Source: Nitrosospira sp. Nsp14 (GTDB lineage: Bacteria > Pseudomonadota > Gammaproteobacteria > Burkholderiales > Nitrosomonadaceae). Taken from it: 50,592 bases of DNA. The position numbers and the translations under genes were made by a program. The stretch is from assembly GCF_900113575.1 (NCBI RefSeq), contig NZ_FOPV01000021.1:1-50592 (forward strand). Direction: 5' to 3'. Shown piece after piece: positions 1 through 50,592 of this stretch. The stretch's first letter is position 1. Every line of letters starts with the position of its first letter. Below the pieces are notes generated by a model that saw only the letters and a list, made by a program, of their open reading frames with translations, was not told the DNA's origin and did no database searches.

Positions 1-95
1 AGTCAACATAATCGGCAGCCAAAAAGCCACCATATTCGCCCAGGTGGGTCAGTTTTACTCCGGCTCAGTGGGTCAGTATTACAGCGGCGCTAACA
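1..95 (+). mobile_element. IS21-family-like element, terminal end (partial)
   Basis: Two direct repeats of the form GGGTCAGTnTTA lie about 27 bases apart (starting near 45 and 70), followed by an end in CGCTAACA at 95. The same arrangement in opposite orientation closes the window at 50464-50544, beside an IstB C-terminus, and degenerate versions lie near 16577 and 43420. Repeated GGTCAG boxes just inside a TG...CA end are typical of IS21-type elements. The rest of the element would lie left of the window. The frame stays open to a TAA at 98-100. Confidence 0.55.
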
Positions 96-704
96 TGTAA
101 AAAGCACCGAGCACAGGAATAGTAAAAAGGAAGCGTTTCTCATTGGCAAACAAAGGAGAGGATCGGCTACTTACGCCTTGGAATCGGAGGAAATTCTTAG
201 TCGATTATGGAATTATAGTCAGATCGCTCGGGACTGCTGCTGCGCGGATTGCCTTGCAAGCTAATATAGGGCTAAGTCTCTACACGGCTGCTGCGTATCA
301 GCCTGCGTTACGTGACCAGGTACGTTTCTGCAACGCGCTGTCAGCCTTTCGAGTTCGCCTCGAGAGAGCGCGTTTCGTTATATGTTCGGTCACTTCTCCC
401 ACGAACTCCACAGCGCTCCCCAGGTAAGGCATGCTGTGGAACGCTTGCCTAATGCGATTATACGGCAGCGAATTACGGTAACTCGGCCCTGCCACGGTAT
501 CTGATAGAGGACGACATCCGTTCGAACCGAACGGTTGGCCGAAGCGCTAAACTTAGGGCAGCCTAATGTGGTGCTCAAGCGTCGTTCGTCCCTTGACACC
601 ATAAGCTGTGTGAGGTGTTTGACTGCGGTGCCGATAGCTAACCCCTTGACGAAACTACTGTGCAGAAAAGCAACTCGCATCATCCCTGGGGCGATCCGAC
701 AGGC
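96..704. other. Intergenic / decayed sequence, no supported gene
   Basis: Short open frames exist on both strands (for example about 143-427 plus and 390-683 minus), but none has a good ribosome binding site or a recognisable product. I read it as non-coding or badly decayed DNA between the IS end and the DUF2892 gene. Confidence 0.5.
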
Positions 705-1109
705 TTATCTTGCGTCAAGCAACGCCTTTAGCTCATATTTTTCCTGGTCGATTTCGCCTCGCGTGCGTACACCCATCCGGCGCAATATGGGTAAAGGCGG
801 GCACCACCCCTGCAATCCGTGCTGCAACAGGAATGACAGCACAACCCCCGGCAACACCAACCATTTCCTATTGACAGTCGCGCCAAGCAGAAGGCCGGAT
901 AAGGCCAGCGTGGATGCATTGACCTCAAGTGTGCGCTCGATATCCCACTCTCGGTCAAGTTCCTCTATGCGTCTATAAATGATTTCGTCGCTGCTATTGG
1001 CGTAACGCCGGATGTTGCTGATTGTTCGTCGGTCTATTTCGCGGTTTACCTCTGGCGCTGTTGAGTGGCGAACGCGATCTCCGCTCGTTGGGTCTTCGGC
1101 ATGTAACAT
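705..1109 (-). CDS. DUF2892-family inner-membrane protein
   Basis: A 134-residue protein. Its C-terminal part carries the signature of DUF2892 (YgaP-tail-like) proteins: a hydrophobic pair of segments at about 66-100 (ALSGLLLGATVNRKWLVLPG, then VVLSFLLQH), followed by GWCPPLPILRRMGVRTRGEI. The N-terminal 60 residues are charged and probably cytoplasmic. The start is supported by an AAGGAG box about 8 bases upstream on the minus strand. The function of DUF2892 is unknown; in some proteins it follows a rhodanese domain, but none is present here. It stands alone, with no operon partner. Family assignment is fairly secure; the role is not known. Confidence 0.8.
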   Translation of the reverse strand: MLHAEDPTSGDRVRHSTAPEVNREIDRRTISNIRRYANSSDEIIYRRIEELDREWDIERTLEVNASTLALSGLLLGATVNRKWLVLPGVVLSFLLQHGLQGWCPPLPILRRMGVRTRGEIDQEKYELKALLDAR

Positions 1110-1788
1110 GTTTCTGCTCCTTGAAGATTGATACCACGAAAAAGTTATCTGTAATGATTTAGCGTTTGACGGCTATTTGATAACGATCGATGAAAAGAGG
1201 GCCTCAACACAGTCTCGTTAGCATCGTTCCAATCGTCCTTGTATGACGATAAGCCTCTGACACAGCTTGCAACGCTGACTCTACCGATTCATAGAACTGG
1301 TAGAGGTGAAATGGAGAGCAAGGCAATTGATAAACTGGGGCTACCGCATCGTGCCATGTTGTGACCCCCGTCTGAAAGATGACAAAAGCTGACACTAACT
1401 ATGTACTATTTTGCCTTTATCTATGTTGTCGTCTGTGCGGAAAAACACGGTCATAGTGATAGAGATGGATTTCAAGTTCAAAAAACAAACTTTGGCGACT
1501 CTAAATAACCTTGAAACCTAAGGATTAGGGCCAAAGGATTAGGCATACAAGATGGCAGGGCTCTAGCCATGCAGGAAATCGTCCTGCACCACTCCGTTCT
1601 AACACGTACCGGTAGCGAACCATGCCCTCCCACGCTGTTTGGTCTATATTGAAAGAGAATCTAGATAGAACTGGATTCTTAGCCTCCGCTTTGGATGCTC
1701 GCGCTAGAGTCTGTTTGCGCTCCCTGTAGTAATGTGCGCGAACAAGGTTCAGGAGGGTTCCTTCAATTATCCCCAAAGGAGTTCAGGC
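1110..1788. other. Intergenic region, no supported gene
   Basis: About 680 bases. Open frames at 1204-1395 and 1525-1776 (minus) have no family resemblance or ribosome binding site. A short direct repeat (AGGATTAGG twice, about 1521-1543) is visible. The last 20 bases carry the AAAGGAG box of the next gene. Confidence 0.5.
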
Positions 1789-2124
1789 ATGGCACTGACA
1801 CAACTAGCGAAACCGCATTGGAAAGACTATTTCGACCGTGTCTCGAAGGTCCTTGGTCCGAAGCTGGTGGAATTGGAGGTTGCCAGCCTGGGACTGGGAG
1901 ACCAGGTTGAGCTCGATTGGGTGCCGTTGATCGGGTTGACCTATGATCCCAAGAGCGACGTTCTGTCGGTGATGGTCGAGGGGATTGAGCACAACATCCA
2001 GCATCCGCAGCAAATACACGTGGAACAGAATGTCGAGACCCTTCACAGCATCGAGGTAGACGATGCGTCCGGAGCACATCATATCCTGCTCTTGAAGGAC
2101 CCGCTCAGATTGCCCACAGCGTGA
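1789..2124 (+). CDS. DUF5335-family protein
   Basis: A 111-residue soluble protein starting at the ATG at 1789, chosen because AAAGGAG lies about 7 bases upstream. The frame is open 19 codons further up but without a start context. The composition (HWKDYFDRVSK, VELEVASLGLGDQVELDWVP, then a hydrophobic strand pattern and HILLLKDPL near the C-terminus) matches the DUF5335 family of small alpha/beta proteins of unknown function, often found near stress or environmental-response genes. No catalytic motif is visible. It is monocistronic; the next gene downstream is on the other strand. Confidence 0.75.
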   Translation: MALTQLAKPHWKDYFDRVSKVLGPKLVELEVASLGLGDQVELDWVPLIGLTYDPKSDVLSVMVEGIEHNIQHPQQIHVEQNVETLHSIEVDDASGAHHILLLKDPLRLPTA

Positions 2125-2262
2125 GGGCGGATCGGCTTGCGCTCCAGGAGGCATGAATTCCCCCAAACCCCACGCCACTCCAACAACTTACGATTCAGGC
2201 AAAGATTGGCAAGCGATTCCCGATTCTTTACTGCTTCGACGTAGCGCCAAAGGCACACGAAC

Positions 2263-2478
2263 TTAAGTGAGTTTTACGGCAAAATCTACAATACCGATTT
2301 TGAACAGGAACCTCGCGGCGGTATCAAGGGTTTTAAATTGACGAGTTTTGCGCCTGGCTGTCTCCAGTGGCTTGCCATCGGCCACAATCATGTAACCTTC
2401 GGCCATTACCGCATAGCGTATTTGAATATGCTTGAGCGCGTGTGCATCCAGTAGAAGTTTGAGGTCTCGTTCATTCAT
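2263..2478 (-). CDS. Small hypothetical protein
   Basis: A 71-residue basic protein beginning MNERDLKLLLDAHALK and ending in a hydrophobic strand. No signal peptide and no family I recognise with confidence. It lies about 107 bases downstream of the XRE-type regulator at 2586-2822 on the same strand, so the two may be co-transcribed. Small accessory genes of this look occur on plasmids and integrated elements next to Cro/CI-like regulators, but the function is unknown. The intergenic stretch between the two carries no clear terminator. Confidence 0.5.
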   Translation of the reverse strand: MNERDLKLLLDAHALKHIQIRYAVMAEGYMIVADGKPLETARRKTRQFKTLDTAARFLFKIGIVDFAVKLT

Positions 2479-2585
2479 TTTTTTCTCGTTTTAATTTATC
2501 GCCCAGTCAGCGTTCCTTTTGACGCTTACTCTTTACCCGATCCTCAGGTATTGGTGGTACCGCACCAACGAGCCGATCCCGGCCG

Positions 2586-2822
2586 TCATGAAACGTCCAC
2601 TTCGGCATCGAATAACTTGCCTTGCTCAACGATAACGAGCAGATCACCAGGTTTGACTTGTAGAAAGTCGCACAGCCTGGACAGCACTTCGCGGTCGAAA
2701 CTATTCACCCTATCGTAGTAATAGCGATCAACGGTGGCGCGTGCTATTCCCGTAGACCGACATACGTCCGATACCTTGAGACGTTTCGCGCCCAGTATGG
2801 TGGAAAGTCGGCAGCTGATCAT
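2586..2822 (-). CDS. Small XRE/Cro-type helix-turn-helix regulator
   Basis: A 78-residue single-domain DNA-binding protein. The helix-turn-helix lies at about residues 16-40 (LKVSDVCRSTGIARATVDRY), followed by the third and fourth helices (REVLSRLCDFLQVKPGDLL), the usual ending of the HTH_26 / Cro-CI fold. There is no effector domain. Such proteins usually repress their own promoter. Directly upstream are two CGATTAA boxes in direct repeat 21 bases apart, which could be the operator. Together with the unknown protein at 2263-2478 it may form a small regulatory module; a toxin-antitoxin role cannot be shown. Confidence 0.8.
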   Translation of the reverse strand: MISCRLSTILGAKRLKVSDVCRSTGIARATVDRYYYDRVNSFDREVLSRLCDFLQVKPGDLLVIVEQGKLFDAEVDVS

Positions 2823-2849
2823 CTCTTCCCTGAAATATTTGATCGACAG

Positions 2850-2877
2850 CGATTAATATAAGACATGTATCGATTAA
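2850..2877. promoter_or_regulatory. Candidate operator: direct CGATTAA repeats upstream of the XRE gene
   Basis: CGATTAA occurs at 2850-2856 and again at 2871-2877, exactly 21 bases (two helical turns) apart. The repeats lie 28-55 bases upstream of the start of the XRE regulator at 2822. Spacing and position suit a binding site for a dimeric HTH protein. This is inference from sequence only. Confidence 0.35.
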
Positions 2878-3351
2878 AGTCGAGCGTCGCTGTTTGCGAA
2901 GGCGAGCGAGAAGCCACTCTGCGCCTTCGCCCGCCGCACTGAGCTGCGCGAGTTTTGCCTACAGCAATCGCAGCAACGATGGGGGCGGGACAATCGCAAC
3001 CGTGTTTACGGTCACGAGCACTGGCGTCCCACGAATGTGCTGGCGTACCACAACTCTATCTCGCCGAAGCCGGGGGACAAGTCACTTACGGCTGCTCAAC
3101 TTCGAAGGTGCCGTCCTTAAATCCGGCGAATCACAGGACGTGAAGCGGAGCGCGGATCCGTGGGCGCTAGCGCGCTTCGATACGGACACCAGCGCGTGGC
3201 GCGTGGCCGAATGCACTTACTGCGGGCATTTACTGGGCCGCACCCGGTAAATCAGCTGATGCCTTTGAGTTATATGCAAACATTAGGTGGGCGGGACGTG
3301 TCTTTGGGAAGTAATGGCATCGCGTCAATATTTTGCACAGCCTGGCTTCGG
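2878..3351. other. Intergenic / probably decayed sequence
   Basis: GC-rich, with open frames at 2894-3250 and 3160-3501 (plus). Their sequences are Arg/Ser/Thr-rich shadows without ribosome binding site or family features. A relic gene is possible, but I cannot assign one. Confidence 0.4.
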
Positions 3352-4038
3352 TCACCGGCGCAGTATCGCCAGCCAGCGCGCCATGTTGAGCAGTGTCATC
3401 AGGGAGGCGGCAACATAGGTCCATGCCGCCGCGCTGAGCAGGCGCCGGGCATGCGGCAGGTCGCCATCGATCAGATAACGCCCCCGCTCCAGAAACGGTA
3501 ACGCGCGGGCAAAACTGGCATTCAACTCCATCGGCAAGGTCAGCGCGTGCACTAGCGCGGTGCTTCCAAGCGTGAGAATACCAGCGGCAACAACCAGCAA
3601 CCCCGCCGCAGGAGAGCGCGACGCAGCCATGATCACCGGAGCCAGCATCAGGATGCCTGCGCCCAGTTTCTCGGCAGGCGCGATCCATTGTACCAGCCGG
3701 GTGCGCATGGCAAGCGGGGGGTAATCGTCCTGATCCTGGATGGCGTGCCCGACTTCATGCGCCGCTACGGTTATGGCTGTTAATGAGCGGCCGTTGAATT
3801 TATCGGCGGTAAGACGAACGATCTTCTGCAGGGGGTCATAATGGTCGCCCAATTCGGTTGCTTCGACGCGGATATGCGGTAGGTTGGCCTGATTCAGCAG
3901 CTCGCGCGCGAGTTGCGCGCCGGTGAATGGATAACGATCCGCCGGCTCGCTGTATTTTTCCATAGTGTGTTTGACCCAAACGGAAGGCCCGACAACCAGG
4001 AGCACAATAAAACAGGTCAATATTAGATAAAGCATCAC
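3352..4038 (-). CDS. Membrane-bound zinc metallopeptidase (YugP-like, Zn_peptidase_2)
   Basis: A 228-residue protein of the neutral zinc metallopeptidase family typified by Bacillus YugP (Pfam Zn_peptidase_2). An N-terminal membrane anchor (about residues 4-22, YLILTCFIVLLVVGPSVWV) precedes a cytosol-facing catalytic domain with HEVGHAIQ at about 93-100, the zinc-binding HExxH plus the catalytic Glu. Two or three further hydrophobic segments follow at about 130-170 and 205-225. The length matches the family. Substrate unknown; related proteins are thought to act on membrane proteins. A small open frame ends 8 bases upstream, and a Q-rich exported protein lies further upstream on the same strand, so an operon of three is possible. 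Confidence 0.85.
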   Translation of the reverse strand: MMLYLILTCFIVLLVVGPSVWVKHTMEKYSEPADRYPFTGAQLARELLNQANLPHIRVEATELGDHYDPLQKIVRLTADKFNGRSLTAITVAAHEVGHAIQDQDDYPPLAMRTRLVQWIAPAEKLGAGILMLAPVIMAASRSPAAGLLVVAAGILTLGSTALVHALTLPMELNASFARALPFLERGRYLIDGDLPHARRLLSAAAWTYVAASLMTLLNMARWLAILRR

Positions 4039-4045
4039 AGGAGTA

Positions 4046-4264
4046 TCAGTAAAACGGCTTGATCCCGACAGTTACGAGGATTCGGCCATTCGGGTTAATC
4101 ATGCGAGCATCAAAGCGTTTGATCGCCAATGCTCCGAATAATTTCTTGCGTAGCCATGCGATATGTCTCCTGAACCAGGGGGGGTTGGCCCGCCGATCAT
4201 ACAGGAGGCAGAATCGCGCGGCAGTCCCGGGTTTCCCATTGTAGCCATATAGGATGGTCGCCAT
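4046..4264 (-). CDS. Possible small basic protein between the Q-rich protein and the zinc peptidase
   Basis: A 72-residue open frame whose ATG follows immediately after the TGA of the upstream Q-rich gene and which ends 8 bases before the peptidase start. This tight packing is the main argument that it is real. The sequence is basic and aromatic with no recognised domain or signal peptide. Codon quality is not distinctive. It could equally be spacer DNA. Confidence 0.3.
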   Translation of the reverse strand: MATILYGYNGKPGTAARFCLLYDRRANPPWFRRHIAWLRKKLFGALAIKRFDARMINPNGRILVTVGIKPFY

Positions 4265-4537
4265 TCAACGCGACCAAAGCCACAGGCGGAATTGCTCCGC
4301 CTCGAGCTGTCTTTGCCGCCGTTCATTCTCCTGTTGTTGTAGTCTCTGCTGGTGCTCCAGTTGCTGCATTCTATTACTGTACTCAATTTCTCGCTGCCGG
4401 GCTGCTTGTTCGATTCTTTGCGATTCCTCGGTCTGGCCGCGTTGCTGCCACTCTTCGCCAATGCTCTGGTTGCGATCATATCCGCTGGCGTAACTGCTGA
4501 GTAAGGCCAGGGTTATCGCTGTCAGCATGGTTTTCAT
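4265..4537 (-). CDS. Small exported glutamine/glutamate-rich coiled-coil protein
   Basis: A 90-residue protein with a Sec signal peptide (MKTMLTAITLALLSSYASG, probable cleavage after about residue 18). Then follows a strongly helical, Q/E/R-rich segment (about 28-85) with heptad-like repeats such as RMQQLEHQQRLQQQENERR. This predicts a periplasmic coiled coil. No family name recognised. It is the first gene of a possible three-gene unit ending in the membrane zinc peptidase. Low-complexity composition makes homology searches unreliable. Confidence 0.55.
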   Translation of the reverse strand: MKTMLTAITLALLSSYASGYDRNQSIGEEWQQRGQTEESQRIEQAARQREIEYSNRMQQLEHQQRLQQQENERRQRQLEAEQFRLWLWSR

Positions 4538-5217
4538 AATTTAGCCACTTGGAAGGCCAGGTCGGGTATTCCGTGTCATTAGATGCCGACACAGCGTGGT
4601 CGTTCAGATACGACCAGCACGCTCTAGGCTCGTCCGATTGGACGACGTCCCGTGCAAGTTCGCGTGTACCCACTGGATAATTTGCCATCTTCTAAAACGA
4701 CATGCAAACATAGTGGTACCCCTGTCAAATCTTACAGGTATCCCATGTAGCGCTTCATCCCGTCACGATTCTGCCGTAAATCAATAGGTAGAAATGGCTA
4801 TAGTAGTGGCGCCTGCGCGGAACTCGTCTCGCTGCGAAGGCCCAACTGTGCAATGTGCGAAGGGCATTCGGGCTGTCCCTGGGGTCCAGAATTCGCCGCC
4901 CATGGCTCGTTTGCATACGCAGCGACGCTTGCGGAAACTGCAATACCCGCTGCGCCTGCGGCATAACCCGGAGACGTCATCGGTAAGGCCAATTGGTCAA
5001 ATCCGCATGACTGCGAATGTTGCGTTCAGTATCGGCGTTGCGCGCAGGGCGGCAGAGGCATATACGCCATCGCCGAAACAATAAGGTTTCGTTAACCGGC
5101 AGCGTGGCAACCGGATTCGGACTGGAATTGTTCAGTCTCGGGCGTCGCGGAATCATCACGCATAGTCAAGTCTCGCGGATTGGCGTGCGCTGAATTCGGC
5201 TGAACAATTTCTTATGA
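4538..5217. other. Intergenic region, no supported gene
   Basis: About 680 bases between divergently oriented genes. Overlapping frames on the minus strand (4755-4992, 4977-5159) include an alanine-rich stretch that could be a decayed exported protein, but stops interrupt it and no motif supports it. It must hold the promoter of the GGDEF-EAL gene; no clear sigma-70 boxes were found. Confidence 0.4.
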
Positions 5218-8076
5218 GTGAAGGTAATGATAAGAAAACTTGGCAAGCTTATCCTTGATGAAATGCCTGATGGGATTGTCATCACTACAATCGATGGCAT
5301 TGTTATTTACTGGAACAAAGGCGCTGAATCGATATTCGGCTATACCGAGGCCGAGGCGTTGCAGCGGCAAGTCGATGAGCTCATCGGGACGTCCGACCAA
5401 CGGACGTGGACAGTTAAAAATAGCCTCAAGGATTTTTCACATAAGGGGGTTCATGTCCAGGAAGCATTATGCCGGAGAAAAGACGGGGGCCTCATTTATG
5501 CGGATATATCCAGCAAGGTGCTGTCGATCGAACAGCAACAAGATGAACTTGTACTGTTTAGCAGCAAGGACATAACCCTTTTAAAAGCGCTGCGCGACGC
5601 CAAGCTGATCAGTACGAAATTCGGCGATTTGCTCGATTCCACGCCCGACGGGATAGTCATAGTGAACTCGACCGGCCGCATGGTGCTGGTCAATACTCAA
5701 GCCCAGCAGCTGTTTGGCTATGATGCAAGCGAACTTCTCGGCCAGCCAGTGGAAGCGCTGCTGCCGCATCGGTATCGAAGCATGCACGTTGGGCACCGTG
5801 CAGGTTACGTTGCCCACTCTCACATCCGCATAATGGGCGCGGGATTGGAGTTATTTGGTCTACGCAAGGACGGCGTCGAGTTCCCAGTGGAGATCAGCCT
5901 GAGCCCGGTCCGGACCGACGAGGGCGTTTTCAGCATGAGCGCTATCCGCGATACCAGCGAACGAAAAAAAGCGGAACAGAAATTCCGTGATTTGCTGGAG
6001 TCGGCGCCCGATGCGGTTGTAATTGTCAATGAAAAGGGCGAGATTGTATTGGTCAACTCACAAACGGAAAAGCTTTTTAGCTATCCGCGCGAGGAGCTTC
6101 TTGGGAAAAAAATAGAAGTGCTCATTCCCTCCCGCTTCAAAGCGCGGCATCCGAGTTTTCGGGAAAAATTTACTGCCGCACCGCGTACGCGGCCAATGGG
6201 CGCGGGGCTGGAACTATATGGCTTGCGCCGGAACGGGACAGAATTTCCAGTTGAAATCAGCCTCAGCCCTCTGGAAACCGAAGAGGGCAAATTTGTTTAT
6301 AGCGCCATCCGTGATGTTTCCGAGCGAAAGCGGGCCGCCGAACTACACACTCAGCTCCGGCGCGACCTCACGGAACGCGAGATCGCGGAAAAGGCTTTAT
6401 TTGAAGAGAAAGAGCGCTTGCGCGTCACGCTAAGCTGTATTGGCGATGCGGTCATCACAACTGATGTCGCCGGGAACGTGACGTATCTTAACCCAGTCGC
6501 GGAAGCCATGACGGGCTGGACTTCACAAGAGGCGTATGGGCTCCCGCTCCCGGAGGTGTTTCAGATTGTTAATGCGCAGACAAATGAACCCGTTCCCAAC
6601 CCAATCGAGAAGGTCCTTCGCGATAAGGAAAATGTTAGCCTCACCCCGAATACGGTTCTGATCCAGCGAGGCGGTAAAATTTTTCCGATAGAAGACTCGG
6701 CTGCGCCCATCAGGGACCAGCACGGCGAAATCATGGGCGCAGTGCTCGTGTTCCACGATGTTACCCACGCGCAGAAAATGGCGATGGCGATGACCTATCA
6801 GGCCACGCATGATGCGTTAACCGGTTTGATCAACCGGCATGAATTCGAACGCCGCCTCGAGCTCGCATTGCAGACAGGCAAGCAGGACTCGAAGGAGCAC
6901 ACACTGCTTTATCTCGATCTTGACCAATTCAAAGTGGTTAACGATACCTGTGGCCATTCTGCCGGGGACGAGCTGCTGAAACAACTTACGGGCGTGCTGC
7001 AAGCCAAGCTTCGCGGTAGCGACACGCTTGCCCGTCTGGGCGGCGATGAATTTGGTGTGCTATTGGAGGGGTGCCCGACCGGGCCAGCGGTCCGGATAGC
7101 TGAACTGTTACGGCGGACAGTGCATGAATTCCGCTTTACGTGGGACGGGAAGATATTTCCGCTGGGTGCAAGCATCGGGCTGGTGACGTTCAGCGACGGC
7201 GAGGAGACGCTTTCCGACATTCTGCGCATGGCGGACGCTGTTTGTTTTCTTGCCAAGGACAAGGGGCGCAACCGGGTGCAAGTATATACCGCGGAAGATA
7301 AAGGCCTCGCCAAGCGCCGGGGGGAAATGGGATGGGTAGGGCGTATTCAGCAAGCGCTGGAAGAACACCGGTTTGTGCTGTACACGCAAAAAATTCTGCG
7401 GCTCTCGGAAAACGGCGGTGGCGATCACTATGAGGTGCTCCTGCGCATGAAAGGCGAGGATGGCATGCTGGTGCCGCCGATGGCTTTCATCCCTGCTGCG
7501 GAGCGCTACGGCCTGATGCCCCAGCTCGACCGCTGGGTAATTGCTACCGCCTTTGCGCAATATGCGGAAAGGCACCCGCCCGGAAGTCCGCTTGGCACAT
7601 GCTCTATTAACCTGTCGGGCACATCGATATGTGACGAGAGTTTATATGAATTCCTGGTGGAGCAATTCAATCTGCATAAGGTTCCGCCCGCCGGTATTTG
7701 CTTCGAAATTACGGAGACCTCGGCGATCGCGAATCTGATCCAGGCAAATCTCTTGATCGGCAAGCTGAAGGACCTGGGTTGCCGCCTTTCCCTCGACGAC
7801 TTCGGCAGCGGCATGTCGTCGTTTACCTACCTCAAGCATTTGCCGGTGGATTATCTGAAAATAGACGGCGGTTTCGTGAAGGACATGATCAATGACCCGA
7901 TCGATCGCGCGATGGTCGAAGCTATCAATCATATCGGGCATGTGATGAAAATCGAAACCATTGCGGAGTTTGTAGAGAACGACGCCATTCTTGAGGCGTT
8001 GCGGGGGATAGGCGTCGATTACGCGCAAGGGTATGGGATCGAGCGACCGCGTCCGGAAGGACTCGGTGAGGTCTAA
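5218..8076 (+). CDS. PAS-PAS-PAS-PAS-GGDEF-EAL cyclic-di-GMP turnover protein
   Basis: A 952-residue cytoplasmic sensor. Four PAS domains at about 12-115, 133-245, 255-370 and 400-515 are recognised by repeated 'xPDGIVI...NxxAxxLFGY' patterns. PAS2 and PAS3 are closely alike, suggesting internal duplication. The GGDEF domain (about 525-690) has an intact LGGDEF at 607-612 and an RGSD inhibitory site five residues before it. The EAL domain (about 705-945) has EVL at 739-741 instead of EAL, a common active variant, and keeps INLSG, EITE, DDFGSG (860-865), LKIDG and AQGYG. Both synthesis and breakdown of c-di-GMP are therefore plausible. No membrane segment. The start is uncertain: GTG 5218 or ATG 5227; neither has a good ribosome binding site. 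Confidence 0.9.
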
Positions 8077-8234
8077 CCAGGAATGGGGGCTATGGGCGCG
8101 ACTTGATCCGGCTTGGTACGTGTCAGTAGTATGGTACCGAATGCCGCGGATACGGCAATTAACAGGAGCAGGAAGGCTTTGTGCTGAAGCTCGGGGGAAT
8201 TGATGGAATCGCGAATAAAAATGAGGATATTTCC
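8073..8234 (-). pseudogene. Remnant of an AI-2E/PerM-family transporter N-terminus
   Basis: On the minus strand an open stretch of about 53 codons ends in TAG at 8073-8075. It contains NSPELQHKAFLLLLIAVSAA followed by FGTILL, which resembles the N-terminus and first membrane helix of AI-2E family (PerM-like) permeases. The following residues are unrelated and there is no usable ATG/GTG/TTG start in frame. It lies in the gap between the convergent GGDEF-EAL and phospholipase D genes, so I read it as a deletion scar. A tiny membrane peptide with an atypical start is the alternative. Confidence 0.4.
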
Positions 8235-8286
8235 GGGTGCTTCGGTTGCTCGTTTCGATGCAGAGCTTTTGGGGTCGACCGGTTGA

Positions 8287-9843
8287 TCAAATCCAACGGG
8301 ACAGCAAGCGCGCTCCGAATTCTTTCAAGCGCATGACAATGGGGCGCTGCCGCCAGCGATCAAGCGTAATAAGCCGGGAAGACGCGATGTCTCGATCAAA
8401 CATGGCTTTCATCTGATCGCCGAACTCTTGACCGAGAACGATGGCGTTGACTTCCTGATTATGCGCAAAGCTGAGCCAATCGAGATTGCTCGAGCCTATC
8501 GTGGACCAGACACCGTCGATAAGCGCAGTCTTCGCATGCAACATCGCATCCTCACGTTCATAAATCTTTACTCCGGCGCTTAATAATTCGTCGTAGTACG
8601 AGTGGGACGCGTAAAAAACAAGATTGGAGTCGGTCTCGTTTGGGAGCAGTAGGCGCACGTCGACATTGCGCCGCGCTGCGTTTCGCAGGGCGGCCAATAA
8701 GCGCGCATCAGGCACGAAGTATGCGCTTGTCACATACGCATATGTTTTCGCGCTATCGATCGCGGATAGGAGCGTCACGTAAATCGCGTTATGTTCTTGA
8801 TCCGGGGAACCGCCGATGGCCCTGACTATCTCATTGCCCTTCTTGTCGATCGGAGGATGGTAGGAAGCCCAATCCAGAGGTTTTCCGTTCTGCTTCAGCC
8901 AAGTGGCTGCGAACAGTTTCTGGAACTCCCGCACGACAGGACCCTCGATACGTACGTGCGTGTCACGCCAGGGCTTGGCGCCTTTCTCGGGCGGTTTCGA
9001 TCGGAATGAGCCGCTGGAATACACACTGCTGATGTTTACCCCGCCAACGAACGCGACCTGGCCGTCCACGATGAGCAGCTTGCGATGGTCGCGGCCGACC
9101 TCCCATTTTTTGCGCAACAGGAGCGGATTGAGCGGATTGAACTCCAGCACGTGCCCACCGGCGTCGATGAGGGGTTTGAAGAATTCTTCCGGCGTACTTG
9201 CGGAACCCACGCTGTCATAAACGAGATTCACTTGCACGCCTTTTTTTTGCTTCTCCACCAGGGCGTCGGCGAAGCGCCGTCCGACTTCGTCATTCTCGAT
9301 GCTGTAGCTTTCCATGTTGATGTTGTTTTTTGCGTCTCGTATTGCTGCATACATGGATTTGTAGGTAGCGGGGCCATCAAGCAACAGCGTCACCTTGTTG
9401 CCCGACATGAGGGGGCTTTCCGAGATTCCCTCTACCTCCGCGAGGTGTTTGTTAAAGATATCTGTTTCCGCGCTGCCGTTTTTGCGCGCCAGCGCACTCT
9501 CGCTTTGCTGAACGGAAAGCGGCCCGTGGGTTCCTTCTACGCGCACGGCCGGACGCGTGTCTTGAGTTCTATGGGGTACAGTTAGCGAACCACAACCGGC
9601 CAGCAGGACCGCACAAACAACTGCTACAAATTGTCCCCATGTAACGGATCTTCCCTCCAGGCATGAAGCCACTTGATGAGAGAGAGGCCGCGGAGCTGGA
9701 AAAACGGATGCGGTGATACCATGTAGCCGACTTTTCCTTGCTCCAACTCGAGCGGACGTATGTGCGCGCGCCCAACCATAATGAAAAAGCCAGGCGGGGA
9801 AAGGGTGTCCGCTGTTTTTTTCAGCTTTTTTTTCTTGATTCAT
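8287..9843 (-). CDS. Phospholipase D-family lipoprotein (cardiolipin synthase ClsC-like)
   Basis: Up to 518 residues with two HKD catalytic motifs: HRKLLIVD (H253, K255, D260) followed by GQVAFVGGVN, and HAKTALID (H436, K438, D443) followed by IGSSNLD. This is the layout of bacterial cardiolipin synthases and related phosphatidyltransferases. A lipobox LLAGC ends at Cys84, preceded by a hydrophobic stretch, so the mature protein is probably a lipoprotein. The first ~57 codons do not fit a signal peptide; a GTG at codon 58 (about 9672) would give a normal 27-residue lipoprotein signal and may be the true start, though its ribosome binding site is poor. The C-terminus ends near the usual family position. 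Confidence 0.85.
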   Translation of the reverse strand: MNQEKKAEKNSGHPFPAWLFHYGWARAHTSARVGARKSRLHGITASVFPAPRPLSHQVASCLEGRSVTWGQFVAVVCAVLLAGCGSLTVPHRTQDTRPAVRVEGTHGPLSVQQSESALARKNGSAETDIFNKHLAEVEGISESPLMSGNKVTLLLDGPATYKSMYAAIRDAKNNINMESYSIENDEVGRRFADALVEKQKKGVQVNLVYDSVGSASTPEEFFKPLIDAGGHVLEFNPLNPLLLRKKWEVGRDHRKLLIVDGQVAFVGGVNISSVYSSGSFRSKPPEKGAKPWRDTHVRIEGPVVREFQKLFAATWLKQNGKPLDWASYHPPIDKKGNEIVRAIGGSPDQEHNAIYVTLLSAIDSAKTYAYVTSAYFVPDARLLAALRNAARRNVDVRLLLPNETDSNLVFYASHSYYDELLSAGVKIYEREDAMLHAKTALIDGVWSTIGSSNLDWLSFAHNQEVNAIVLGQEFGDQMKAMFDRDIASSRLITLDRWRQRPIVMRLKEFGARLLSRWI

Positions 9844-10281
9844 CCGTTACAAGAGAAAATGATAGAAGGCGTCTTTCATGCCCTGAGCAGTACGCAGGCG
9901 GATATGGGCAGTACAGAGCCAGTACAACGCAACGGGTGGTCCTGTGGCATCTCGTGCTGAGCAATAAATATGCCATTTTAAGCCGGGCTGTTAATTCAAA
10001 GTGTTACGTGCTTGCCTCCCGGTAACCCAGGAATTGTTGTCAAGAAATGCGTCAGTACTTTTGTAACAGCGAGGTATTTTTCCCTCGAGCGGGCGGTTGT
10101 CGGCAATCGAACGAGCGTACAGCCAGTGCGGGGAGCTGCCCCTATCACGGGACTTCGAACCCAGTTTGTTAAATCAAGCCGTGAGCTGATTTCTGTCGCT
10201 ATGGGCTATGGGGATGGCGGAAGGGTGATCAGAAGCGCCCCACGCTCAAGCAAAGGGCCCAGTAGTACGGGGGCCGAACTA
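9844..10281. other. Intergenic region, no supported gene
   Basis: About 440 bases upstream of the phospholipase D gene and downstream of the PEP-CTERM gene. Several short frames on the plus strand lack ribosome binding sites and recognisable sequence. Confidence 0.5.
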
Positions 10282-10923
10282 CTATGACCCTGCGTTTGCG
10301 TTTGCGTTTGCGTCTCGTCTTCGGCGGGCTGCGTAGTTGACAAGACCAAGACCGGCTAGCAGCAGGACGTAGGATTCAGGTTCGGGAACGGAAGACACGG
10401 GGGAGGGCATGGGGGAGATGTAGGAAACACCGAGGGAGGCGCCCTCGACATTCAGCACATCCAGGGCCCAGTGCGAATCCCTGCCATTAAAGCCGACAGG
10501 CCCCGTTCCCTGAAAACCATCCGTTAATATACCCCGGGGGAAGCTGCTGTATTGGGTCACGGTGGCGGTATAACTGCCGGGGGAAAGAAGCGATGCGAGG
10601 AGGGGGTCCCAGGTGTGGCCACTGACAGGGTCGCGTGCGCTTAGCGTGCCTCCGTCGTCGCTAAAACCGATACGAACGCCTGAGGCGTCGAAAAGGGTAA
10701 CCATGGGGTCGAATCCACCATGTTCGATGACTGCCCCTTCGGCGTTGGTCCCGCCCGCAAACGACCATGTGCGCAAGACAACCTCTTTCGCCGCGCTTAC
10801 TACCGTGAAGTTGAGCTCCTGCACCTCGTTGCGATGTTTGAAATTTCCCGCGAAGGAAAAGTCGGTAGCGTTGGCGCTTCCGCTGATCAAGCTCATCGCA
10901 ATTAGTGCTTCATACGTTTTCAT
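10282..10923 (-). CDS. PEP-CTERM sorting-domain protein
   Basis: A 213-residue exported protein: an N-terminal signal peptide (MKTYEALIAMSLISGSANA, cleaved at about 19) and a beta-rich middle of the DVUA0089-like type (FDPMVTLFDASGVRIGFSDD; SPGSYTATVTQYSSFP). A C-terminal PEP-CTERM tag follows (VPEPESYVLLLAGLGLVNYA then RRRR). PEP-CTERM proteins are processed by an exosortase and usually end up in the envelope or extracellular matrix. After the Arg cluster the gene runs on into a DANANANAGS tail encoded by a hexanucleotide repeat, which is unusual. No exosortase gene is in the window. Confidence 0.85.
   Translation of the reverse strand: MKTYEALIAMSLISGSANATDFSFAGNFKHRNEVQELNFTVVSAAKEVVLRTWSFAGGTNAEGAVIEHGGFDPMVTLFDASGVRIGFSDDGGTLSARDPVSGHTWDPLLASLLSPGSYTATVTQYSSFPRGILTDGFQGTGPVGFNGRDSHWALDVLNVEGASLGVSYISPMPSPVSSVPEPESYVLLLAGLGLVNYAARRRRDANANANAGS
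10292..10315. repeat. Hexanucleotide tandem repeat (GCGTTT x3 plus GCGTCT) in the PEP-CTERM gene
   Basis: Four consecutive six-base units at the 3' end of the PEP-CTERM gene encode the alternating Asn-Ala tail after the Arg cluster. Copy-number changes keep the frame, so they would alter tail length rather than switch the gene off. Confidence 0.8.
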
Positions 10924-11511
10924 GCCAGTCTCCCCAAGAAAAACATAGCCACGAACAAAGTTAATTGCGACAAGTCACCTTGCAATTGGATGTCATGATA
11001 TGGCCCGGTGCCGTCTGCGACAATAGGAAGGCTGAGTTAGGGCCTGAAGTTAGGACATACTCCTAAGTGCCCCTGAGTGTCATTAAAACGTCACGTGGTT
11101 TTTACCATGTTGGCTGAGTAAGCCAAAGTACTGCCGGAAACTGCAGGGTGGCGAAATCGTGCGGATGGTATGCAAGCGCGTTTGCTCAATCCGCCACGCT
11201 TTTCAGCAATTACCAGCGATTACGTTGCTCGGATGCTGGAATGCTTCGACGCCTTCGGATGAAGCGGTACGCCTTGTCGAAATTGAAAAGCCCAAGGGAG
11301 CGGACCAAGGGGGGCGGGATTAGGTGATGGCGCCAGCAGTGGGCCTTGGCGCCGCATTGGAAGGCCACGCGATCGCATGGGGGAAAATCAGTCAGCCTGC
11401 TCCCGCTGTCCCAAGCGTCCTAACGGCACGGCTGAGATATGCGGCGTTTGCGAGGCGGGCGAGCCCCGCCTTTGGCATTTGCCGCAGGTCAATTCAAGAT
11501 GGTTGTGGAGA
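10924..11511. other. Intergenic region, no supported gene
   Basis: About 590 bases. It contains the upstream region of the PEP-CTERM gene and GC-rich sequence open in several frames, but no frame with both a start context and recognisable protein features. A short open stretch near 11170-11265 could be a gene remnant; I cannot name it. Confidence 0.4.
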
Positions 11512-11718
11512 TCAGTCCGGGGAGACCGCGCCCATGGGCGCGACGCCCAGGCTGGGCCCGGTTTCCTTCGCCCAAAAAACCCGCGGCTCGGGCCATCCGA
11601 CCAGGTTTTGCGTGTGTACATAAGGCTCCAAAGAGTCCCCGCAGGAATCGTAGATCCTGTCGCTGAGACGCTGGATGGCCCCGTCTGCGGTACGGATATA
11701 GGGGACTAACCGTTTCAT
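11512..11718 (-). CDS. Small hypothetical protein
   Basis: A 68-residue open frame (MKRLVPYIRTADGAIQRLSD at the N-terminus). Of the overlapping frames in this GC-rich stretch it looks most protein-like, with a balanced composition. The ribosome binding site is weak (TGAGA about 10 bases upstream). No domain, signal or membrane segment recognised. It is separate from its neighbours and could be spurious. Confidence 0.3.
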   Translation of the reverse strand: MKRLVPYIRTADGAIQRLSDRIYDSCGDSLEPYVHTQNLVGWPEPRVFWAKETGPSLGVAPMGAVSPD

Positions 11719-12095
11719 GGTCAGATCTCAAGAAACAATGACGTGTATATTTTAACGATGGGTTGTGAAATTTTTTTTAGTTTTTTGTGACCCCTCATGC
11801 TCTTTTTCTTGACAAATGGAGTTAAGCGTTTCACGGCGCAAGGGGACGGAAAGGGCAGGGGCAGGGGGATGGGGTAAGGCAGGGCTCAGCCGGGTTGCAG
11901 CATTCCCCATGTTTCCCGAAATAACCACCGTGCTGGAACTTGGCGGCAACATCATTTTGGACCGCGGGATTTTGTGCCAACCTGTGCGCCATACGCGGGA
12001 AACCGCACAGACCGCGTAAGAGTCGTAAACCATAGTGCTTCGGTTGCGTATGGGATTGATGCGGTATCGAATTGATGCGTTAAAAGGAGCGCTCC
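11719..12095. other. Leader/promoter region of the RTX protease
   Basis: It contains T-rich tracts at about 11767-11787, a TTGACA-like box at about 11810, and a guanine-run cluster at 11853-11874. It ends with an AAAAGGAG ribosome binding site just before the ATG at 12096. No clear -10 box was identified. Confidence 0.4.
11853..11874 (+). other. Potential G-quadruplex motif upstream of the RTX protease
   Basis: Four consecutive G-runs (GGG, GGGG, GGGGG, GGGG) are separated by two-base loops on the strand that would be transcribed into the protease leader, about 220 bases before its start codon. More G-runs flank it on both sides. The pattern meets the usual G3+N1-7 rule; whether it folds is not known. 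Confidence 0.55.
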
Positions 12096-13967
12096 ATGAG
12101 CTCGGTTTATAGTAGTGGCACATACACCACCGTTGGACCTGCGCCCACCGGGAATAGCACAATAAACGCCCTGATTGTGGGAACCAAGTGGGGCGCATCC
12201 GGTCTCGGCGGGAGCGCCAATGTCACATTCAGTTTTCCGGTCTCTTTCACAGTGGGCAGCAGCGGGGCGCACAGTAGCGGCGCCTTTGGCTACACCGGTG
12301 AGCCGCAGGACAGCGGGCAGGCCCTTAGCGCAATGCAGATGGCGGCTGCACGGGAAACATTGCATAAATGGTCGCGTGTTGCGACGCTCAACTGCAACGA
12401 GGTGGCGGACACCATCGACACGAAGTGGGAGTCCGGGGATAACAGCTCGGTGGGCGATATCCGGCTCGCGATGTCGAATCTGCCCTCCGCAGCCTGGGCC
12501 TACTATCCGGGGCAGGATAACGCGCCTTACGGCGGGGATGTGTGGCTAAACAAGAGTGACTATCACGATCCGGTCGTTGGATACTATGCGTATTACACAT
12601 TCCTGCATGAAATCGGACATACCCTGGGGCTGGAGCACCCGCACGAGAGCAATGACAACGATGTCATGAGCCTATCCGTCGATGCACTCAAGTACAGCAT
12701 CATGAGTTACCGGGATTACGTAGGAGATGACATCGATGGCGTCGGCGAAAATTTTTTCCCTACCACCCCTATGCTCTACGACGTGCTCGCGTTACAGGCG
12801 CTATACGGCGCCAACTGGAACTATCGGAGCGGAAACGATACATACAGTTGGGCGCCCGGCGCCAAGGTCTACGAGACAATATGGGATGGCGGCGGCATCG
12901 ACACGCTGAGTGCGGCGAATCAGACCCGGGATGTGGAACTGCATCTGACTTCGGGGGTATTTAGCAAGATCGGTAGTCCCGTGTGGGACGAGCATGCCTG
13001 GGTGCGCGACAATCTGGTGATTGCCTTCAACGCCACCATAGAGAACGCGACCGGCAGCAGTTATGACGACTATATTTTTGGCAACACTGCAGGCAACGTC
13101 CTTGTAGGCGGACCGGGCAACGATACCATGCGCGGTTCCGAATGGGCCGATCGCGACGTATTTGACAATGATACGATGTACGGCGGGAGCGGCGGCGATC
13201 TCATGGCCGGGCATAATGGCAATGACGTCATGTACGGCGGGGAAGGCAATGACTTCGTCACTGGGGATAGCGGCAACGACATTCTGTCCGGCGGCAACGG
13301 TAACGATATCCTCAATGGGGGGCCAGGGGACGATCTCCTCATCGGAGGCTTGGGGAACGATACGCTGAACGGTGGCGGAGGGTTCGATGAGGCGACCTAC
13401 GCGGCCGCCACCGCTCCAGTTAACGTGGATCTTTCCCTGTCGGGCGGGCGCGCGACCGGCGCCCAGGGCATTGACAAGCTAAGAGGTATTGAAAAGGTGA
13501 CTGGCTCTGCCTTCGCTGATACGCTGACCGGGGACGCGAATGCAAACGTGCTGAGTGGCAGGCTGGGCAATGACACGCTGCAAGGCGGAGCTGGCAATGA
13601 CACGCTTGCCGGCGGTGGGGGCGATGACCTGTTTCGTTGGACTGCGACCGCCTTCAATAGTGGCGATATCCGGTTTGGCGGAGTGGACAGGGTGTCCGAC
13701 TTCAGTCGCGGCGACGCGCTCGATTTCTCCGCCGCCCTTGAGTCGCTGCTGATGGTGAATGGCACGCGTCTGGGTGCAGCAACATCGGACATCGCCCTCG
13801 GCAACGCGCTGAGCATCTCGACCAACGTCTGCTTGCAAAACGGCCGCGATCTGTATATCGACCTGGATAGCAGTCACAGCATCACGGCCAATGATTATCA
13901 TGTCGAGCTGACCGGATTGGGGGGAGTCCTGAAGTATGACGCGGCAGCAGACCTGTTCCACGTCTAA
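12096..13967 (+). CDS. Serralysin-like M10 metalloprotease with RTX calcium-binding repeats
   Basis: A 623-residue secreted zinc protease. The catalytic motif [11 protein letters not shown] (H171, H175, H181) and the Met-turn SIMSY (201-205) define the serralysin group of family M10. From about 320 on there are many GGxGNDxxxG nonapeptide repeats (about 325-440 and 485-515) that bind Ca2+ and fold outside the cell, then the C-terminal domain typical of type I secretion substrates ([12 protein letters not shown]). There is no N-terminal signal peptide, as expected for export by an ABC/MFP/OMP system. No such exporter lies in this window. The start is supported by AAAAGGAG. Probably involved in extracellular protein degradation or matrix processing. 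Confidence 0.92.
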
Positions 13968-14149
13968 ATCCTAAATCGGATCAACTGTTTTATGGCCTCC
14001 CATGCCGTATACCAACACCACAAAGCCCGATAAAAGCGGGGCTGTTCAAAAAAAGCCTCCTCATAAACTCCGGGAAATTTCGGCTTGACCGCCGCAATGC
14101 AGCTTTTGTGTTATCGGCTCCGATTTGCAGTAGTCGAAGCTTTAGGTTA

Positions 14150-14569
14150 CTACCGGGCAGGGACGTCGACCGCGATAACCGTTGTGACGCCGTGTGAGAA
14201 AGAAAACCGCGGAGTGCGATGATCATGAACGATGCTCTTTGCGATGTCTTTGTCCCCCTCGGCATAATACGCAGTCTGAACACCGGTATTGCTGCTCGAG
14301 CCGCAGCAGGCGACCGCCCTCCCGAAACCTAACCCTATATCAACATTGTCTTTGGGCGTGCTGAAAGCCCTTGTTGAGGTGCTGGTATAAGTGTAGGTGT
14401 TGGAGCCGTCGGCAGCGGCCCAAGGGCCCAGTCATACGGCGACGGCGCCCGCTGTGACAGCATCCATCTTTGTCCCCGTCAGTCTCACCGGTTCCGCCGC
14501 ACTTAGGACTACCGGCTCCGCCAGGGCGCCAAGCGCCAGAGGTGAAAGTAAAGTCATTCTCATTTTCAT
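14150..14569 (-). pseudogene. Small exported 'VTAG' protein, copy 1, interrupted by an in-frame TGA
   Basis: Reading the minus strand from the ATG at 14569 gives the same protein as the genes at 18552 and 20207: signal peptide MKMRMTLLSPLALGALAEPV, then AAEPVRLTGTKMDAVTAG, then a Ser/Thr/Tyr-rich body with AVACCGSSSNTGVQTAYYAE. Codon 46 is TGA (14432-14434) where the paralogue at 20207 has GGA; after it the frame stays open for 93 more codons to TAG at 14150. There is no frameshift, so a single base change seems to have killed it. The signal peptide is about five residues shorter than in its paralogues. The 3' flanking sequence also matches that of copy 3. Orientation is opposite to the other copies. 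Confidence 0.75.
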
Positions 14570-15333
14570 CAATGTTTTTCTCCTGAGAGTTAAAGTGGAT
14601 AATCCGCTCGGGCGGCACGCACCTTTACAGAGCGAGGAGCCATCCTCGTATCGCTCATCGCCATCGCTAGTATGATCTGGACAAAGATTTACTGATCGCT
14701 CCCCCACGGGCGGAGAAAATTAAACTAAAGCAGTTCACTTAGGTAAAGGATACAAAGAGGACACTTGTCTTATCCACAATCGGGATATTTGTCAGTTCCA
14801 ATGCCCTGCTAAAACGTAATAGCTTAATGGTGAGCGGTAATCCTGACGGCGGGCGCTCATAAGGCAAGATGATCTGCAAATAACATAGCCGCTCAGTCAA
14901 AATTTAAGGACAATTTTTTTCAAGAAACGGGCGAAGGTGTCCCGGGGGTCCTCTGGGCAATTCGTCCATCGATTCCAAAAATGTTCGGTAGTAAATATAA
15001 GTAAATTTGTGTTCGGTTCCGCACAAACGTGGGAGCTAAGATGTTTCATCCTCCGACGTGAAATACCAGTACCTAGTGCTAAGGAATTAGAATGCTTCAT
15101 TTCTTTGGTGCGAAGGAACTGTATGTTTTATCCTCCGACCCGTCGGGTAATGACGTGTGAACTCCAAAGGATTGGAAAAAAGGGATGGAAACGAAAAGAG
15201 GAGCCGTTCCTGCTTCCTGTAACAAATATTTTACTTAACGGTGGCTGCAACAAAAAGAAGAAATGGAACTTCGTCTAAGATCTCCAAACGAACCGCAGCT
15301 AATATGAACACTAGGGCGTAGCGAGATAAGAAA
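14570..15333. other. Intergenic region between divergent copy 1 and the LuxR-type regulator
   Basis: About 760 bases, AT-richer than the surroundings. Open frames (14897-15100 minus; 14937-15278 plus) have no ribosome binding site or recognisable product. A 17-base motif (ATGTTTCATCCTCCGAC, one mismatch) occurs twice about 80 bases apart, near 15040 and 15124. The region should hold promoters for both flanking genes. Confidence 0.45.
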
Positions 15334-16215
15334 ATGATAAGTGGACTAAGAGGGAGAATAGCAGAGCTTGAGAGTGAACTGAGTAGGATGGGGCTGGCAC
15401 TGACCAGCGAAGAGAACAGCCATGATAATTGGAAAGATAGGACCGAGGGAGACCCAGGGAATAAGCTATTTGTGACACCAAAGCGTGCTCATCCTATAGA
15501 CGAGAGCACGATTGAAGAAGACGTTGTTAAGACGGGATGTGCACTGATTGATTCACGGCCGCTGACACGGATATCCATCGCAAATCTGCTAACAACGCTT
15601 TCGGATGAGTTTGTTATCTTGCCTTATTCAAACATCGATGAGTTCGTGACTAGATATCTGGAACGTCCCTGCAAAGTTGAAATGGTCGTCTTTAATCTTG
15701 GTTCAGCACGCATCAGCGAGAATCATATTTCTGACGGAATTCTACGTCTGAAGCTTGAGCTTCCCGACTTGCCCTTCGTCTTCCTTTCCGATCATGATGA
15801 GCTCCGTGATATTCTGGATGCCATTCAGATTGGGGCGCGCGGCTACGTCTCATCGGTTTTCAACCCGTCCACAGTGATCCAGTCACTTCGACTTGTCTTG
15901 GCGGGCGGTGCATTTATTCCACATAACGCTCTTATGGAGATCACTGGAAAAACTGCAATGCTCCGAGAGGAGGAGTGCCCGAACGTCGCCAAGATTGACC
16001 CACCTCTGTTGCATACTCTTACGCCGCGGGAATTGGAGGTGTTCGAGCTTGTGCGGCGGGGTAAGTCAAATAAAATCATTGCGTATGAGCTCGGAGTGCA
16101 GGAGAGCACCGTAAAGGTTCATACCCGAAAAATTATGACGAAGCTTAAGGCAATCAATCGCACTCACGCAGCTTTCCTGGGATCTCAAATAACCGAGGGG
16201 AAAGCTGAATGTTGA
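15334..16215 (+). CDS. LuxR/FixJ-type transcription regulator with a degenerate receiver domain
   Basis: A 293-residue protein. A short N-terminal coiled helix (about 1-25) is followed by a receiver-like domain (about 65-205) and a LuxR helix-turn-helix (about 225-285, LTPRELEVFELVRRGKSNKI then ESTVKVHTRKIMTKL). In the receiver the usual phospho-acceptor Asp after the third strand is Asn (VVFNLG, N121), so classical phosphorylation is unlikely; an acidic LIDS patch remains at 71-74. Amyloid and matrix regulators such as CsgD and VpsT also have non-canonical receivers; this comparison is only by analogy. It sits among the VTAG genes and is the obvious candidate regulator of that cluster. No histidine kinase is nearby. 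Confidence 0.85.
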   Translation: MISGLRGRIAELESELSRMGLALTSEENSHDNWKDRTEGDPGNKLFVTPKRAHPIDESTIEEDVVKTGCALIDSRPLTRISIANLLTTLSDEFVILPYSNIDEFVTRYLERPCKVEMVVFNLGSARISENHISDGILRLKLELPDLPFVFLSDHDELRDILDAIQIGARGYVSSVFNPSTVIQSLRLVLAGGAFIPHNALMEITGKTAMLREEECPNVAKIDPPLLHTLTPRELEVFELVRRGKSNKIIAYELGVQESTVKVHTRKIMTKLKAINRTHAAFLGSQITEGKAEC

Positions 16216-16576
16216 TTGCGGTTTAGTGTGCGGCAGGGTTGGGATTAGTGAGAGCAGCAAGAGAGGAGATATCTAAGCGCATATGGAGTCGGCCCCTGCA
16301 TTTTCATCTGTAGTAGTCGACTTCATCGGACCGCCAATATCGCCTTGGAGGCGGAATATTCCTATTCCTATCAATAGCGGGGCTGCGCGCCCTTTATAGA
16401 ACTGAGCATCTAAAGTAATGGAAGGCGCAAAAAAACTGCCCGTAGTTCAAGGCGAACATCTCTCGTCACATCAACGCGGGTTATAGCCGGTTGCAATAGC
16501 ACCACATGGGGCGAATCGCGAATTCCCCTCTCTGTCCTGTAACCAGAAGCGATCCATCCGGTATCCGCAAATTAAA
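16216..16576. other. Intergenic region, no supported gene
   Basis: About 360 bases between the regulator and an IS21 remnant. No gene, clear hairpin terminator or promoter could be recognised. Confidence 0.5.
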
Positions 16577-16870
16577 TGTCAACGCGGATTTAAATCTGAC
16601 CCACTTATCGTCGGAAACGTCGAAGTAATTCTGGCCACCTCCGCACTGGGTTTTACTTCCTTTTGCTTGTGTTTGTCTGCTTTGCGCTTCTTCTCAAGGC
16701 GATAACTTTCGCCGGCAATTTACACAATGTGGAAATGATGCGGCAAGCGGTCGAGCATCGCGGCGGTAAGGGTCTGGTTGTCGGCAAAGGGCGGTGTGCC
16801 ATCGCCGATCCCGTTTTCACCTCGTATTGGCGGCATGAAGATAGCCCCTTGCAAAGACATGGGGGCTTAT
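16577..16870 (-). mobile_element. IS21-family remnant (IstB C-terminal fragment plus terminal end)
   Basis: The element end TGTCAACGCGG at 16577 and the nearby CTGACCCAC box match the IS21-like end at 50464. Reading leftward-transcribed sequence gives IstB-like pieces: LTAAMLDRLPHHFHIV, then a stop, then GESYRLEKKRKADKHKQK. These correspond to the 'TTAMLDRLTHHCHIV...ESYRxKxKRK' end of IstB helper ATPases. It is truncated and interrupted, so inactive. It lies directly downstream of the small exported protein at 16959. Confidence 0.6.
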
Positions 16871-16958
16871 GGGATCTTTCTCAGCCCGCCTTGAGCCACA
16901 GATGCTTCATCAACAGTCGTTCTGTAGCAAAAGGCGGGTTGATTTTTCTTGCGGCTAA

Positions 16959-17303
16959 TTAGTCGGTAGCGGAGAGGCTTTGGCTATAGGAAGTCGTCGG
17001 TCCGTAATAACCTGTGTTGGTAACGGTGAGCGTTTCGGTCAAGCAGCTATAAGCGGAGCAGGAAGCAGCAGCTTCTGCATCCGCGAGTTTTCCATCGACG
17101 TTCACATAGGAATCAACATCTTTGTATACATTAAGGTAGGCCTGTACGTTGGTATAAATATCTTTATTGAAGTAAACGCTATTGTAACCAGCGGCCGTAA
17201 CACCATCCATTGAGGCTGCGGTCAGGCGTTCCTCTGCATTAGCAATGCCTACACCGGCAAGTAAAGCGATACCAGCAAACAACGAGGTCATTTTTGCGTT
17301 CAT
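16959..17303 (-). CDS. Small exported protein with a VTAAG leader-like motif
   Basis: A 114-residue protein from the ATG at 17303, chosen because AGGAGA lies 7 bases upstream; the frame is open 11 codons further. A Sec signal peptide (MNAKMTSLFAGIALLAGVGI, cleavage after ANA at 23) is followed by RLTAASMDGVTAAG, matching the RLTxxxMDxVTAG segment of the proteins at 14150, 18552 and 20207. The rest is different: Asn/Tyr/Val-rich (YNSVYFNKDIYTNVQAYLNV) with two cysteines (SCSAYSC) and a Ser/Thr-rich end. The Asn/Tyr-rich, low-charge body could form beta-structure or amyloid. Function unknown. I infer it is a divergent substrate of the same C39/porin pathway. Confidence 0.75.
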   Translation of the reverse strand: MNAKMTSLFAGIALLAGVGIANAEERLTAASMDGVTAAGYNSVYFNKDIYTNVQAYLNVYKDVDSYVNVDGKLADAEAAASCSAYSCLTETLTVTNTGYYGPTTSYSQSLSATD

Positions 17304-17589
17304 GGGTCTTCTCCTGAAGTAAATATTGAAGGGCACACTTGCCTCGAGAGCCGGCCAATACTCGAAAGCACCCCCGAATTTGGTTTAGCCGGTTGAGCCA
17401 ACTATGGCCCTATCGTGCAATACCCGCAATTCGTAAATAGTTTATTCAACCGAAGGTGCTATTCATTCAACTGAAGGTGCTATCGATACCCCAAACAGAG
17501 TACTAGAGGTGGGCTAATGCTTAACGCTACTCCTTTAGTTGACTCGCCTCCGTAGTCTGTAGCCACTCCGAAGGCTTAAAAGACAAGGC

Positions 17590-17890
17590 ATGAAAGGAGG
17601 AGTCATGGGCAGCAGCGTGGTCGGGAAGAATTCAAGATGCTGTAAAACAGATTCCCGAAAGAGTCACCGGAGTATCAGAGGTGACCCAGGATGGTGTTTC
17701 ACAGCCTAGTTTATGTCCACAAACGCTACAGTCTGTTCGATCGGAGACAGCGAACTTCTAGGCAGCAGAAATTCGTCATCTGAAAGCGGAATGAAGCGAA
17801 GTCAGCGAGGAGCGCGACATCCTAAAAGGATGCGGCGAGTTTTACTGGTCGTTGCCTCGCCTAGGTTGCCGACAACGGGTTAGAGCAGGA
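17590..17890 (+). mobile_element. IS3-family orfA remnant
   Basis: Plus-strand translation with interruptions gives DAVKQIPERVTGVSEV, then AEIRHLKAE, a stop, then SEVSEERDILKRCGEF. This is the helix-turn-helix and leucine-zipper layout of IS3-family OrfA ('IRxLxxELxxVxEERDILKKA'). Internal stops show it is dead. The sequence up to 18195 could be further decayed transposase DNA, but I see no clear motif there. Confidence 0.55.
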
Positions 17891-18551
17891 CTTTAATGCC
17901 GAGGCGCCCAATCGGGTCCGATATCATTTGTATCTTCAACCCACGAACACTGGCTGTATCTCGCAGTCGTGCTCCACGTGTCCTCGCGCTAAATGATGGT
18001 GGTCCATGTGTTCGCGGATCGATATCGAGCTGGTGGATAGTGAACTATGGTCGAGCTTTTCAATGCGTTTTCCACGTTTTTGGATGTGCAACCCGAAGGG
18101 ACCGGATAGATTTCACCAATCCCGTCGTACTTGCCGCTTACAGCGGTGTACTCGGTGTCCCAGCGTCACATCGCCTATCACGCTCGCTTATGTCCGGCGA
18201 AAACTTGTTTGATTTTTCACGGCTCTATTTTCTCACACGTTGAAGCCTCCTCAAAATCCGCGCGGATTCAACACATGCCCTGTGTCTTAGTGTCGCCACG
18301 TCGTCGTCCATGACGTTTTCTCCATCTAAAAGTCCCAGCTCATATACAACCAAAAGAGTATCTTCAAAACGAAGACGATGCACTAATATCGAGTTGCTAC
18401 TCTATTCACTCTTGCGGAAACAGGGCAACAGCAAAACAGGATAATTTTCCCAGCATGAGGAGAAAGAGCGGCAATGGCACTTTAACTCTACATTTTCGCG
18501 GGAAAAAAAGGGATAAGAATAATCTCTCTCTCGTATGACAGGAGCAAGATT

Positions 18552-18968
18552 ATGAGAATGACTTTACTTTCACCTCTAGCGCTGTGTGCCGTGGTCTTTG
18601 CCGCCCTGGCGGAATCGGTAGTCCTATGGGCTGCGGAACCAGTGAGATTGACCGCGACGCAGATGGATGCTCTCACAGCAGGCGCCGTCTCCCTAGGAGT
18701 TAGCGCTTGGGCCGCTACAACCGGCTCCAATACATACACTTATGCCAGTACCTCAACGACCGCCTCAGGGACGCCTACAACGACCGTTGTGACAGGGTCA
18801 GGTTACGGGGAGGCACTCGCCTGCTGCGGCTCGAGCACCAATACCAGTGTTCAGACTACGTATTATGCCGAGGGGGACAGAGTCATCGCAAATAGCACCG
18901 TTACTGATACCAGCACTCCGTGGTCTTCTTACTCATACGGATTTACAAACGTTATCGCCGTCGAATAA
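18552..18968 (+). CDS. Small exported 'VTAG' protein, copy 2
   Basis: A 138-residue protein. Signal peptide (MRMTLLSPLALCAVVFAALA, cleavage probably near LWA-AEP at about 27), then PVRLTATQMDALTAG (30-44), then a Ser/Thr/Gly/Tyr-rich body low in charge (SNTYTYASTSTTASGTPTTT) with ALACCGSSTNTSVQTTYYAE and a C-terminal aromatic/Ser stretch. There is a Cys-Cys pair. A CAGGAG ribosome binding site precedes the ATG. It is about 60% alike to copy 3 by eye. The LTxxxMDxxTAG segment resembles double-glycine-type leaders cleaved by C39 peptidases. No known family recognised; I infer a surface or fibre-forming protein. Confidence 0.75.
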   Translation: MRMTLLSPLALCAVVFAALAESVVLWAAEPVRLTATQMDALTAGAVSLGVSAWAATTGSNTYTYASTSTTASGTPTTTVVTGSGYGEALACCGSSTNTSVQTTYYAEGDRVIANSTVTDTSTPWSSYSYGFTNVIAVE

Positions 18969-18969
18969 A

Positions 18970-19085
18970 TTTTCCCCAAATCGGCAAAGTCGGATTGGTC
19001 GCGCGCACTGGTGGCGTCTCACCTCCTAATCTGCTTGAACCGAAAGCAGATGGGTTTTTTACGTCGCGATAGATCGTGAAAGTCT
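18970..19085 (+). pseudogene. 3' remnant of a C39 peptidase gene
   Basis: Directly after the stop of copy 2, the sequence aligns with the end of the C39 gene at 21412-21520. FPQIGKVG, then NLLEPKADGF and a stop are preserved, with small deletions and substitutions. It shows that a C39 gene once followed copy 2, as it still follows copy 3, and that most of it was deleted. Confidence 0.75.
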
Positions 19086-19203
19086 TGGGAAGTGACGAGC
19101 TTAAAACTTGTTAGAAGAGTTTAACTTAACTTCTCAATAAGTAGTGGCCGGTTCTGAATTTCAAAAGCTTGGCGGAAGTTCAAATCACCGATGAAAGCTA
19201 TTT

Positions 19204-19868
19204 TCATGGCGTGCTGTGGATCAACTGTCTGGGTGTCTTCATCTTGAGCCGCTTGCGAGGACGGTATTCATTGTAATGCTCGAACCATTGTTCAAGCTGT
19301 GCTATTACAGTTTTTGCATCGAGCCGCTCGTGAAAATAAACAAAAATCCTGTTTGAAGGTCTTGACGAACGCTTCAGCAATGCCCGTAGGAGTCGGCACT
19401 TCTCACGGCGGTCAAACAGCTGACGAGGCCCAAGACCTTGGACAAAATGGTGGCTTCTGGGCTGATATAACCCGCTGCCAGTGTCGCTGAGCCGTTTCCA
19501 CATGTGCAGGAGCCGGGCAACTGCATGCGGGCCTAAGGTAGACTCAATAGCCGCTTGGGGAGAAGTTCATGTTGCGAATGGAGGGATATTGAGATCCCGT
19601 ATCGGTGCGATTGCGATGTGCCAGGCCCTCTGATTTCCAGGTTGACGAGCATAGGGAGTCTGTTCGAGCGCATCGAGCACGAAGTCCATTTGCATGGAGC
19701 TACTGACCTGCCACCCGACAATACTCCTGGCGAACACGTCAATCACGGAGGCCACGCACCAGTAGCAGCCCTGCCAAGTCGAGCCATACGTGAGGTCCGA
19801 GACCTAAAGCTGGTAGGACGACCCGCTTTGAACCGCCGGTTTCATATCCGAGCACCTGGTCTACCTAG
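19204..19868 (-). mobile_element. IS3-family orfB (DDE transposase) remnant
   Basis: On the minus strand the pieces read, in order: SDLTYGSTWQGCYWCVASVI, DVFARSIVGWQVSSSMQMDF with VLDALEQTPYARQP, and LDAKTVIAQLEQWFEHYNEY with KTPRQL. These are the core and C-terminal parts of the IS3-type integrase domain ('VIDVFARxIVGWxxS' and 'LxxWFxxYNExRPxxxL'). Several frameshifts separate them, so no active transposase is made. It sits between the two units of the segmental duplication. Confidence 0.7.
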
Positions 19869-20206
19869 GGCGAAAACTTGTTTGATTTTTCATGGCTCCA
19901 TTTTCGCAGGCGTTGGAGCGTCCTCAAAATCCTGCTCAATTCCAAACGTGCTTTGATTCAACGCGTGCCCCAGGTCTTGAGGGATGCTAGATCGTCAATT
20001 GACACCTTCTCCATCTAAAAGTGGTAGTTCATATACAACTAAATGAGAATCTTCAAAACGAAGACGATACATTAGTATTGGTTTGCCACTCTATTCGATC
20101 TTGCCTGAAACGGAGACAACAGCAAAACGGGGAGAAATTTCCAGCGCATCGAGAAGAAAGAGTGGCACTACCTATTTCCCCTACATTTGCAGTCAGGAGC
20201 AAGATT

Positions 20207-20635
20207 ATGAGAATGACTTTACTTTCACCTTTAGCGCTTGGCGTCGTGGTTTTCGCCGCCCTGGCGCAGCCGGTAGTTCTATGGGCTGCGGAACCGGTGA
20301 GACTGACCGGCACAGAGATGGATACCGTAACAGCGGGCAGCGTCGCAGTAGGAGTTGCCGCTTTCGCCACTGCGGAGGGCTCCAATACACGCACTTATAG
20401 CAGCACATCGACGACCGTTTTCAGCACGCCTAAAAACAATGTTGAAATTGGGCGAGGTGTGGGGAAGGCAGTCGCCTGCTGCGGCTGGAGCAGTGATACC
20501 GATGTTCAGACTGCGTATTCTGCCGAGGGGGACAAAGTCATCGCACATAGCAACGTTCATGACCATCACACTCCGCGGTTTTCTTTCTCACAGGGACATA
20601 TAACGGTGATCGTGATCGACGTTCCGTCCCATTAG
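20207..20635 (+). CDS. Small exported 'VTAG' protein, copy 3
   Basis: A 142-residue protein from the ATG at 20207 with CAGGAG upstream; the open frame extends 62 codons further but without homology. Signal peptide (MRMTLLSPLALGVVVFAALA), PVRLTGTEMDTVTAG (30-44), Ser/Thr-rich body (GSNTRTYSSTSTTVFSTP), VACCGWSSDTDVQTAYSAEG, and a His-containing end. Copy 1 (broken) is closest to it over the C-terminal half (HDHRTPRFSFSHG against HDHHTPRFSFSQG). The C39 peptidase gene starts about 250 bases downstream on the same strand. I infer an exported substrate of that peptidase; the family is not known to me. Confidence 0.75.
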   Translation: MRMTLLSPLALGVVVFAALAQPVVLWAAEPVRLTGTEMDTVTAGSVAVGVAAFATAEGSNTRTYSSTSTTVFSTPKNNVEIGRGVGKAVACCGWSSDTDVQTAYSAEGDKVIAHSNVHDHHTPRFSFSQGHITVIVIDVPSH

Positions 20636-20882
20636 TAAACCAAAGGCTTCCACCAAATGCAGATCGGAGCAGATAAAACAAAGGTTACATCGCGGCAATC
20701 AAGCCGGGCGGGAAAAATACCAGAATAAGGCGATCCATCCTTACTTCTATTGCTTTCATTTACCGCTCCGTATCAGTACTTTTAAATCAAGGCCAGTGTG
20801 AGCCAAAACGCAGACATGAGGCGTGCGGCGATAGATAGTCTTGTGAGAATACAAAGCTTAATAAAAAACAGGGGAGGGGCGT

Positions 20883-21518
20883 ATGCAACAATGTCGATCC
20901 ATTTATCCTGTAGCCATAAGATTAATCTGTATCGCTACTCTGACCATCGGTGTTGCGAACCTGGCGGATGCGAGAATAGTTAAATCTCTTCTTGAAATGC
21001 GCCGGGAAAATGTTGTTATGCAGAAATGGGATCTTAGCTGCGGGGCCGCTGCGTTAACGACTTTGTTGAATTTTCAGCATCACGACATGGTTACCGAGAA
21101 AGAGGTAGCGACAGCGCTGATGGGGCGGGAGGAGTACATAAAGAATCCTCTACTGGTGAATATTCGTCAGGGCTTTTCCTTACTCGATTTAAAACGCTAT
21201 GCCGATGCACGTGGCTACGATGGAATCGGCTATGGCAAGCTCACGCTTGATGGTTTGGTAAAGAAAGCGCCTATTATTGTTCCCCTCAATCTGCTGGGGT
21301 ATAACCATTTTGTTATTTTTCGGGGAATAAAAGGTAACCGTGTATTACTTGCCGATCCAGCATGGGGCAACCGCACCTTGCTGGTCGAGCAATTCGAAAA
21401 CGCATGGATAGATTTTCCGCAAATCGGTAAAGTCGGATTTGCGGTCGCGCGGACTGATGGCGTTTCAACTCCTAATCTGCTTGAACCAAGAGCAGATGAG
21501 TTTGTGATGTTGCGATAA
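20883..21518 (+). CDS. Exported C39-family cysteine peptidase (FapD-like)
   Basis: A 211-residue peptidase. An N-terminal signal or anchor (about 8-30, YPVAIRLICIATLTIGVANL) precedes a C39 fold: catalytic Cys53 in KWDLSCGAAAL, the His in GYNHFVIFRG (H142) and Asp158 in LLADPAWGN. C39 domains cleave leaders after Gly-Gly-like pairs. When fused to ABC transporters they act in the cytosol, but this one stands alone and appears exported, as FapD of the Pseudomonas amyloid system. Next to it are proteins with a TAG-ending leader-like motif (upstream) and a FapF-like barrel (downstream). A GGAGGGG box precedes the ATG. A damaged second copy lies at 18970. Confidence 0.88.
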   Translation: MQQCRSIYPVAIRLICIATLTIGVANLADARIVKSLLEMRRENVVMQKWDLSCGAAALTTLLNFQHHDMVTEKEVATALMGREEYIKNPLLVNIRQGFSLLDLKRYADARGYDGIGYGKLTLDGLVKKAPIIVPLNLLGYNHFVIFRGIKGNRVLLADPAWGNRTLLVEQFENAWIDFPQIGKVGFAVARTDGVSTPNLLEPRADEFVMLR

Positions 21519-21546
21519 ATTGTGAACGTCGCTGAACCATTCCACA

Positions 21547-21935
21547 GTCTGCAAGCGCCAGTCAATGTTCTCAAAGCGCCGCTCAATAGGGAATCCTCCT
21601 CGAGCAGCAAGGGCGTGCGCGAGATCAGTTCTTTTTTATGGGCAAGCTTCACCGCTTCGGTGAGAACCTCATTCTCCAGTGTTTTCTTGCCCAACTCCTC
21701 CTCCAACTCACGAATCCGCCTTTTCAACTCTCATACGTCACCCGCAGTCACTACGCGCCGCTTCGCTTCTTGTCCGCCTTCGGTCACGAGTTTTCTCCGG
21801 CGAAATAATCGCCTGGAGCAGCAATACCATATTTTCGCGCCGGACAAGAGGCCGTCATGCCGGGCAGACGCGATTCCTCGACAGCTGTTAATTTCTCGCA
21901 AAAGCTCCAGCGCCTCCGACTCTCAATTCCGGCGG
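21547..21935 (-). mobile_element. IS3-family orfA remnant
   Basis: On the minus strand: RRRWSFCEKLTAVEES with KYGIAAPGDYFAGE, then after disruptions RIRELEEELGKKTLENEVLT with EAVKLAHKKELISRTPLL. This is a classical OrfA ending ('KKTLENEVLxEAVxxARxKKxISRxPLL'). Frameshifts make it inactive. It lies between the C39 and the barrel genes, which may have been adjacent before the insertion. Confidence 0.65.
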
Positions 21936-22079
21936 CTGCTCCAATACGATCAGAACGTGAAGCACTATGCATAGCACCCAGGCATACCTGTCTCCTAAAA
22001 AAGATGTTCGATATGAGGAACTGGAGAGCGAAATATATTGTACTTTGCATGGTTTTTTCTTGAGACTGGAAGGCGGGAA

Positions 22080-23363
22080 ATGAAAAGAGTCGATGGATCG
22101 AAAAAGAACCGGATTAAAGGGGCCTTATTAACGGGCGTCAGTCTTTTTCTTGTCAATCCATTCAGTATTTGGGCGCAACAGGTAACGGAAGCAGCATCGG
22201 TCAATCAACTCATGATAAAACTTCAGGAGCGCGATCAGGTAATTGCAGATCTTCAGCGGCGAGTCCAGCAACTCGAACAACGTGTAGGCGGGGTGCCGCA
22301 GGCTTCTGAATCTACAAAGGCTGCTCAGCTCCCTGCGGCGCCATCAGATAAAGTCGTTGCCGGCCAACCTGCTCGACAGGCTCCAGCTAATGAAGGTGCA
22401 AAAGAAACACCACCTGTGGCCGCAGCGCAAGGCAAAACAGGCGCCGGTAGTTTTGTGGTAGATGAGGAGGCAGCGGAACGAGCCCTTGAACGCACATTGG
22501 TTCAGACTGGGGCATTACTGTTGCCATTCGGACTAGCAGAAATTCAGCCATATGTGAATTATGCGCGTTTTGATAACGAACAGCCTGTCTTGCTCAGGGA
22601 TGCAGCGGGTAACATAGGTGCAGTTGCCGATACTCAAACACGCCGTAACGATATCGAAACAGGTTTTTTTTCTAGACTCGGCCTGCCTTTCGGGGCTCAG
22701 GTAGAACTTGGCATACCAGCCCGGATAATCAATGCATCTAATGTTGTAGGAATTGTCAATCAAGAAACGGAAAATACCACTTATGCGCTAGGTGACATTC
22801 GTGTCGGTCTTGCCAAAACTTTGCTGCGGGAAAGCGCTTGGCTGCCAGATATCGTTGGTCGAATAACCTGGGATACAGATACAGGCAAACAACAAACACT
22901 CAGTAATGCTTCACTTGGGGGCCTGGCTGGGACTGCGACTGGCGTGGGTATGGCTACCAGCTTCAATGAGTTGAATTTTTCAGCAACCGCACTTAAGCGT
23001 CAGGATCCATTAGCTTTTACCAGCACGCTGGGTTACAGGAAAACTTTTGCAAAAGATGGGATCGAGCCTGGCGATGTGTATAGTTTAACTTTGGGCGCAA
23101 CGCTTGCTGCAAGTCCGCAGACTTCATTAAGTGTGGGTATTCAGCAAAGTTTTATAGGTAATACAAGGATATTTAATAACTCAATCCCTGGGACAGATAC
23201 AATCAATAGTGTATTTACATTCGGTGCGTCTTCCATTATTGGTTCGCGGTTATTTTTCTCTACAGTAGCTGGTATTGGTTTAACAAAACACGCTCCTGAT
23301 TATTTTATCAGTGTAGCGATTCCATTGAGATTTGAGGTGCCGTTTAAAAAGAAGGGAAGTTAA
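22080..23363 (+). CDS. FapF-like outer-membrane beta-barrel with N-terminal coiled coil
   Basis: A 427-residue protein from the ATG at 22080, preceded by a GGAAGGCGGG stretch. Signal peptide (about 1-32, ALLTGVSLFLVNPFSIWAQ), a short coiled coil (about 41-70, LQERDQVIADLQRRVQQLEQ), a Pro/Ala-rich linker (71-125), and a long alternating-strand domain (about 140-427) ending FRFEVPF-like (IPLRFEVPF) as outer-membrane barrels do. This order - coiled coil, linker or plug, barrel - matches FapF, the trimeric secretion pore for Fap amyloid. The barrel is also close to the 'MetA-pathway phenol degradation' porin superfamily, the main alternative. Beside an exported C39 peptidase, FapF-like export is the better reading. 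Confidence 0.75.
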   Translation: MKRVDGSKKNRIKGALLTGVSLFLVNPFSIWAQQVTEAASVNQLMIKLQERDQVIADLQRRVQQLEQRVGGVPQASESTKAAQLPAAPSDKVVAGQPARQAPANEGAKETPPVAAAQGKTGAGSFVVDEEAAERALERTLVQTGALLLPFGLAEIQPYVNYARFDNEQPVLLRDAAGNIGAVADTQTRRNDIETGFFSRLGLPFGAQVELGIPARIINASNVVGIVNQETENTTYALGDIRVGLAKTLLRESAWLPDIVGRITWDTDTGKQQTLSNASLGGLAGTATGVGMATSFNELNFSATALKRQDPLAFTSTLGYRKTFAKDGIEPGDVYSLTLGATLAASPQTSLSVGIQQSFIGNTRIFNNSIPGTDTINSVFTFGASSIIGSRLFFSTVAGIGLTKHAPDYFISVAIPLRFEVPFKKKGS

Positions 23364-23365
23364 AG

Positions 23366-23671
23366 TCAAATTAGAAAGGCTATGCTTGATTCAATTGCTA
23401 AAATTTTTAGCTCACGAACCACAGCCGGGGGCAGGCTTCCCAACCCGCTATGGGGTCGTTCTTCATTATAACTTTGTAGCCACTGGTGCGTGATTTCCCG
23501 CACTTCATCTAGTGATGTAAATAACCAGTTGTTGAGCACTTCAGCCCGGTATGAGCGGTTAAAGCGCTCTGGCTTGCCCGGTTGGATGAAACACAGTTCA
23601 ATGCCCTTGCCGCTTCCAAAGCATAATCGGCTTATGCCTAATACGGCTAACGAGCATGATTGGGCGCGCAT
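23366..23671 (-). mobile_element. IS3-family orfB C-terminal remnant
   Basis: A 101-codon open frame with [40 protein letters not shown] and [19 protein letters not shown], the C-terminal third of an IS3-group DDE transposase. The usual residues between PGKP and ERFN (QNAYI) are missing and there is no N-terminal part. It ends 3 bases after the stop of the barrel gene. It seems to come from a different IS than the orfA piece at 21547, since the order is wrong for a single split element. Confidence 0.75.
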
Positions 23672-23815
23672 GGTATAGCTTGACCGCTCCTTTCAGGATG
23701 CGGCTACCCCCCATGGCGCGCCGTCTTGTGATTTGGCGTGAATGCGATGCGCTCAACGGCTATCTCGAAATCGGGTATATTGTAGAGTCTCGTCCGGTCA
23801 TCCCGCCCTCGCTTC

Positions 23816-24544
23816 ATGTCCAGCCCTGAATCTACTGCCATTTTCACCCGCTCCTGGTCGCTGTACGATCTGTTGACCGAGCACAACTACATGTTTCACC
23901 GTGAAATCTACGCCGGAATAGATCGCCTTATGGAGCAGTGCGATGAATCCTTCGACCGGATTCTGGATTTGGGTTGCGGGAATGCACGCTACTTGGCCCC
24001 CTGCCTGAAGCGCATGCAGCCGGCGTTGTACCAGGGCGTGGATTTGTCCGCAACGGCGCTGGCGGAGGCGCATGCGTACCTTGCGGAATTGTCTGGCGAG
24101 GTCGTTTTAACCGAAGGGGATCTCCTGGAAGCGGTCGAGTCCACCGCACAAAGCTGGGATGTCCTTTTCACCGGATTTGCGCTTCATCACCTGATGCCCG
24201 AGCAGAAGGCGCGCTTTTTCCAGGCGGTCGGTCGCTGCCTCGCGGACAAGGGCTGGTTCATTTTGGTGGACGTCGTGCGCGAAGAAAACCAGGACCGGGA
24301 GAGCTATCTGGAGGGTTACCTGCAATTCATGCGCGAAAAATGGACGGCAGTCCCCGGGGAGCAACTGGAGGAGGCGTGCGCCCATGTCCGCGCGCACGAT
24401 CATCCGGAATCTATCTCCACCTTGCGCGAAATGGCACGCCAGGCCGGATTGATCCACACGCATCTGGTCAGCCGTCACGCGCAGCATCACACGCTGCTAT
24501 TTTCCCGTCATGCCGTGACCGCTATCCCTGGTTCAGCGATCTGA
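23816..24544 (+). CDS. Class I SAM-dependent methyltransferase
   Basis: A 242-residue protein with a Rossmann-type methyltransferase core. Motif I is ILDLGCGNARYL (about 48-59), the acidic end of strand 2 is QGVDLSATALAEAHA, motif IV is WDVLFTGFALHHL (about 114-126), then ADKGWFILVDVVRE. The C-terminal part (about 160-230) is family-specific with REMARQAGL. Substrate unknown. It ends 26 bases before the start of the BASS transporter on the same strand, suggesting co-transcription. Confidence 0.85.
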   Translation: MSSPESTAIFTRSWSLYDLLTEHNYMFHREIYAGIDRLMEQCDESFDRILDLGCGNARYLAPCLKRMQPALYQGVDLSATALAEAHAYLAELSGEVVLTEGDLLEAVESTAQSWDVLFTGFALHHLMPEQKARFFQAVGRCLADKGWFILVDVVREENQDRESYLEGYLQFMREKWTAVPGEQLEEACAHVRAHDHPESISTLREMARQAGLIHTHLVSRHAQHHTLLFSRHAVTAIPGSAI

Positions 24545-24570
24545 TAGGGGTTGCCCCCGGACGCGTCCTC

Positions 24571-25515
24571 ATGCTACATCGACTGGCTCTCCTGTTTCCG
24601 CTCTGGATGATCCTCTCCGGGGCCGCTGCGCTCTACTGGCCCGAGGGGTTTGTGACCATGAACCAGGGGCCCGTGGTGGTGCTGGTGCTGGCGTTCATCA
24701 TGTTATGCATGGGATTGACGCTTACCCTGGGCGATTTTAGTAGGATCGCGCGCATGCCGCGAGCGGTAGCGGTCGGTTTCGTGGCCCAGTACTCAATCAT
24801 GCCGCTGCTGGGGTGGGGCGTGGCGCAGGCCTTGAACCTGCCGCCGCATTTCGCCGTGGGCCTGATCCTGGTGGGGTGTTGTCCGGGCGGCACCGCATCC
24901 AACCTGGTGACCTACATTGCCGGAGCAGACGTGGCGCTTTCGGTGGTAATGACGGTCTGCTCCACCATGGCGGCAATCATTTTGACACCATTGCTGACCC
25001 AGTTGCTTGTCGGGGCCATGGTGCCGGTGGATACCTGGCTCCTGTTCAAGCAAACTCTCCAGGTCGTGATCATCCCGATCATGCTCGGTGTATTGCTCAA
25101 TCGCTGGGCGCCAAACCTGGTGGCGCGCATGATACCCGTCGCACCGCTGTTGTCGGTAGCCGGCGTGTGTTTCATCTGTGCCGTGGTATTTGCCGCCAAT
25201 GCGGAAGCGATACTTATCTATGGTGCCGAGTTGATCCTGGCTGCCGCACTGCTGCATGGTGGAGGTTTCCTTATCGGCCATTATTTTGCCCAAATGCTCG
25301 GTTATGAGGGCCAGAGCGCCAGGACGATCTCGATCGAAGTCGGGATGCAAAACTCCGGTCTGGCCATCGTGCTGGCGAAACAGGCATTTCCGTTGCTACC
25401 GCTTGCGCCTGTCGTGGGCGCGGTTTCAGCGGTCATGCATTCCTTGCTGGGCAGCCTGCTGGCGGTATTGTGGCGGACCCGGGCGCCGCGGTTGCGTCAG
25501 ACGAAGGTGCGCTGA
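24571..25515 (+). CDS. Bile acid:sodium symporter (BASS) family transporter
   Basis: A 314-residue inner-membrane protein with about nine hydrophobic helices. Family landmarks: MLCMGLTLTLGDF (about 47-59), GCCPGGTASNLVTYIAGADV (about 103-122) and EVGMQNSGLAIVLA (about 257-270), which hold the sodium and substrate sites in BASS/ASBT proteins. I place the start at the ATG at 24571, though the frame is open far upstream, because the family normally begins just before the first helix. Bacterial members carry organic anions such as pantoate or bile-acid-like molecules; the substrate here is unknown. Probably an operon with the methyltransferase. Confidence 0.88.
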   Translation: MLHRLALLFPLWMILSGAAALYWPEGFVTMNQGPVVVLVLAFIMLCMGLTLTLGDFSRIARMPRAVAVGFVAQYSIMPLLGWGVAQALNLPPHFAVGLILVGCCPGGTASNLVTYIAGADVALSVVMTVCSTMAAIILTPLLTQLLVGAMVPVDTWLLFKQTLQVVIIPIMLGVLLNRWAPNLVARMIPVAPLLSVAGVCFICAVVFAANAEAILIYGAELILAAALLHGGGFLIGHYFAQMLGYEGQSARTISIEVGMQNSGLAIVLAKQAFPLLPLAPVVGAVSAVMHSLLGSLLAVLWRTRAPRLRQTKVR

Positions 25516-25670
25516 CAGGTTCGATCCGCGCGTTTTCACGCAGTACCAATGGCGGGAGCGCTTGCAATGGCATTGCGCTGCGGTAACATGAAAGGCATTG
25601 AAACAGGCATCGGGAGAATGTCGACGGTGAAACCGCTCCATGAAAAAGTACCGGTGAAGGTGGAAGCCCC

Positions 25671-25916
25671 ATGACGGATAACCTTCTTTTACTCGTCTCT
25701 GCGGGCGTGATTGGTCTGGTGTGGCTCGTCGCATGGCTGTTTATGAGAGTCATGCGCGGTGAAATAGACATCGGAATTAACACCGCGTTGCTGATATTGC
25801 TGGCGGCGATTCTGGTGGTGCCTTTCGCGATGAATTTCTCCGCTCACATCCTCGCCAACTCCATTCACCGCACCGGCGATGCCGGGCATTCGGATGCTGA
25901 GCACGAGAAACGCTGA
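25671..25916 (+). CDS. Small two-helix membrane protein
   Basis: An 81-residue protein with two hydrophobic helices (about 4-25, LLLLVSAGVIGLVWLVAWLF, and 38-60, NTALLILLAAILVVPFAMNF) and a charged, His-containing tail. No named family recognised. It lies about 155 bases after the BASS gene and 11 bases before the longest frame of the lactonase gene, so it may be co-transcribed with the latter. Confidence 0.6.
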   Translation: MTDNLLLLVSAGVIGLVWLVAWLFMRVMRGEIDIGINTALLILLAAILVVPFAMNFSAHILANSIHRTGDAGHSDAEHEKR

Positions 25917-25927
25917 ATGACAAAGAC

Positions 25928-26761
25928 ATGTTTTCCGCGGTTGGCCATTTTCACCTACATACTCGCGTAGAGAACGACATGTCCAGGGGATTGAAGGTCT
26001 GGCCGCTTCTGACAGGGACGATACGCTACGAAAAAACGCTTTCGACCCATAACCGTGGTCACGGCGAATTCATCGATGCGCCGATCCTCGCCTATCTGAT
26101 CGAGACTGCGAATGGCCGGATTCTATATGATGTGGGTTGCGACTACCGCAAGGTTGCCGATCCCGCTTTGCGTGCAGCATATTTCGACCCCATGCGCCCC
26201 ACGGTTGAGCCGCCCGTGATGCACGATGAGCAGCGTATCCTGCGCTATCTGGCGCGGCTGGGGCTGGGATCAACCGATATTGACGTCGTGTTCATCGGTC
26301 ATCTGCATTTCGATCATGTAGGTGGGGTTTGCGATTTTCCGGGCTGCGAAGTGCATGTCCATGCGGATGAACTGGCCGCGGCCCGGACCAGCCGGGACGG
26401 AAGCGTGTTTGCCGATGAGCTTGTTGATGCGGGCAGCTGGCGGCTCGCATCCGATGAATATACGCTGGCGCCGGGTATCCACGCGATCGCCAGTCCAGGC
26501 CACACGGCCGGACATATGTCGCTGTTTATTGAATTGCAAAAAGGGCTCCCCGTCATCCTGTGCGGGGATGCGGCCGACTTGAGCGAGAATCTGGCCGAGG
26601 AAATTGCGCCCGGGAGTTGCTGGCAGGATAACCAGGCACTGGCATTGGATAGTATCCGCAAACTCAAGTCCCTTGCGGCCAGGGAAAGGGCCCAACTATG
26701 GCCCAACCATGATATGGCGTTTTTCCAGCGCTTGCCCACGTTTCCCGCATGGCGGGATTGA
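25928..26761 (+). CDS. Metallo-beta-lactamase-fold hydrolase, N-acyl-homoserine lactonase-like
   Basis: Up to 277 residues. The binuclear zinc motif HLHFDHVGG (about 125-133), a second-shell His in SPGHTAGHMSL (about 189-199), Asp in LCGDAADL and His in WPNHDMAF match AiiA/AttM-type lactonases, which open the lactone ring of acyl-homoserine lactone signals. The N-terminal region (KVWPLLTGTIRYEKTL and ILYDVGCD) also fits this subgroup. The start may be ATG 25928 or the ATG at 25979 (MSRGLKVWP), which suits the family better; neither has a strong ribosome binding site. Signal degradation is the likely role, but other lactones are possible substrates. No signal synthase is in the window. Confidence 0.82.
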   Translation: MFSAVGHFHLHTRVENDMSRGLKVWPLLTGTIRYEKTLSTHNRGHGEFIDAPILAYLIETANGRILYDVGCDYRKVADPALRAAYFDPMRPTVEPPVMHDEQRILRYLARLGLGSTDIDVVFIGHLHFDHVGGVCDFPGCEVHVHADELAAARTSRDGSVFADELVDAGSWRLASDEYTLAPGIHAIASPGHTAGHMSLFIELQKGLPVILCGDAADLSENLAEEIAPGSCWQDNQALALDSIRKLKSLAARERAQLWPNHDMAFFQRLPTFPAWRD

Positions 26762-27386
26762 AATTCGAACTTATCCTTCCTCCCGCTCCTTCTTCCCGCT
26801 TCTTCCCCCAAATCCTTTCCCCGCTCAGGTGATCAACCAGGACTTCAAGTTCCGAGACTGACGTCCGTAGAATCCCATTTTTCCGGGCACTGCCAAATCC
26901 ATTTCGTTTGCTCGTCTTTTTGCTCGTCTGTCTGCCATGTTTTTGTCTCGCCTTTTCCCTCGAGAGGCTTCCCATACTCGTCAGCGTACCCCGGACCCCG
27001 ATGTGTCCCATCTTGCGGAGTTTTGTGAAATGGGCGATGCGAGACACTCTCCGGCTCGCCCGCGCTGCGGGGAAGCGCGTGAAATGGGGCAAAACCGCGC
27101 GAATTTCCTTGTTTTCACCGGGGCCTTTCCTTTAGAATCGATTAGACTTGAAGGAAATAAATAGCAGTGCCGCTAGAATAATATGAGCTAAGGCGAGCAG
27201 CCATACAATCGGACTTGGTGCCAGGCGTATCGCAAACTGTCTGCGGAACGAAAATATTTAGGATTTATGACTATATGTCAACTATCGTCTGGGAAAAGTG
27301 TCTAAAGAATTGATGGCAAGCAGGTAAATGGTTCTATAATGAAAACTTTCGTGTTCTAATCTGATAGGGAGAGGAGGGATAGCGAA
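26762..27386. other. Intergenic region with a pyrimidine tract and a promoter
   Basis: It begins with a ~50-base pyrimidine-rich tract (about 26772-26822). Open frames near 26908-27164 are arginine-rich and unsupported. A -10 box lies at 27335-27340, followed by GGGAGAGGAGGG before the ATG of the next gene. Confidence 0.5.
27310..27340 (+). promoter_or_regulatory. Candidate sigma-70 promoter of the SufR-like regulator
   Basis: A perfect TATAAT at 27335-27340 has a TTGATG-like -35 at 27310-27315; the 19-base spacer is longer than ideal. It lies about 47 bases before the ATG at 27387. Confidence 0.45.
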
Positions 27387-28028
27387 ATGCTTAATACGAT
27401 GGGAGAGCGGCAAAAGCAGCTGCTCAAGCTGCTGCGAGGAAAAAGGCCGGGCATGAGCGTGGATGAGCTTTCGAAAGGCCTCGAAATCACACGTAACGCG
27501 GTCAGGCAGCATCTTGCCTCGCTCGAAGGGGCAGGATTGGTAGCGGCTGGGAACACGCGTCCGTCCGGCGGTGGGCGGCCACAGCAACTCTATGTCCTGA
27601 CCGATCTAGGTAAAGAAAGCTTTCCGCGCCAGTATTCATGGCTTGCGCAGCTGGTGGTGGCGTCGGTGCAGCAGGAGGAAGGCTCCGAAAACATGGGCAA
27701 GCGCTTGAACGACATCGGCGTGGGCGTGGCGCAGCAGATACGCAGCCAATATCCTGAGCTCAAGACGCATGAGGAGAAGGTTGATAAGCTGGCTGAGGTA
27801 ATGGACCAGCTTGGCTACAACGCAAAAACGGTCACCATGCCCAACGGCGAGACGGTCATTGAAGCGGATAACTGCGTATTTCACAGGATGGCGGTAAAAG
27901 ACAGGGAGATCTGCCACCTGGACAAGGGTTTAATGGAGACGTTTACCGATAGCAAGGTCGATCACGATGAGTGCATGGCCCACGGCGGAGATTTATGCCG
28001 GTTCAAATTCTCTTCGAAAAAGGAGTAG
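27387..28028 (+). CDS. SufR-like iron-sulfur helix-turn-helix regulator
   Basis: A 213-residue protein: a winged HTH at about 8-75 (DELSKGLEITRNAVRQHLAS, GGGRPQQLYVLT) and a C-terminal effector domain with four cysteines, C163, C176, C196 and C204. This is the layout of SufR and related ArsR/DeoR-like sensors that bind an Fe-S cluster. SufR represses Fe-S assembly (suf) genes when its cluster is intact, but no suf gene lies in this window, so the target is unknown. The gene is monocistronic, with a promoter at 27310 and a strong terminator overlapping its stop. Close relatives are often just called 'helix-turn-helix transcriptional regulator'. Confidence 0.82.
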   Translation: MLNTMGERQKQLLKLLRGKRPGMSVDELSKGLEITRNAVRQHLASLEGAGLVAAGNTRPSGGGRPQQLYVLTDLGKESFPRQYSWLAQLVVASVQQEEGSENMGKRLNDIGVGVAQQIRSQYPELKTHEEKVDKLAEVMDQLGYNAKTVTMPNGETVIEADNCVFHRMAVKDREICHLDKGLMETFTDSKVDHDECMAHGGDLCRFKFSSKKE

Positions 28029-28047
28029 GTTCTACTCCTTTTTTTTA
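28020..28047 (+). terminator. Rho-independent terminator after the SufR-like gene
   Basis: Perfect 9-bp stem AAGGAGTAG / CTACTCCTT with a three-base loop, followed by seven or more T. The stem overlaps the stop codon of the regulator. Confidence 0.9.
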
Positions 28048-28128
28048 TTGTTTTCCGTTTAATTCCTGAGCTGGTTTCTCCGCGTATTTCCCCCTGCTTT
28101 TTCCGTTCATTTCCCCATTGTTTTAGTT

Positions 28129-28842
28129 TTACCCGTTTGCCGGCTGCAACAGGCTCGATTCCACCAGCACATCAACCCCCGATTCGCCTGTGATGGCCGT
28201 TGCAGGGATATGTTCGCCAGCACGCCATCTTGCTACCGCCTGCCGCTTCGATTCCCCGCTCACCAGGAATATGATCTGGCGCGAGCGGTTGAGTCGCGCC
28301 GCGCTGAGCGAAATGCGCTGGGGCACCCGTATGGGCGCGTTGAATACCGCCAGCGTATCGGGGGAACCCGGCTCCACTCCCCATTCGTTGCGCGCGAAGA
28401 GGCTCGCGGTGTGTCCATCCTTTCCGAGCCCAAGCAGCGTTAAATCGAACACGCCAACGGAACTCAGGGTTTGCGCATAGGCATCGGCGGCTATATCTGC
28501 GCGAGGGCTATTCGGGATCTCGTGGATTTGTGCGCGAGGAATAGGCACGTGGTCGAGCCATGCTTCCCCGGCCATGCGCGCGTTCAGTTCTTCTTCGGAT
28601 GGGGGCATGCAACGCTCGTCACTGAAATAGATATGCCAGAGCGACCAGTCGGTCGGCGCATCCCGTAATCGCTGGTAAATTTCACGTGGCGTTTCGCCGC
28701 CGGAGAGCACCAGAAGAAAACGGCCGCGTTCCTCGATGGAACGAGCTGCGCTATCAAGAATGGCAGCTACCGCAGCATCCTGCAGCGCCTGAAGATTGTC
28801 ATAACCATGCCAGCGGCATTTTTCCGATTGGGGTGAGTTCAT
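28129..28842 (-). CDS. pgl: 6-phosphogluconolactonase
   Basis: A 237-residue enzyme of the DevB/Pgl family that hydrolyses 6-phosphogluconolactone to 6-phosphogluconate in the oxidative pentose phosphate pathway. Landmarks: LVLSGGETPREIYQRL (about 42-57), WHIYFSDERCMPP (about 69-81), and LTLLGLGKDGHTASLF (about 134-149) with the catalytic His region. Length is normal. The next enzymes of the pathway, gnd and tal, lie at 31.8-33.9 kb on the same strand, but three exported-protein genes with their own promoters come between. No zwf in the window. Confidence 0.92.
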   Translation of the reverse strand: MNSPQSEKCRWHGYDNLQALQDAAVAAILDSAARSIEERGRFLLVLSGGETPREIYQRLRDAPTDWSLWHIYFSDERCMPPSEEELNARMAGEAWLDHVPIPRAQIHEIPNSPRADIAADAYAQTLSSVGVFDLTLLGLGKDGHTASLFARNEWGVEPGSPDTLAVFNAPIRVPQRISLSAARLNRSRQIIFLVSGESKRQAVARWRAGEHIPATAITGESGVDVLVESSLLQPANG

Positions 28843-29303
28843 GGGTTTTAATTGACCTTGTTATGTTATTTCGAAGTAGCGCCTGGGCAGGTTGGTCGCG
28901 CGTCCGCTCTGCGAATCAACCGGCCGCAGCCGGGGCATGATACCGCAAGGCCGGACAACAAGTAAAACCTCGCAACTCAGCGCAGCCATCGCTGCGGTTG
29001 GTCATCGCGCAGCCAGCCTCGGTATAGAGGCCAGCTGGGAGGGTGGCTCGCACCGGCACGCTTAAAGCGCCAGCCGACTCATGTGGGAAGATGCACGAAA
29101 AGCACGGGACAATACAACGCACGAGGCGGGACGCGTGCTCAGAGTCAGAAACGGAATTGCGGCGAGCAACGCTGTTACATCCGCGTTCGCCGCCGCTCAT
29201 CAGCCGCGGCCACGCGAGAGAATCTGCAAATATAACACGGGGTTGCTGCTGCGATATTCCCAAGCCGTATAAGCGTATAAGGCCTCGGTACAGTGACAAG
29301 CCG
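28843..29303. other. Intergenic region, no supported gene
   Basis: About 460 bases upstream of pgl. Frames on both strands are low-quality (Arg/Cys/Pro-rich) and lack ribosome binding sites. It must hold the pgl promoter; none is obvious. Confidence 0.5.
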
Positions 29304-29777
29304 CTACCGGCGGGATGAATTCATAGTGTTGGGTTTTGATTGCCCAGCCAAGTTATCCTTGAGCCGTGAGGCGATTTTTCGATGCGTATCCGCTTTTTTT
29401 GCGTCAGCCTCAGCGGCCTGCTCATACCTGCGTATCAATGCTGTCGTGTGCGCTTGAAGGTCCTGGGCTTTTTTGCCGTAAAGGTAGCTTTTGTCCTCGT
29501 ATTGATCCAGTAACAGCTTTTGTTCCTGCGCCTTTGCCCGCATCTCCGCGGCTGAATCTTCGTAATACTTGGCTACGGTCTCATGATTCTTGCTGGACTC
29601 AGCTTCAAATTCCGTGGGCGACACGGCTTCGGCGCTGTTTTGGGCAAGGACAGCCGAGTTAGCGGTACGTGCGCGGGCGTCCTTCGCAACCACGGTTGAG
29701 AAGGGGAGTGCAGCGACCAGCGTCACCCCGACGGAAAACGTTAGAATGTTGAAGGTCCTTCTTCGCGCCTTAATCAT
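29304..29777 (-). CDS. Exported helical protein, paralogue A of three
   Basis: A 157-residue protein from the ATG at 29777 (MIKARRRTFNILTFSV); the frame extends 18 codons further. Hydrophobic signal (about 8-28), an Ala/Ser-rich spacer, then a long helix-forming domain (about 60-150) shared with the genes at 29966 and 30615: NHETVAKYYEDSAAEMRAKA, EQKLLLDQYEDKSYLYGKKA, QDLQAHTTALIRRYEQAAEA. The pattern predicts an antiparallel helical hairpin in the periplasm. I know no named family. It is the last of the three tandem genes; a large hairpin at 29895-29933 separates it from paralogue B. Confidence 0.7.
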   Translation of the reverse strand: MIKARRRTFNILTFSVGVTLVAALPFSTVVAKDARARTANSAVLAQNSAEAVSPTEFEAESSKNHETVAKYYEDSAAEMRAKAQEQKLLLDQYEDKSYLYGKKAQDLQAHTTALIRRYEQAAEADAKKADTHRKIASRLKDNLAGQSKPNTMNSSRR

Positions 29778-29894
29778 ATGGAGGGTGTCCTCGCCATATT
29801 CTGCTTCGCTTGGAATGGATTGCGGGCGCAAGCGTCAGGTGCCGACTCTTGCTCGACGTTTGCTAACTCGGGTTTGCTGATTAGGATCTGCTTG

Positions 29895-29933
29895 CTAAGG
29901 CGACCTACAGATTAACGCTGTATGCCGCCTTAG
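29895..29933. repeat. Long imperfect inverted repeat between paralogues A and B
   Basis: CTAAGGCGACCTACAG, a 7-base loop ATTAACG, then CTGTATGCCGCCTTAG: a 16-bp stem with few mismatches. No T-run follows on the minus strand. It may attenuate or process the transcript between the two genes, or be an isolated palindromic repeat. Confidence 0.65.
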
Positions 29934-29965
29934 ACAGTATGAGGCAAAATGCATTCTAATGCCAG

Positions 29966-30352
29966 TTATCTGGCGCTTAGCCGTTGCCCCGAAGGGTTTG
30001 TTTCCTCAAGTTGCAAGGCCATCTGGTGGTGCAACTCCGCTTCTTTCATGCTGGCTTTTGCTTCTTTCTCATACTTGCGTGCCAAGGCCTCGGTATGCGC
30101 CTGCAAATCCTGAGCTTGTCTGCCATAGAGATAACTATGGTTTTCATACTCCTCCAGCAACTGTTTCTGTTCCTGTTTTTTTGCCTGCATCTCCTTGGCG
30201 ACATCCTGATAGTACTTTGCCACCACCTCATGGTCGTGCGCAGTTGCGGCATTCTGAATAGCGGAATCGACGTCAAAGGCGAATGCGGACCAACCCAGCG
30301 CAGCCAACAGGCTGAACAACGATATGCGGGTGACAATTTTTCCGGCTTTCAT
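29966..30352 (-). CDS. Exported helical protein, paralogue B of three
   Basis: A 128-residue protein from the ATG at 30352 (MKAGKIVTRISLFSLLAALG), preceded by AGAGGTG; the open frame runs 41 codons further up but crosses the promoter. The signal peptide is cleaved near AFA at about 25. The mature part repeats the family pattern: DHEVVAKYYQDVAKEMQAKK, EQKQLLEEYENHSYLYGRQA, QDLQAHTEALARKYEKEAKA, then HHQMALQL. A near-consensus sigma-70 promoter lies at 30438-30466. Function unknown; an envelope structural or stress role is a guess. Confidence 0.75.
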   Translation of the reverse strand: MKAGKIVTRISLFSLLAALGWSAFAFDVDSAIQNAATAHDHEVVAKYYQDVAKEMQAKKQEQKQLLEEYENHSYLYGRQAQDLQAHTEALARKYEKEAKASMKEAELHHQMALQLEETNPSGQRLSAR

Positions 30353-30437
30353 GATCACACCTCTCTGACTAATGGTTTCTCTGACGAAATCTGCTGCGTG
30401 TCTGTTCTCTCTGTCTTTTCGAGCTACCATGGTGTGA

Positions 30438-30466
30438 ACTATACACGAACACGCACCCTTTGTCAA
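30438..30466 (-). promoter_or_regulatory. Sigma-70 promoter of paralogue B
   Basis: On the minus strand TTGACA (30461-30466), a 17-base spacer and TATAGT (30438-30443). The 20 bases upstream of the -35 (TACTTTAAACATG...) are almost the same as those upstream of the paralogue C promoter. Confidence 0.8.
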
Positions 30467-30533
30467 CTTAGTCATGTTTAAAGTATAGTATAGAGAAGGA
30501 TCGGCAATAACGGCGGGGTGGTTGTTTTCAAGC

Positions 30534-30574
30534 GAAAAAATAGGAGGACAGCCTAAACTGTCCTCCTATTTTCC
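30534..30574 (-). terminator. Rho-independent terminator after paralogue C
   Basis: A perfect 13-bp stem (AATAGGAGGACAG / CTGTCCTCCTATT, 30539-30551 and 30558-30570) with a six-base loop. On the minus strand it is followed by a T-run. It ends the transcript from 31037. Confidence 0.9.
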
Positions 30575-30614
30575 CGTGTCGTCGTTTGATTGCTTCAGGC
30601 GTTACTGCGGCGCG

Positions 30615-31037
30615 CTAGTGGTGGCGGGATGGCTCATTCGCAACGCTAAAGGGTTTGGCACCGGGTTCGCCAGAGCTGTCGTCGAGCTGTGCCGCCGTCT
30701 GCCGATGCAGGGCCGCCTCTTTGCTGCTGGCTTGCGCAGCTTTCTCGTATTTCCGCAGGGCTGCGCTGGCGCGGGCTTTCATATCTTCAGCGTTCCTGCC
30801 GTAAAGATAGCTCTTGCTTTCGTATTCCTCAAGTAATGATTGCTGCTCTTCGGCCTTAGTCCGAGCCTCTTTGGCTGCGCCTTCATAATATTTTGCTATC
30901 GTCTCATGGTCGCTTCTTGTTTTGGCGCTTTTGACGGCTGCCTCGATATCAAGATCTTCCACTGCGCCTGCGAATGGACTGGAAGCGGCAAAAACGGCGA
31001 GCAGGGAGAGAGTTGCAGCAAATCTGGGGAGATTCAT
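30615..31037 (-). CDS. Exported helical protein, paralogue C of three
   Basis: A 140-residue protein with signal peptide MNLPRFAATLSLLAVFAASS (cleavage near AGA-VE at about 25). Mature domain as in A and B: DHETIAKYYEGAAKEARTKA, EEQQSLLEEYESKSYLYGRN, AEDMKARASAALRKYEKAAQ, then EAALHRQTAAQL. The constant core '(D/N)HE(T/V)(I/V)AKYYE' and 'YExxSYLYGxxAxD' defines the family. It has its own promoter (31143-31171) and a strong terminator. Only the family relation is certain; the function is unknown. Confidence 0.75.
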   Translation of the reverse strand: MNLPRFAATLSLLAVFAASSPFAGAVEDLDIEAAVKSAKTRSDHETIAKYYEGAAKEARTKAEEQQSLLEEYESKSYLYGRNAEDMKARASAALRKYEKAAQASSKEAALHRQTAAQLDDSSGEPGAKPFSVANEPSRHH

Positions 31038-31142
31038 GTCGGGCCTCTCGGACAGAGATCAAACTGGAACTGGCACCGGGGAAATCGGCCGGTGACCGTG
31101 ATTTAGGGAAGTTATTCGGGAAATGGCTACAACGGAGCGGTG

Positions 31143-31171
31143 AGAATATAGGAAGGAGCGTCTTTTGTCAA
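31143..31171 (-). promoter_or_regulatory. Sigma-70 promoter of paralogue C
   Basis: On the minus strand TTGACA (31166-31171), a 17-base spacer and TATTCT (31143-31148). Preceded by ATACTTTAGACATG, matching the element upstream of the paralogue B promoter. Confidence 0.75.
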
Positions 31172-31507
31172 GTTGCGCATGTCTAAAGTATTTTTAGCGG
31201 CAAAACAAAGCGAGAGTATCCGTGCATTTTAATTCTATGTTGTGCAATAGCTATCAATCCTGTTCCAAAGCACGAGGGAAGATAGTTCCGCGCGTAATTC
31301 ACTACTTTGAAGAAGCCTAGTTCTGAGATTGGATTTCCCATCTCTTCGCCTATTATGATTATGTATGCCATAACTTCGTTGCGGACACATCCTGCGATTG
31401 TCCCCGAATTGGTCATCCTGTAATAAGAATAAGGAGAATGGAACATGAATGCTGATACTAACCAAGCGATAAATGCAATTAAGCAAGACGTAGTGCTGGG
31501 GAGGTGA
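31172..31507. other. Intergenic region, no supported gene
   Basis: AT-rich. The frame at 31183-31557 on the minus strand is a shadow. A GGGGAGGTGA box at its end introduces the PEP-CTERM remnant. Confidence 0.5.
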
Positions 31508-31755
31508 ATGTTTTCATGTTTGAAAAATACAAGCGTTGCCCTAATTGTTCTCGGCATTTATTCCACTCATACCTATGCTGAAGCTACTTTCAGCATAGAT
31601 CCGCGGATGAAGCTTTCGCTTTTGATCTCGTCTTTTCATTTGCTGTTCAGGTGGTTCCAGAACCAGAAACCTACGCGATGTTTTTAGCAGGTCTCGGGCT
31701 TATAGGATGGAGAATGCGGCGCTCAAAAAAGTACCAAACCACCCCGGCAAGATGA
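31508..31755 (+). pseudogene. PEP-CTERM protein remnant (signal peptide joined to sorting tag, frameshifted)
   Basis: After a GGAGGTGA box, ATG 31508 opens a signal peptide (MFSCLKNTSVALIVLGIYST ... TYA). Within about 30 codons the frame must change, after which the other frame reads FAFDLVFSFAVQVVPEPETY and AMFLAGLGLIGWRMRRSKK, an intact PEP-CTERM tag, to TGA at 31753. The whole middle of the protein is missing. It is a decayed gene reduced to its export and sorting signals. Confidence 0.65.
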
Positions 31756-31781
31756 TCGCGGGTTTTAAGGTCATATCCAGC

Positions 31782-32687
31782 TTATTCCTTTTTCATCTCG
31801 TGCCCGCCGAACTGGTTCCGCATGGCGGATAGAAGCTTGTTCGAGAAGGACTCGGGATCGCGCGATTGCAGCCGTTGCAATAGCGCCAGCGTGATCACGG
31901 GCGCGGCGACGTCAAGATCGATGGCCTCGGCAACGGTCCACCGGCCCTCGCCTGAATCCGACACGTAGGGAGCGATGCCGTCAAGTTGTGGGTTTTTTGC
32001 CAGTGCAGCCGAGGTCAGATCGAGCAGCCACGATTGCACGACGCTGCCGTCGCGCCAGATTTCAGCCACCTGATGCAGGTCCAGGCTGAATTCAGTTTTG
32101 TGACGCATGATTGCGAAGCCTTCCCCATAGGCTTGCATCATGCCGTACTCGATGCCGTTGTGGACCATTTTGGTGAAATGGCCGGCGCCATGGGGGCCAA
32201 CCCGGCCCCAGCCTTTATCCGCAGCCGGAGCAAGGGTTTCGAAGATGGGACGCAGCCGCGCGACGACTTCCTCATCACCGCCCACCATGATGCTGTAGCC
32301 ATTTTGCAGGCCCCAGACACCCCCGCTGGTGCCCGCATCGACATAATGGATGCGGTTCGCTTTCAGCCTCTGGGCCCGGCGCTGGGTGTCTTTGTAGTTT
32401 GAATTGCCTCCGTCTACGATGACGTCGTCGGGTTCGAGCAGCGGCAACAGCCCGGCTATGTTCTCATCCACCGGCGCACCGGCGGGAATCATGAGCCAAA
32501 CAATGCGCGGTGGTTTCAGCGAATTGACGAGCTCGTCAAACGACGCCGCCGATACGATGTTCATTTCCTCCAGCTGCCGCAGCGCATCCGGGTTGCGGGC
32601 GAGACCGGCGACCCGGTGTCCCCCGCGCGTCAATCGTTGCGCCATCGGGCCGCCCATGCGTCCCAGACCGATCATTCCGAGCTCCAT
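31782..32687 (-). CDS. gnd: 6-phosphogluconate dehydrogenase, decarboxylating (short GntZ/YqeC type)
   Basis: A 301-residue enzyme that oxidises and decarboxylates 6-phosphogluconate to ribulose 5-phosphate. It starts at the ATG at 32687 with a GGGGGAAG ribosome binding site; the frame is open far upstream. N-terminal nucleotide-binding motif GMIGLGRMGGPMAQRL (about 4-19), DGGNSNYKDTQRRAQ, DAGTSGGVWGLQNGY (about 115-129) and the catalytic HFTKMVHNGIEYGMMQAYGE (about 165-184). Length and motifs match the ~300-residue class, often NAD-dependent, rather than the 470-residue class. It lies 50 bases downstream of tal, so the two are probably co-transcribed. Confidence 0.92.
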   Translation of the reverse strand: MELGMIGLGRMGGPMAQRLTRGGHRVAGLARNPDALRQLEEMNIVSAASFDELVNSLKPPRIVWLMIPAGAPVDENIAGLLPLLEPDDVIVDGGNSNYKDTQRRAQRLKANRIHYVDAGTSGGVWGLQNGYSIMVGGDEEVVARLRPIFETLAPAADKGWGRVGPHGAGHFTKMVHNGIEYGMMQAYGEGFAIMRHKTEFSLDLHQVAEIWRDGSVVQSWLLDLTSAALAKNPQLDGIAPYVSDSGEGRWTVAEAIDLDVAAPVITLALLQRLQSRDPESFSNKLLSAMRNQFGGHEMKKE

Positions 32688-32737
32688 CGCTTCCCCCTTT
32701 TTGATTTGATGAACAGATGCTGTCCGACGAACCGACG

Positions 32738-33853
32738 TTAGGCCGCGATGCTCTGCCGCTTGCCGTTCAGCGCAGCCAGCAGTTTGTCGTACGAGGCGGC
32801 AAAAGCGGCCACGCCGTCTTCCTGAAGCTTGCGCGTCACCGCATCCAGGTCTATCCCCAGTTCTCGCAGCTGCGCGATATCCGCTTCGGCCTGCTCGACC
32901 CCTTCCTGCAGGGTCTCGCGTGCGCGGCCGTGGTCGCGAAATGCCGCGAGCGTTTTTGGTGGAAGCGTATTGACGGTTTCGGGCCCGATAAGCTCCTCGA
33001 CGTACATAACGTCCGAGTACGCGGGATTTTTTGTGCCGGTGCTGCCCCAAAGCGGGCGTTGCACCGGCGCACCTTGGGCCCGCAGGGAGGCGAACGGCTC
33101 GCCGTGGAATGTTTCATGGAATCGCTGATAAGCAAGCTTGGCGTTGGCGATGGCGATTTTTCCGCGCAAGTTGAGCGCCTCGGTCGAGCCTATTTTTTCC
33201 AGCAATGGGTCAACCGCGGTATCCACGCGGCTGACAAAGAAGGACGCAACCGAAACCGGCCATGGGGCACTTGAATCGGGCGCCGTTTCAGCCCGATGGC
33301 CGAGGCCGCGTATGTAGGCTTGCGAGACGTCGGCGTAATTTTGCAGTGAAAACATCAGGGTCACATTGATATTCATGCCCGCAGCGATGCACTGCGCGAT
33401 CGCGGGAATGCCCGCCGGGGTAGCGGGTATCTTGATCATCAGGTTAGGACGCTGCACCGCGTTCCACAGCCGATGCACGTCTGCCACGGTTCTTTCCATG
33501 TCGTTGGCGAGATGCGGCGAAACTTCAAGGCTTACATAGCCGTCGCCCCCTTGCGTTGCATCATACACAGGTCGCAGCACATCCGCCGCCATGCGAATGT
33601 CCTCGAACGCAAGCGCTTCGAACAAATCCTTGTCGCTCAATTGCCTATTCGACCGCAACAGCTGGCGCATGGCAAAATCGTAGCTTTCGCCGTGCGCCAT
33701 CGCCTGTTCGAAAATAGTGGGATTGCTGGTAACGCCGCGCAGCTTGTCTTCATTCACCAAGCGCTGCAATTCGCCGTTATTGATGAGATCGCGGCTGATG
33801 GAGTCCAGCCAGACGGATTGGCCGCATTGCAACAACTGTTCAAACGGATTCAT
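32738..33853 (-). CDS. tal: Transaldolase
   Basis: A 371-residue enzyme that moves a dihydroxyacetone unit between sugar phosphates in the non-oxidative pentose phosphate pathway. Landmarks: WLDSISRDLI (N-terminus), GVTSNPTIFEQAMAHG (about 40-55), YVSLEVSPHLAND (about 104-116), NLMIKIPATPAGIPAI (about 137-152, with the Schiff-base Lys), NVTLMFSLQNYADV and VASFFVSRVDTAVD. The length fits the longer ~370-residue actinobacterial/betaproteobacterial class. First gene of a tal-gnd unit. Confidence 0.93.
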   Translation of the reverse strand: MNPFEQLLQCGQSVWLDSISRDLINNGELQRLVNEDKLRGVTSNPTIFEQAMAHGESYDFAMRQLLRSNRQLSDKDLFEALAFEDIRMAADVLRPVYDATQGGDGYVSLEVSPHLANDMERTVADVHRLWNAVQRPNLMIKIPATPAGIPAIAQCIAAGMNINVTLMFSLQNYADVSQAYIRGLGHRAETAPDSSAPWPVSVASFFVSRVDTAVDPLLEKIGSTEALNLRGKIAIANAKLAYQRFHETFHGEPFASLRAQGAPVQRPLWGSTGTKNPAYSDVMYVEELIGPETVNTLPPKTLAAFRDHGRARETLQEGVEQAEADIAQLRELGIDLDAVTRKLQEDGVAAFAASYDKLLAALNGKRQSIAA

Positions 33854-34082
33854 ATCGTTCCTCCCATGGCAGCGCCGCTATCGTTCACGGCTAGGGTACG
33901 GTTGTACCGGTGGCGGCATGTGAGCACCACGGCACTTATCACAACTTCCTCAACCGTAGCGATCGGGTTGCTTTCCTCGGCTGGTCAGTACTTCTTTCAG
34001 GTCTTGTTGAAGTAAAGCACAATCGTGTGACAATGCAAGCGCGCCAACATTCAGTGAGCTATTGGTTTTTTTGCAGCCCGGC

Positions 34083-34871
34083 TTAGAAGCTGTTCTTCCA
34101 TTCCCGGAGAGCGGCGAATACGCTGACGGGGTCGGATAACTCCCTGCCCGCCTGTTTACTCGCGTTTCGAATGATTTCCGGCTGGCCGCAGCGCAAAAAG
34201 GGATTAGTGGCTTTTTCCAGCTCAATTGTCGAAGGCAGGGTGGGAGCATTTTGCCTGCGCAGGTGCTCAACCGTTTTTTCACGTTCGATCAAAGCCTCGC
34301 TACCTGGCTCGACCACGCGGGCAAAGCGAATATTGTCGAGTGTGTATTCATGGCCGCAGTAGACCAGGGTTCCGTTGGGCAAGTCGGAGAGTTTTTCCAG
34401 GGACTGAACCATTTGCGGCGCCGTACCCTCAAACAATCGACCACAGCCGCACGCGAAAAGGGTGTCACCACAAAATAACATGTTTGCGCCATAATAGGCG
34501 ATATGGCCGGCGGTATGGCCGGGAATGTCCAGCACCCTGAGGCTGAGCGAAAATTCCGCCAGGTACACGATGCCTTCCTCGTTTTCCTTTTCAGCGCATT
34601 CTTTCAGAGGACGGGTGACGGTGGAAACAGATTCCTTGGCGGGGCCGTAGACAGGCACACTAAATTCGCGCAGCAGCGCTGCATTGCCCCCCATGTGATC
34701 GTTGTGGTGATGCGTATTGAGAATCGCGATGAGCTTCAGATTCTCGCGCCGCAGGTAATCCAGCACGGGGGCTGCCTCTCCCGGATCAACCACCGCTGCA
34801 TGGCAATGATCCCGGATAACCCAGATATAATTGTCCTTCAAGGCGCGCAGCGGGATGATGTAGGGCGTCAT
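34083..34871 (-). CDS. gloB: Hydroxyacylglutathione hydrolase (glyoxalase II)
   Basis: A 262-residue metallo-beta-lactamase-fold enzyme that hydrolyses S-lactoylglutathione, the last step of methylglyoxal detoxification. Zinc motif NTHHHNDHMGG (about 52-62), PGHTAGHIAYY (about 116-126), LFCGDTLFACGCGRLFEGT (about 131-149) and CGHEYT (about 171-176). The C-terminal substrate domain is present. It diverges from the methyltransferase-rnhA-dnaQ genes, a neighbourhood also known from E. coli (gloB, yafS, rnhA, dnaQ). Confidence 0.95.
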   Translation of the reverse strand: MTPYIIPLRALKDNYIWVIRDHCHAAVVDPGEAAPVLDYLRRENLKLIAILNTHHHNDHMGGNAALLREFSVPVYGPAKESVSTVTRPLKECAEKENEEGIVYLAEFSLSLRVLDIPGHTAGHIAYYGANMLFCGDTLFACGCGRLFEGTAPQMVQSLEKLSDLPNGTLVYCGHEYTLDNIRFARVVEPGSEALIEREKTVEHLRRQNAPTLPSTIELEKATNPFLRCGQPEIIRNASKQAGRELSDPVSVFAALREWKNSF

Positions 34872-35072
34872 AAGTAAAGGGCTAATGGCCAGTGAGTGGA
34901 ATCAGTGGATCCAGGTCGGTTTGGACATGGACAGGTCAAACCCGGTAAATCGGGCATGACGTCGAACGTGACGAACATTCTCCCGTTCTGTGGATATCAA
35001 CAGATGAATCGGGCGTTTTGCGTATGGTCTGGATGAATTTTGCCGCTTCTGTCAGCTCCGCATTATTACTAT

Positions 35073-35852
35073 ATGTCAATCAATAGAAAACTGGAATGGT
35101 TTGAAACCTGTTTGGGCCAGTATTTGCTGGAGAGGGAGCAAAATCATTTTGACAGGGCCGTGGCGAATGTTTTTGGCTATCACGCCATGCAGATCGGTTT
35201 TCCACAATACGATTTCCTGCGTACCAATCGCATGCCGCTCCAGTTCTGCGTATCGGTGGAAAAAGGGGGGAAGGTGCGGGCGGCGCCCGATTTTCTGCCG
35301 ATCGAATCGAATAGCATCGATCTGGTGCTGTTGCCTCATATACTCGAGTTCAGCGCCAATCCGCACCAGATCCTGCGCGAGGTGCACAGGGTATTGGTGC
35401 CCGAAGGCCATGCGATCGTTTGCGGCTTCAATCCGCGCAGCCTGTGGGGCGTGCGCGGGCTTTTCGCTTCCTTGAGGGATGATGATTATCCCTGGCAAGG
35501 CAACTTCATCGCGCGGCCCAGGCTCAAGGACTGGTTGACGCTGCTTGATTTCGAAATTACCGAGGACCGTTTGTGTTGCTACGCGCCACCCTTCAGCCAG
35601 GAGAAATGGCTGAAGCGATTCAAATTCATGGAGGCCGCGGGCGATCGCTGGTGGCGGTCTTCGGGCGGGGTATATTTTCTGACGGCGGTCAAGCGCGTGC
35701 ACGGTATGCGGGTGATCAAGCCCGAGTGGAAGGAAGTTCGCGCGCGAAGAAGAGCCATGGCGCCGGTGGCGCAGACGCTCACAGGCCAGGCGACGGGGAA
35801 AGAGCCCCGCAGGGCTGCGCGCTGCAAGACGGGGACGCACTACAAGGAGTGA
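35073..35852 (+). CDS. YafS-like SAM-dependent methyltransferase
   Basis: About 259 residues from the ATG at 35073 ([10 protein letters not shown]); a TTG 11 codons upstream is possible. The methyltransferase core is atypical in its first part; [20 protein letters not shown] and [20 protein letters not shown] correspond to motifs IV and V of the Methyltransf_11 group. The C-terminus is Arg/Ala-rich. Its position between gloB and rnhA and the '[22 protein letters not shown]'-type stretch match E. coli YafS and its relatives, whose substrate is unknown. Its TGA overlaps the GTG start of rnhA. Confidence 0.85.
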
Positions 35853-36307
35853 ACGCGACGCGCGCTGGAATAGTGGAGATATTCACCGATGGCGCCTGCA
35901 AGGGCAATCCCGGGGTGGGGGGTTGGGGTGCGCTTCTGCGCTACAATGGTCATACGCGCGAACTGTGCGGCGGCGAAAAACTGACCACCAACAACCGTAT
36001 GGAACTGCTTGCCGTCATTCGCGCGCTGGAAGCGCTGACGAAGTCTTGCGAGGTGCGGTTGCACACCGATTCCATTTATGTGCAGAAGGGCATCAGCGAA
36101 TGGATTCATTCATGGAAAAAGCGCGACTGGCGAACGGCGGATAAAAAACCGGTCAAAAACGACGACCTGTGGAAAGAACTGGATCGCCTGGCACAGCGGC
36201 ATAAAATAGAATGGCTGTGGGTGCGCGGCCATTCCGGCCACGACGGCAACGAGCAGGCGGACATGCTGGCAAACAAAGGCGTCCAGTCCGTGCTCGAGAA
36301 TCTTTAA
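35849..36307 (+). CDS. rnhA: Ribonuclease HI
   Basis: A 152-residue enzyme that degrades the RNA strand of RNA-DNA hybrids. Catalytic residues: Asp in [12 protein letters not shown], Glu in [10 protein letters not shown], Asp in [12 protein letters not shown], and Asp in [11 protein letters not shown]; the basic protrusion ([20 protein letters not shown]) is present. The GTG at 35849 is chosen because it overlaps the preceding stop as GTGA with AAGGA just before; a second GTG at 35873 ([10 protein letters not shown]) is closer to the usual family start. It is probably translationally coupled to the methyltransferase. Confidence 0.95.
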
Positions 36308-36424
36308 TCCCACCGCGGGACTGGCGCGTTGCGGGAAATTCAGCGCCCAAAGCGACGCAGCAGCGTTAAGGAACCGCCAGGCAGAGCGACCAGCGCCCGG
36401 TAGCGGAAGACAGGAAGCGAATAG

Positions 36425-37174
36425 ATGCGACAGATTTTTATCGACACGGAAACAACCGGCCTTGAACCCAAGCTCGGCCATCGTATTATCGAAATTGCGG
36501 CGGTGGAGATGAAAAGCCGCAGGCTGACGGGACGGCGCCTTCACTATTATCTGAACCCCGAGCGGGAGATCGACGAGGGCGCCTTAAATGTTCATGGTAT
36601 CGATAACGAATTTCTTCAGGACAAGCGCAAGTTCGTCGATATTGTCCACGAGCTGATCGAGTTCCTCGAAGGGGCCGAGCTGATCATGCACAACGCACCC
36701 TTCGACGTCGCCTTCCTCGACCATGAACTCGGGCTGGCCGCATGGTCACCGCTGAGCGATTGCTGCCATTCGGTTACCGACACGCTGAAGATGGCGAAAG
36801 AGCTTTATCCGGGTAAGAGGAACAACCTGGATGCGCTCTGTGAACGGTATGAGGTGGATAATTCAAGCCGCACGCTGCACGGCGCGCTGCTGGATGCGGA
36901 GTTGCTGGCGGAGGTTTATCTGGCCATGACGCGCGGACAGGAAAGCCTGCTGATGGAACTGGAGGCCGCGACCGATATAGACTTCGCGACCAATCTGCAT
37001 GAGTTGCATTTGATCGTGCTGCCTGCGACCACGGATGAATTGGAAGCTCACACCCGGCAACTGGAGATGATCGAGAAAGAAAGCAAGGGAAAGTGCCTGT
37101 GGAGACAGCTGGAACTCGCCGAAACGGCAGACGCTGCCGAGCAGAGCGTAGAAGTGGAGGCGAGGCTCGCATAG
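36425..37174 (+). CDS. dnaQ: DNA polymerase III epsilon subunit (3'-5' proofreading exonuclease)
   Basis: A 249-residue exonuclease. Exo I FIDTETTGLEP (about 4-14), Exo II MHNAPFDVAFLDHEL (about 88-102), Exo III epsilon type HGALLDAELLAEVYL (about 155-169) with the catalytic His and Asp. The C-terminal tail (about 185-249), which contacts the alpha subunit, is present. It follows rnhA by 117 bases, as is common. It ends 132 bases before the convergent radical SAM gene. Confidence 0.95.
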   Translation: MRQIFIDTETTGLEPKLGHRIIEIAAVEMKSRRLTGRRLHYYLNPEREIDEGALNVHGIDNEFLQDKRKFVDIVHELIEFLEGAELIMHNAPFDVAFLDHELGLAAWSPLSDCCHSVTDTLKMAKELYPGKRNNLDALCERYEVDNSSRTLHGALLDAELLAEVYLAMTRGQESLLMELEAATDIDFATNLHELHLIVLPATTDELEAHTRQLEMIEKESKGKCLWRQLELAETADAAEQSVEVEARLA

Positions 37175-37306
37175 TGCCCCTTGCCCCTGCCGCATGCTAT
37201 GTGCGCGGCAGCAGGAGACCGATTCCGTTATTTCGGTGGGGAAGTGTTCCAGCGGGAAGCCTGCGGCTCAGGCGGCCGCTTCTAAGGGATCGACGGGACG
37301 CGTCGA

Positions 37307-38623
37307 TTAAAACAGCTCGAACTGTCCCCCAGGGTTGGGCTTCTCCCCGGATTTTTTCTTTAGTTCAAGCTTGGTTCGCTGAGGCGCGACAGGTGTTGAA
37401 GGGCGCCGGAAAAGGGAGGTATCCAAGCCTTGGAAGCGGCCAGAACGGACGCCGATGCCGAGACGGGCGACGGTTTTCTCGAAGCGCTGCCGAATCAGAT
37501 CGGCCCAGATTCCTTCCCCATGCATGCGTTTGCCGAAGCTTGAGTCGTAGTCCTTGCCGCCGTGGATGTCGCGCACCCGGTTCATCACCCGAGCGGCGCG
37601 ATCCGGAAAATGCGCCTCCAGCCATTGCCGGAATAGCGGACTCACTTCCCACGGCAGGCGCAGCGTTACGTACCCCGCATTGACCGCGCCGGCTTCCACC
37701 GCCGCCGCCAGTATGCGTTCGAGGTCCGGCTCGGTCACGAAAGGGATCACCGGCGCAATGCTGACGCCAACGGGGATGCCCGCATCGGTCAAGGCGCGGA
37801 TGGTTCGCAAGCGCCGCATCGGAGCGGTCGCGCGGGGTTCCAGGGTACGCGCCACCTGCGAGTCGAGCGTGGTCAACGTCACTGCGGCCATTGCCAGCCG
37901 CCGCGAAGCCATTTCCGCCAGCAGATCGATGTCGCGTTCAATGAGGGACGATTTCGTGATCAGCGCCACCGGGTGCTGGCATTCGTTGAGTACTTCAAGC
38001 AACCGCCGTGTCAGCCGCAGCTCGCGTTCGCACGGCTGATACGCATCGGTATTGACGCCAAGGGCGATTGGCTCCGGCACATGAGAGGCTTTTGCCAACT
38101 CCTGCCGGAGCAATTCGGGCGCGTTCACCTTGGCGAAAATCTTGCTCTCGAAATCCAGCCCAGGCGAGAGCCCGAGATAACTGTGCGTGGGACGCGCGAA
38201 ACAATAAATACACCCGTGCTCGCAGCCCCGGTAGGGATTGAGCGATATTGTGAAGGGCACGTCGGGAGACCGGTTGCGGCTCAGGATACTCTTGGCGTGT
38301 TCCTCAATCACCAGCGTCTTCCATGTTGATGCGCCGTCCGTGTCCGGTCCGGTTCCGGGCTGCTCACCGGTCTGAGCAGCAGTTTCCGGGCTTGCCGGAT
38401 CATCGTCCATGTTTGCGTCCGTGTTTGCGTCCATGTGTGCACCGGACCAGCCGTCGTCTATATGCTCGCGCGTCAGGACTTCATAACGGCCCTGCAGATT
38501 TGATACCGCGCCACGTCCTTTCTTTGCCTTAAGCGGTGGCTGCGCGAACTGCGGTTCAGCGTCAGGGTAGGGATCGTAAGGATCGTTCGGATCGTTAAGA
38601 TGGTTGGGATCGGATTTTGACAT
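37307..38623 (-). CDS. PA0069-family radical SAM protein
   Basis: A 438-residue protein. The SAM-binding 4Fe-4S motif lies in YRGCEHGCIYCFARPTHSYL (CxxxCxxC, about residues 133-150). The family hallmarks follow: LGVNTDAYQPCERELRLTRR (about 192-211), ITKSSLIERDIDLLAEMA and PVIPFVTEPDLERILAAAVE. This group is related to spore photoproduct lyase and Rv2578c, but its substrate is not known. The N-terminal ~100 residues are Asp/Pro-rich and contain a DANTDANMDD stretch, probably disordered. Monocistronic. Confidence 0.88.
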   Translation of the reverse strand: MSKSDPNHLNDPNDPYDPYPDAEPQFAQPPLKAKKGRGAVSNLQGRYEVLTREHIDDGWSGAHMDANTDANMDDDPASPETAAQTGEQPGTGPDTDGASTWKTLVIEEHAKSILSRNRSPDVPFTISLNPYRGCEHGCIYCFARPTHSYLGLSPGLDFESKIFAKVNAPELLRQELAKASHVPEPIALGVNTDAYQPCERELRLTRRLLEVLNECQHPVALITKSSLIERDIDLLAEMASRRLAMAAVTLTTLDSQVARTLEPRATAPMRRLRTIRALTDAGIPVGVSIAPVIPFVTEPDLERILAAAVEAGAVNAGYVTLRLPWEVSPLFRQWLEAHFPDRAARVMNRVRDIHGGKDYDSSFGKRMHGEGIWADLIRQRFEKTVARLGIGVRSGRFQGLDTSLFRRPSTPVAPQRTKLELKKKSGEKPNPGGQFELF

Positions 38624-38851
38624 GATTTGCCCTGGGTAAAACAGAGAGCGGCTAGTCGAGCGCGTCGGCAGTCTCGTTCGAGTGGCGAGGCTTGAGGTTG
38701 GTTCAAAAGGCCTGCGCGGAATCTAAACGTTGGGACGTGGCCAGCGCAGTCCGGCAAAAGGTGTTTATCTGCAAAGGTGTTTATCTGTGTGGCGTGGTAT
38801 GTGATGATACGACTTGGGAATGGATGATGTGAAGTTTGCGATACAACGCTC

Positions 38852-39286
38852 ATGTGGGGACGAGCCGTGAAACCAGCCATGCTTGCTGTATTTGTCTTCA
38901 GTTGCTGCCTGACCGGCATGCTCATGGCTCAGGGCGCACCGAGCACGGAGCGCAAGGTGGACCCGCGCATTACGCAGCTGGAGATGGCGTTGAACCACGT
39001 GAGTCAGGAGCAGCAGTCGGTATACCAGCAGTTTCAGATGTTGCAGGAGCTGCGCCGCAATGAGATACAGGACAGTAATCCCCTGGTACAGGGGATGGGA
39101 GGGGTAAAGGACATGCCCCCGATAAGTTATGACGAAAGCATCGCACAGCAACGGGAACGGAAGGAACGCTTTAACCAGCATACCCGCGACCTCGACCGCC
39201 TTTACGGGCGCTATGCCGAATTAGGCGAACAGAAGAAAGTTATTCTGGATCAGCTCCGGGAACTGGCGAAAGAGATAGGCCGTTGA
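38852..39286 (+). CDS. Small exported coiled-coil protein
   Basis: A 144-residue protein. Signal peptide (about 1-27, MLAVFVFSCCLTGMLMAQG), then a Gln/Glu-rich helical domain in two parts: about 38-70 (ITQLEMALNHVSQEQQSVYQ) and about 98-144 (AQQRERKERFNQHTRDLDRL ... LGEQKKVILDQLRELAKEIG), joined by a Gly/Met/Pro-rich loop. No family recognised. A GTG at 38867 is an alternative start. The two cysteines within the signal region could also suggest a lipoprotein, but no proper lipobox is visible. Confidence 0.6.
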   Translation: MWGRAVKPAMLAVFVFSCCLTGMLMAQGAPSTERKVDPRITQLEMALNHVSQEQQSVYQQFQMLQELRRNEIQDSNPLVQGMGGVKDMPPISYDESIAQQRERKERFNQHTRDLDRLYGRYAELGEQKKVILDQLRELAKEIGR

Positions 39287-39494
39287 TGCAGAGGCCGCGG
39301 TTCCTGTCCTGGAGCCCAGGAGGGGAGCGAAGCGTTATTTTCCATCCTGCCGGTGTGTGGTGGGGGCCGGCAGCGGCTAAATGAATTATTTTTGCAGCAG
39401 CTTGGTCACATAATGCCGCCACCCCATACCACGCCTATGTTGAGGGAACATGGTTTCCGGCAAGATCGTGTTGTACCGGGGAACGATGTGTTTT

Positions 39495-39569
39495 TCAGAC
39501 GATCCCGGCAAACTTAAGGATGGCCAGGACAATAACAATCAGGCCGACGATATAGATCACGTTGTTCAT
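39495..39569 (-). CDS. 24-residue single-helix membrane peptide
   Basis: The minus strand carries GGAGAA, six bases, then an ATG opening a 24-codon frame: MNNVIYIVGLIVIVLAILKF then AGIV and TGA. It is a single transmembrane helix from end to end. Very similar short 'xNxIYIVGLIVIVLAVLSFFG' peptides are annotated in many Proteobacteria as hypothetical membrane proteins. It stands alone in an otherwise empty 520-base gap. Role unknown. Confidence 0.65.
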   Translation of the reverse strand: MNNVIYIVGLIVIVLAILKFAGIV

Positions 39570-39806
39570 GGCATTCTCCATAGGGAATGAAACAAATTAA
39601 ATTTATAGAAAGCGTCTTTAGGAGATAACCTTACCTCTACACGTGTTTGAGTTCCGTTCGCCAAGGCACAAACGAAACGGGCTGGACGGCAAAACTCGTG
39701 TTACAGCCGGGCTATGTTCTTTGCGCCCTGTTCGCAAGAAGAAAATCGGTTGGCGGTGGCAGGAACCCACTAATAAATACGGCTCATCACGGAGAAGAAG
39801 CTGGCC

Positions 39807-40169
39807 ATGAGCACAATCAAAGCGACCAATATCAAGCTGAAACGAGCGTATGACCCCCCCGAGTCCACGGATGGGATACGGATCCTGGTTGACAGGCTGT
39901 GGCCGCGTGGAGTCAAAAAGGCGGATGCCGCACTGGATCTGTGGGAAAAAGAGCTGGCGCCCAGCGTTGCTTTACGCAAGTGGTTCGGGCACGACCCCGC
40001 ACGCTGGGAGGAGTTTTGCGCACGCTATGAGGCGGAGGTGAGTCAGCACCCGGAGGAATTGAAGCAACTGCGCGCGCTGGCGCGCAAGAGCCTCGTTACG
40101 CTGGTGTATTCCGCGCACGACGAGCAGCACAACAACGCGGTTGTGCTGCGACGTATTATCCTCAGATAG
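39807..40169 (+). CDS. DUF488-family protein (YeaO-like)
   Basis: A 120-residue soluble protein. KRAYDPPESTDGIRILVDRL then WPRGVKKADAALDLWEKELA and LRKWFGHDPARWEEFCARYE form the unmistakable N-terminal half of YeaO-type DUF488 proteins; LVTLVYSAHDEQHNNAVVLR forms the C-terminal strand-helix. The family's biochemical role is not established. It is monocistronic, 60 bases before the convergent cytochrome gene. Confidence 0.88.
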   Translation: MSTIKATNIKLKRAYDPPESTDGIRILVDRLWPRGVKKADAALDLWEKELAPSVALRKWFGHDPARWEEFCARYEAEVSQHPEELKQLRALARKSLVTLVYSAHDEQHNNAVVLRRIILR

Positions 40170-40231
40170 AAAAATGCCGTTACGCTTGCGGCGGGCCGGG
40201 AGCATGCGTCTCGCCAGGAAGCCACCTGAGG

Positions 40232-41185
40232 CTAAGGCCGCGCCGGGTCGCGCTTCATGATGCTCATCACTTTAAGATAACTGATCAGTTCTTCCGTGAC
40301 TTGCTCGGCGTTGGGAATTCCCCGGGGAAGGGCAGGCATCCGCGCGTTGTAGCGGATGCTCTGCGGGCTCATGATCCAGCGCCGGAGATATTCCGGCTTG
40401 ATGTACTCCACCACGCTGGTCGGATAGTTGAGTTCCGGCGCCTTGCCGCCGCCTTCGCCGTTGATCGTGTGGCAGGCGACGCAATGTTGCCGAAAGTGCG
40501 TGTACCCGCGTTTCACCTCGGCGGAGGCGTTGGGTGGGGGCAAAATGTTCGGGAATGGCGCATCGTGTCTGACGGTGATGCGCATGACCTGGTAAGGGAA
40601 ATCGGAATCGCCGGACGCCAGAAGCTCCTTCGAATTCAAGTTATCCCACACCAGGTAGAGCGGCCCGAGCTGTACGACTTCGTTGTTCTGCACCGGGTTC
40701 GTCGTCGTAAAGGGGGCATTGTCCGGGCTTGCGAAGGCGAAGTAGGCGGGATGGGCGAGGAACTTCTCCACCGGTATGCTTGGCTGGAAACCGTCGATGG
40801 AGGTGAAGACAATTTCCCGCGCCTGTTCCCATTCTTTGCCGAAGATGTTATCCAGCACAGGGCGGGCCGGAAGTGCCTGGTAGATCCGTTCCCTGTTTTC
40901 GTGCGGTTCAAAAATCTTCAGTGAAACCCCCGGTGTGATGGCACGTATGGCATCCAGCGAGAGGACCTTGACCACCTTGTCTCCCTGTTTGAACTCGATC
41001 GTAGTGTGGTCGTTTGACGCCGCGCCAACGGGGAAGGCAAAGGCGAGCAGGCTGCCAAGCATGAGCAGGAAACACGGGAAGATTCTTGGCGCTTGCACTT
41101 TTCGTGATGAATGGAGGGTGGGTGGACGGTACAGCCAGGAATAGCGGTTGAACGTAGGCGATGTCTGGTCGGCTTCGTTGGTCAT
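40232..41185 (-). CDS. Exported mono-heme cytochrome c protein
   Basis: A 317-residue protein from the ATG at 41185, chosen because it overlaps the upstream stop as ATGA. A long basic N-terminus precedes the signal segment (about 35-56, IFPCFLLMLGSLLAFAFPVG). Residues 57-210 form a non-heme domain (IEFKQGDKVVKVLSLDAI ... VQLGPLYLVWDNLNS) reminiscent of molybdopterin-oxidoreductase-like partner proteins. The C-terminal c-type domain carries heme motif CVACH (235-239) and probable axial Met283 in YNARMPALP. It probably transfers electrons in the periplasm; the partner is unknown. Confidence 0.85.
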   Translation of the reverse strand: MTNEADQTSPTFNRYSWLYRPPTLHSSRKVQAPRIFPCFLLMLGSLLAFAFPVGAASNDHTTIEFKQGDKVVKVLSLDAIRAITPGVSLKIFEPHENRERIYQALPARPVLDNIFGKEWEQAREIVFTSIDGFQPSIPVEKFLAHPAYFAFASPDNAPFTTTNPVQNNEVVQLGPLYLVWDNLNSKELLASGDSDFPYQVMRITVRHDAPFPNILPPPNASAEVKRGYTHFRQHCVACHTINGEGGGKAPELNYPTSVVEYIKPEYLRRWIMSPQSIRYNARMPALPRGIPNAEQVTEELISYLKVMSIMKRDPARP

Positions 41186-41412
41186 AATTTGGAAGTATAC
41201 CCGACCTCGATTAAGTTCGGACAACGGGTGCTTCGGATCCATGGATACGCGACGGCAAATGTTTCGGACAGCGCGTCACGGCCCATCTTGGAGTCACATG
41301 CCGGCACCGGAACCAACTTCATCCCAATCGAGTTCTTGATCACTTTCGGAAGTTTTTTTTCCCGAGTGGCCAAGCATGAGAGTGAGATCGCCAACGCGAT
41401 GAAAACAACCAT
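41182..41412 (-). pseudogene. Remnant of an SUMF1/formylglycine-generating-enzyme-like protein
   Basis: A 76-codon frame: hydrophobic start (MVVFIALAISLSCLA), then IKNSIGMKLVPVPACDSKMG and RDALSETF. The first part matches the entry of the SUMF1/FGE fold ('NSIGMKFVxIPAGxFxMG'). The rest, about 200 residues including the catalytic part, is absent. Its TGA overlaps the ATG of the cytochrome gene as ATGA, so an original operon with translational coupling seems to have survived the internal deletion. Confidence 0.45.
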
Positions 41413-41936
41413 GTTTTGGCTGGGCTCTTATTCAGCTTGTCGTTCCTTCGCATTGCCGCTTGTAGCTCTAAAGAGTTGGAGTAAAAGATAAGAGCTGTCC
41501 CAGCAGGTGCGCGATTTTCAGGGGCTTGCAGTTGGAAAAAAAGCAGATCTGGAAAGGGAGACGTAGCATTACAAGTATTTCCTCGATCTGGCAGGCGCTG
41601 CCGGATGTCTTCCGGGGCGCCAGGGAAATCAGTGATGGGTGACAGACCACCGTTTTTCCCATCTTCTGAAACTGCCCGTACATGCCCTCAAAAAACGAGG
41701 TCTGTCCCTAGTACAAGCTTGCGCCTAATGTACCTTAACGCACGGATGAGATAAATGAAAAGCGAAATCATACGTTTCCCGCACGGGGACAATTATTGCT
41801 TGTTCTCGTGGCCCTGTTCGTACATCGGTTCACAGCGAGGCGGCTTCCAACTGCGCTTCCGGCTTGATTACTATGTTTGGATGGATTTATCGATCCACAC
41901 TGATCACTTTTAGCAATTTTTTTGTAGGAGCAGAGC
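41413..41936. other. Intergenic region, no supported gene
   Basis: About 520 bases between divergent genes. No credible frame. It ends with a TAGGAGCAGAGC ribosome binding site for the SDR gene. Confidence 0.5.
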
Positions 41937-42959
41937 ATGAAATTAAAAAATGATCCCCTTGCCTCACGACGTCAGTTCGTTGGCGGCATGACCGCCGGCC
42001 TTGCCGCGGCATTCGTCCCCCCGGCCCTGGGGCAGCAAGGCCAGCAACAAAGCCATCCCGCCGGTTCGCTGCAAGGACCCGGCCAGTCCGTTAAACGGGA
42101 TCCCAGGACACAATATCCAGCTACCCCCTTTCCCCCGCAGAAACAGGAGCCGCCCGGCCTTGCGAGCAGGATGGTGCCGCGGCCGGATCATGGCGAAACA
42201 ACCTACAAGGGCTCGGGGCGGCTGATGGGTAGAAAGGCGCTGGTAACCGGCGGCGATTCCGGCATTGGCCGCGCCGCCGTCATCGCCTTTGCGCGTGAGG
42301 GCGCCGATGTCGCGATCAACTATCTCCCTGTTGAGGAGCCCGACGCTCGGGAGGTTGTGGAACTGATCCGGGCGGAAGGGCGTAAGGCGGTTACGATCCC
42401 CGGCGATATCCGGGACGAGGATTTCTGCTCCAGGCTCGTTGCCAAAGCCGTACGGGATCTGGACGGGCTGGACATCCTTGTCAACAATGCGGCCATGCAG
42501 GCCGCGCAGCCCTCGATTGTCAATCTCACGACCGAGCAGTTCGACTCGATATTCAAATGCAACGTTTATGCGATGTTCTGGATCACCAGGGCCGCCATGC
42601 CGCACCTCAAGCCAGGCGCGGCCATTATCAACACCAGTTCCATCGAGGCTTACACTCCATCCGACGCGTTTATCGATTACGCGCAGACTAAGGCGTGCAG
42701 CATTGCTTTCACAAAGTCGCTGGCGAAGCAGGTGGCCGCGCAGGGTATACGAGTAAACGCGGTGGCGCCGGGACCATTCTGGACTCCGATGCAAACGACT
42801 GGATGGGCAGATCTCAGCAGGTTCGGCAACGATGTCCCACTTGGCCGGCCCGGCCAACCGGCGGAACTGGGTCCCCTGTATGTCTTTCTTGCGTCGCAGG
42901 AATCAAGCTACGCAACCGGACAGGTGTACGGTGCCTCGGGCGGGGAAGGACACCCCTAG
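41937..42959 (+). CDS. Tat-exported short-chain dehydrogenase/reductase (YghA-like)
   Basis: A 340-residue oxidoreductase. A twin-arginine signal (SRRQFVGGMTAGLAAAFVPP, about 11-30) and a Pro/Gln-rich linker precede the SDR domain. It has TGGDSGIGRAAVIAFAREGA (NAD(P) binding), NNAAMQ, the catalytic Ser in NTSSIEAYTPS, and YAQTKA (Tyr and Lys). The family is close to glucose/ribitol dehydrogenases and E. coli YghA, which act on small carbonyl compounds. In many relatives the Tat region is absent, so periplasmic location here is inferred only from the signal. Confidence 0.88.
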   Translation: MKLKNDPLASRRQFVGGMTAGLAAAFVPPALGQQGQQQSHPAGSLQGPGQSVKRDPRTQYPATPFPPQKQEPPGLASRMVPRPDHGETTYKGSGRLMGRKALVTGGDSGIGRAAVIAFAREGADVAINYLPVEEPDAREVVELIRAEGRKAVTIPGDIRDEDFCSRLVAKAVRDLDGLDILVNNAAMQAAQPSIVNLTTEQFDSIFKCNVYAMFWITRAAMPHLKPGAAIINTSSIEAYTPSDAFIDYAQTKACSIAFTKSLAKQVAAQGIRVNAVAPGPFWTPMQTTGWADLSRFGNDVPLGRPGQPAELGPLYVFLASQESSYATGQVYGASGGEGHP

Positions 42960-43604
42960 CGCCATGCCGGACATTACAGAAGCGGATAGCGTTGGCCGGT
43001 TCACCCGTGGATAAGTACGAATGAATATCTTCCGCTTGCCACGCGCGTATAGCCGTGTCCGCCTATCTCCGCTCGCCTGAATTCTTAACCAGAAATTCAA
43101 CGTGCAATATCCGCCTCTCGAACGCCACAGCACTTCAAGATAGTGAATGGCGAGTAGCGGTCAAAGGCATGTTTACGTCGTTGCATGGCCGTCGTTGGAT
43201 TTATCGGCGACCACCGCCTGCTGATCCACCCATTCCGCTTCATGCCGATCAGCGCAATCGTCAAGGCTCGCATCGAGGATCGGGAGAAGGAGAAACGCTC
43301 TCAGAAGCGGAGAAATCAGCTGATTCTTATCCATATTATGCTCACCAACATCAAAAGAAGGTGCAAGCCATCCCAGTCTGGTAGACTAGGGGGAGGGCGC
43401 TCACCCTGCTATCACACCCGGTCAATTTTCAAACGGTACAGATGGTCAGTTTTAAACGCAGCAACATGTAAAACGATAATTTGTTAAAAAGATGACCCTA
43501 CCGTTAAATTATGGAAATTAAAATTCTGGAAATTCATTCAACTCTGGATTTGCCGCCAAGAGCTTATTTGATCGGTATTTCTTAAAGAGTATCGAATTCA
43601 AGCT
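42960..43604. other. Intergenic region with decayed IS21-like sequence
   Basis: About 645 bases. From 43290 to 43400 there is a Lys/Arg-rich frame that could be a decayed IstB end; the IS end itself is at 43420-43466. The remainder upstream of the desaturase is AT-rich with no clear promoter. Confidence 0.4.
43420..43466 (+). mobile_element. IS21-like terminal end remnant
   Basis: GGTCAATTTTCAAACGG followed by GGTCAGTTTTAAACGCAGCAACA gives two boxes about 25 bases apart and a CA end, as at 1-95. No intact transposase gene accompanies it. Confidence 0.45.
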
Positions 43605-44579
43605 ATGGCAGGTCCAATTGATTCCGCTGAACTGAAAAAACTCTACCGTCATCGGTGGCAACCCAACCTAAAAATTCCTGTGTTTTACGGAATTTGGATT
43701 GGATTAGGAGCCATCGCCTGGAACTCCCCTTATTTGGCCATCACTTGGCTCTGTTACCTTGCCATGGGCTACATGCAGATGGGCATTATGACCTTTATGC
43801 ATGATTGCACCCACAGCGTCCTATTTAAGGAAAAGTGGAAAAACTGGGCATTTGGCGTTTTCGCGATAGCGCCTATGCTTATTTCATTTATTTGCTTCAA
43901 GGAAGATCACCTCCTGCATCATCGCCATAATCGCTCTGCAAAAGATCCAGATGCATTCACCATGGGTAAACGTGGAATCGGCGACCATATCCTTTTTTAC
44001 GCGTATGCCATGTTCGGGGTATTTCTCACCGCGATTCAGTTTATTTTTATTTTCCCATTACAAAAATTCAGGGGTAAGAAGGCGCTGATTCATTGGAGCG
44101 AAATTACATTTCACGTAATTGTTGTGGTGACTGTTTTCAACTGGGCTTCCAGACAAGGAATTGCATCTGAAGTTTTTGAGATCTGGTTTTGGCCGCTCAT
44201 ATTTTTCGGATTTTTTAATAGCGTTCGTTTTGTCGCAGAACATTATGGAACTCCCTGGAATTCTGGACAGCTTGCGGGAACGCGCACTATTATTAGTAAC
44301 CAGATACATTCTTGGTTCTGGAACAATATTAATTACCACATCGGACACCATATGTATCCCGCAGTGCCTTGGTATAATCTTCAAGCATTGCATGCGCAGA
44401 TGCTGCCTGAAATCGCACGTCAGAATGCAATTGTCGATAAAAGTTATTTTGCCGTCTTCTTTTATGCCATGATAAGTGGGCCGGAAAGCATCGCGCAAAA
44501 TTTAGAACTCAATGCTGTACGAGGCTCGGGAACTGGGGGTCAGTTAGCAGATGCTATAAGTGGTCCGAGTAAGGGGTAA
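43605..44579 (+). CDS. Membrane fatty acid desaturase
   Basis: A 324-residue di-iron membrane enzyme. The three His boxes are HDCTH (about 65-69), HHRHN (about 105-109) and HIGHHMYP (about 247-254), in the order and spacing of type 1 fatty acid desaturases. Hydrophobic helices lie at about 27-65, 80-100, 130-160 and 185-205. It introduces a double bond into lipid acyl chains (or a related carotenoid-type substrate; the subfamily cannot be settled by eye). Base composition is more AT-rich than the neighbours, which together with the IS21 end just upstream hints at transfer. Confidence 0.85.
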   Translation: MAGPIDSAELKKLYRHRWQPNLKIPVFYGIWIGLGAIAWNSPYLAITWLCYLAMGYMQMGIMTFMHDCTHSVLFKEKWKNWAFGVFAIAPMLISFICFKEDHLLHHRHNRSAKDPDAFTMGKRGIGDHILFYAYAMFGVFLTAIQFIFIFPLQKFRGKKALIHWSEITFHVIVVVTVFNWASRQGIASEVFEIWFWPLIFFGFFNSVRFVAEHYGTPWNSGQLAGTRTIISNQIHSWFWNNINYHIGHHMYPAVPWYNLQALHAQMLPEIARQNAIVDKSYFAVFFYAMISGPESIAQNLELNAVRGSGTGGQLADAISGPSKG

Positions 44580-45135
44580 GTATGGGCGCTAGGCAAAACT
44601 GGTCTAGTGGCTAATTGGATGTGATGGCCCCTTAAAATAATCGAGCTTTTTTTGTCAGTGCGACTTTGACTGTTCAACCGCCGGGTGAGGTTCCTTACTT
44701 CTTACGCCTGAAATAGCTGAAGATGACTAGCGGTTAAGATATTCAATGCTTACATTAGAAAAAGGTTTTTCTCCACCATCCCGTTCTTCTTGCCTCATCG
44801 ATAGCGCTTATGTCAACTAATCGCCCCGCGGAAAGAAGCGAGCGGTCTTTGTCGGCGTCCAAGCGGGGGTGTAAGGTGTCAAACGGCAGGCTCGATTTAG
44901 CCGTAACCGAGAATTGTAACGAGAAGCCTAGCGTTGTCAGAAAAGATAAGAAAAAAAGAGAATAAACAAGCAGCGGGAAAGCTCGTTAGAGCGAAACGTT
45001 AAAGTAACGGCGGAAGAAATACAGAAGAATAAATGTAATGACCCAGCGTTTCTGCTGGCTTTATCTGGACGAAAAAACGCCACAAACAGTATGCGTCGTT
45101 TTGTGGCCTCCGTTGGATTTCCTTGGGCTATCTTT
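44580..45135. other. Intergenic region, no supported gene
   Basis: About 555 bases between the desaturase and tRNA-Val. Apart from the tRNA terminator at its right end nothing can be recognised. Confidence 0.5.
45072..45107 (-). terminator. Rho-independent terminator of tRNA-Val
   Basis: On the minus strand GCCACAAA / TTTGTGGC (45079-45086 and 45100-45107) forms an 8-bp stem followed by a T-run (45072-45077), about 30 bases after the tRNA 3' end. Confidence 0.8.
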
Positions 45136-45210
45136 TGGTGGGCGGTACTGGGATCGAACCAGTGGCTTCCACCGTGTGAAGGTGGCACTCTACCGCTGAG
45201 TTAACCGCCC
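45136..45210 (-). tRNA. tRNA-Val (anticodon CAC)
   Basis: A complete cloverleaf on the minus strand: acceptor GGGCGGT / ACCGCCC, anticodon stem CCACC / GGTGG with loop TTCACAC (anticodon CAC), T-arm ACTGG-TTCGATC-CCAGT, and an encoded CCA end. A terminator follows. Confidence 0.93.
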
Positions 45211-45331
45211 CGCTGCGTTCGTTATCGTAATGAATGGATAACTGCTGAGGGAGGCGCAATTAGAGCATAAATGGCGGATTCCGGTCAACGCATGGGTTGC
45301 TGCTTGCAATATTGGTTTGCGCTGGCTCTGC

Positions 45332-45721
45332 TTATTCTCTCGGCTTTTCGGGCTCGCTGCCTATCAGTATGGATTTTAGCCCCAGGTAACGCGGCGGCTC
45401 TTCCGGGATGGGTTCGGGGCTCACCCTCGCCAGCTCTGCTTCGAGTTGCCCGACGCGCCGTTCCAGCGTATCTTTCTCCGCCTCCAGCCTGCTGATGTGG
45501 CGGCGCAAGCGGGAACTCGTCCACATGCTCTTCAGCATGCTGGGCCACGACAGCAGTACTGCGATAACGGCGCCAATGCCGGTTGCAAGCAGCAGCACCA
45601 TGGCCAGCGAGCTGTCGAAGCTCCACAGGCCCAGGGTTACCGTTACGGTTGAATTATTCTGCAGAGCGAACGCCACGGCGGCAATGGCGAGGGCAATGCC
45701 GAGAATTAACAATAGCTGCAT
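45332..45721 (-). CDS. LapA-domain (DUF1049) inner-membrane protein
   Basis: A 129-residue protein with two membrane helices (about 3-20, LLILGIALAIAAVAFALQNN, and 39-60, AMVLLLATGIGAVIAVLLSW), followed by a cytoplasmic coiled coil (about 72-98, RLRRHISRLEAEKDTLERRV) and a Pro-rich tail. FALQNNSTVTVTLGLWSFDS between the helices is the LapA/YciS signature. In E. coli LapA works with LapB in regulating LpxC and lipopolysaccharide assembly. No lapB follows here; the gene is alone. Confidence 0.9.
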   Translation of the reverse strand: MQLLLILGIALAIAAVAFALQNNSTVTVTLGLWSFDSSLAMVLLLATGIGAVIAVLLSWPSMLKSMWTSSRLRRHISRLEAEKDTLERRVGQLEAELARVSPEPIPEEPPRYLGLKSILIGSEPEKPRE

Positions 45722-46085
45722 CGCTGTCTCCTGCTATTAATTGTCTACGAAAGACGCGCGGGCGAGATGATGTGAAGAGCACACCCTACAGTATGCACCC
45801 TATGCGGCCGGTTATAAATCTCCCGAATGGGAACGGGGCTTATAACAGCCGACATGAAAGGCCGTAGTAGGGAGGGAGGCGAGGAGGCAGGGCGGTGCAG
45901 TGGGCTCAGAGCGTGGGAAACGTTGCCTCACTTGGACTGCAGCCGTGTCCTCTGTTGTTCCCGCTTTCAAATGACGCGAATGAGCCGGCAGGAAGTGGCT
46001 GCCTCGCGTAAAATAGCGCGTTCGCCAGTTCAACCGTCAGCCAAACCTCAGCCAATCGCAAGCTATTCTCTCTACGACCACTGCT
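45722..46085. other. Intergenic region upstream of gltX
   Basis: About 360 bases between the divergent lapA-like gene and gltX. No gene supported. Promoters for both genes should lie here, but I could not point to clear boxes. Confidence 0.5.
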
Positions 46086-47495
46086 ATGATTCGTACCCGT
46101 TTCGCTCCCAGCCCAACCGGCTATCTCCACATCGGCGGGGCCAGAACCGCGCTCTTTTCCTGGGCGTATGCCCGCAGGCATGGCGGCAAGTTTGTTTTGC
46201 GAATAGAGGATACCGATCTCGAACGCTCGACCGCGCAATCCACGCAAGCCATTCTGGACGGGATGGCCTGGCTGGGGCTCGATTACGACGAGGGGCCGTT
46301 TTATCAGATGCAGCGGCTGGCCCGCTATCATGAAGTTGCGGACCGGTTGCTGCGCTCCGGTGATGCATATTACTGCTATTGCACCAGGGAAGAGCTGGAT
46401 GAAATGCGCGAGCAGCAGCGCGCAGCAGGGCTCAAGCCCAGGTACGACGGGCGCTGGCGTAATTCGACCAAAACACCGCCACCCGGTGTGAAACCCGTGG
46501 TGCGCCTGAAGAACCCTCAGGATGGAACCGTCGCGTTCAATGACCTGGTCAAGGGTCAGATTGCAGTGGCTAACAGCGAGCTGGACGATCTGGTGCTGTT
46601 GCGGGGCGACGGGGTGCCGACCTATAACTTCGGCGTGGTGATCGACGATCTGGACATGAACATTACTCACGTCATCCGGGGCGACGACCACGTCAACAAC
46701 ACCCCACGCCAGATTAATATCCTCAGGGCGTTGGGCGCGCCATTGCCACAGTATGCGCATGTGCCGATGATTCTGGGCGCGGATGGCGAGCGCCTTTCCA
46801 AGCGGCATGGCGCTGTTTCGGTGATGCAATACCGCGAAGATGGCTACCTGCCCGAGGCGCTGATCAATTATCTGGCGCGTCTGGGCTGGTCGCATGGCGA
46901 TGAGGAAGTTTTCAGTCGGGAGCAGCTGGTGGAGTGGTTCGACCTTTCAGCCATCAACCGTTCGCCTGCAAAATTCAACCCCGAAAAACTGCAATGGCTC
47001 AACCAGCAATACCTTAAAGCCGCCGACGATGGGCGGCTGGCAGCGCTGGTGCAGCCGTTTCTCGAGGCGGATGGTTGCGACCCTGGCGCCGCGCCAGGGC
47101 TGCCGAATCTGGCGAGCGTGGCAAACCTGCTCAAGGAACGTGTCGACACGGTGGCTGAGCTGGCCGACGCTGCGGTCTATTTCTATCGCTCACTTGAGCC
47201 TTCCCCTGAACTCAAGGCGCAGCATTTTTCCGCGGAGGCGAGGCCGGTGATTTTCGATTTGCGGCAGAAGCTTGCGGTGGTCGAATGGGAGAGCCACGCC
47301 ATACATGAAGCCATCAAAAGTTGCGCCAAGGAATACGGAATCAAGCTGCCCAAGGTGGCCATGCCGCTACGGGTGATGGTGACGGGTGAAACCCAGACGC
47401 CTTCCATTAACGCAGTGCTGGAATTGCTCGGTAGAGAGGAAACCCTCAAGCGCATGGATCAACAGCTTGAAAACTTCCTAAACGGAGTCGAGTAG
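46086..47495 (+). CDS. gltX: Glutamyl-tRNA synthetase
   Basis: A 469-residue class I aminoacyl-tRNA synthetase that charges tRNA-Glu. HIGH-type motif FAPSPTGYLHIGGARTALFS (about 6-25), RIEDTDLERS, the catalytic core to YNFGVVIDDLDMNITHVIRG (about 180-199), and the second signature LSKRHGAVSV (about 239-248). The C-terminal anticodon-binding domain is complete (to about 465). Downstream follow tRNA-Ala and tRNA-Glu, the latter being its own substrate. Confidence 0.97.
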   Translation: MIRTRFAPSPTGYLHIGGARTALFSWAYARRHGGKFVLRIEDTDLERSTAQSTQAILDGMAWLGLDYDEGPFYQMQRLARYHEVADRLLRSGDAYYCYCTREELDEMREQQRAAGLKPRYDGRWRNSTKTPPPGVKPVVRLKNPQDGTVAFNDLVKGQIAVANSELDDLVLLRGDGVPTYNFGVVIDDLDMNITHVIRGDDHVNNTPRQINILRALGAPLPQYAHVPMILGADGERLSKRHGAVSVMQYREDGYLPEALINYLARLGWSHGDEEVFSREQLVEWFDLSAINRSPAKFNPEKLQWLNQQYLKAADDGRLAALVQPFLEADGCDPGAAPGLPNLASVANLLKERVDTVAELADAAVYFYRSLEPSPELKAQHFSAEARPVIFDLRQKLAVVEWESHAIHEAIKSCAKEYGIKLPKVAMPLRVMVTGETQTPSINAVLELLGREETLKRMDQQLENFLNGVE

Positions 47496-47568
47496 GGCTT
47501 TAATGCCGTCGTGCTGCTTTACGTTGACTGGAACAGGACGGCTCAGTATAATTCGCGTTCATTTTGCC

Positions 47569-47644
<76 letters not shown>

Positions 47645-47689
47645 GCAATCTGGCTAGTAACAGACTGAAGACCGCTCAAAAGCCCCTCA

Positions 47690-47765
47690 GTCCCCATCGT
47701 CTAGTGGCCTAGGACATCACCCTTTCACGGTGAGTACAGGGGTTCGAATCCCCTTGGGGACGCCA
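47690..47765 (+). tRNA. tRNA-Glu (anticodon TTC); probable island attachment site
   Basis: Acceptor GTCCCCA / TGGGGAC, anticodon stem TCACC / GGTGA with loop CTTTCAC (anticodon TTC), T-loop GTTCGAATC, encoded CCA. An integrase fragment starts 92 bases downstream, so the 3' part of this gene probably served as attB. No second copy of the 3' end is visible in the window. Confidence 0.95.
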
Positions 47766-47856
47766 GTTCATCCTCAACTGGTTGATTAGAAGTAATATTC
47801 AACCAAATCAATAGGTTCAATTTCCAAGTGTATCGCACTACTGTTACACTTGGAGT

Positions 47857-48063
47857 ATGGACTTGCCATCACAAATCCACGTATTCAACCGTAACGGAAC
47901 ATATCATTTCCGTAGGCGCATCCCTAAAGACCTCCTAAGTCTTTACTCCTCATCTCAGATCGTTTTCAGCCTTAAAACCAAAGACCGAAAAGAGGCAGAT
48001 AGGCTCGCTCGCGTCGAATCGTTTAAGCTCGATCAAGAGTTTCAACGCAGAGGGCTCACCTAA
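47857..48063 (+). pseudogene. Tyrosine integrase, N-terminal fragment
   Basis: A 68-residue frame. HVFNRNGTYHFRRRIPKDLL and SLKTKDRKEADRLARVESFK are typical of the N-terminal (DUF6538-like) domain of tRNA-directed tyrosine recombinases. It ends in TAA, which overlaps the ATG of the next fragment (TAATG). The core-binding domain and first part of the catalytic domain that should follow are missing. It sits directly beside tRNA-Glu, as island integrases do. Confidence 0.7.
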
Positions 48064-48515
48064 TGGCTGCGGACGGTATCTGGTTCCTCAGTATTACTGA
48101 TGAGGCAGAGGGTGCATCTTTAAAAACACATAATTCAAGAAGGATTATTCCTATTCACCCCGAGTTGCTGAGGCTTCGTTTTGTTGAGTACGCCCATCAA
48201 CAACTGGAGAAGGTTTTTCCAGCACTAAGGGTGGATAGCCACAGGTCGTTGACTGGAAACTTTTCCAAATGGTGGGGCCGGTACGCGCGGAAGGTCATCC
48301 GCATTGAAGATGAGCGAAAGGTGTTTCACAGTTTTCGCCATTCATTTAAGGATGCTTGCCGGAACAGTGGCATCCATCAGGAAATACACGATGCCTTTAC
48401 CGGCCACGCAGGAGGCAATGTTGGAAGTACCTATGGTTCGGGTCCCTGGTTGCCGCGATTAGCTGAAGAGATGGCGCGGTTAAAGTATGAAGGATTAAAA
48501 CCTGTAAACCTCTGA
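48063..48515 (+). pseudogene. Tyrosine integrase, C-terminal catalytic fragment
   Basis: A 150-residue frame. LKTHNSRRIIPIHPELLRLR, then HSFRHSFKDACRNSG (HxxR box), HAGGNVGSTYGSG (His and probably the nucleophile Tyr region). The first catalytic Arg, normally some 40 residues before the KTxxSRR part, is absent, so it cannot be active alone. With the fragment at 47857 it represents one integrase gene that lost its middle (roughly 150-200 residues). The stop/start overlap might allow coupled translation of the two pieces. Confidence 0.7.
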
Positions 48516-48562
48516 AGCGGCCAACCGTAAAGAAGTTAAAACAATTTCTATTGAGAAGAAAA

Positions 48563-49483
48563 ATGATACCGGATTATCAGACATTAATGCGCCCTGTGCT
48601 TGAGTGCGTCGCAACCGGGGAAGATTCCAATGTTAGCGTCGTTGAGAAACTGTCAGCCCGGTTTAAGTTAACCGGCGAGGAGCGCGCCGAACTTCTTCCC
48701 AGTGGCAAACAGACAAGATTCACTAATCGCGTCCATTGGGCGAAGAGCTATCTCAAACAGGCTGGACTAGTTAGCAGTACGCGCAGGGGCTATTTTGTGA
48801 TTACTGACAAGGGACGTGCTGCCCTTGCAAATACTTCCACCGTAATCAATAACGCATTTCTTGAGCAATTCCCGAGCTACCAAGATTTTAAAAACCGAAC
48901 CCGGGAAGCAGATGCCGGTTTGACTTCCTCTCTATTAGAACTTTCGGAATCATTAGCTGAGCCTTCGACGCCAGATGAAACCCTACGCGAGGCTCACCGG
49001 AAGATTACGGCTACACTCGCCAGCGAATTACTGGACCGTGTACGGAACAATCCCGCAGCTTTCTTTGAAAAATTGATTGTTTCGCTTCTCCTAGCGATGG
49101 GATATGGGGGGACTTCTAAAGAGGCGGGGCGAGCACTAGGACAGAGTGGCGATGATGGTATTGATGGCGTTATTGATCAAGATCCTCTGGGGGTGGATCA
49201 GGTTTACTTGCAGGCGAAACGCTATGCAGAGGGGAATAATATTGGAGCAGGAACTATACGGGATTTTTACGGAGCCCTGAGCCTCAAACGTGCCCACAAG
49301 GGAATTTTCGTTACGACCTCGGCTTTCAGTCAGTCTGCAATTCAGACCGCTCGTGACCTCCACTCGCGCATCGTACTCATTGATGGCATTCAGTTAGCTC
49401 AACTAATGATCAGATACAACATAGGTTGTAGAAATGAAGAAGTGCTGTACCTAAAGAAGATTGATGAGGATTTCTTTGAGTAG
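48563..49483 (+). CDS. Mrr-type restriction endonuclease
   Basis: A 306-residue protein from the ATG at 48563 (GAGAAGAA upstream). N-terminal winged-helix domain (Mrr_N, about 5-95: FTNRVHWAKSYLKQAGLVSS, GYFVITDKGRAAL). C-terminal Mrr catalytic domain (about 165-290: FEKLIVSLLLAMGYGG, QSGDDGIDGVIDQDPLGVDQ then VYLQAKRY). The nuclease residues are Asp201 and Q217-A-K219 of the PD-(D/E)xK variant, followed by GTIRDFYGAL and GIFVTTSAFS. Mrr enzymes cut methylated foreign DNA. It is intact and lies inside the island next to tRNA-Glu, as defence cargo. Confidence 0.92.
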   Translation: MIPDYQTLMRPVLECVATGEDSNVSVVEKLSARFKLTGEERAELLPSGKQTRFTNRVHWAKSYLKQAGLVSSTRRGYFVITDKGRAALANTSTVINNAFLEQFPSYQDFKNRTREADAGLTSSLLELSESLAEPSTPDETLREAHRKITATLASELLDRVRNNPAAFFEKLIVSLLLAMGYGGTSKEAGRALGQSGDDGIDGVIDQDPLGVDQVYLQAKRYAEGNNIGAGTIRDFYGALSLKRAHKGIFVTTSAFSQSAIQTARDLHSRIVLIDGIQLAQLMIRYNIGCRNEEVLYLKKIDEDFFE

Positions 49484-49539
49484 ATTCCTGTCGCTTTTAC
49501 ACCTCGCCCTCGATCAGTTATTGTCCTCGGACATTTAAT

Positions 49540-50028
49540 ATGGCAACAGAATCTCGATCCCAATCCCGTTTGGCAGACTACCACGCGGCAATAGGAAGAT
49601 TGGTGATGGCCTATACTAATTCCGAACTCGCAGTTAAGAGCGTACTTTTTAATTTTTTACGCCTACCTGAAAAAGAGTTCGCCATCCTCGTTGAGTTTGG
49701 ACGTCTCAAAGTACCTGACATGGCAACTATCATCAAGAATCTGCTTGATCAGAGACCTGAATATGAGGTAGAGAAAAGACACGAATTGATTTGGGCGCTT
49801 AACAAATTTGATAGCTTAAGCCAGTTACGCAATACGTACGTTCACTGGCTATGGATGCCTTATGGTGAGGAGGCCGCGCTTGTTAGCATCAAATCGAAGA
49901 TGAATCCTCCGGAAGACCCATATATATATGTGAATTTAGAGGCGCTGCAAGAAGCGGAATCTGAGTTACAGAATGTAGTCGCCGTATTGGCACAATTCTA
50001 CTTTGATTTGAACCCAGATATGGCTTAG
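49540..50028 (+). CDS. Hypothetical protein with HEPN-like RNxxxH motif
   Basis: A 162-residue, largely helical protein. RLADYHAAIGRLVMAYTNSE at the N-terminus and LSQLRNTYVHWLWMPYG at 94-110 place R97-N98 and H102 in an RX4H pattern, the active-site motif of HEPN ribonucleases, in a helical setting that suits the fold. No nucleotidyltransferase (MNT) partner is adjacent; the neighbour is Mrr, 56 bases upstream on the same strand. HEPN proteins are common toxins and anti-phage effectors. The assignment rests on the motif and context only. Confidence 0.5.
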   Translation: MATESRSQSRLADYHAAIGRLVMAYTNSELAVKSVLFNFLRLPEKEFAILVEFGRLKVPDMATIIKNLLDQRPEYEVEKRHELIWALNKFDSLSQLRNTYVHWLWMPYGEEAALVSIKSKMNPPEDPYIYVNLEALQEAESELQNVVAVLAQFYFDLNPDMA

Positions 50029-50102
50029 TCTCTGGCCCCAATCTCTGCTTTCTCCTATCTCTGGAGTAGAGGGAGCGGGAAGTATTGAGGGAAGCGGCGG
50101 TA

Positions 50103-50357
50103 CTACTCTTCTGTATCCGGTGATTGGGCTTTAGCGGTGACCTCTTTCTGATACTTGTCGGTGCGCTCTTCGATGATGCTTGATAGACCCCTGAGGGCTG
50201 AGGCAGACACATTTATGTATCGCTCAGTCGATTGAATGCTTTTGTGGCCCATGACCTTTTGCAAACGGAAAGAATCACTACCAGTGTTTGCCAGGGTGGA
50301 AACATAGGTGTGCCGAAAGGCATGTAAGACTAACTCTTTATCATGCGCTAGGCCCAC
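50103..50357 (-). pseudogene. Tyrosine recombinase, C-terminal fragment (second integrase)
   Basis: An 84-residue frame with LHAFRHTYVSTLANTGSDSF (HxxR box) and VMGHKSIQSTERYINVSA (GHxS and the nucleophile Tyr), followed by a charged tail. The first two thirds of the recombinase are absent; upstream lies only about 100 bases before an IS21 end at 50464, whose insertion or associated deletion probably removed them. It is unrelated in sequence to the integrase pieces at 47857-48515. Confidence 0.75.
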
Positions 50358-50463
50358 CAGGCTAGCTCTGAAATATCTAAAGTGATCCGTTCGATGAGCC
50401 CGCGCAACAGTTCCTTTAGCGCATCACGTTCAATGTGTGAACATGGCAGCGCACATAGCTAGT

Positions 50464-50592
50464 TGTCAACGCCGGTTTAAAACTGACCCACTTTTTGGTT
50501 ATTTGGCCGGAATAAAACTGACCCACCCGGACATTTAATTTTACTAAGCCTTGACCTTTACATGCCCGGCTTTGCGTTTATCCTTGAGCCGG
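50464..50592 (-). mobile_element. IS21-family element end with IstB C-terminus (partial, runs off the window)
   Basis: The outer end TGTCAACGCCGG starts at 50464, followed inward by two AACTGACCCAC boxes. The minus strand from 50592 to 50544 reads RLKDKRKAGHVKVKA and a stop, the end of an IstB-type helper ATPase. The bulk of the element lies beyond the window. Confidence 0.65.

Follow-up and report, generated by a model that had tools for sequence, protein, structure and literature searches.

In the ammonia-oxidising bacterium Nitrosospira sp. Nsp14, a periplasmic C39 peptidase, a barrel of the outer membrane and several small exported proteins sharing the segment LTxxxMDxVTAG (hereafter VTAG) appear to make up a two-step export system. 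The small cargoes would be exported by Sec, lose a pro-leader of about 15 residues to the C39 peptidase and then leave through the barrel, a reading to which we give a probability of about two in three. The window analysed, that is, the whole stretch of 50,592 nucleotides from contig NZ_FOPV01000021.1, contains the following features:

14432 to 14563, minus strand: broken fourth VTAG copy, with signal peptide and leader, after which the frame stops
15334 to 16215, plus strand: LuxR/NarL-type regulator (GerE 7.5e-18)
16959 to 17303, minus strand: VTAG cargo 3, 114 aa, intact, leader LTAASMDGVTAA at 17190-17225
18552 to 18968, plus strand: VTAG cargo 2, 138 aa, intact, leader at 18648-18683, LTATQMDALTAG
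18959 to 19084, plus strand: remnant of a C39 3′ end, downstream of cargo 2
20207 to 20635, plus strand: VTAG cargo 1, 142 aa, intact, leader L33-G44 at 20303-20338, LTGTEMDTVTAG
20883 to 21518, plus strand: stand-alone periplasmic C39 peptidase, FapD/FilB-like by profile searches, 211 aa, with its catalytic residues C53 at 21039-21041, H142 at 21306-21308 and D158 at 21354-21356
22080 to 23363, plus strand: outer-membrane barrel of FapF fold, with an N-terminal coiled coil (helix 37-70) and a plug-like helix 129-142

The locus in Nsp14

An earlier note on this DNA had counted four small exported VTAG proteins. The fourth, read on the minus strand from 14563 within an inverted copy that spans 14140-14563 in full, meets a stop codon four residues past the motif, so that there are three intact ORFs and a broken one. 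Cargo 2 is a paralogue of cargo 1 (62% identical), the passenger of cargo 3 belongs to a different family, and the C39 remnant stems from an incomplete duplication of the unit formed by cargo 1 and the C39 gene. Transposase-like fragments are also present in the window. The window's cargoes match no family in Pfam or NCBIfam, and neither a fold search with cargo 1, the only cargo modelled, whose mature part is predicted to be all-beta, nor a PHROGs search returned anything informative. The degenerate VTAG DNA pattern has three matches in the window and none in 100 shuffles (mean 0, maximum 0); chance as the source of the motifs was rejected by these shuffles together with reversed-pattern controls.

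The same note had included a LuxR-type regulator in the locus, as the GerE match confirms, the receiver domain staying under the family cut-off (7.7e-4). Relatives of this protein (phmmer E ≤1e-15) accompany 10 of the 38 loci of the VTAG clade, several of these loci being incomplete, and it probably controls expression of the locus.

The peptidase is the exported C39 enzyme that had been proposed, with a signal peptide at about residues 1-30 (judged by eye) and a match to Pfam Peptidase_C39 at E 1.3e-12. C53, H142 and D158, together with Q47, are kept in 40/40 aligned C39s on the VTAG side (the window's, those of the 38 clade loci and that of L075), as they are in all 26 more distant ones. The NCBIfam model that scores highest is FilB, with 103 bits and thus far below its cut-off of 475, while FapD gives 1.1e-23 and 83.7 bits against a cut-off of 330; the only PDB sequence match at ≤0.01 is 6mpz, the LahT150 protease of PMC6363468. 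By homology, signal peptide and catalytic residues this is a FapD-type exported C39, although its clade is separate: in a tree of 106 C39s the window's enzyme and its relatives form a single clade (support 99/90), and the idea of a separate branch of Fap-like systems is therefore correct.

A leader in the C39 register

The elements by which the C39 proteases ComA and LahT150 recognise their leaders are reported to be Leu-12, Glu-8, Leu-7, Val-4 and a double Gly (PMC6363468). LTxxxMDxVTAG falls into the register of such leaders (L-12, E-8, L-7, V-4 and a small pair). The double-glycine leaders of ABC-transporter peptides share with it the spacing, the hydrophobic residues at -12, -7 and -4 and the acid or amide at -8; there the transporter itself carries the domain that cuts them, in the cytoplasm, whereas the VTAG leader lies behind a Sec signal, is paired with an exported peptidase and carries Ala at -2.

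Our first regular expression, which restricted every column save -10, -9, -8 and -5 to small sets and hence preset several columns later counted, found 102 ORFs, with Q/E-8 in 90. A wider expression, run on exported ORFs near clade C39s, required D-6, [VIL]-4, [TSA]-3, [AG]-2 and G-1 and repeated the count with -12, -8 and -7 free; it found 111 ORFs in 35/38 loci, with L-12 in 108, Q/E-8 in 94 and M/L-7 in 109. Among 102 leaders, position -2 is not the canonical Gly of C39 leaders but Ala in 98 (Gly in 4), position -1, canonically Gly, Ala or Ser, is Gly in 96 and Ala in 6, and a likely signal-peptidase site lies 2-5 residues ahead of L-12 in 91, by a rough rule. Mean pairwise identity is 0.61 in the leader, a value inflated in part by the regular expression, versus 0.12 in the following 12 residues, and BLAST sorts 100 passengers into 43 clusters, or 56 with low-complexity masking. 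The predicted cleavage at TAG is backed by this match of register to C39 leaders; we found no description in the open-licence literature (PMC) of VTAG leaders linked with a C39 peptidase.

Linkage to one C39 clade

Outside Nsp14, VTAG ORFs lie near the C39 gene in 35/38 related loci versus 2/27 loci with more distant C39s (p 1.5e-12), a neighbourhood survey that bears out the expected adjacency of C39 and VTAG proteins in other genomes. Near clade C39s, 97 VTAG ORFs compare with 0-2 per shuffle (20 shuffles). Among 121 related genomes, the DNA pattern occurs in 5/5 with a clade C39 and in 0/116 without one (reversed-pattern control, 1 match), and in 17 genomes 31/32 pattern matches fall by coordinates inside the C39 locus, again with one match for the reversed control. 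The set of C39, barrel and VTAG proteins is conserved over distant proteobacteria. Beyond it, a search for further conserved neighbours (ORFs ≥90 aa, within 6 kb, BLAST 1e-8) found no extra family shared by more than 6/38 loci, and one of the clusters consisted of VTAG-like ORFs that the first expression had missed, so that the VTAG counts are lower bounds.

A phylum-wide sample comprised 398 genomes, 39 of them with some C39 match, of which by score only that of Nsp14 belongs to the VTAG clade. Here the pattern matched 18 further genomes, once each (reversed-pattern control, 1 match). Independence of VTAG proteins from the clade C39 was rejected, none of the 18 matches being Sec plus VTAG in its ORF context: 11 represent another conserved family, FxxLMDY[IV]SAG; one closes a 507-aa ORF; one falls in an ORF that is presumably enoyl-CoA-hydratase-like; in three (L149, L150, L163) the encoded segment has a wrong residue or is interrupted by a stop; and two (L153, L164) have no signal peptide before the motif, the frame of L164 also containing stops.

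Relation to the nap island

The gene layout is already known in kind, since a similar island, nap, was published from Neisseria in 2025 (PLoS Biol, PMC11798529). It encodes the GG-motif peptides NapA/B/C, a putative regulator NapR, the C39 peptidase NapP and the FapF homologue NapF; its authors propose periplasmic cleavage followed by secretion, and the Nap peptides promote autolysis. Compared by this published description, both systems combine small leader-bearing cargoes, a regulator, a stand-alone C39 and a FapF-like channel. This common layout, together with the autolysis, gives some weight to a role of the VTAG proteins as bacteriocin-like or autolysis peptides, secreted by the same route, instead of as matrix; peptide warfare or signalling would also suit loci that each encode several, diverse cargoes. 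However, the mature Naps described there are short (36, 16 and 31 aa), cationic (pI 9-10.1), predicted helical and cut at GG, while the mature VTAG proteins (n=101), with their TAG site, are longer and mostly acidic (median 71 aa, median pI 4.85, pI ≥9 in 19) and beta-rich in the single model made. Neither was an immunity gene noticed in the families common to at least 4 of the 38 loci, looking at up to three example sequences per family, and no counterpart of napI or napH caught our attention there. We thus regard such a peptide role as unlikely. As for a curli-like nature, Curlin_rpt is sub-threshold in 3/6 Oxalobacteraceae cargoes (ten cargoes scanned; best 0.0041, 17.5 vs 20.7 bits), and the window's three cargoes do not match it.

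Fap, FapE and Fil

With the Fap system (fapABCDEF) the locus shares a FapD-type periplasmic C39 and a FapF-type coiled-coil barrel, but its C39 falls in a separate clade and its cargoes are VTAG proteins with the site TAG, where FapE has RG[RK]. The absence of FapB, FapC and FapE noted earlier extends to the Nsp14 genome, in which the FapB and FapC profiles have no match at 0.1 and the FapE profile none at 1e-5; 14 control genomes are equally without a match to any of the three. The same FapE model matches 20/37 genomes with FapD-type C39s, and the FapC model does recover a FapC from another genome (1.3e-80). Profile scans of six window proteins gave no match to a Fap cargo family.

As reported in PMC5557850, FapD is essential for secretion of the Fap amyloid, and the secretion of FapC depends on its catalytic Cys; its substrate was described as unclear, the Fap proteins being without canonical C39 sequences and FapE the favoured candidate. 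According to a 2025 review, FapD presumably processes FapF and the N-terminus of FapE (PMC12822426). We find that FapE carries a leader in the C39 register in 20/21 cases; a first count had preset several columns and was repeated with -12, -8 and -7 free. This leader is mostly LxDxE[LM]xx[LM]RG[RK], in the same register as the VTAG leader and with R or K at -1, and FapE is the sole leader-bearing protein among the six of one fap operon. By comparison with related gene sets, a tag of this kind may also mark the target of FapD in the Fap system, which makes biofilm fibres, and the FapE leader makes the question of the FapD substrate directly testable: reading the site by register, not by 'GG', singles out FapE and yields a residue-level prediction. 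Judging from the open-licence literature (PMC), the register of the FapE leader seems not to have been described, though this may be wrong.

Small proteins beside other FapD-type C39s have a plain GG in 39/45 ORFs with a called site, a count from an expression that preset -7, -3, -2 and -1, called a site in 45/60 listed ORFs and plainly misplaced at least two, two seed families having merged on iteration and some ORFs being over-long or in the wrong frame. An ORF of these GG-type families occurs in 31/36 loci, with none in L075, L076, L029, L030 and L032. These proteins bear on whether LTxxxMDxVTAG could be a docking or retention element, bound uncut by a C39 protein acting as a chaperone. Some C39-like domains are non-catalytic (PMC5557850), there is no canonical GG at the VTAG site, and the -1 residue of FapE is R or K; but the plain GG of those small proteins, the intact catalytic residues of all 40 VTAG-side C39s and the catalytic Cys that FapC secretion requires in the account just cited make a chaperone improbable, and favour cleavage.

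The FilA/FilB/FilC locus, a 'putative pilus system' in NCBIfam that we take to be the Acinetobacter Fil locus, is close through its FilB, the best NCBIfam model for the window C39. Next to related C39s, five proteins, one of them FilA-like (L030, 5.3e-14) and four resembling it, have [MLV][DN]DxxLxx[VAQ]TGQ in the same register, with the site TGQ where the window has TAG. Such leaders occur in 5/9 loci of one C39 clade, which we infer to be FilB-type from the one FilA-like neighbour tested. In the window itself, the Fil family cut-offs are not reached (FilB 103/475 bits, FilC 12.6/630 bits), and FilA matches none of the six proteins scanned.

The outer-membrane barrel

A barrel with an N-terminal coiled coil had been predicted next to the peptidase, and the AlphaFold model (mean pLDDT 79) contains both it and a second helix, at 37-70 and 129-142. 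The top 18 PDB fold matches of this model are FapF crystal chains (best E 5.6e-17; TM reaching 0.78 when normalised to target length), so that the barrel is of FapF type in modelled fold and coiled-coil helix, and the FapD-FapF type of the pair stands (FapD profile 1.1e-23; FapF fold E 5.6e-17). In sequence, the NCBIfam FapF model gives 8e-11 and 41 bits, far below the cut-off of 700. The barrel is found in 35/38 clade loci, the sequences of the remaining three ending 110-370 bases past the C39. One genome (L217) has a leader-like site in its FapF linker, but this is not general, as the expression matches only 9/60 barrels, and these matches look like coiled-coil chance.

The earlier note had named a grouping of the barrel with ordinary phenol-pathway porins as evidence against its reading. 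The COG4313 channel 4rl8 ranks below FapF in the fold search (4.5e-11 vs 5.6e-17) and the FapF model recognises 26/27 related barrels at ≤0.01, but Pfam Phenol_MetA_deg also matches 15/27 of them, and the split is not a clean one. That the barrel is an uptake channel for hydrophobic substrates, in a chance or historical cluster now dead in Nsp14, is very improbable: those 15 barrels, the broken cargo copy, the C39 remnant and the transposase-like fragments would agree with it, but FapF outranks COG4313, the reading frames of the C39, the barrel and three cargoes are uninterrupted, and a chance cluster is unlikely because the neighbourhood is conserved, with strong linkage, across distant proteobacteria.

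A proposed export pathway

Taken together, the preferred reading of Sec export, C39 cleavage and barrel passage could proceed as follows. Judging from the sequence, a Sec signal peptide would bring the cargo to the periplasm, and its removal would leave a pro-protein with some 15 N-terminal residues ending in L[ST]xxxMDxVTAG. The periplasmic C39 would then read this leader as its cytoplasmic cousins read double-glycine leaders, with L-12, Q/E-8, M/L-7 and V-4 sitting in the groove and small residues at -2/-1, and would cut after TAG; the basis for this step is the register match and the co-occurrence of VTAG and C39. We consider these first two events quite likely. The mature cargo, rich in Ala, Ser, Thr and Gly, would next leave through the FapF-type coiled-coil barrel, whose fold was matched, and such a passage seems probable to us. 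The least certain step is the last, in which the cargo may end as surface or matrix material, possibly fibres, a fate that we propose only tentatively.

More broadly, we lean slightly towards a general Sec-C39-barrel secretion pathway in proteobacteria, in which a C39-type leader directly behind a Sec signal would direct cargo to a periplasmic C39 and on to a FapF-type channel. One recognition code would then be written in clade-specific dialects, VTAG here, RG[RK] in FapE, RGG in loci of the Massilia/Nitrosomonas type and VTGQ in FilA-like proteins; FapE would be a direct substrate of FapD, and the VTAG branch would export dozens of unrelated cargo families. Through this branch, many more proteins of nitrifiers, methanotrophs and other bacteria are predicted to be secreted, and the VTAG signature offers a means of finding further cargo.

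Gene content and rearrangement of the locus

The window is part of contig 12 in a genome of 3.36 Mb. It contains the genes named in the earlier note (a stand-alone C39 peptidase, a barrel, small exported proteins and a regulator), each where it had been placed. The small proteins with an LTxxxMDxVTAG segment (VTAG ORFs, or cargoes) had been counted as four; their motif and placement hold, but only three are intact and the fourth is broken by a stop in frame.

14140-14563, inverted: fourth VTAG copy, signal and motif retained, stop four residues past the motif
16959-17303, minus strand: intact VTAG ORF
18552-18968: intact VTAG ORF
18959-19084: remnant C39 tail
20207-20635: intact VTAG ORF (cargo 1)
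20883-21518: C39 ORF, C53/H142/D158 present, signal peptide judged by eye
22080-23363: FapF-fold barrel ORF, about 560 bases after the C39 ORF

The nearest named relative of this C39 is that of Nitrosospira briensis Nsp8 (87% identity). A repeat comparison identified 18196-19084 as a duplicate of parts of 19869-21530 that dropped most of C39, which explains the isolated C39 tail. The duplication and the broken inverted copy indicate that this strain's locus has undergone rearrangement, although one full gene set survives. Transposase-like fragments, recognised by eye in and around the locus (19204-19503, 21230-21727 and 23366-23671, all minus strand), are perhaps tied to the rearrangement. A serralysin-like M10/RTX protein is encoded upstream (12096-13967), and an RTX-like ORF was also seen by eye near the VTAG locus of another genome, G057 (L026:5980-6474). 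The nearby PEP-CTERM protein (10282-10923, minus strand; Pfam 4.5e-7) belongs to a different surface-sorting system.

A clade of C39 peptidases accompanied by VTAG proteins

Among 121 genomes (its own and relatives), some C39 match at 1e-8 occurs in 21, five of which score 7.7e-73 or better, the next best reaching only 1.4e-27. A degenerate DNA pattern coded for L[ST]xxxMDx[VIM][ST]A[GA] gave 12 matches, all in these five genomes and none in the other 116 (chance of this overlap, 5e-9), against one match in the 121 genomes for the reversed pattern. Eleven lie on the same contig as C39; the twelfth, in genome G064, encodes a Sec-type VTAG protein at the start of a separate contig, and the C39 of G064 is at a contig end.

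Scanning a species-level collection with five such C39s yielded 67 named loci, in 38 of which (the clade loci) C39 is 49-87% identical, under record names including Nitrosospira, Nitrosomonas, Methylobacter, Nitrococcus, Herbaspirillum, Noviherbaspirillum, Lamprobacter, Defluviicoccus and alphaproteobacterial MAGs. The neighbourhood survey proposed in the earlier note placed VTAG ORFs (1 to 6 per locus, 97 in total, versus 0 to 2 matches in shuffled proteins) within 7 kb of C39 in 35 of the 38, the misses being L043, L062 and L066, and near more distant C39s in only 2 of 27 loci (L075 and L077; two Bacilli loci excluded). The barrel is present in 35 of the 38, and the remaining three stop just past C39; a LuxR relative occurs in 10, and no additional gene family turned up in more than six.

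When 17 genomes of named loci were scanned with the pattern, 12 of 13 clade genomes and none of the four others were matched, the one missed being Nitrococcus Nb-231, in which the leaders carry variant residues. By coordinates, 31 of the 32 matches fall inside the C39 locus; the exception, in Methylobacter marinus (G510:C1:4235792-4235826), is on the same contig, roughly 3.9 Mb away, and is possibly an orphan cargo. Moreover, in a tree of 106 C39s the 39 VTAG-side members form one clade (support 99/90), as expected from the suggestion of a separate branch of Fap-like systems. The C39 of L075, a Nitrospirota MAG, is placed just outside; beside it, a 333-aa exported ORF (L075:7863-8864) carries LSDDELDQVTAAG.

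A common leader register

For ComA and LahT150, C39 recognition is reported to use L-12, E-8, L-7, V-4 and a double Gly, counted back from the cut site (PMC6363468). A relaxed query on the exported ORFs of clade loci, requiring only D-6, [VIL]-4, [TSA]-3, [AG]-2 and G-1, recovered 111 ORFs in 35 of 38 loci, and the columns left free showed L-12 in 108, Q/E-8 in 94 and M/L-7 in 109, so the spacing equals that of C39 leaders; the VTAG leader differs only at -2 (Ala in 98 of 102). By a rough rule, in 91 of 102 ORFs the segment starts 2-5 residues past the probable cleavage site of signal peptidase, where, judging from sequence, it would form the N-terminus of the periplasmic form. Mean pairwise identity is 0.61 in the leader and 0.12 in the following 12 residues, and 100 passengers fall into 43 clusters, which looks like the pattern of a leader with interchangeable cargo. 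Passengers have a median of 60% A/S/T/G/N/Q and a median pI of 4.85.

Other C39 branches carry related segments. In FapE, [RH]G[RK] lies near the signal peptide in 20 of 21 ORFs (L105, L195-L214; L213 has no such site there), usually as LxDxE[LM]xx[LM]RG[RK] directly after it, and the free columns show [LIV]-12 in 20/20, E-8 in 19/20 and [LM]-7 in 20/20, although R or K at -1 does not fit the classical C39 site. In one complete fap operon, where FapC, FapE and FapF scored above family cut-offs, FapE (L215:8085-8828) alone of six proteins matched the register, while GG occurs somewhere in all except FapD. Rouse et al. 2017 (PMC5557850) report that the catalytic Cys of FapD is essential, describe its target as unclear and canonical C39 sequences as absent from Fap proteins, and report FapE peptides missing over the first 70 or so residues; our register reading of FapE fits these data.

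In distant-C39 loci (Massilia, Nitrosomonas and others), ORFs of two small exported protein families lie beside C39 in 31 of 36 (L031, L033-L037, L077-L101), often as a pair flanking it, and those scanned gave no family name. Their LxxxRGG site, with L-7, R-3 (42), G-2 and G-1 (39), was called in 45 of 60 ORFs, a count in which the two seed families fused on iteration, the regular expression fixed -7, -3, -2 and -1, at least two calls are misplaced and some ORFs are over-long or in the wrong frame. One further clade has exported proteins with [MLV][DN]DxxLxx[VAQ]TGQ in 5 of 9 loci, one of the five scoring as FilA-like when tested. On these leaders, the four C39 branches (VTAG, FapE, LxxxRGG and TGQ) look like carriers of four dialects of one leader.

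Relation to Fap and possible role

FapD and FapF were each recognised as part of larger families in 2013 (PMC3792158), fapD and fapF homologues are reported to co-localise in further phyla (PMC6173800), and in the published nap island a C39 and a homologue of FapF accompany small cargoes of the GG type (PMC11798529), so this general kind of system was already known. As far as the literature searched goes, the VTAG branch, its leader, its cargo array and the register it has in common with FapE and FilA-like proteins are new.

The gene content, its conservation, the leader register and the barrel fold are direct findings. We infer that VTAG cargo would undergo Sec export, that C39 would then remove a leader of roughly 15 residues and that the cargo would traverse the coiled-coil barrel. 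The model of cargo 1 has seven strands, with residues 1-36 disordered, and a fold search returned no clear known fold. Oxalobacteraceae cargoes (L053, L055, L057, L059) have common stretches like QxGxNNTAxVxSGN, and Curlin_rpt gave sub-threshold matches in three of six scanned.

A study of granular sludge with abundant ammonia oxidisers reported an amyloid-like matrix, which it does not connect to VTAG-locus genes, and gives Nitrosospira as undetected there (PMC6291783). On the analogy with Fap, one beta-rich model and the weak curlin-like repeats of three Oxalobacteraceae cargoes, the VTAG proteins may have a matrix or fibre role. The system is not a member of Fap, since FapB, FapC and FapE had no match in this genome, as the earlier note had read, but it probably operates like Fap.
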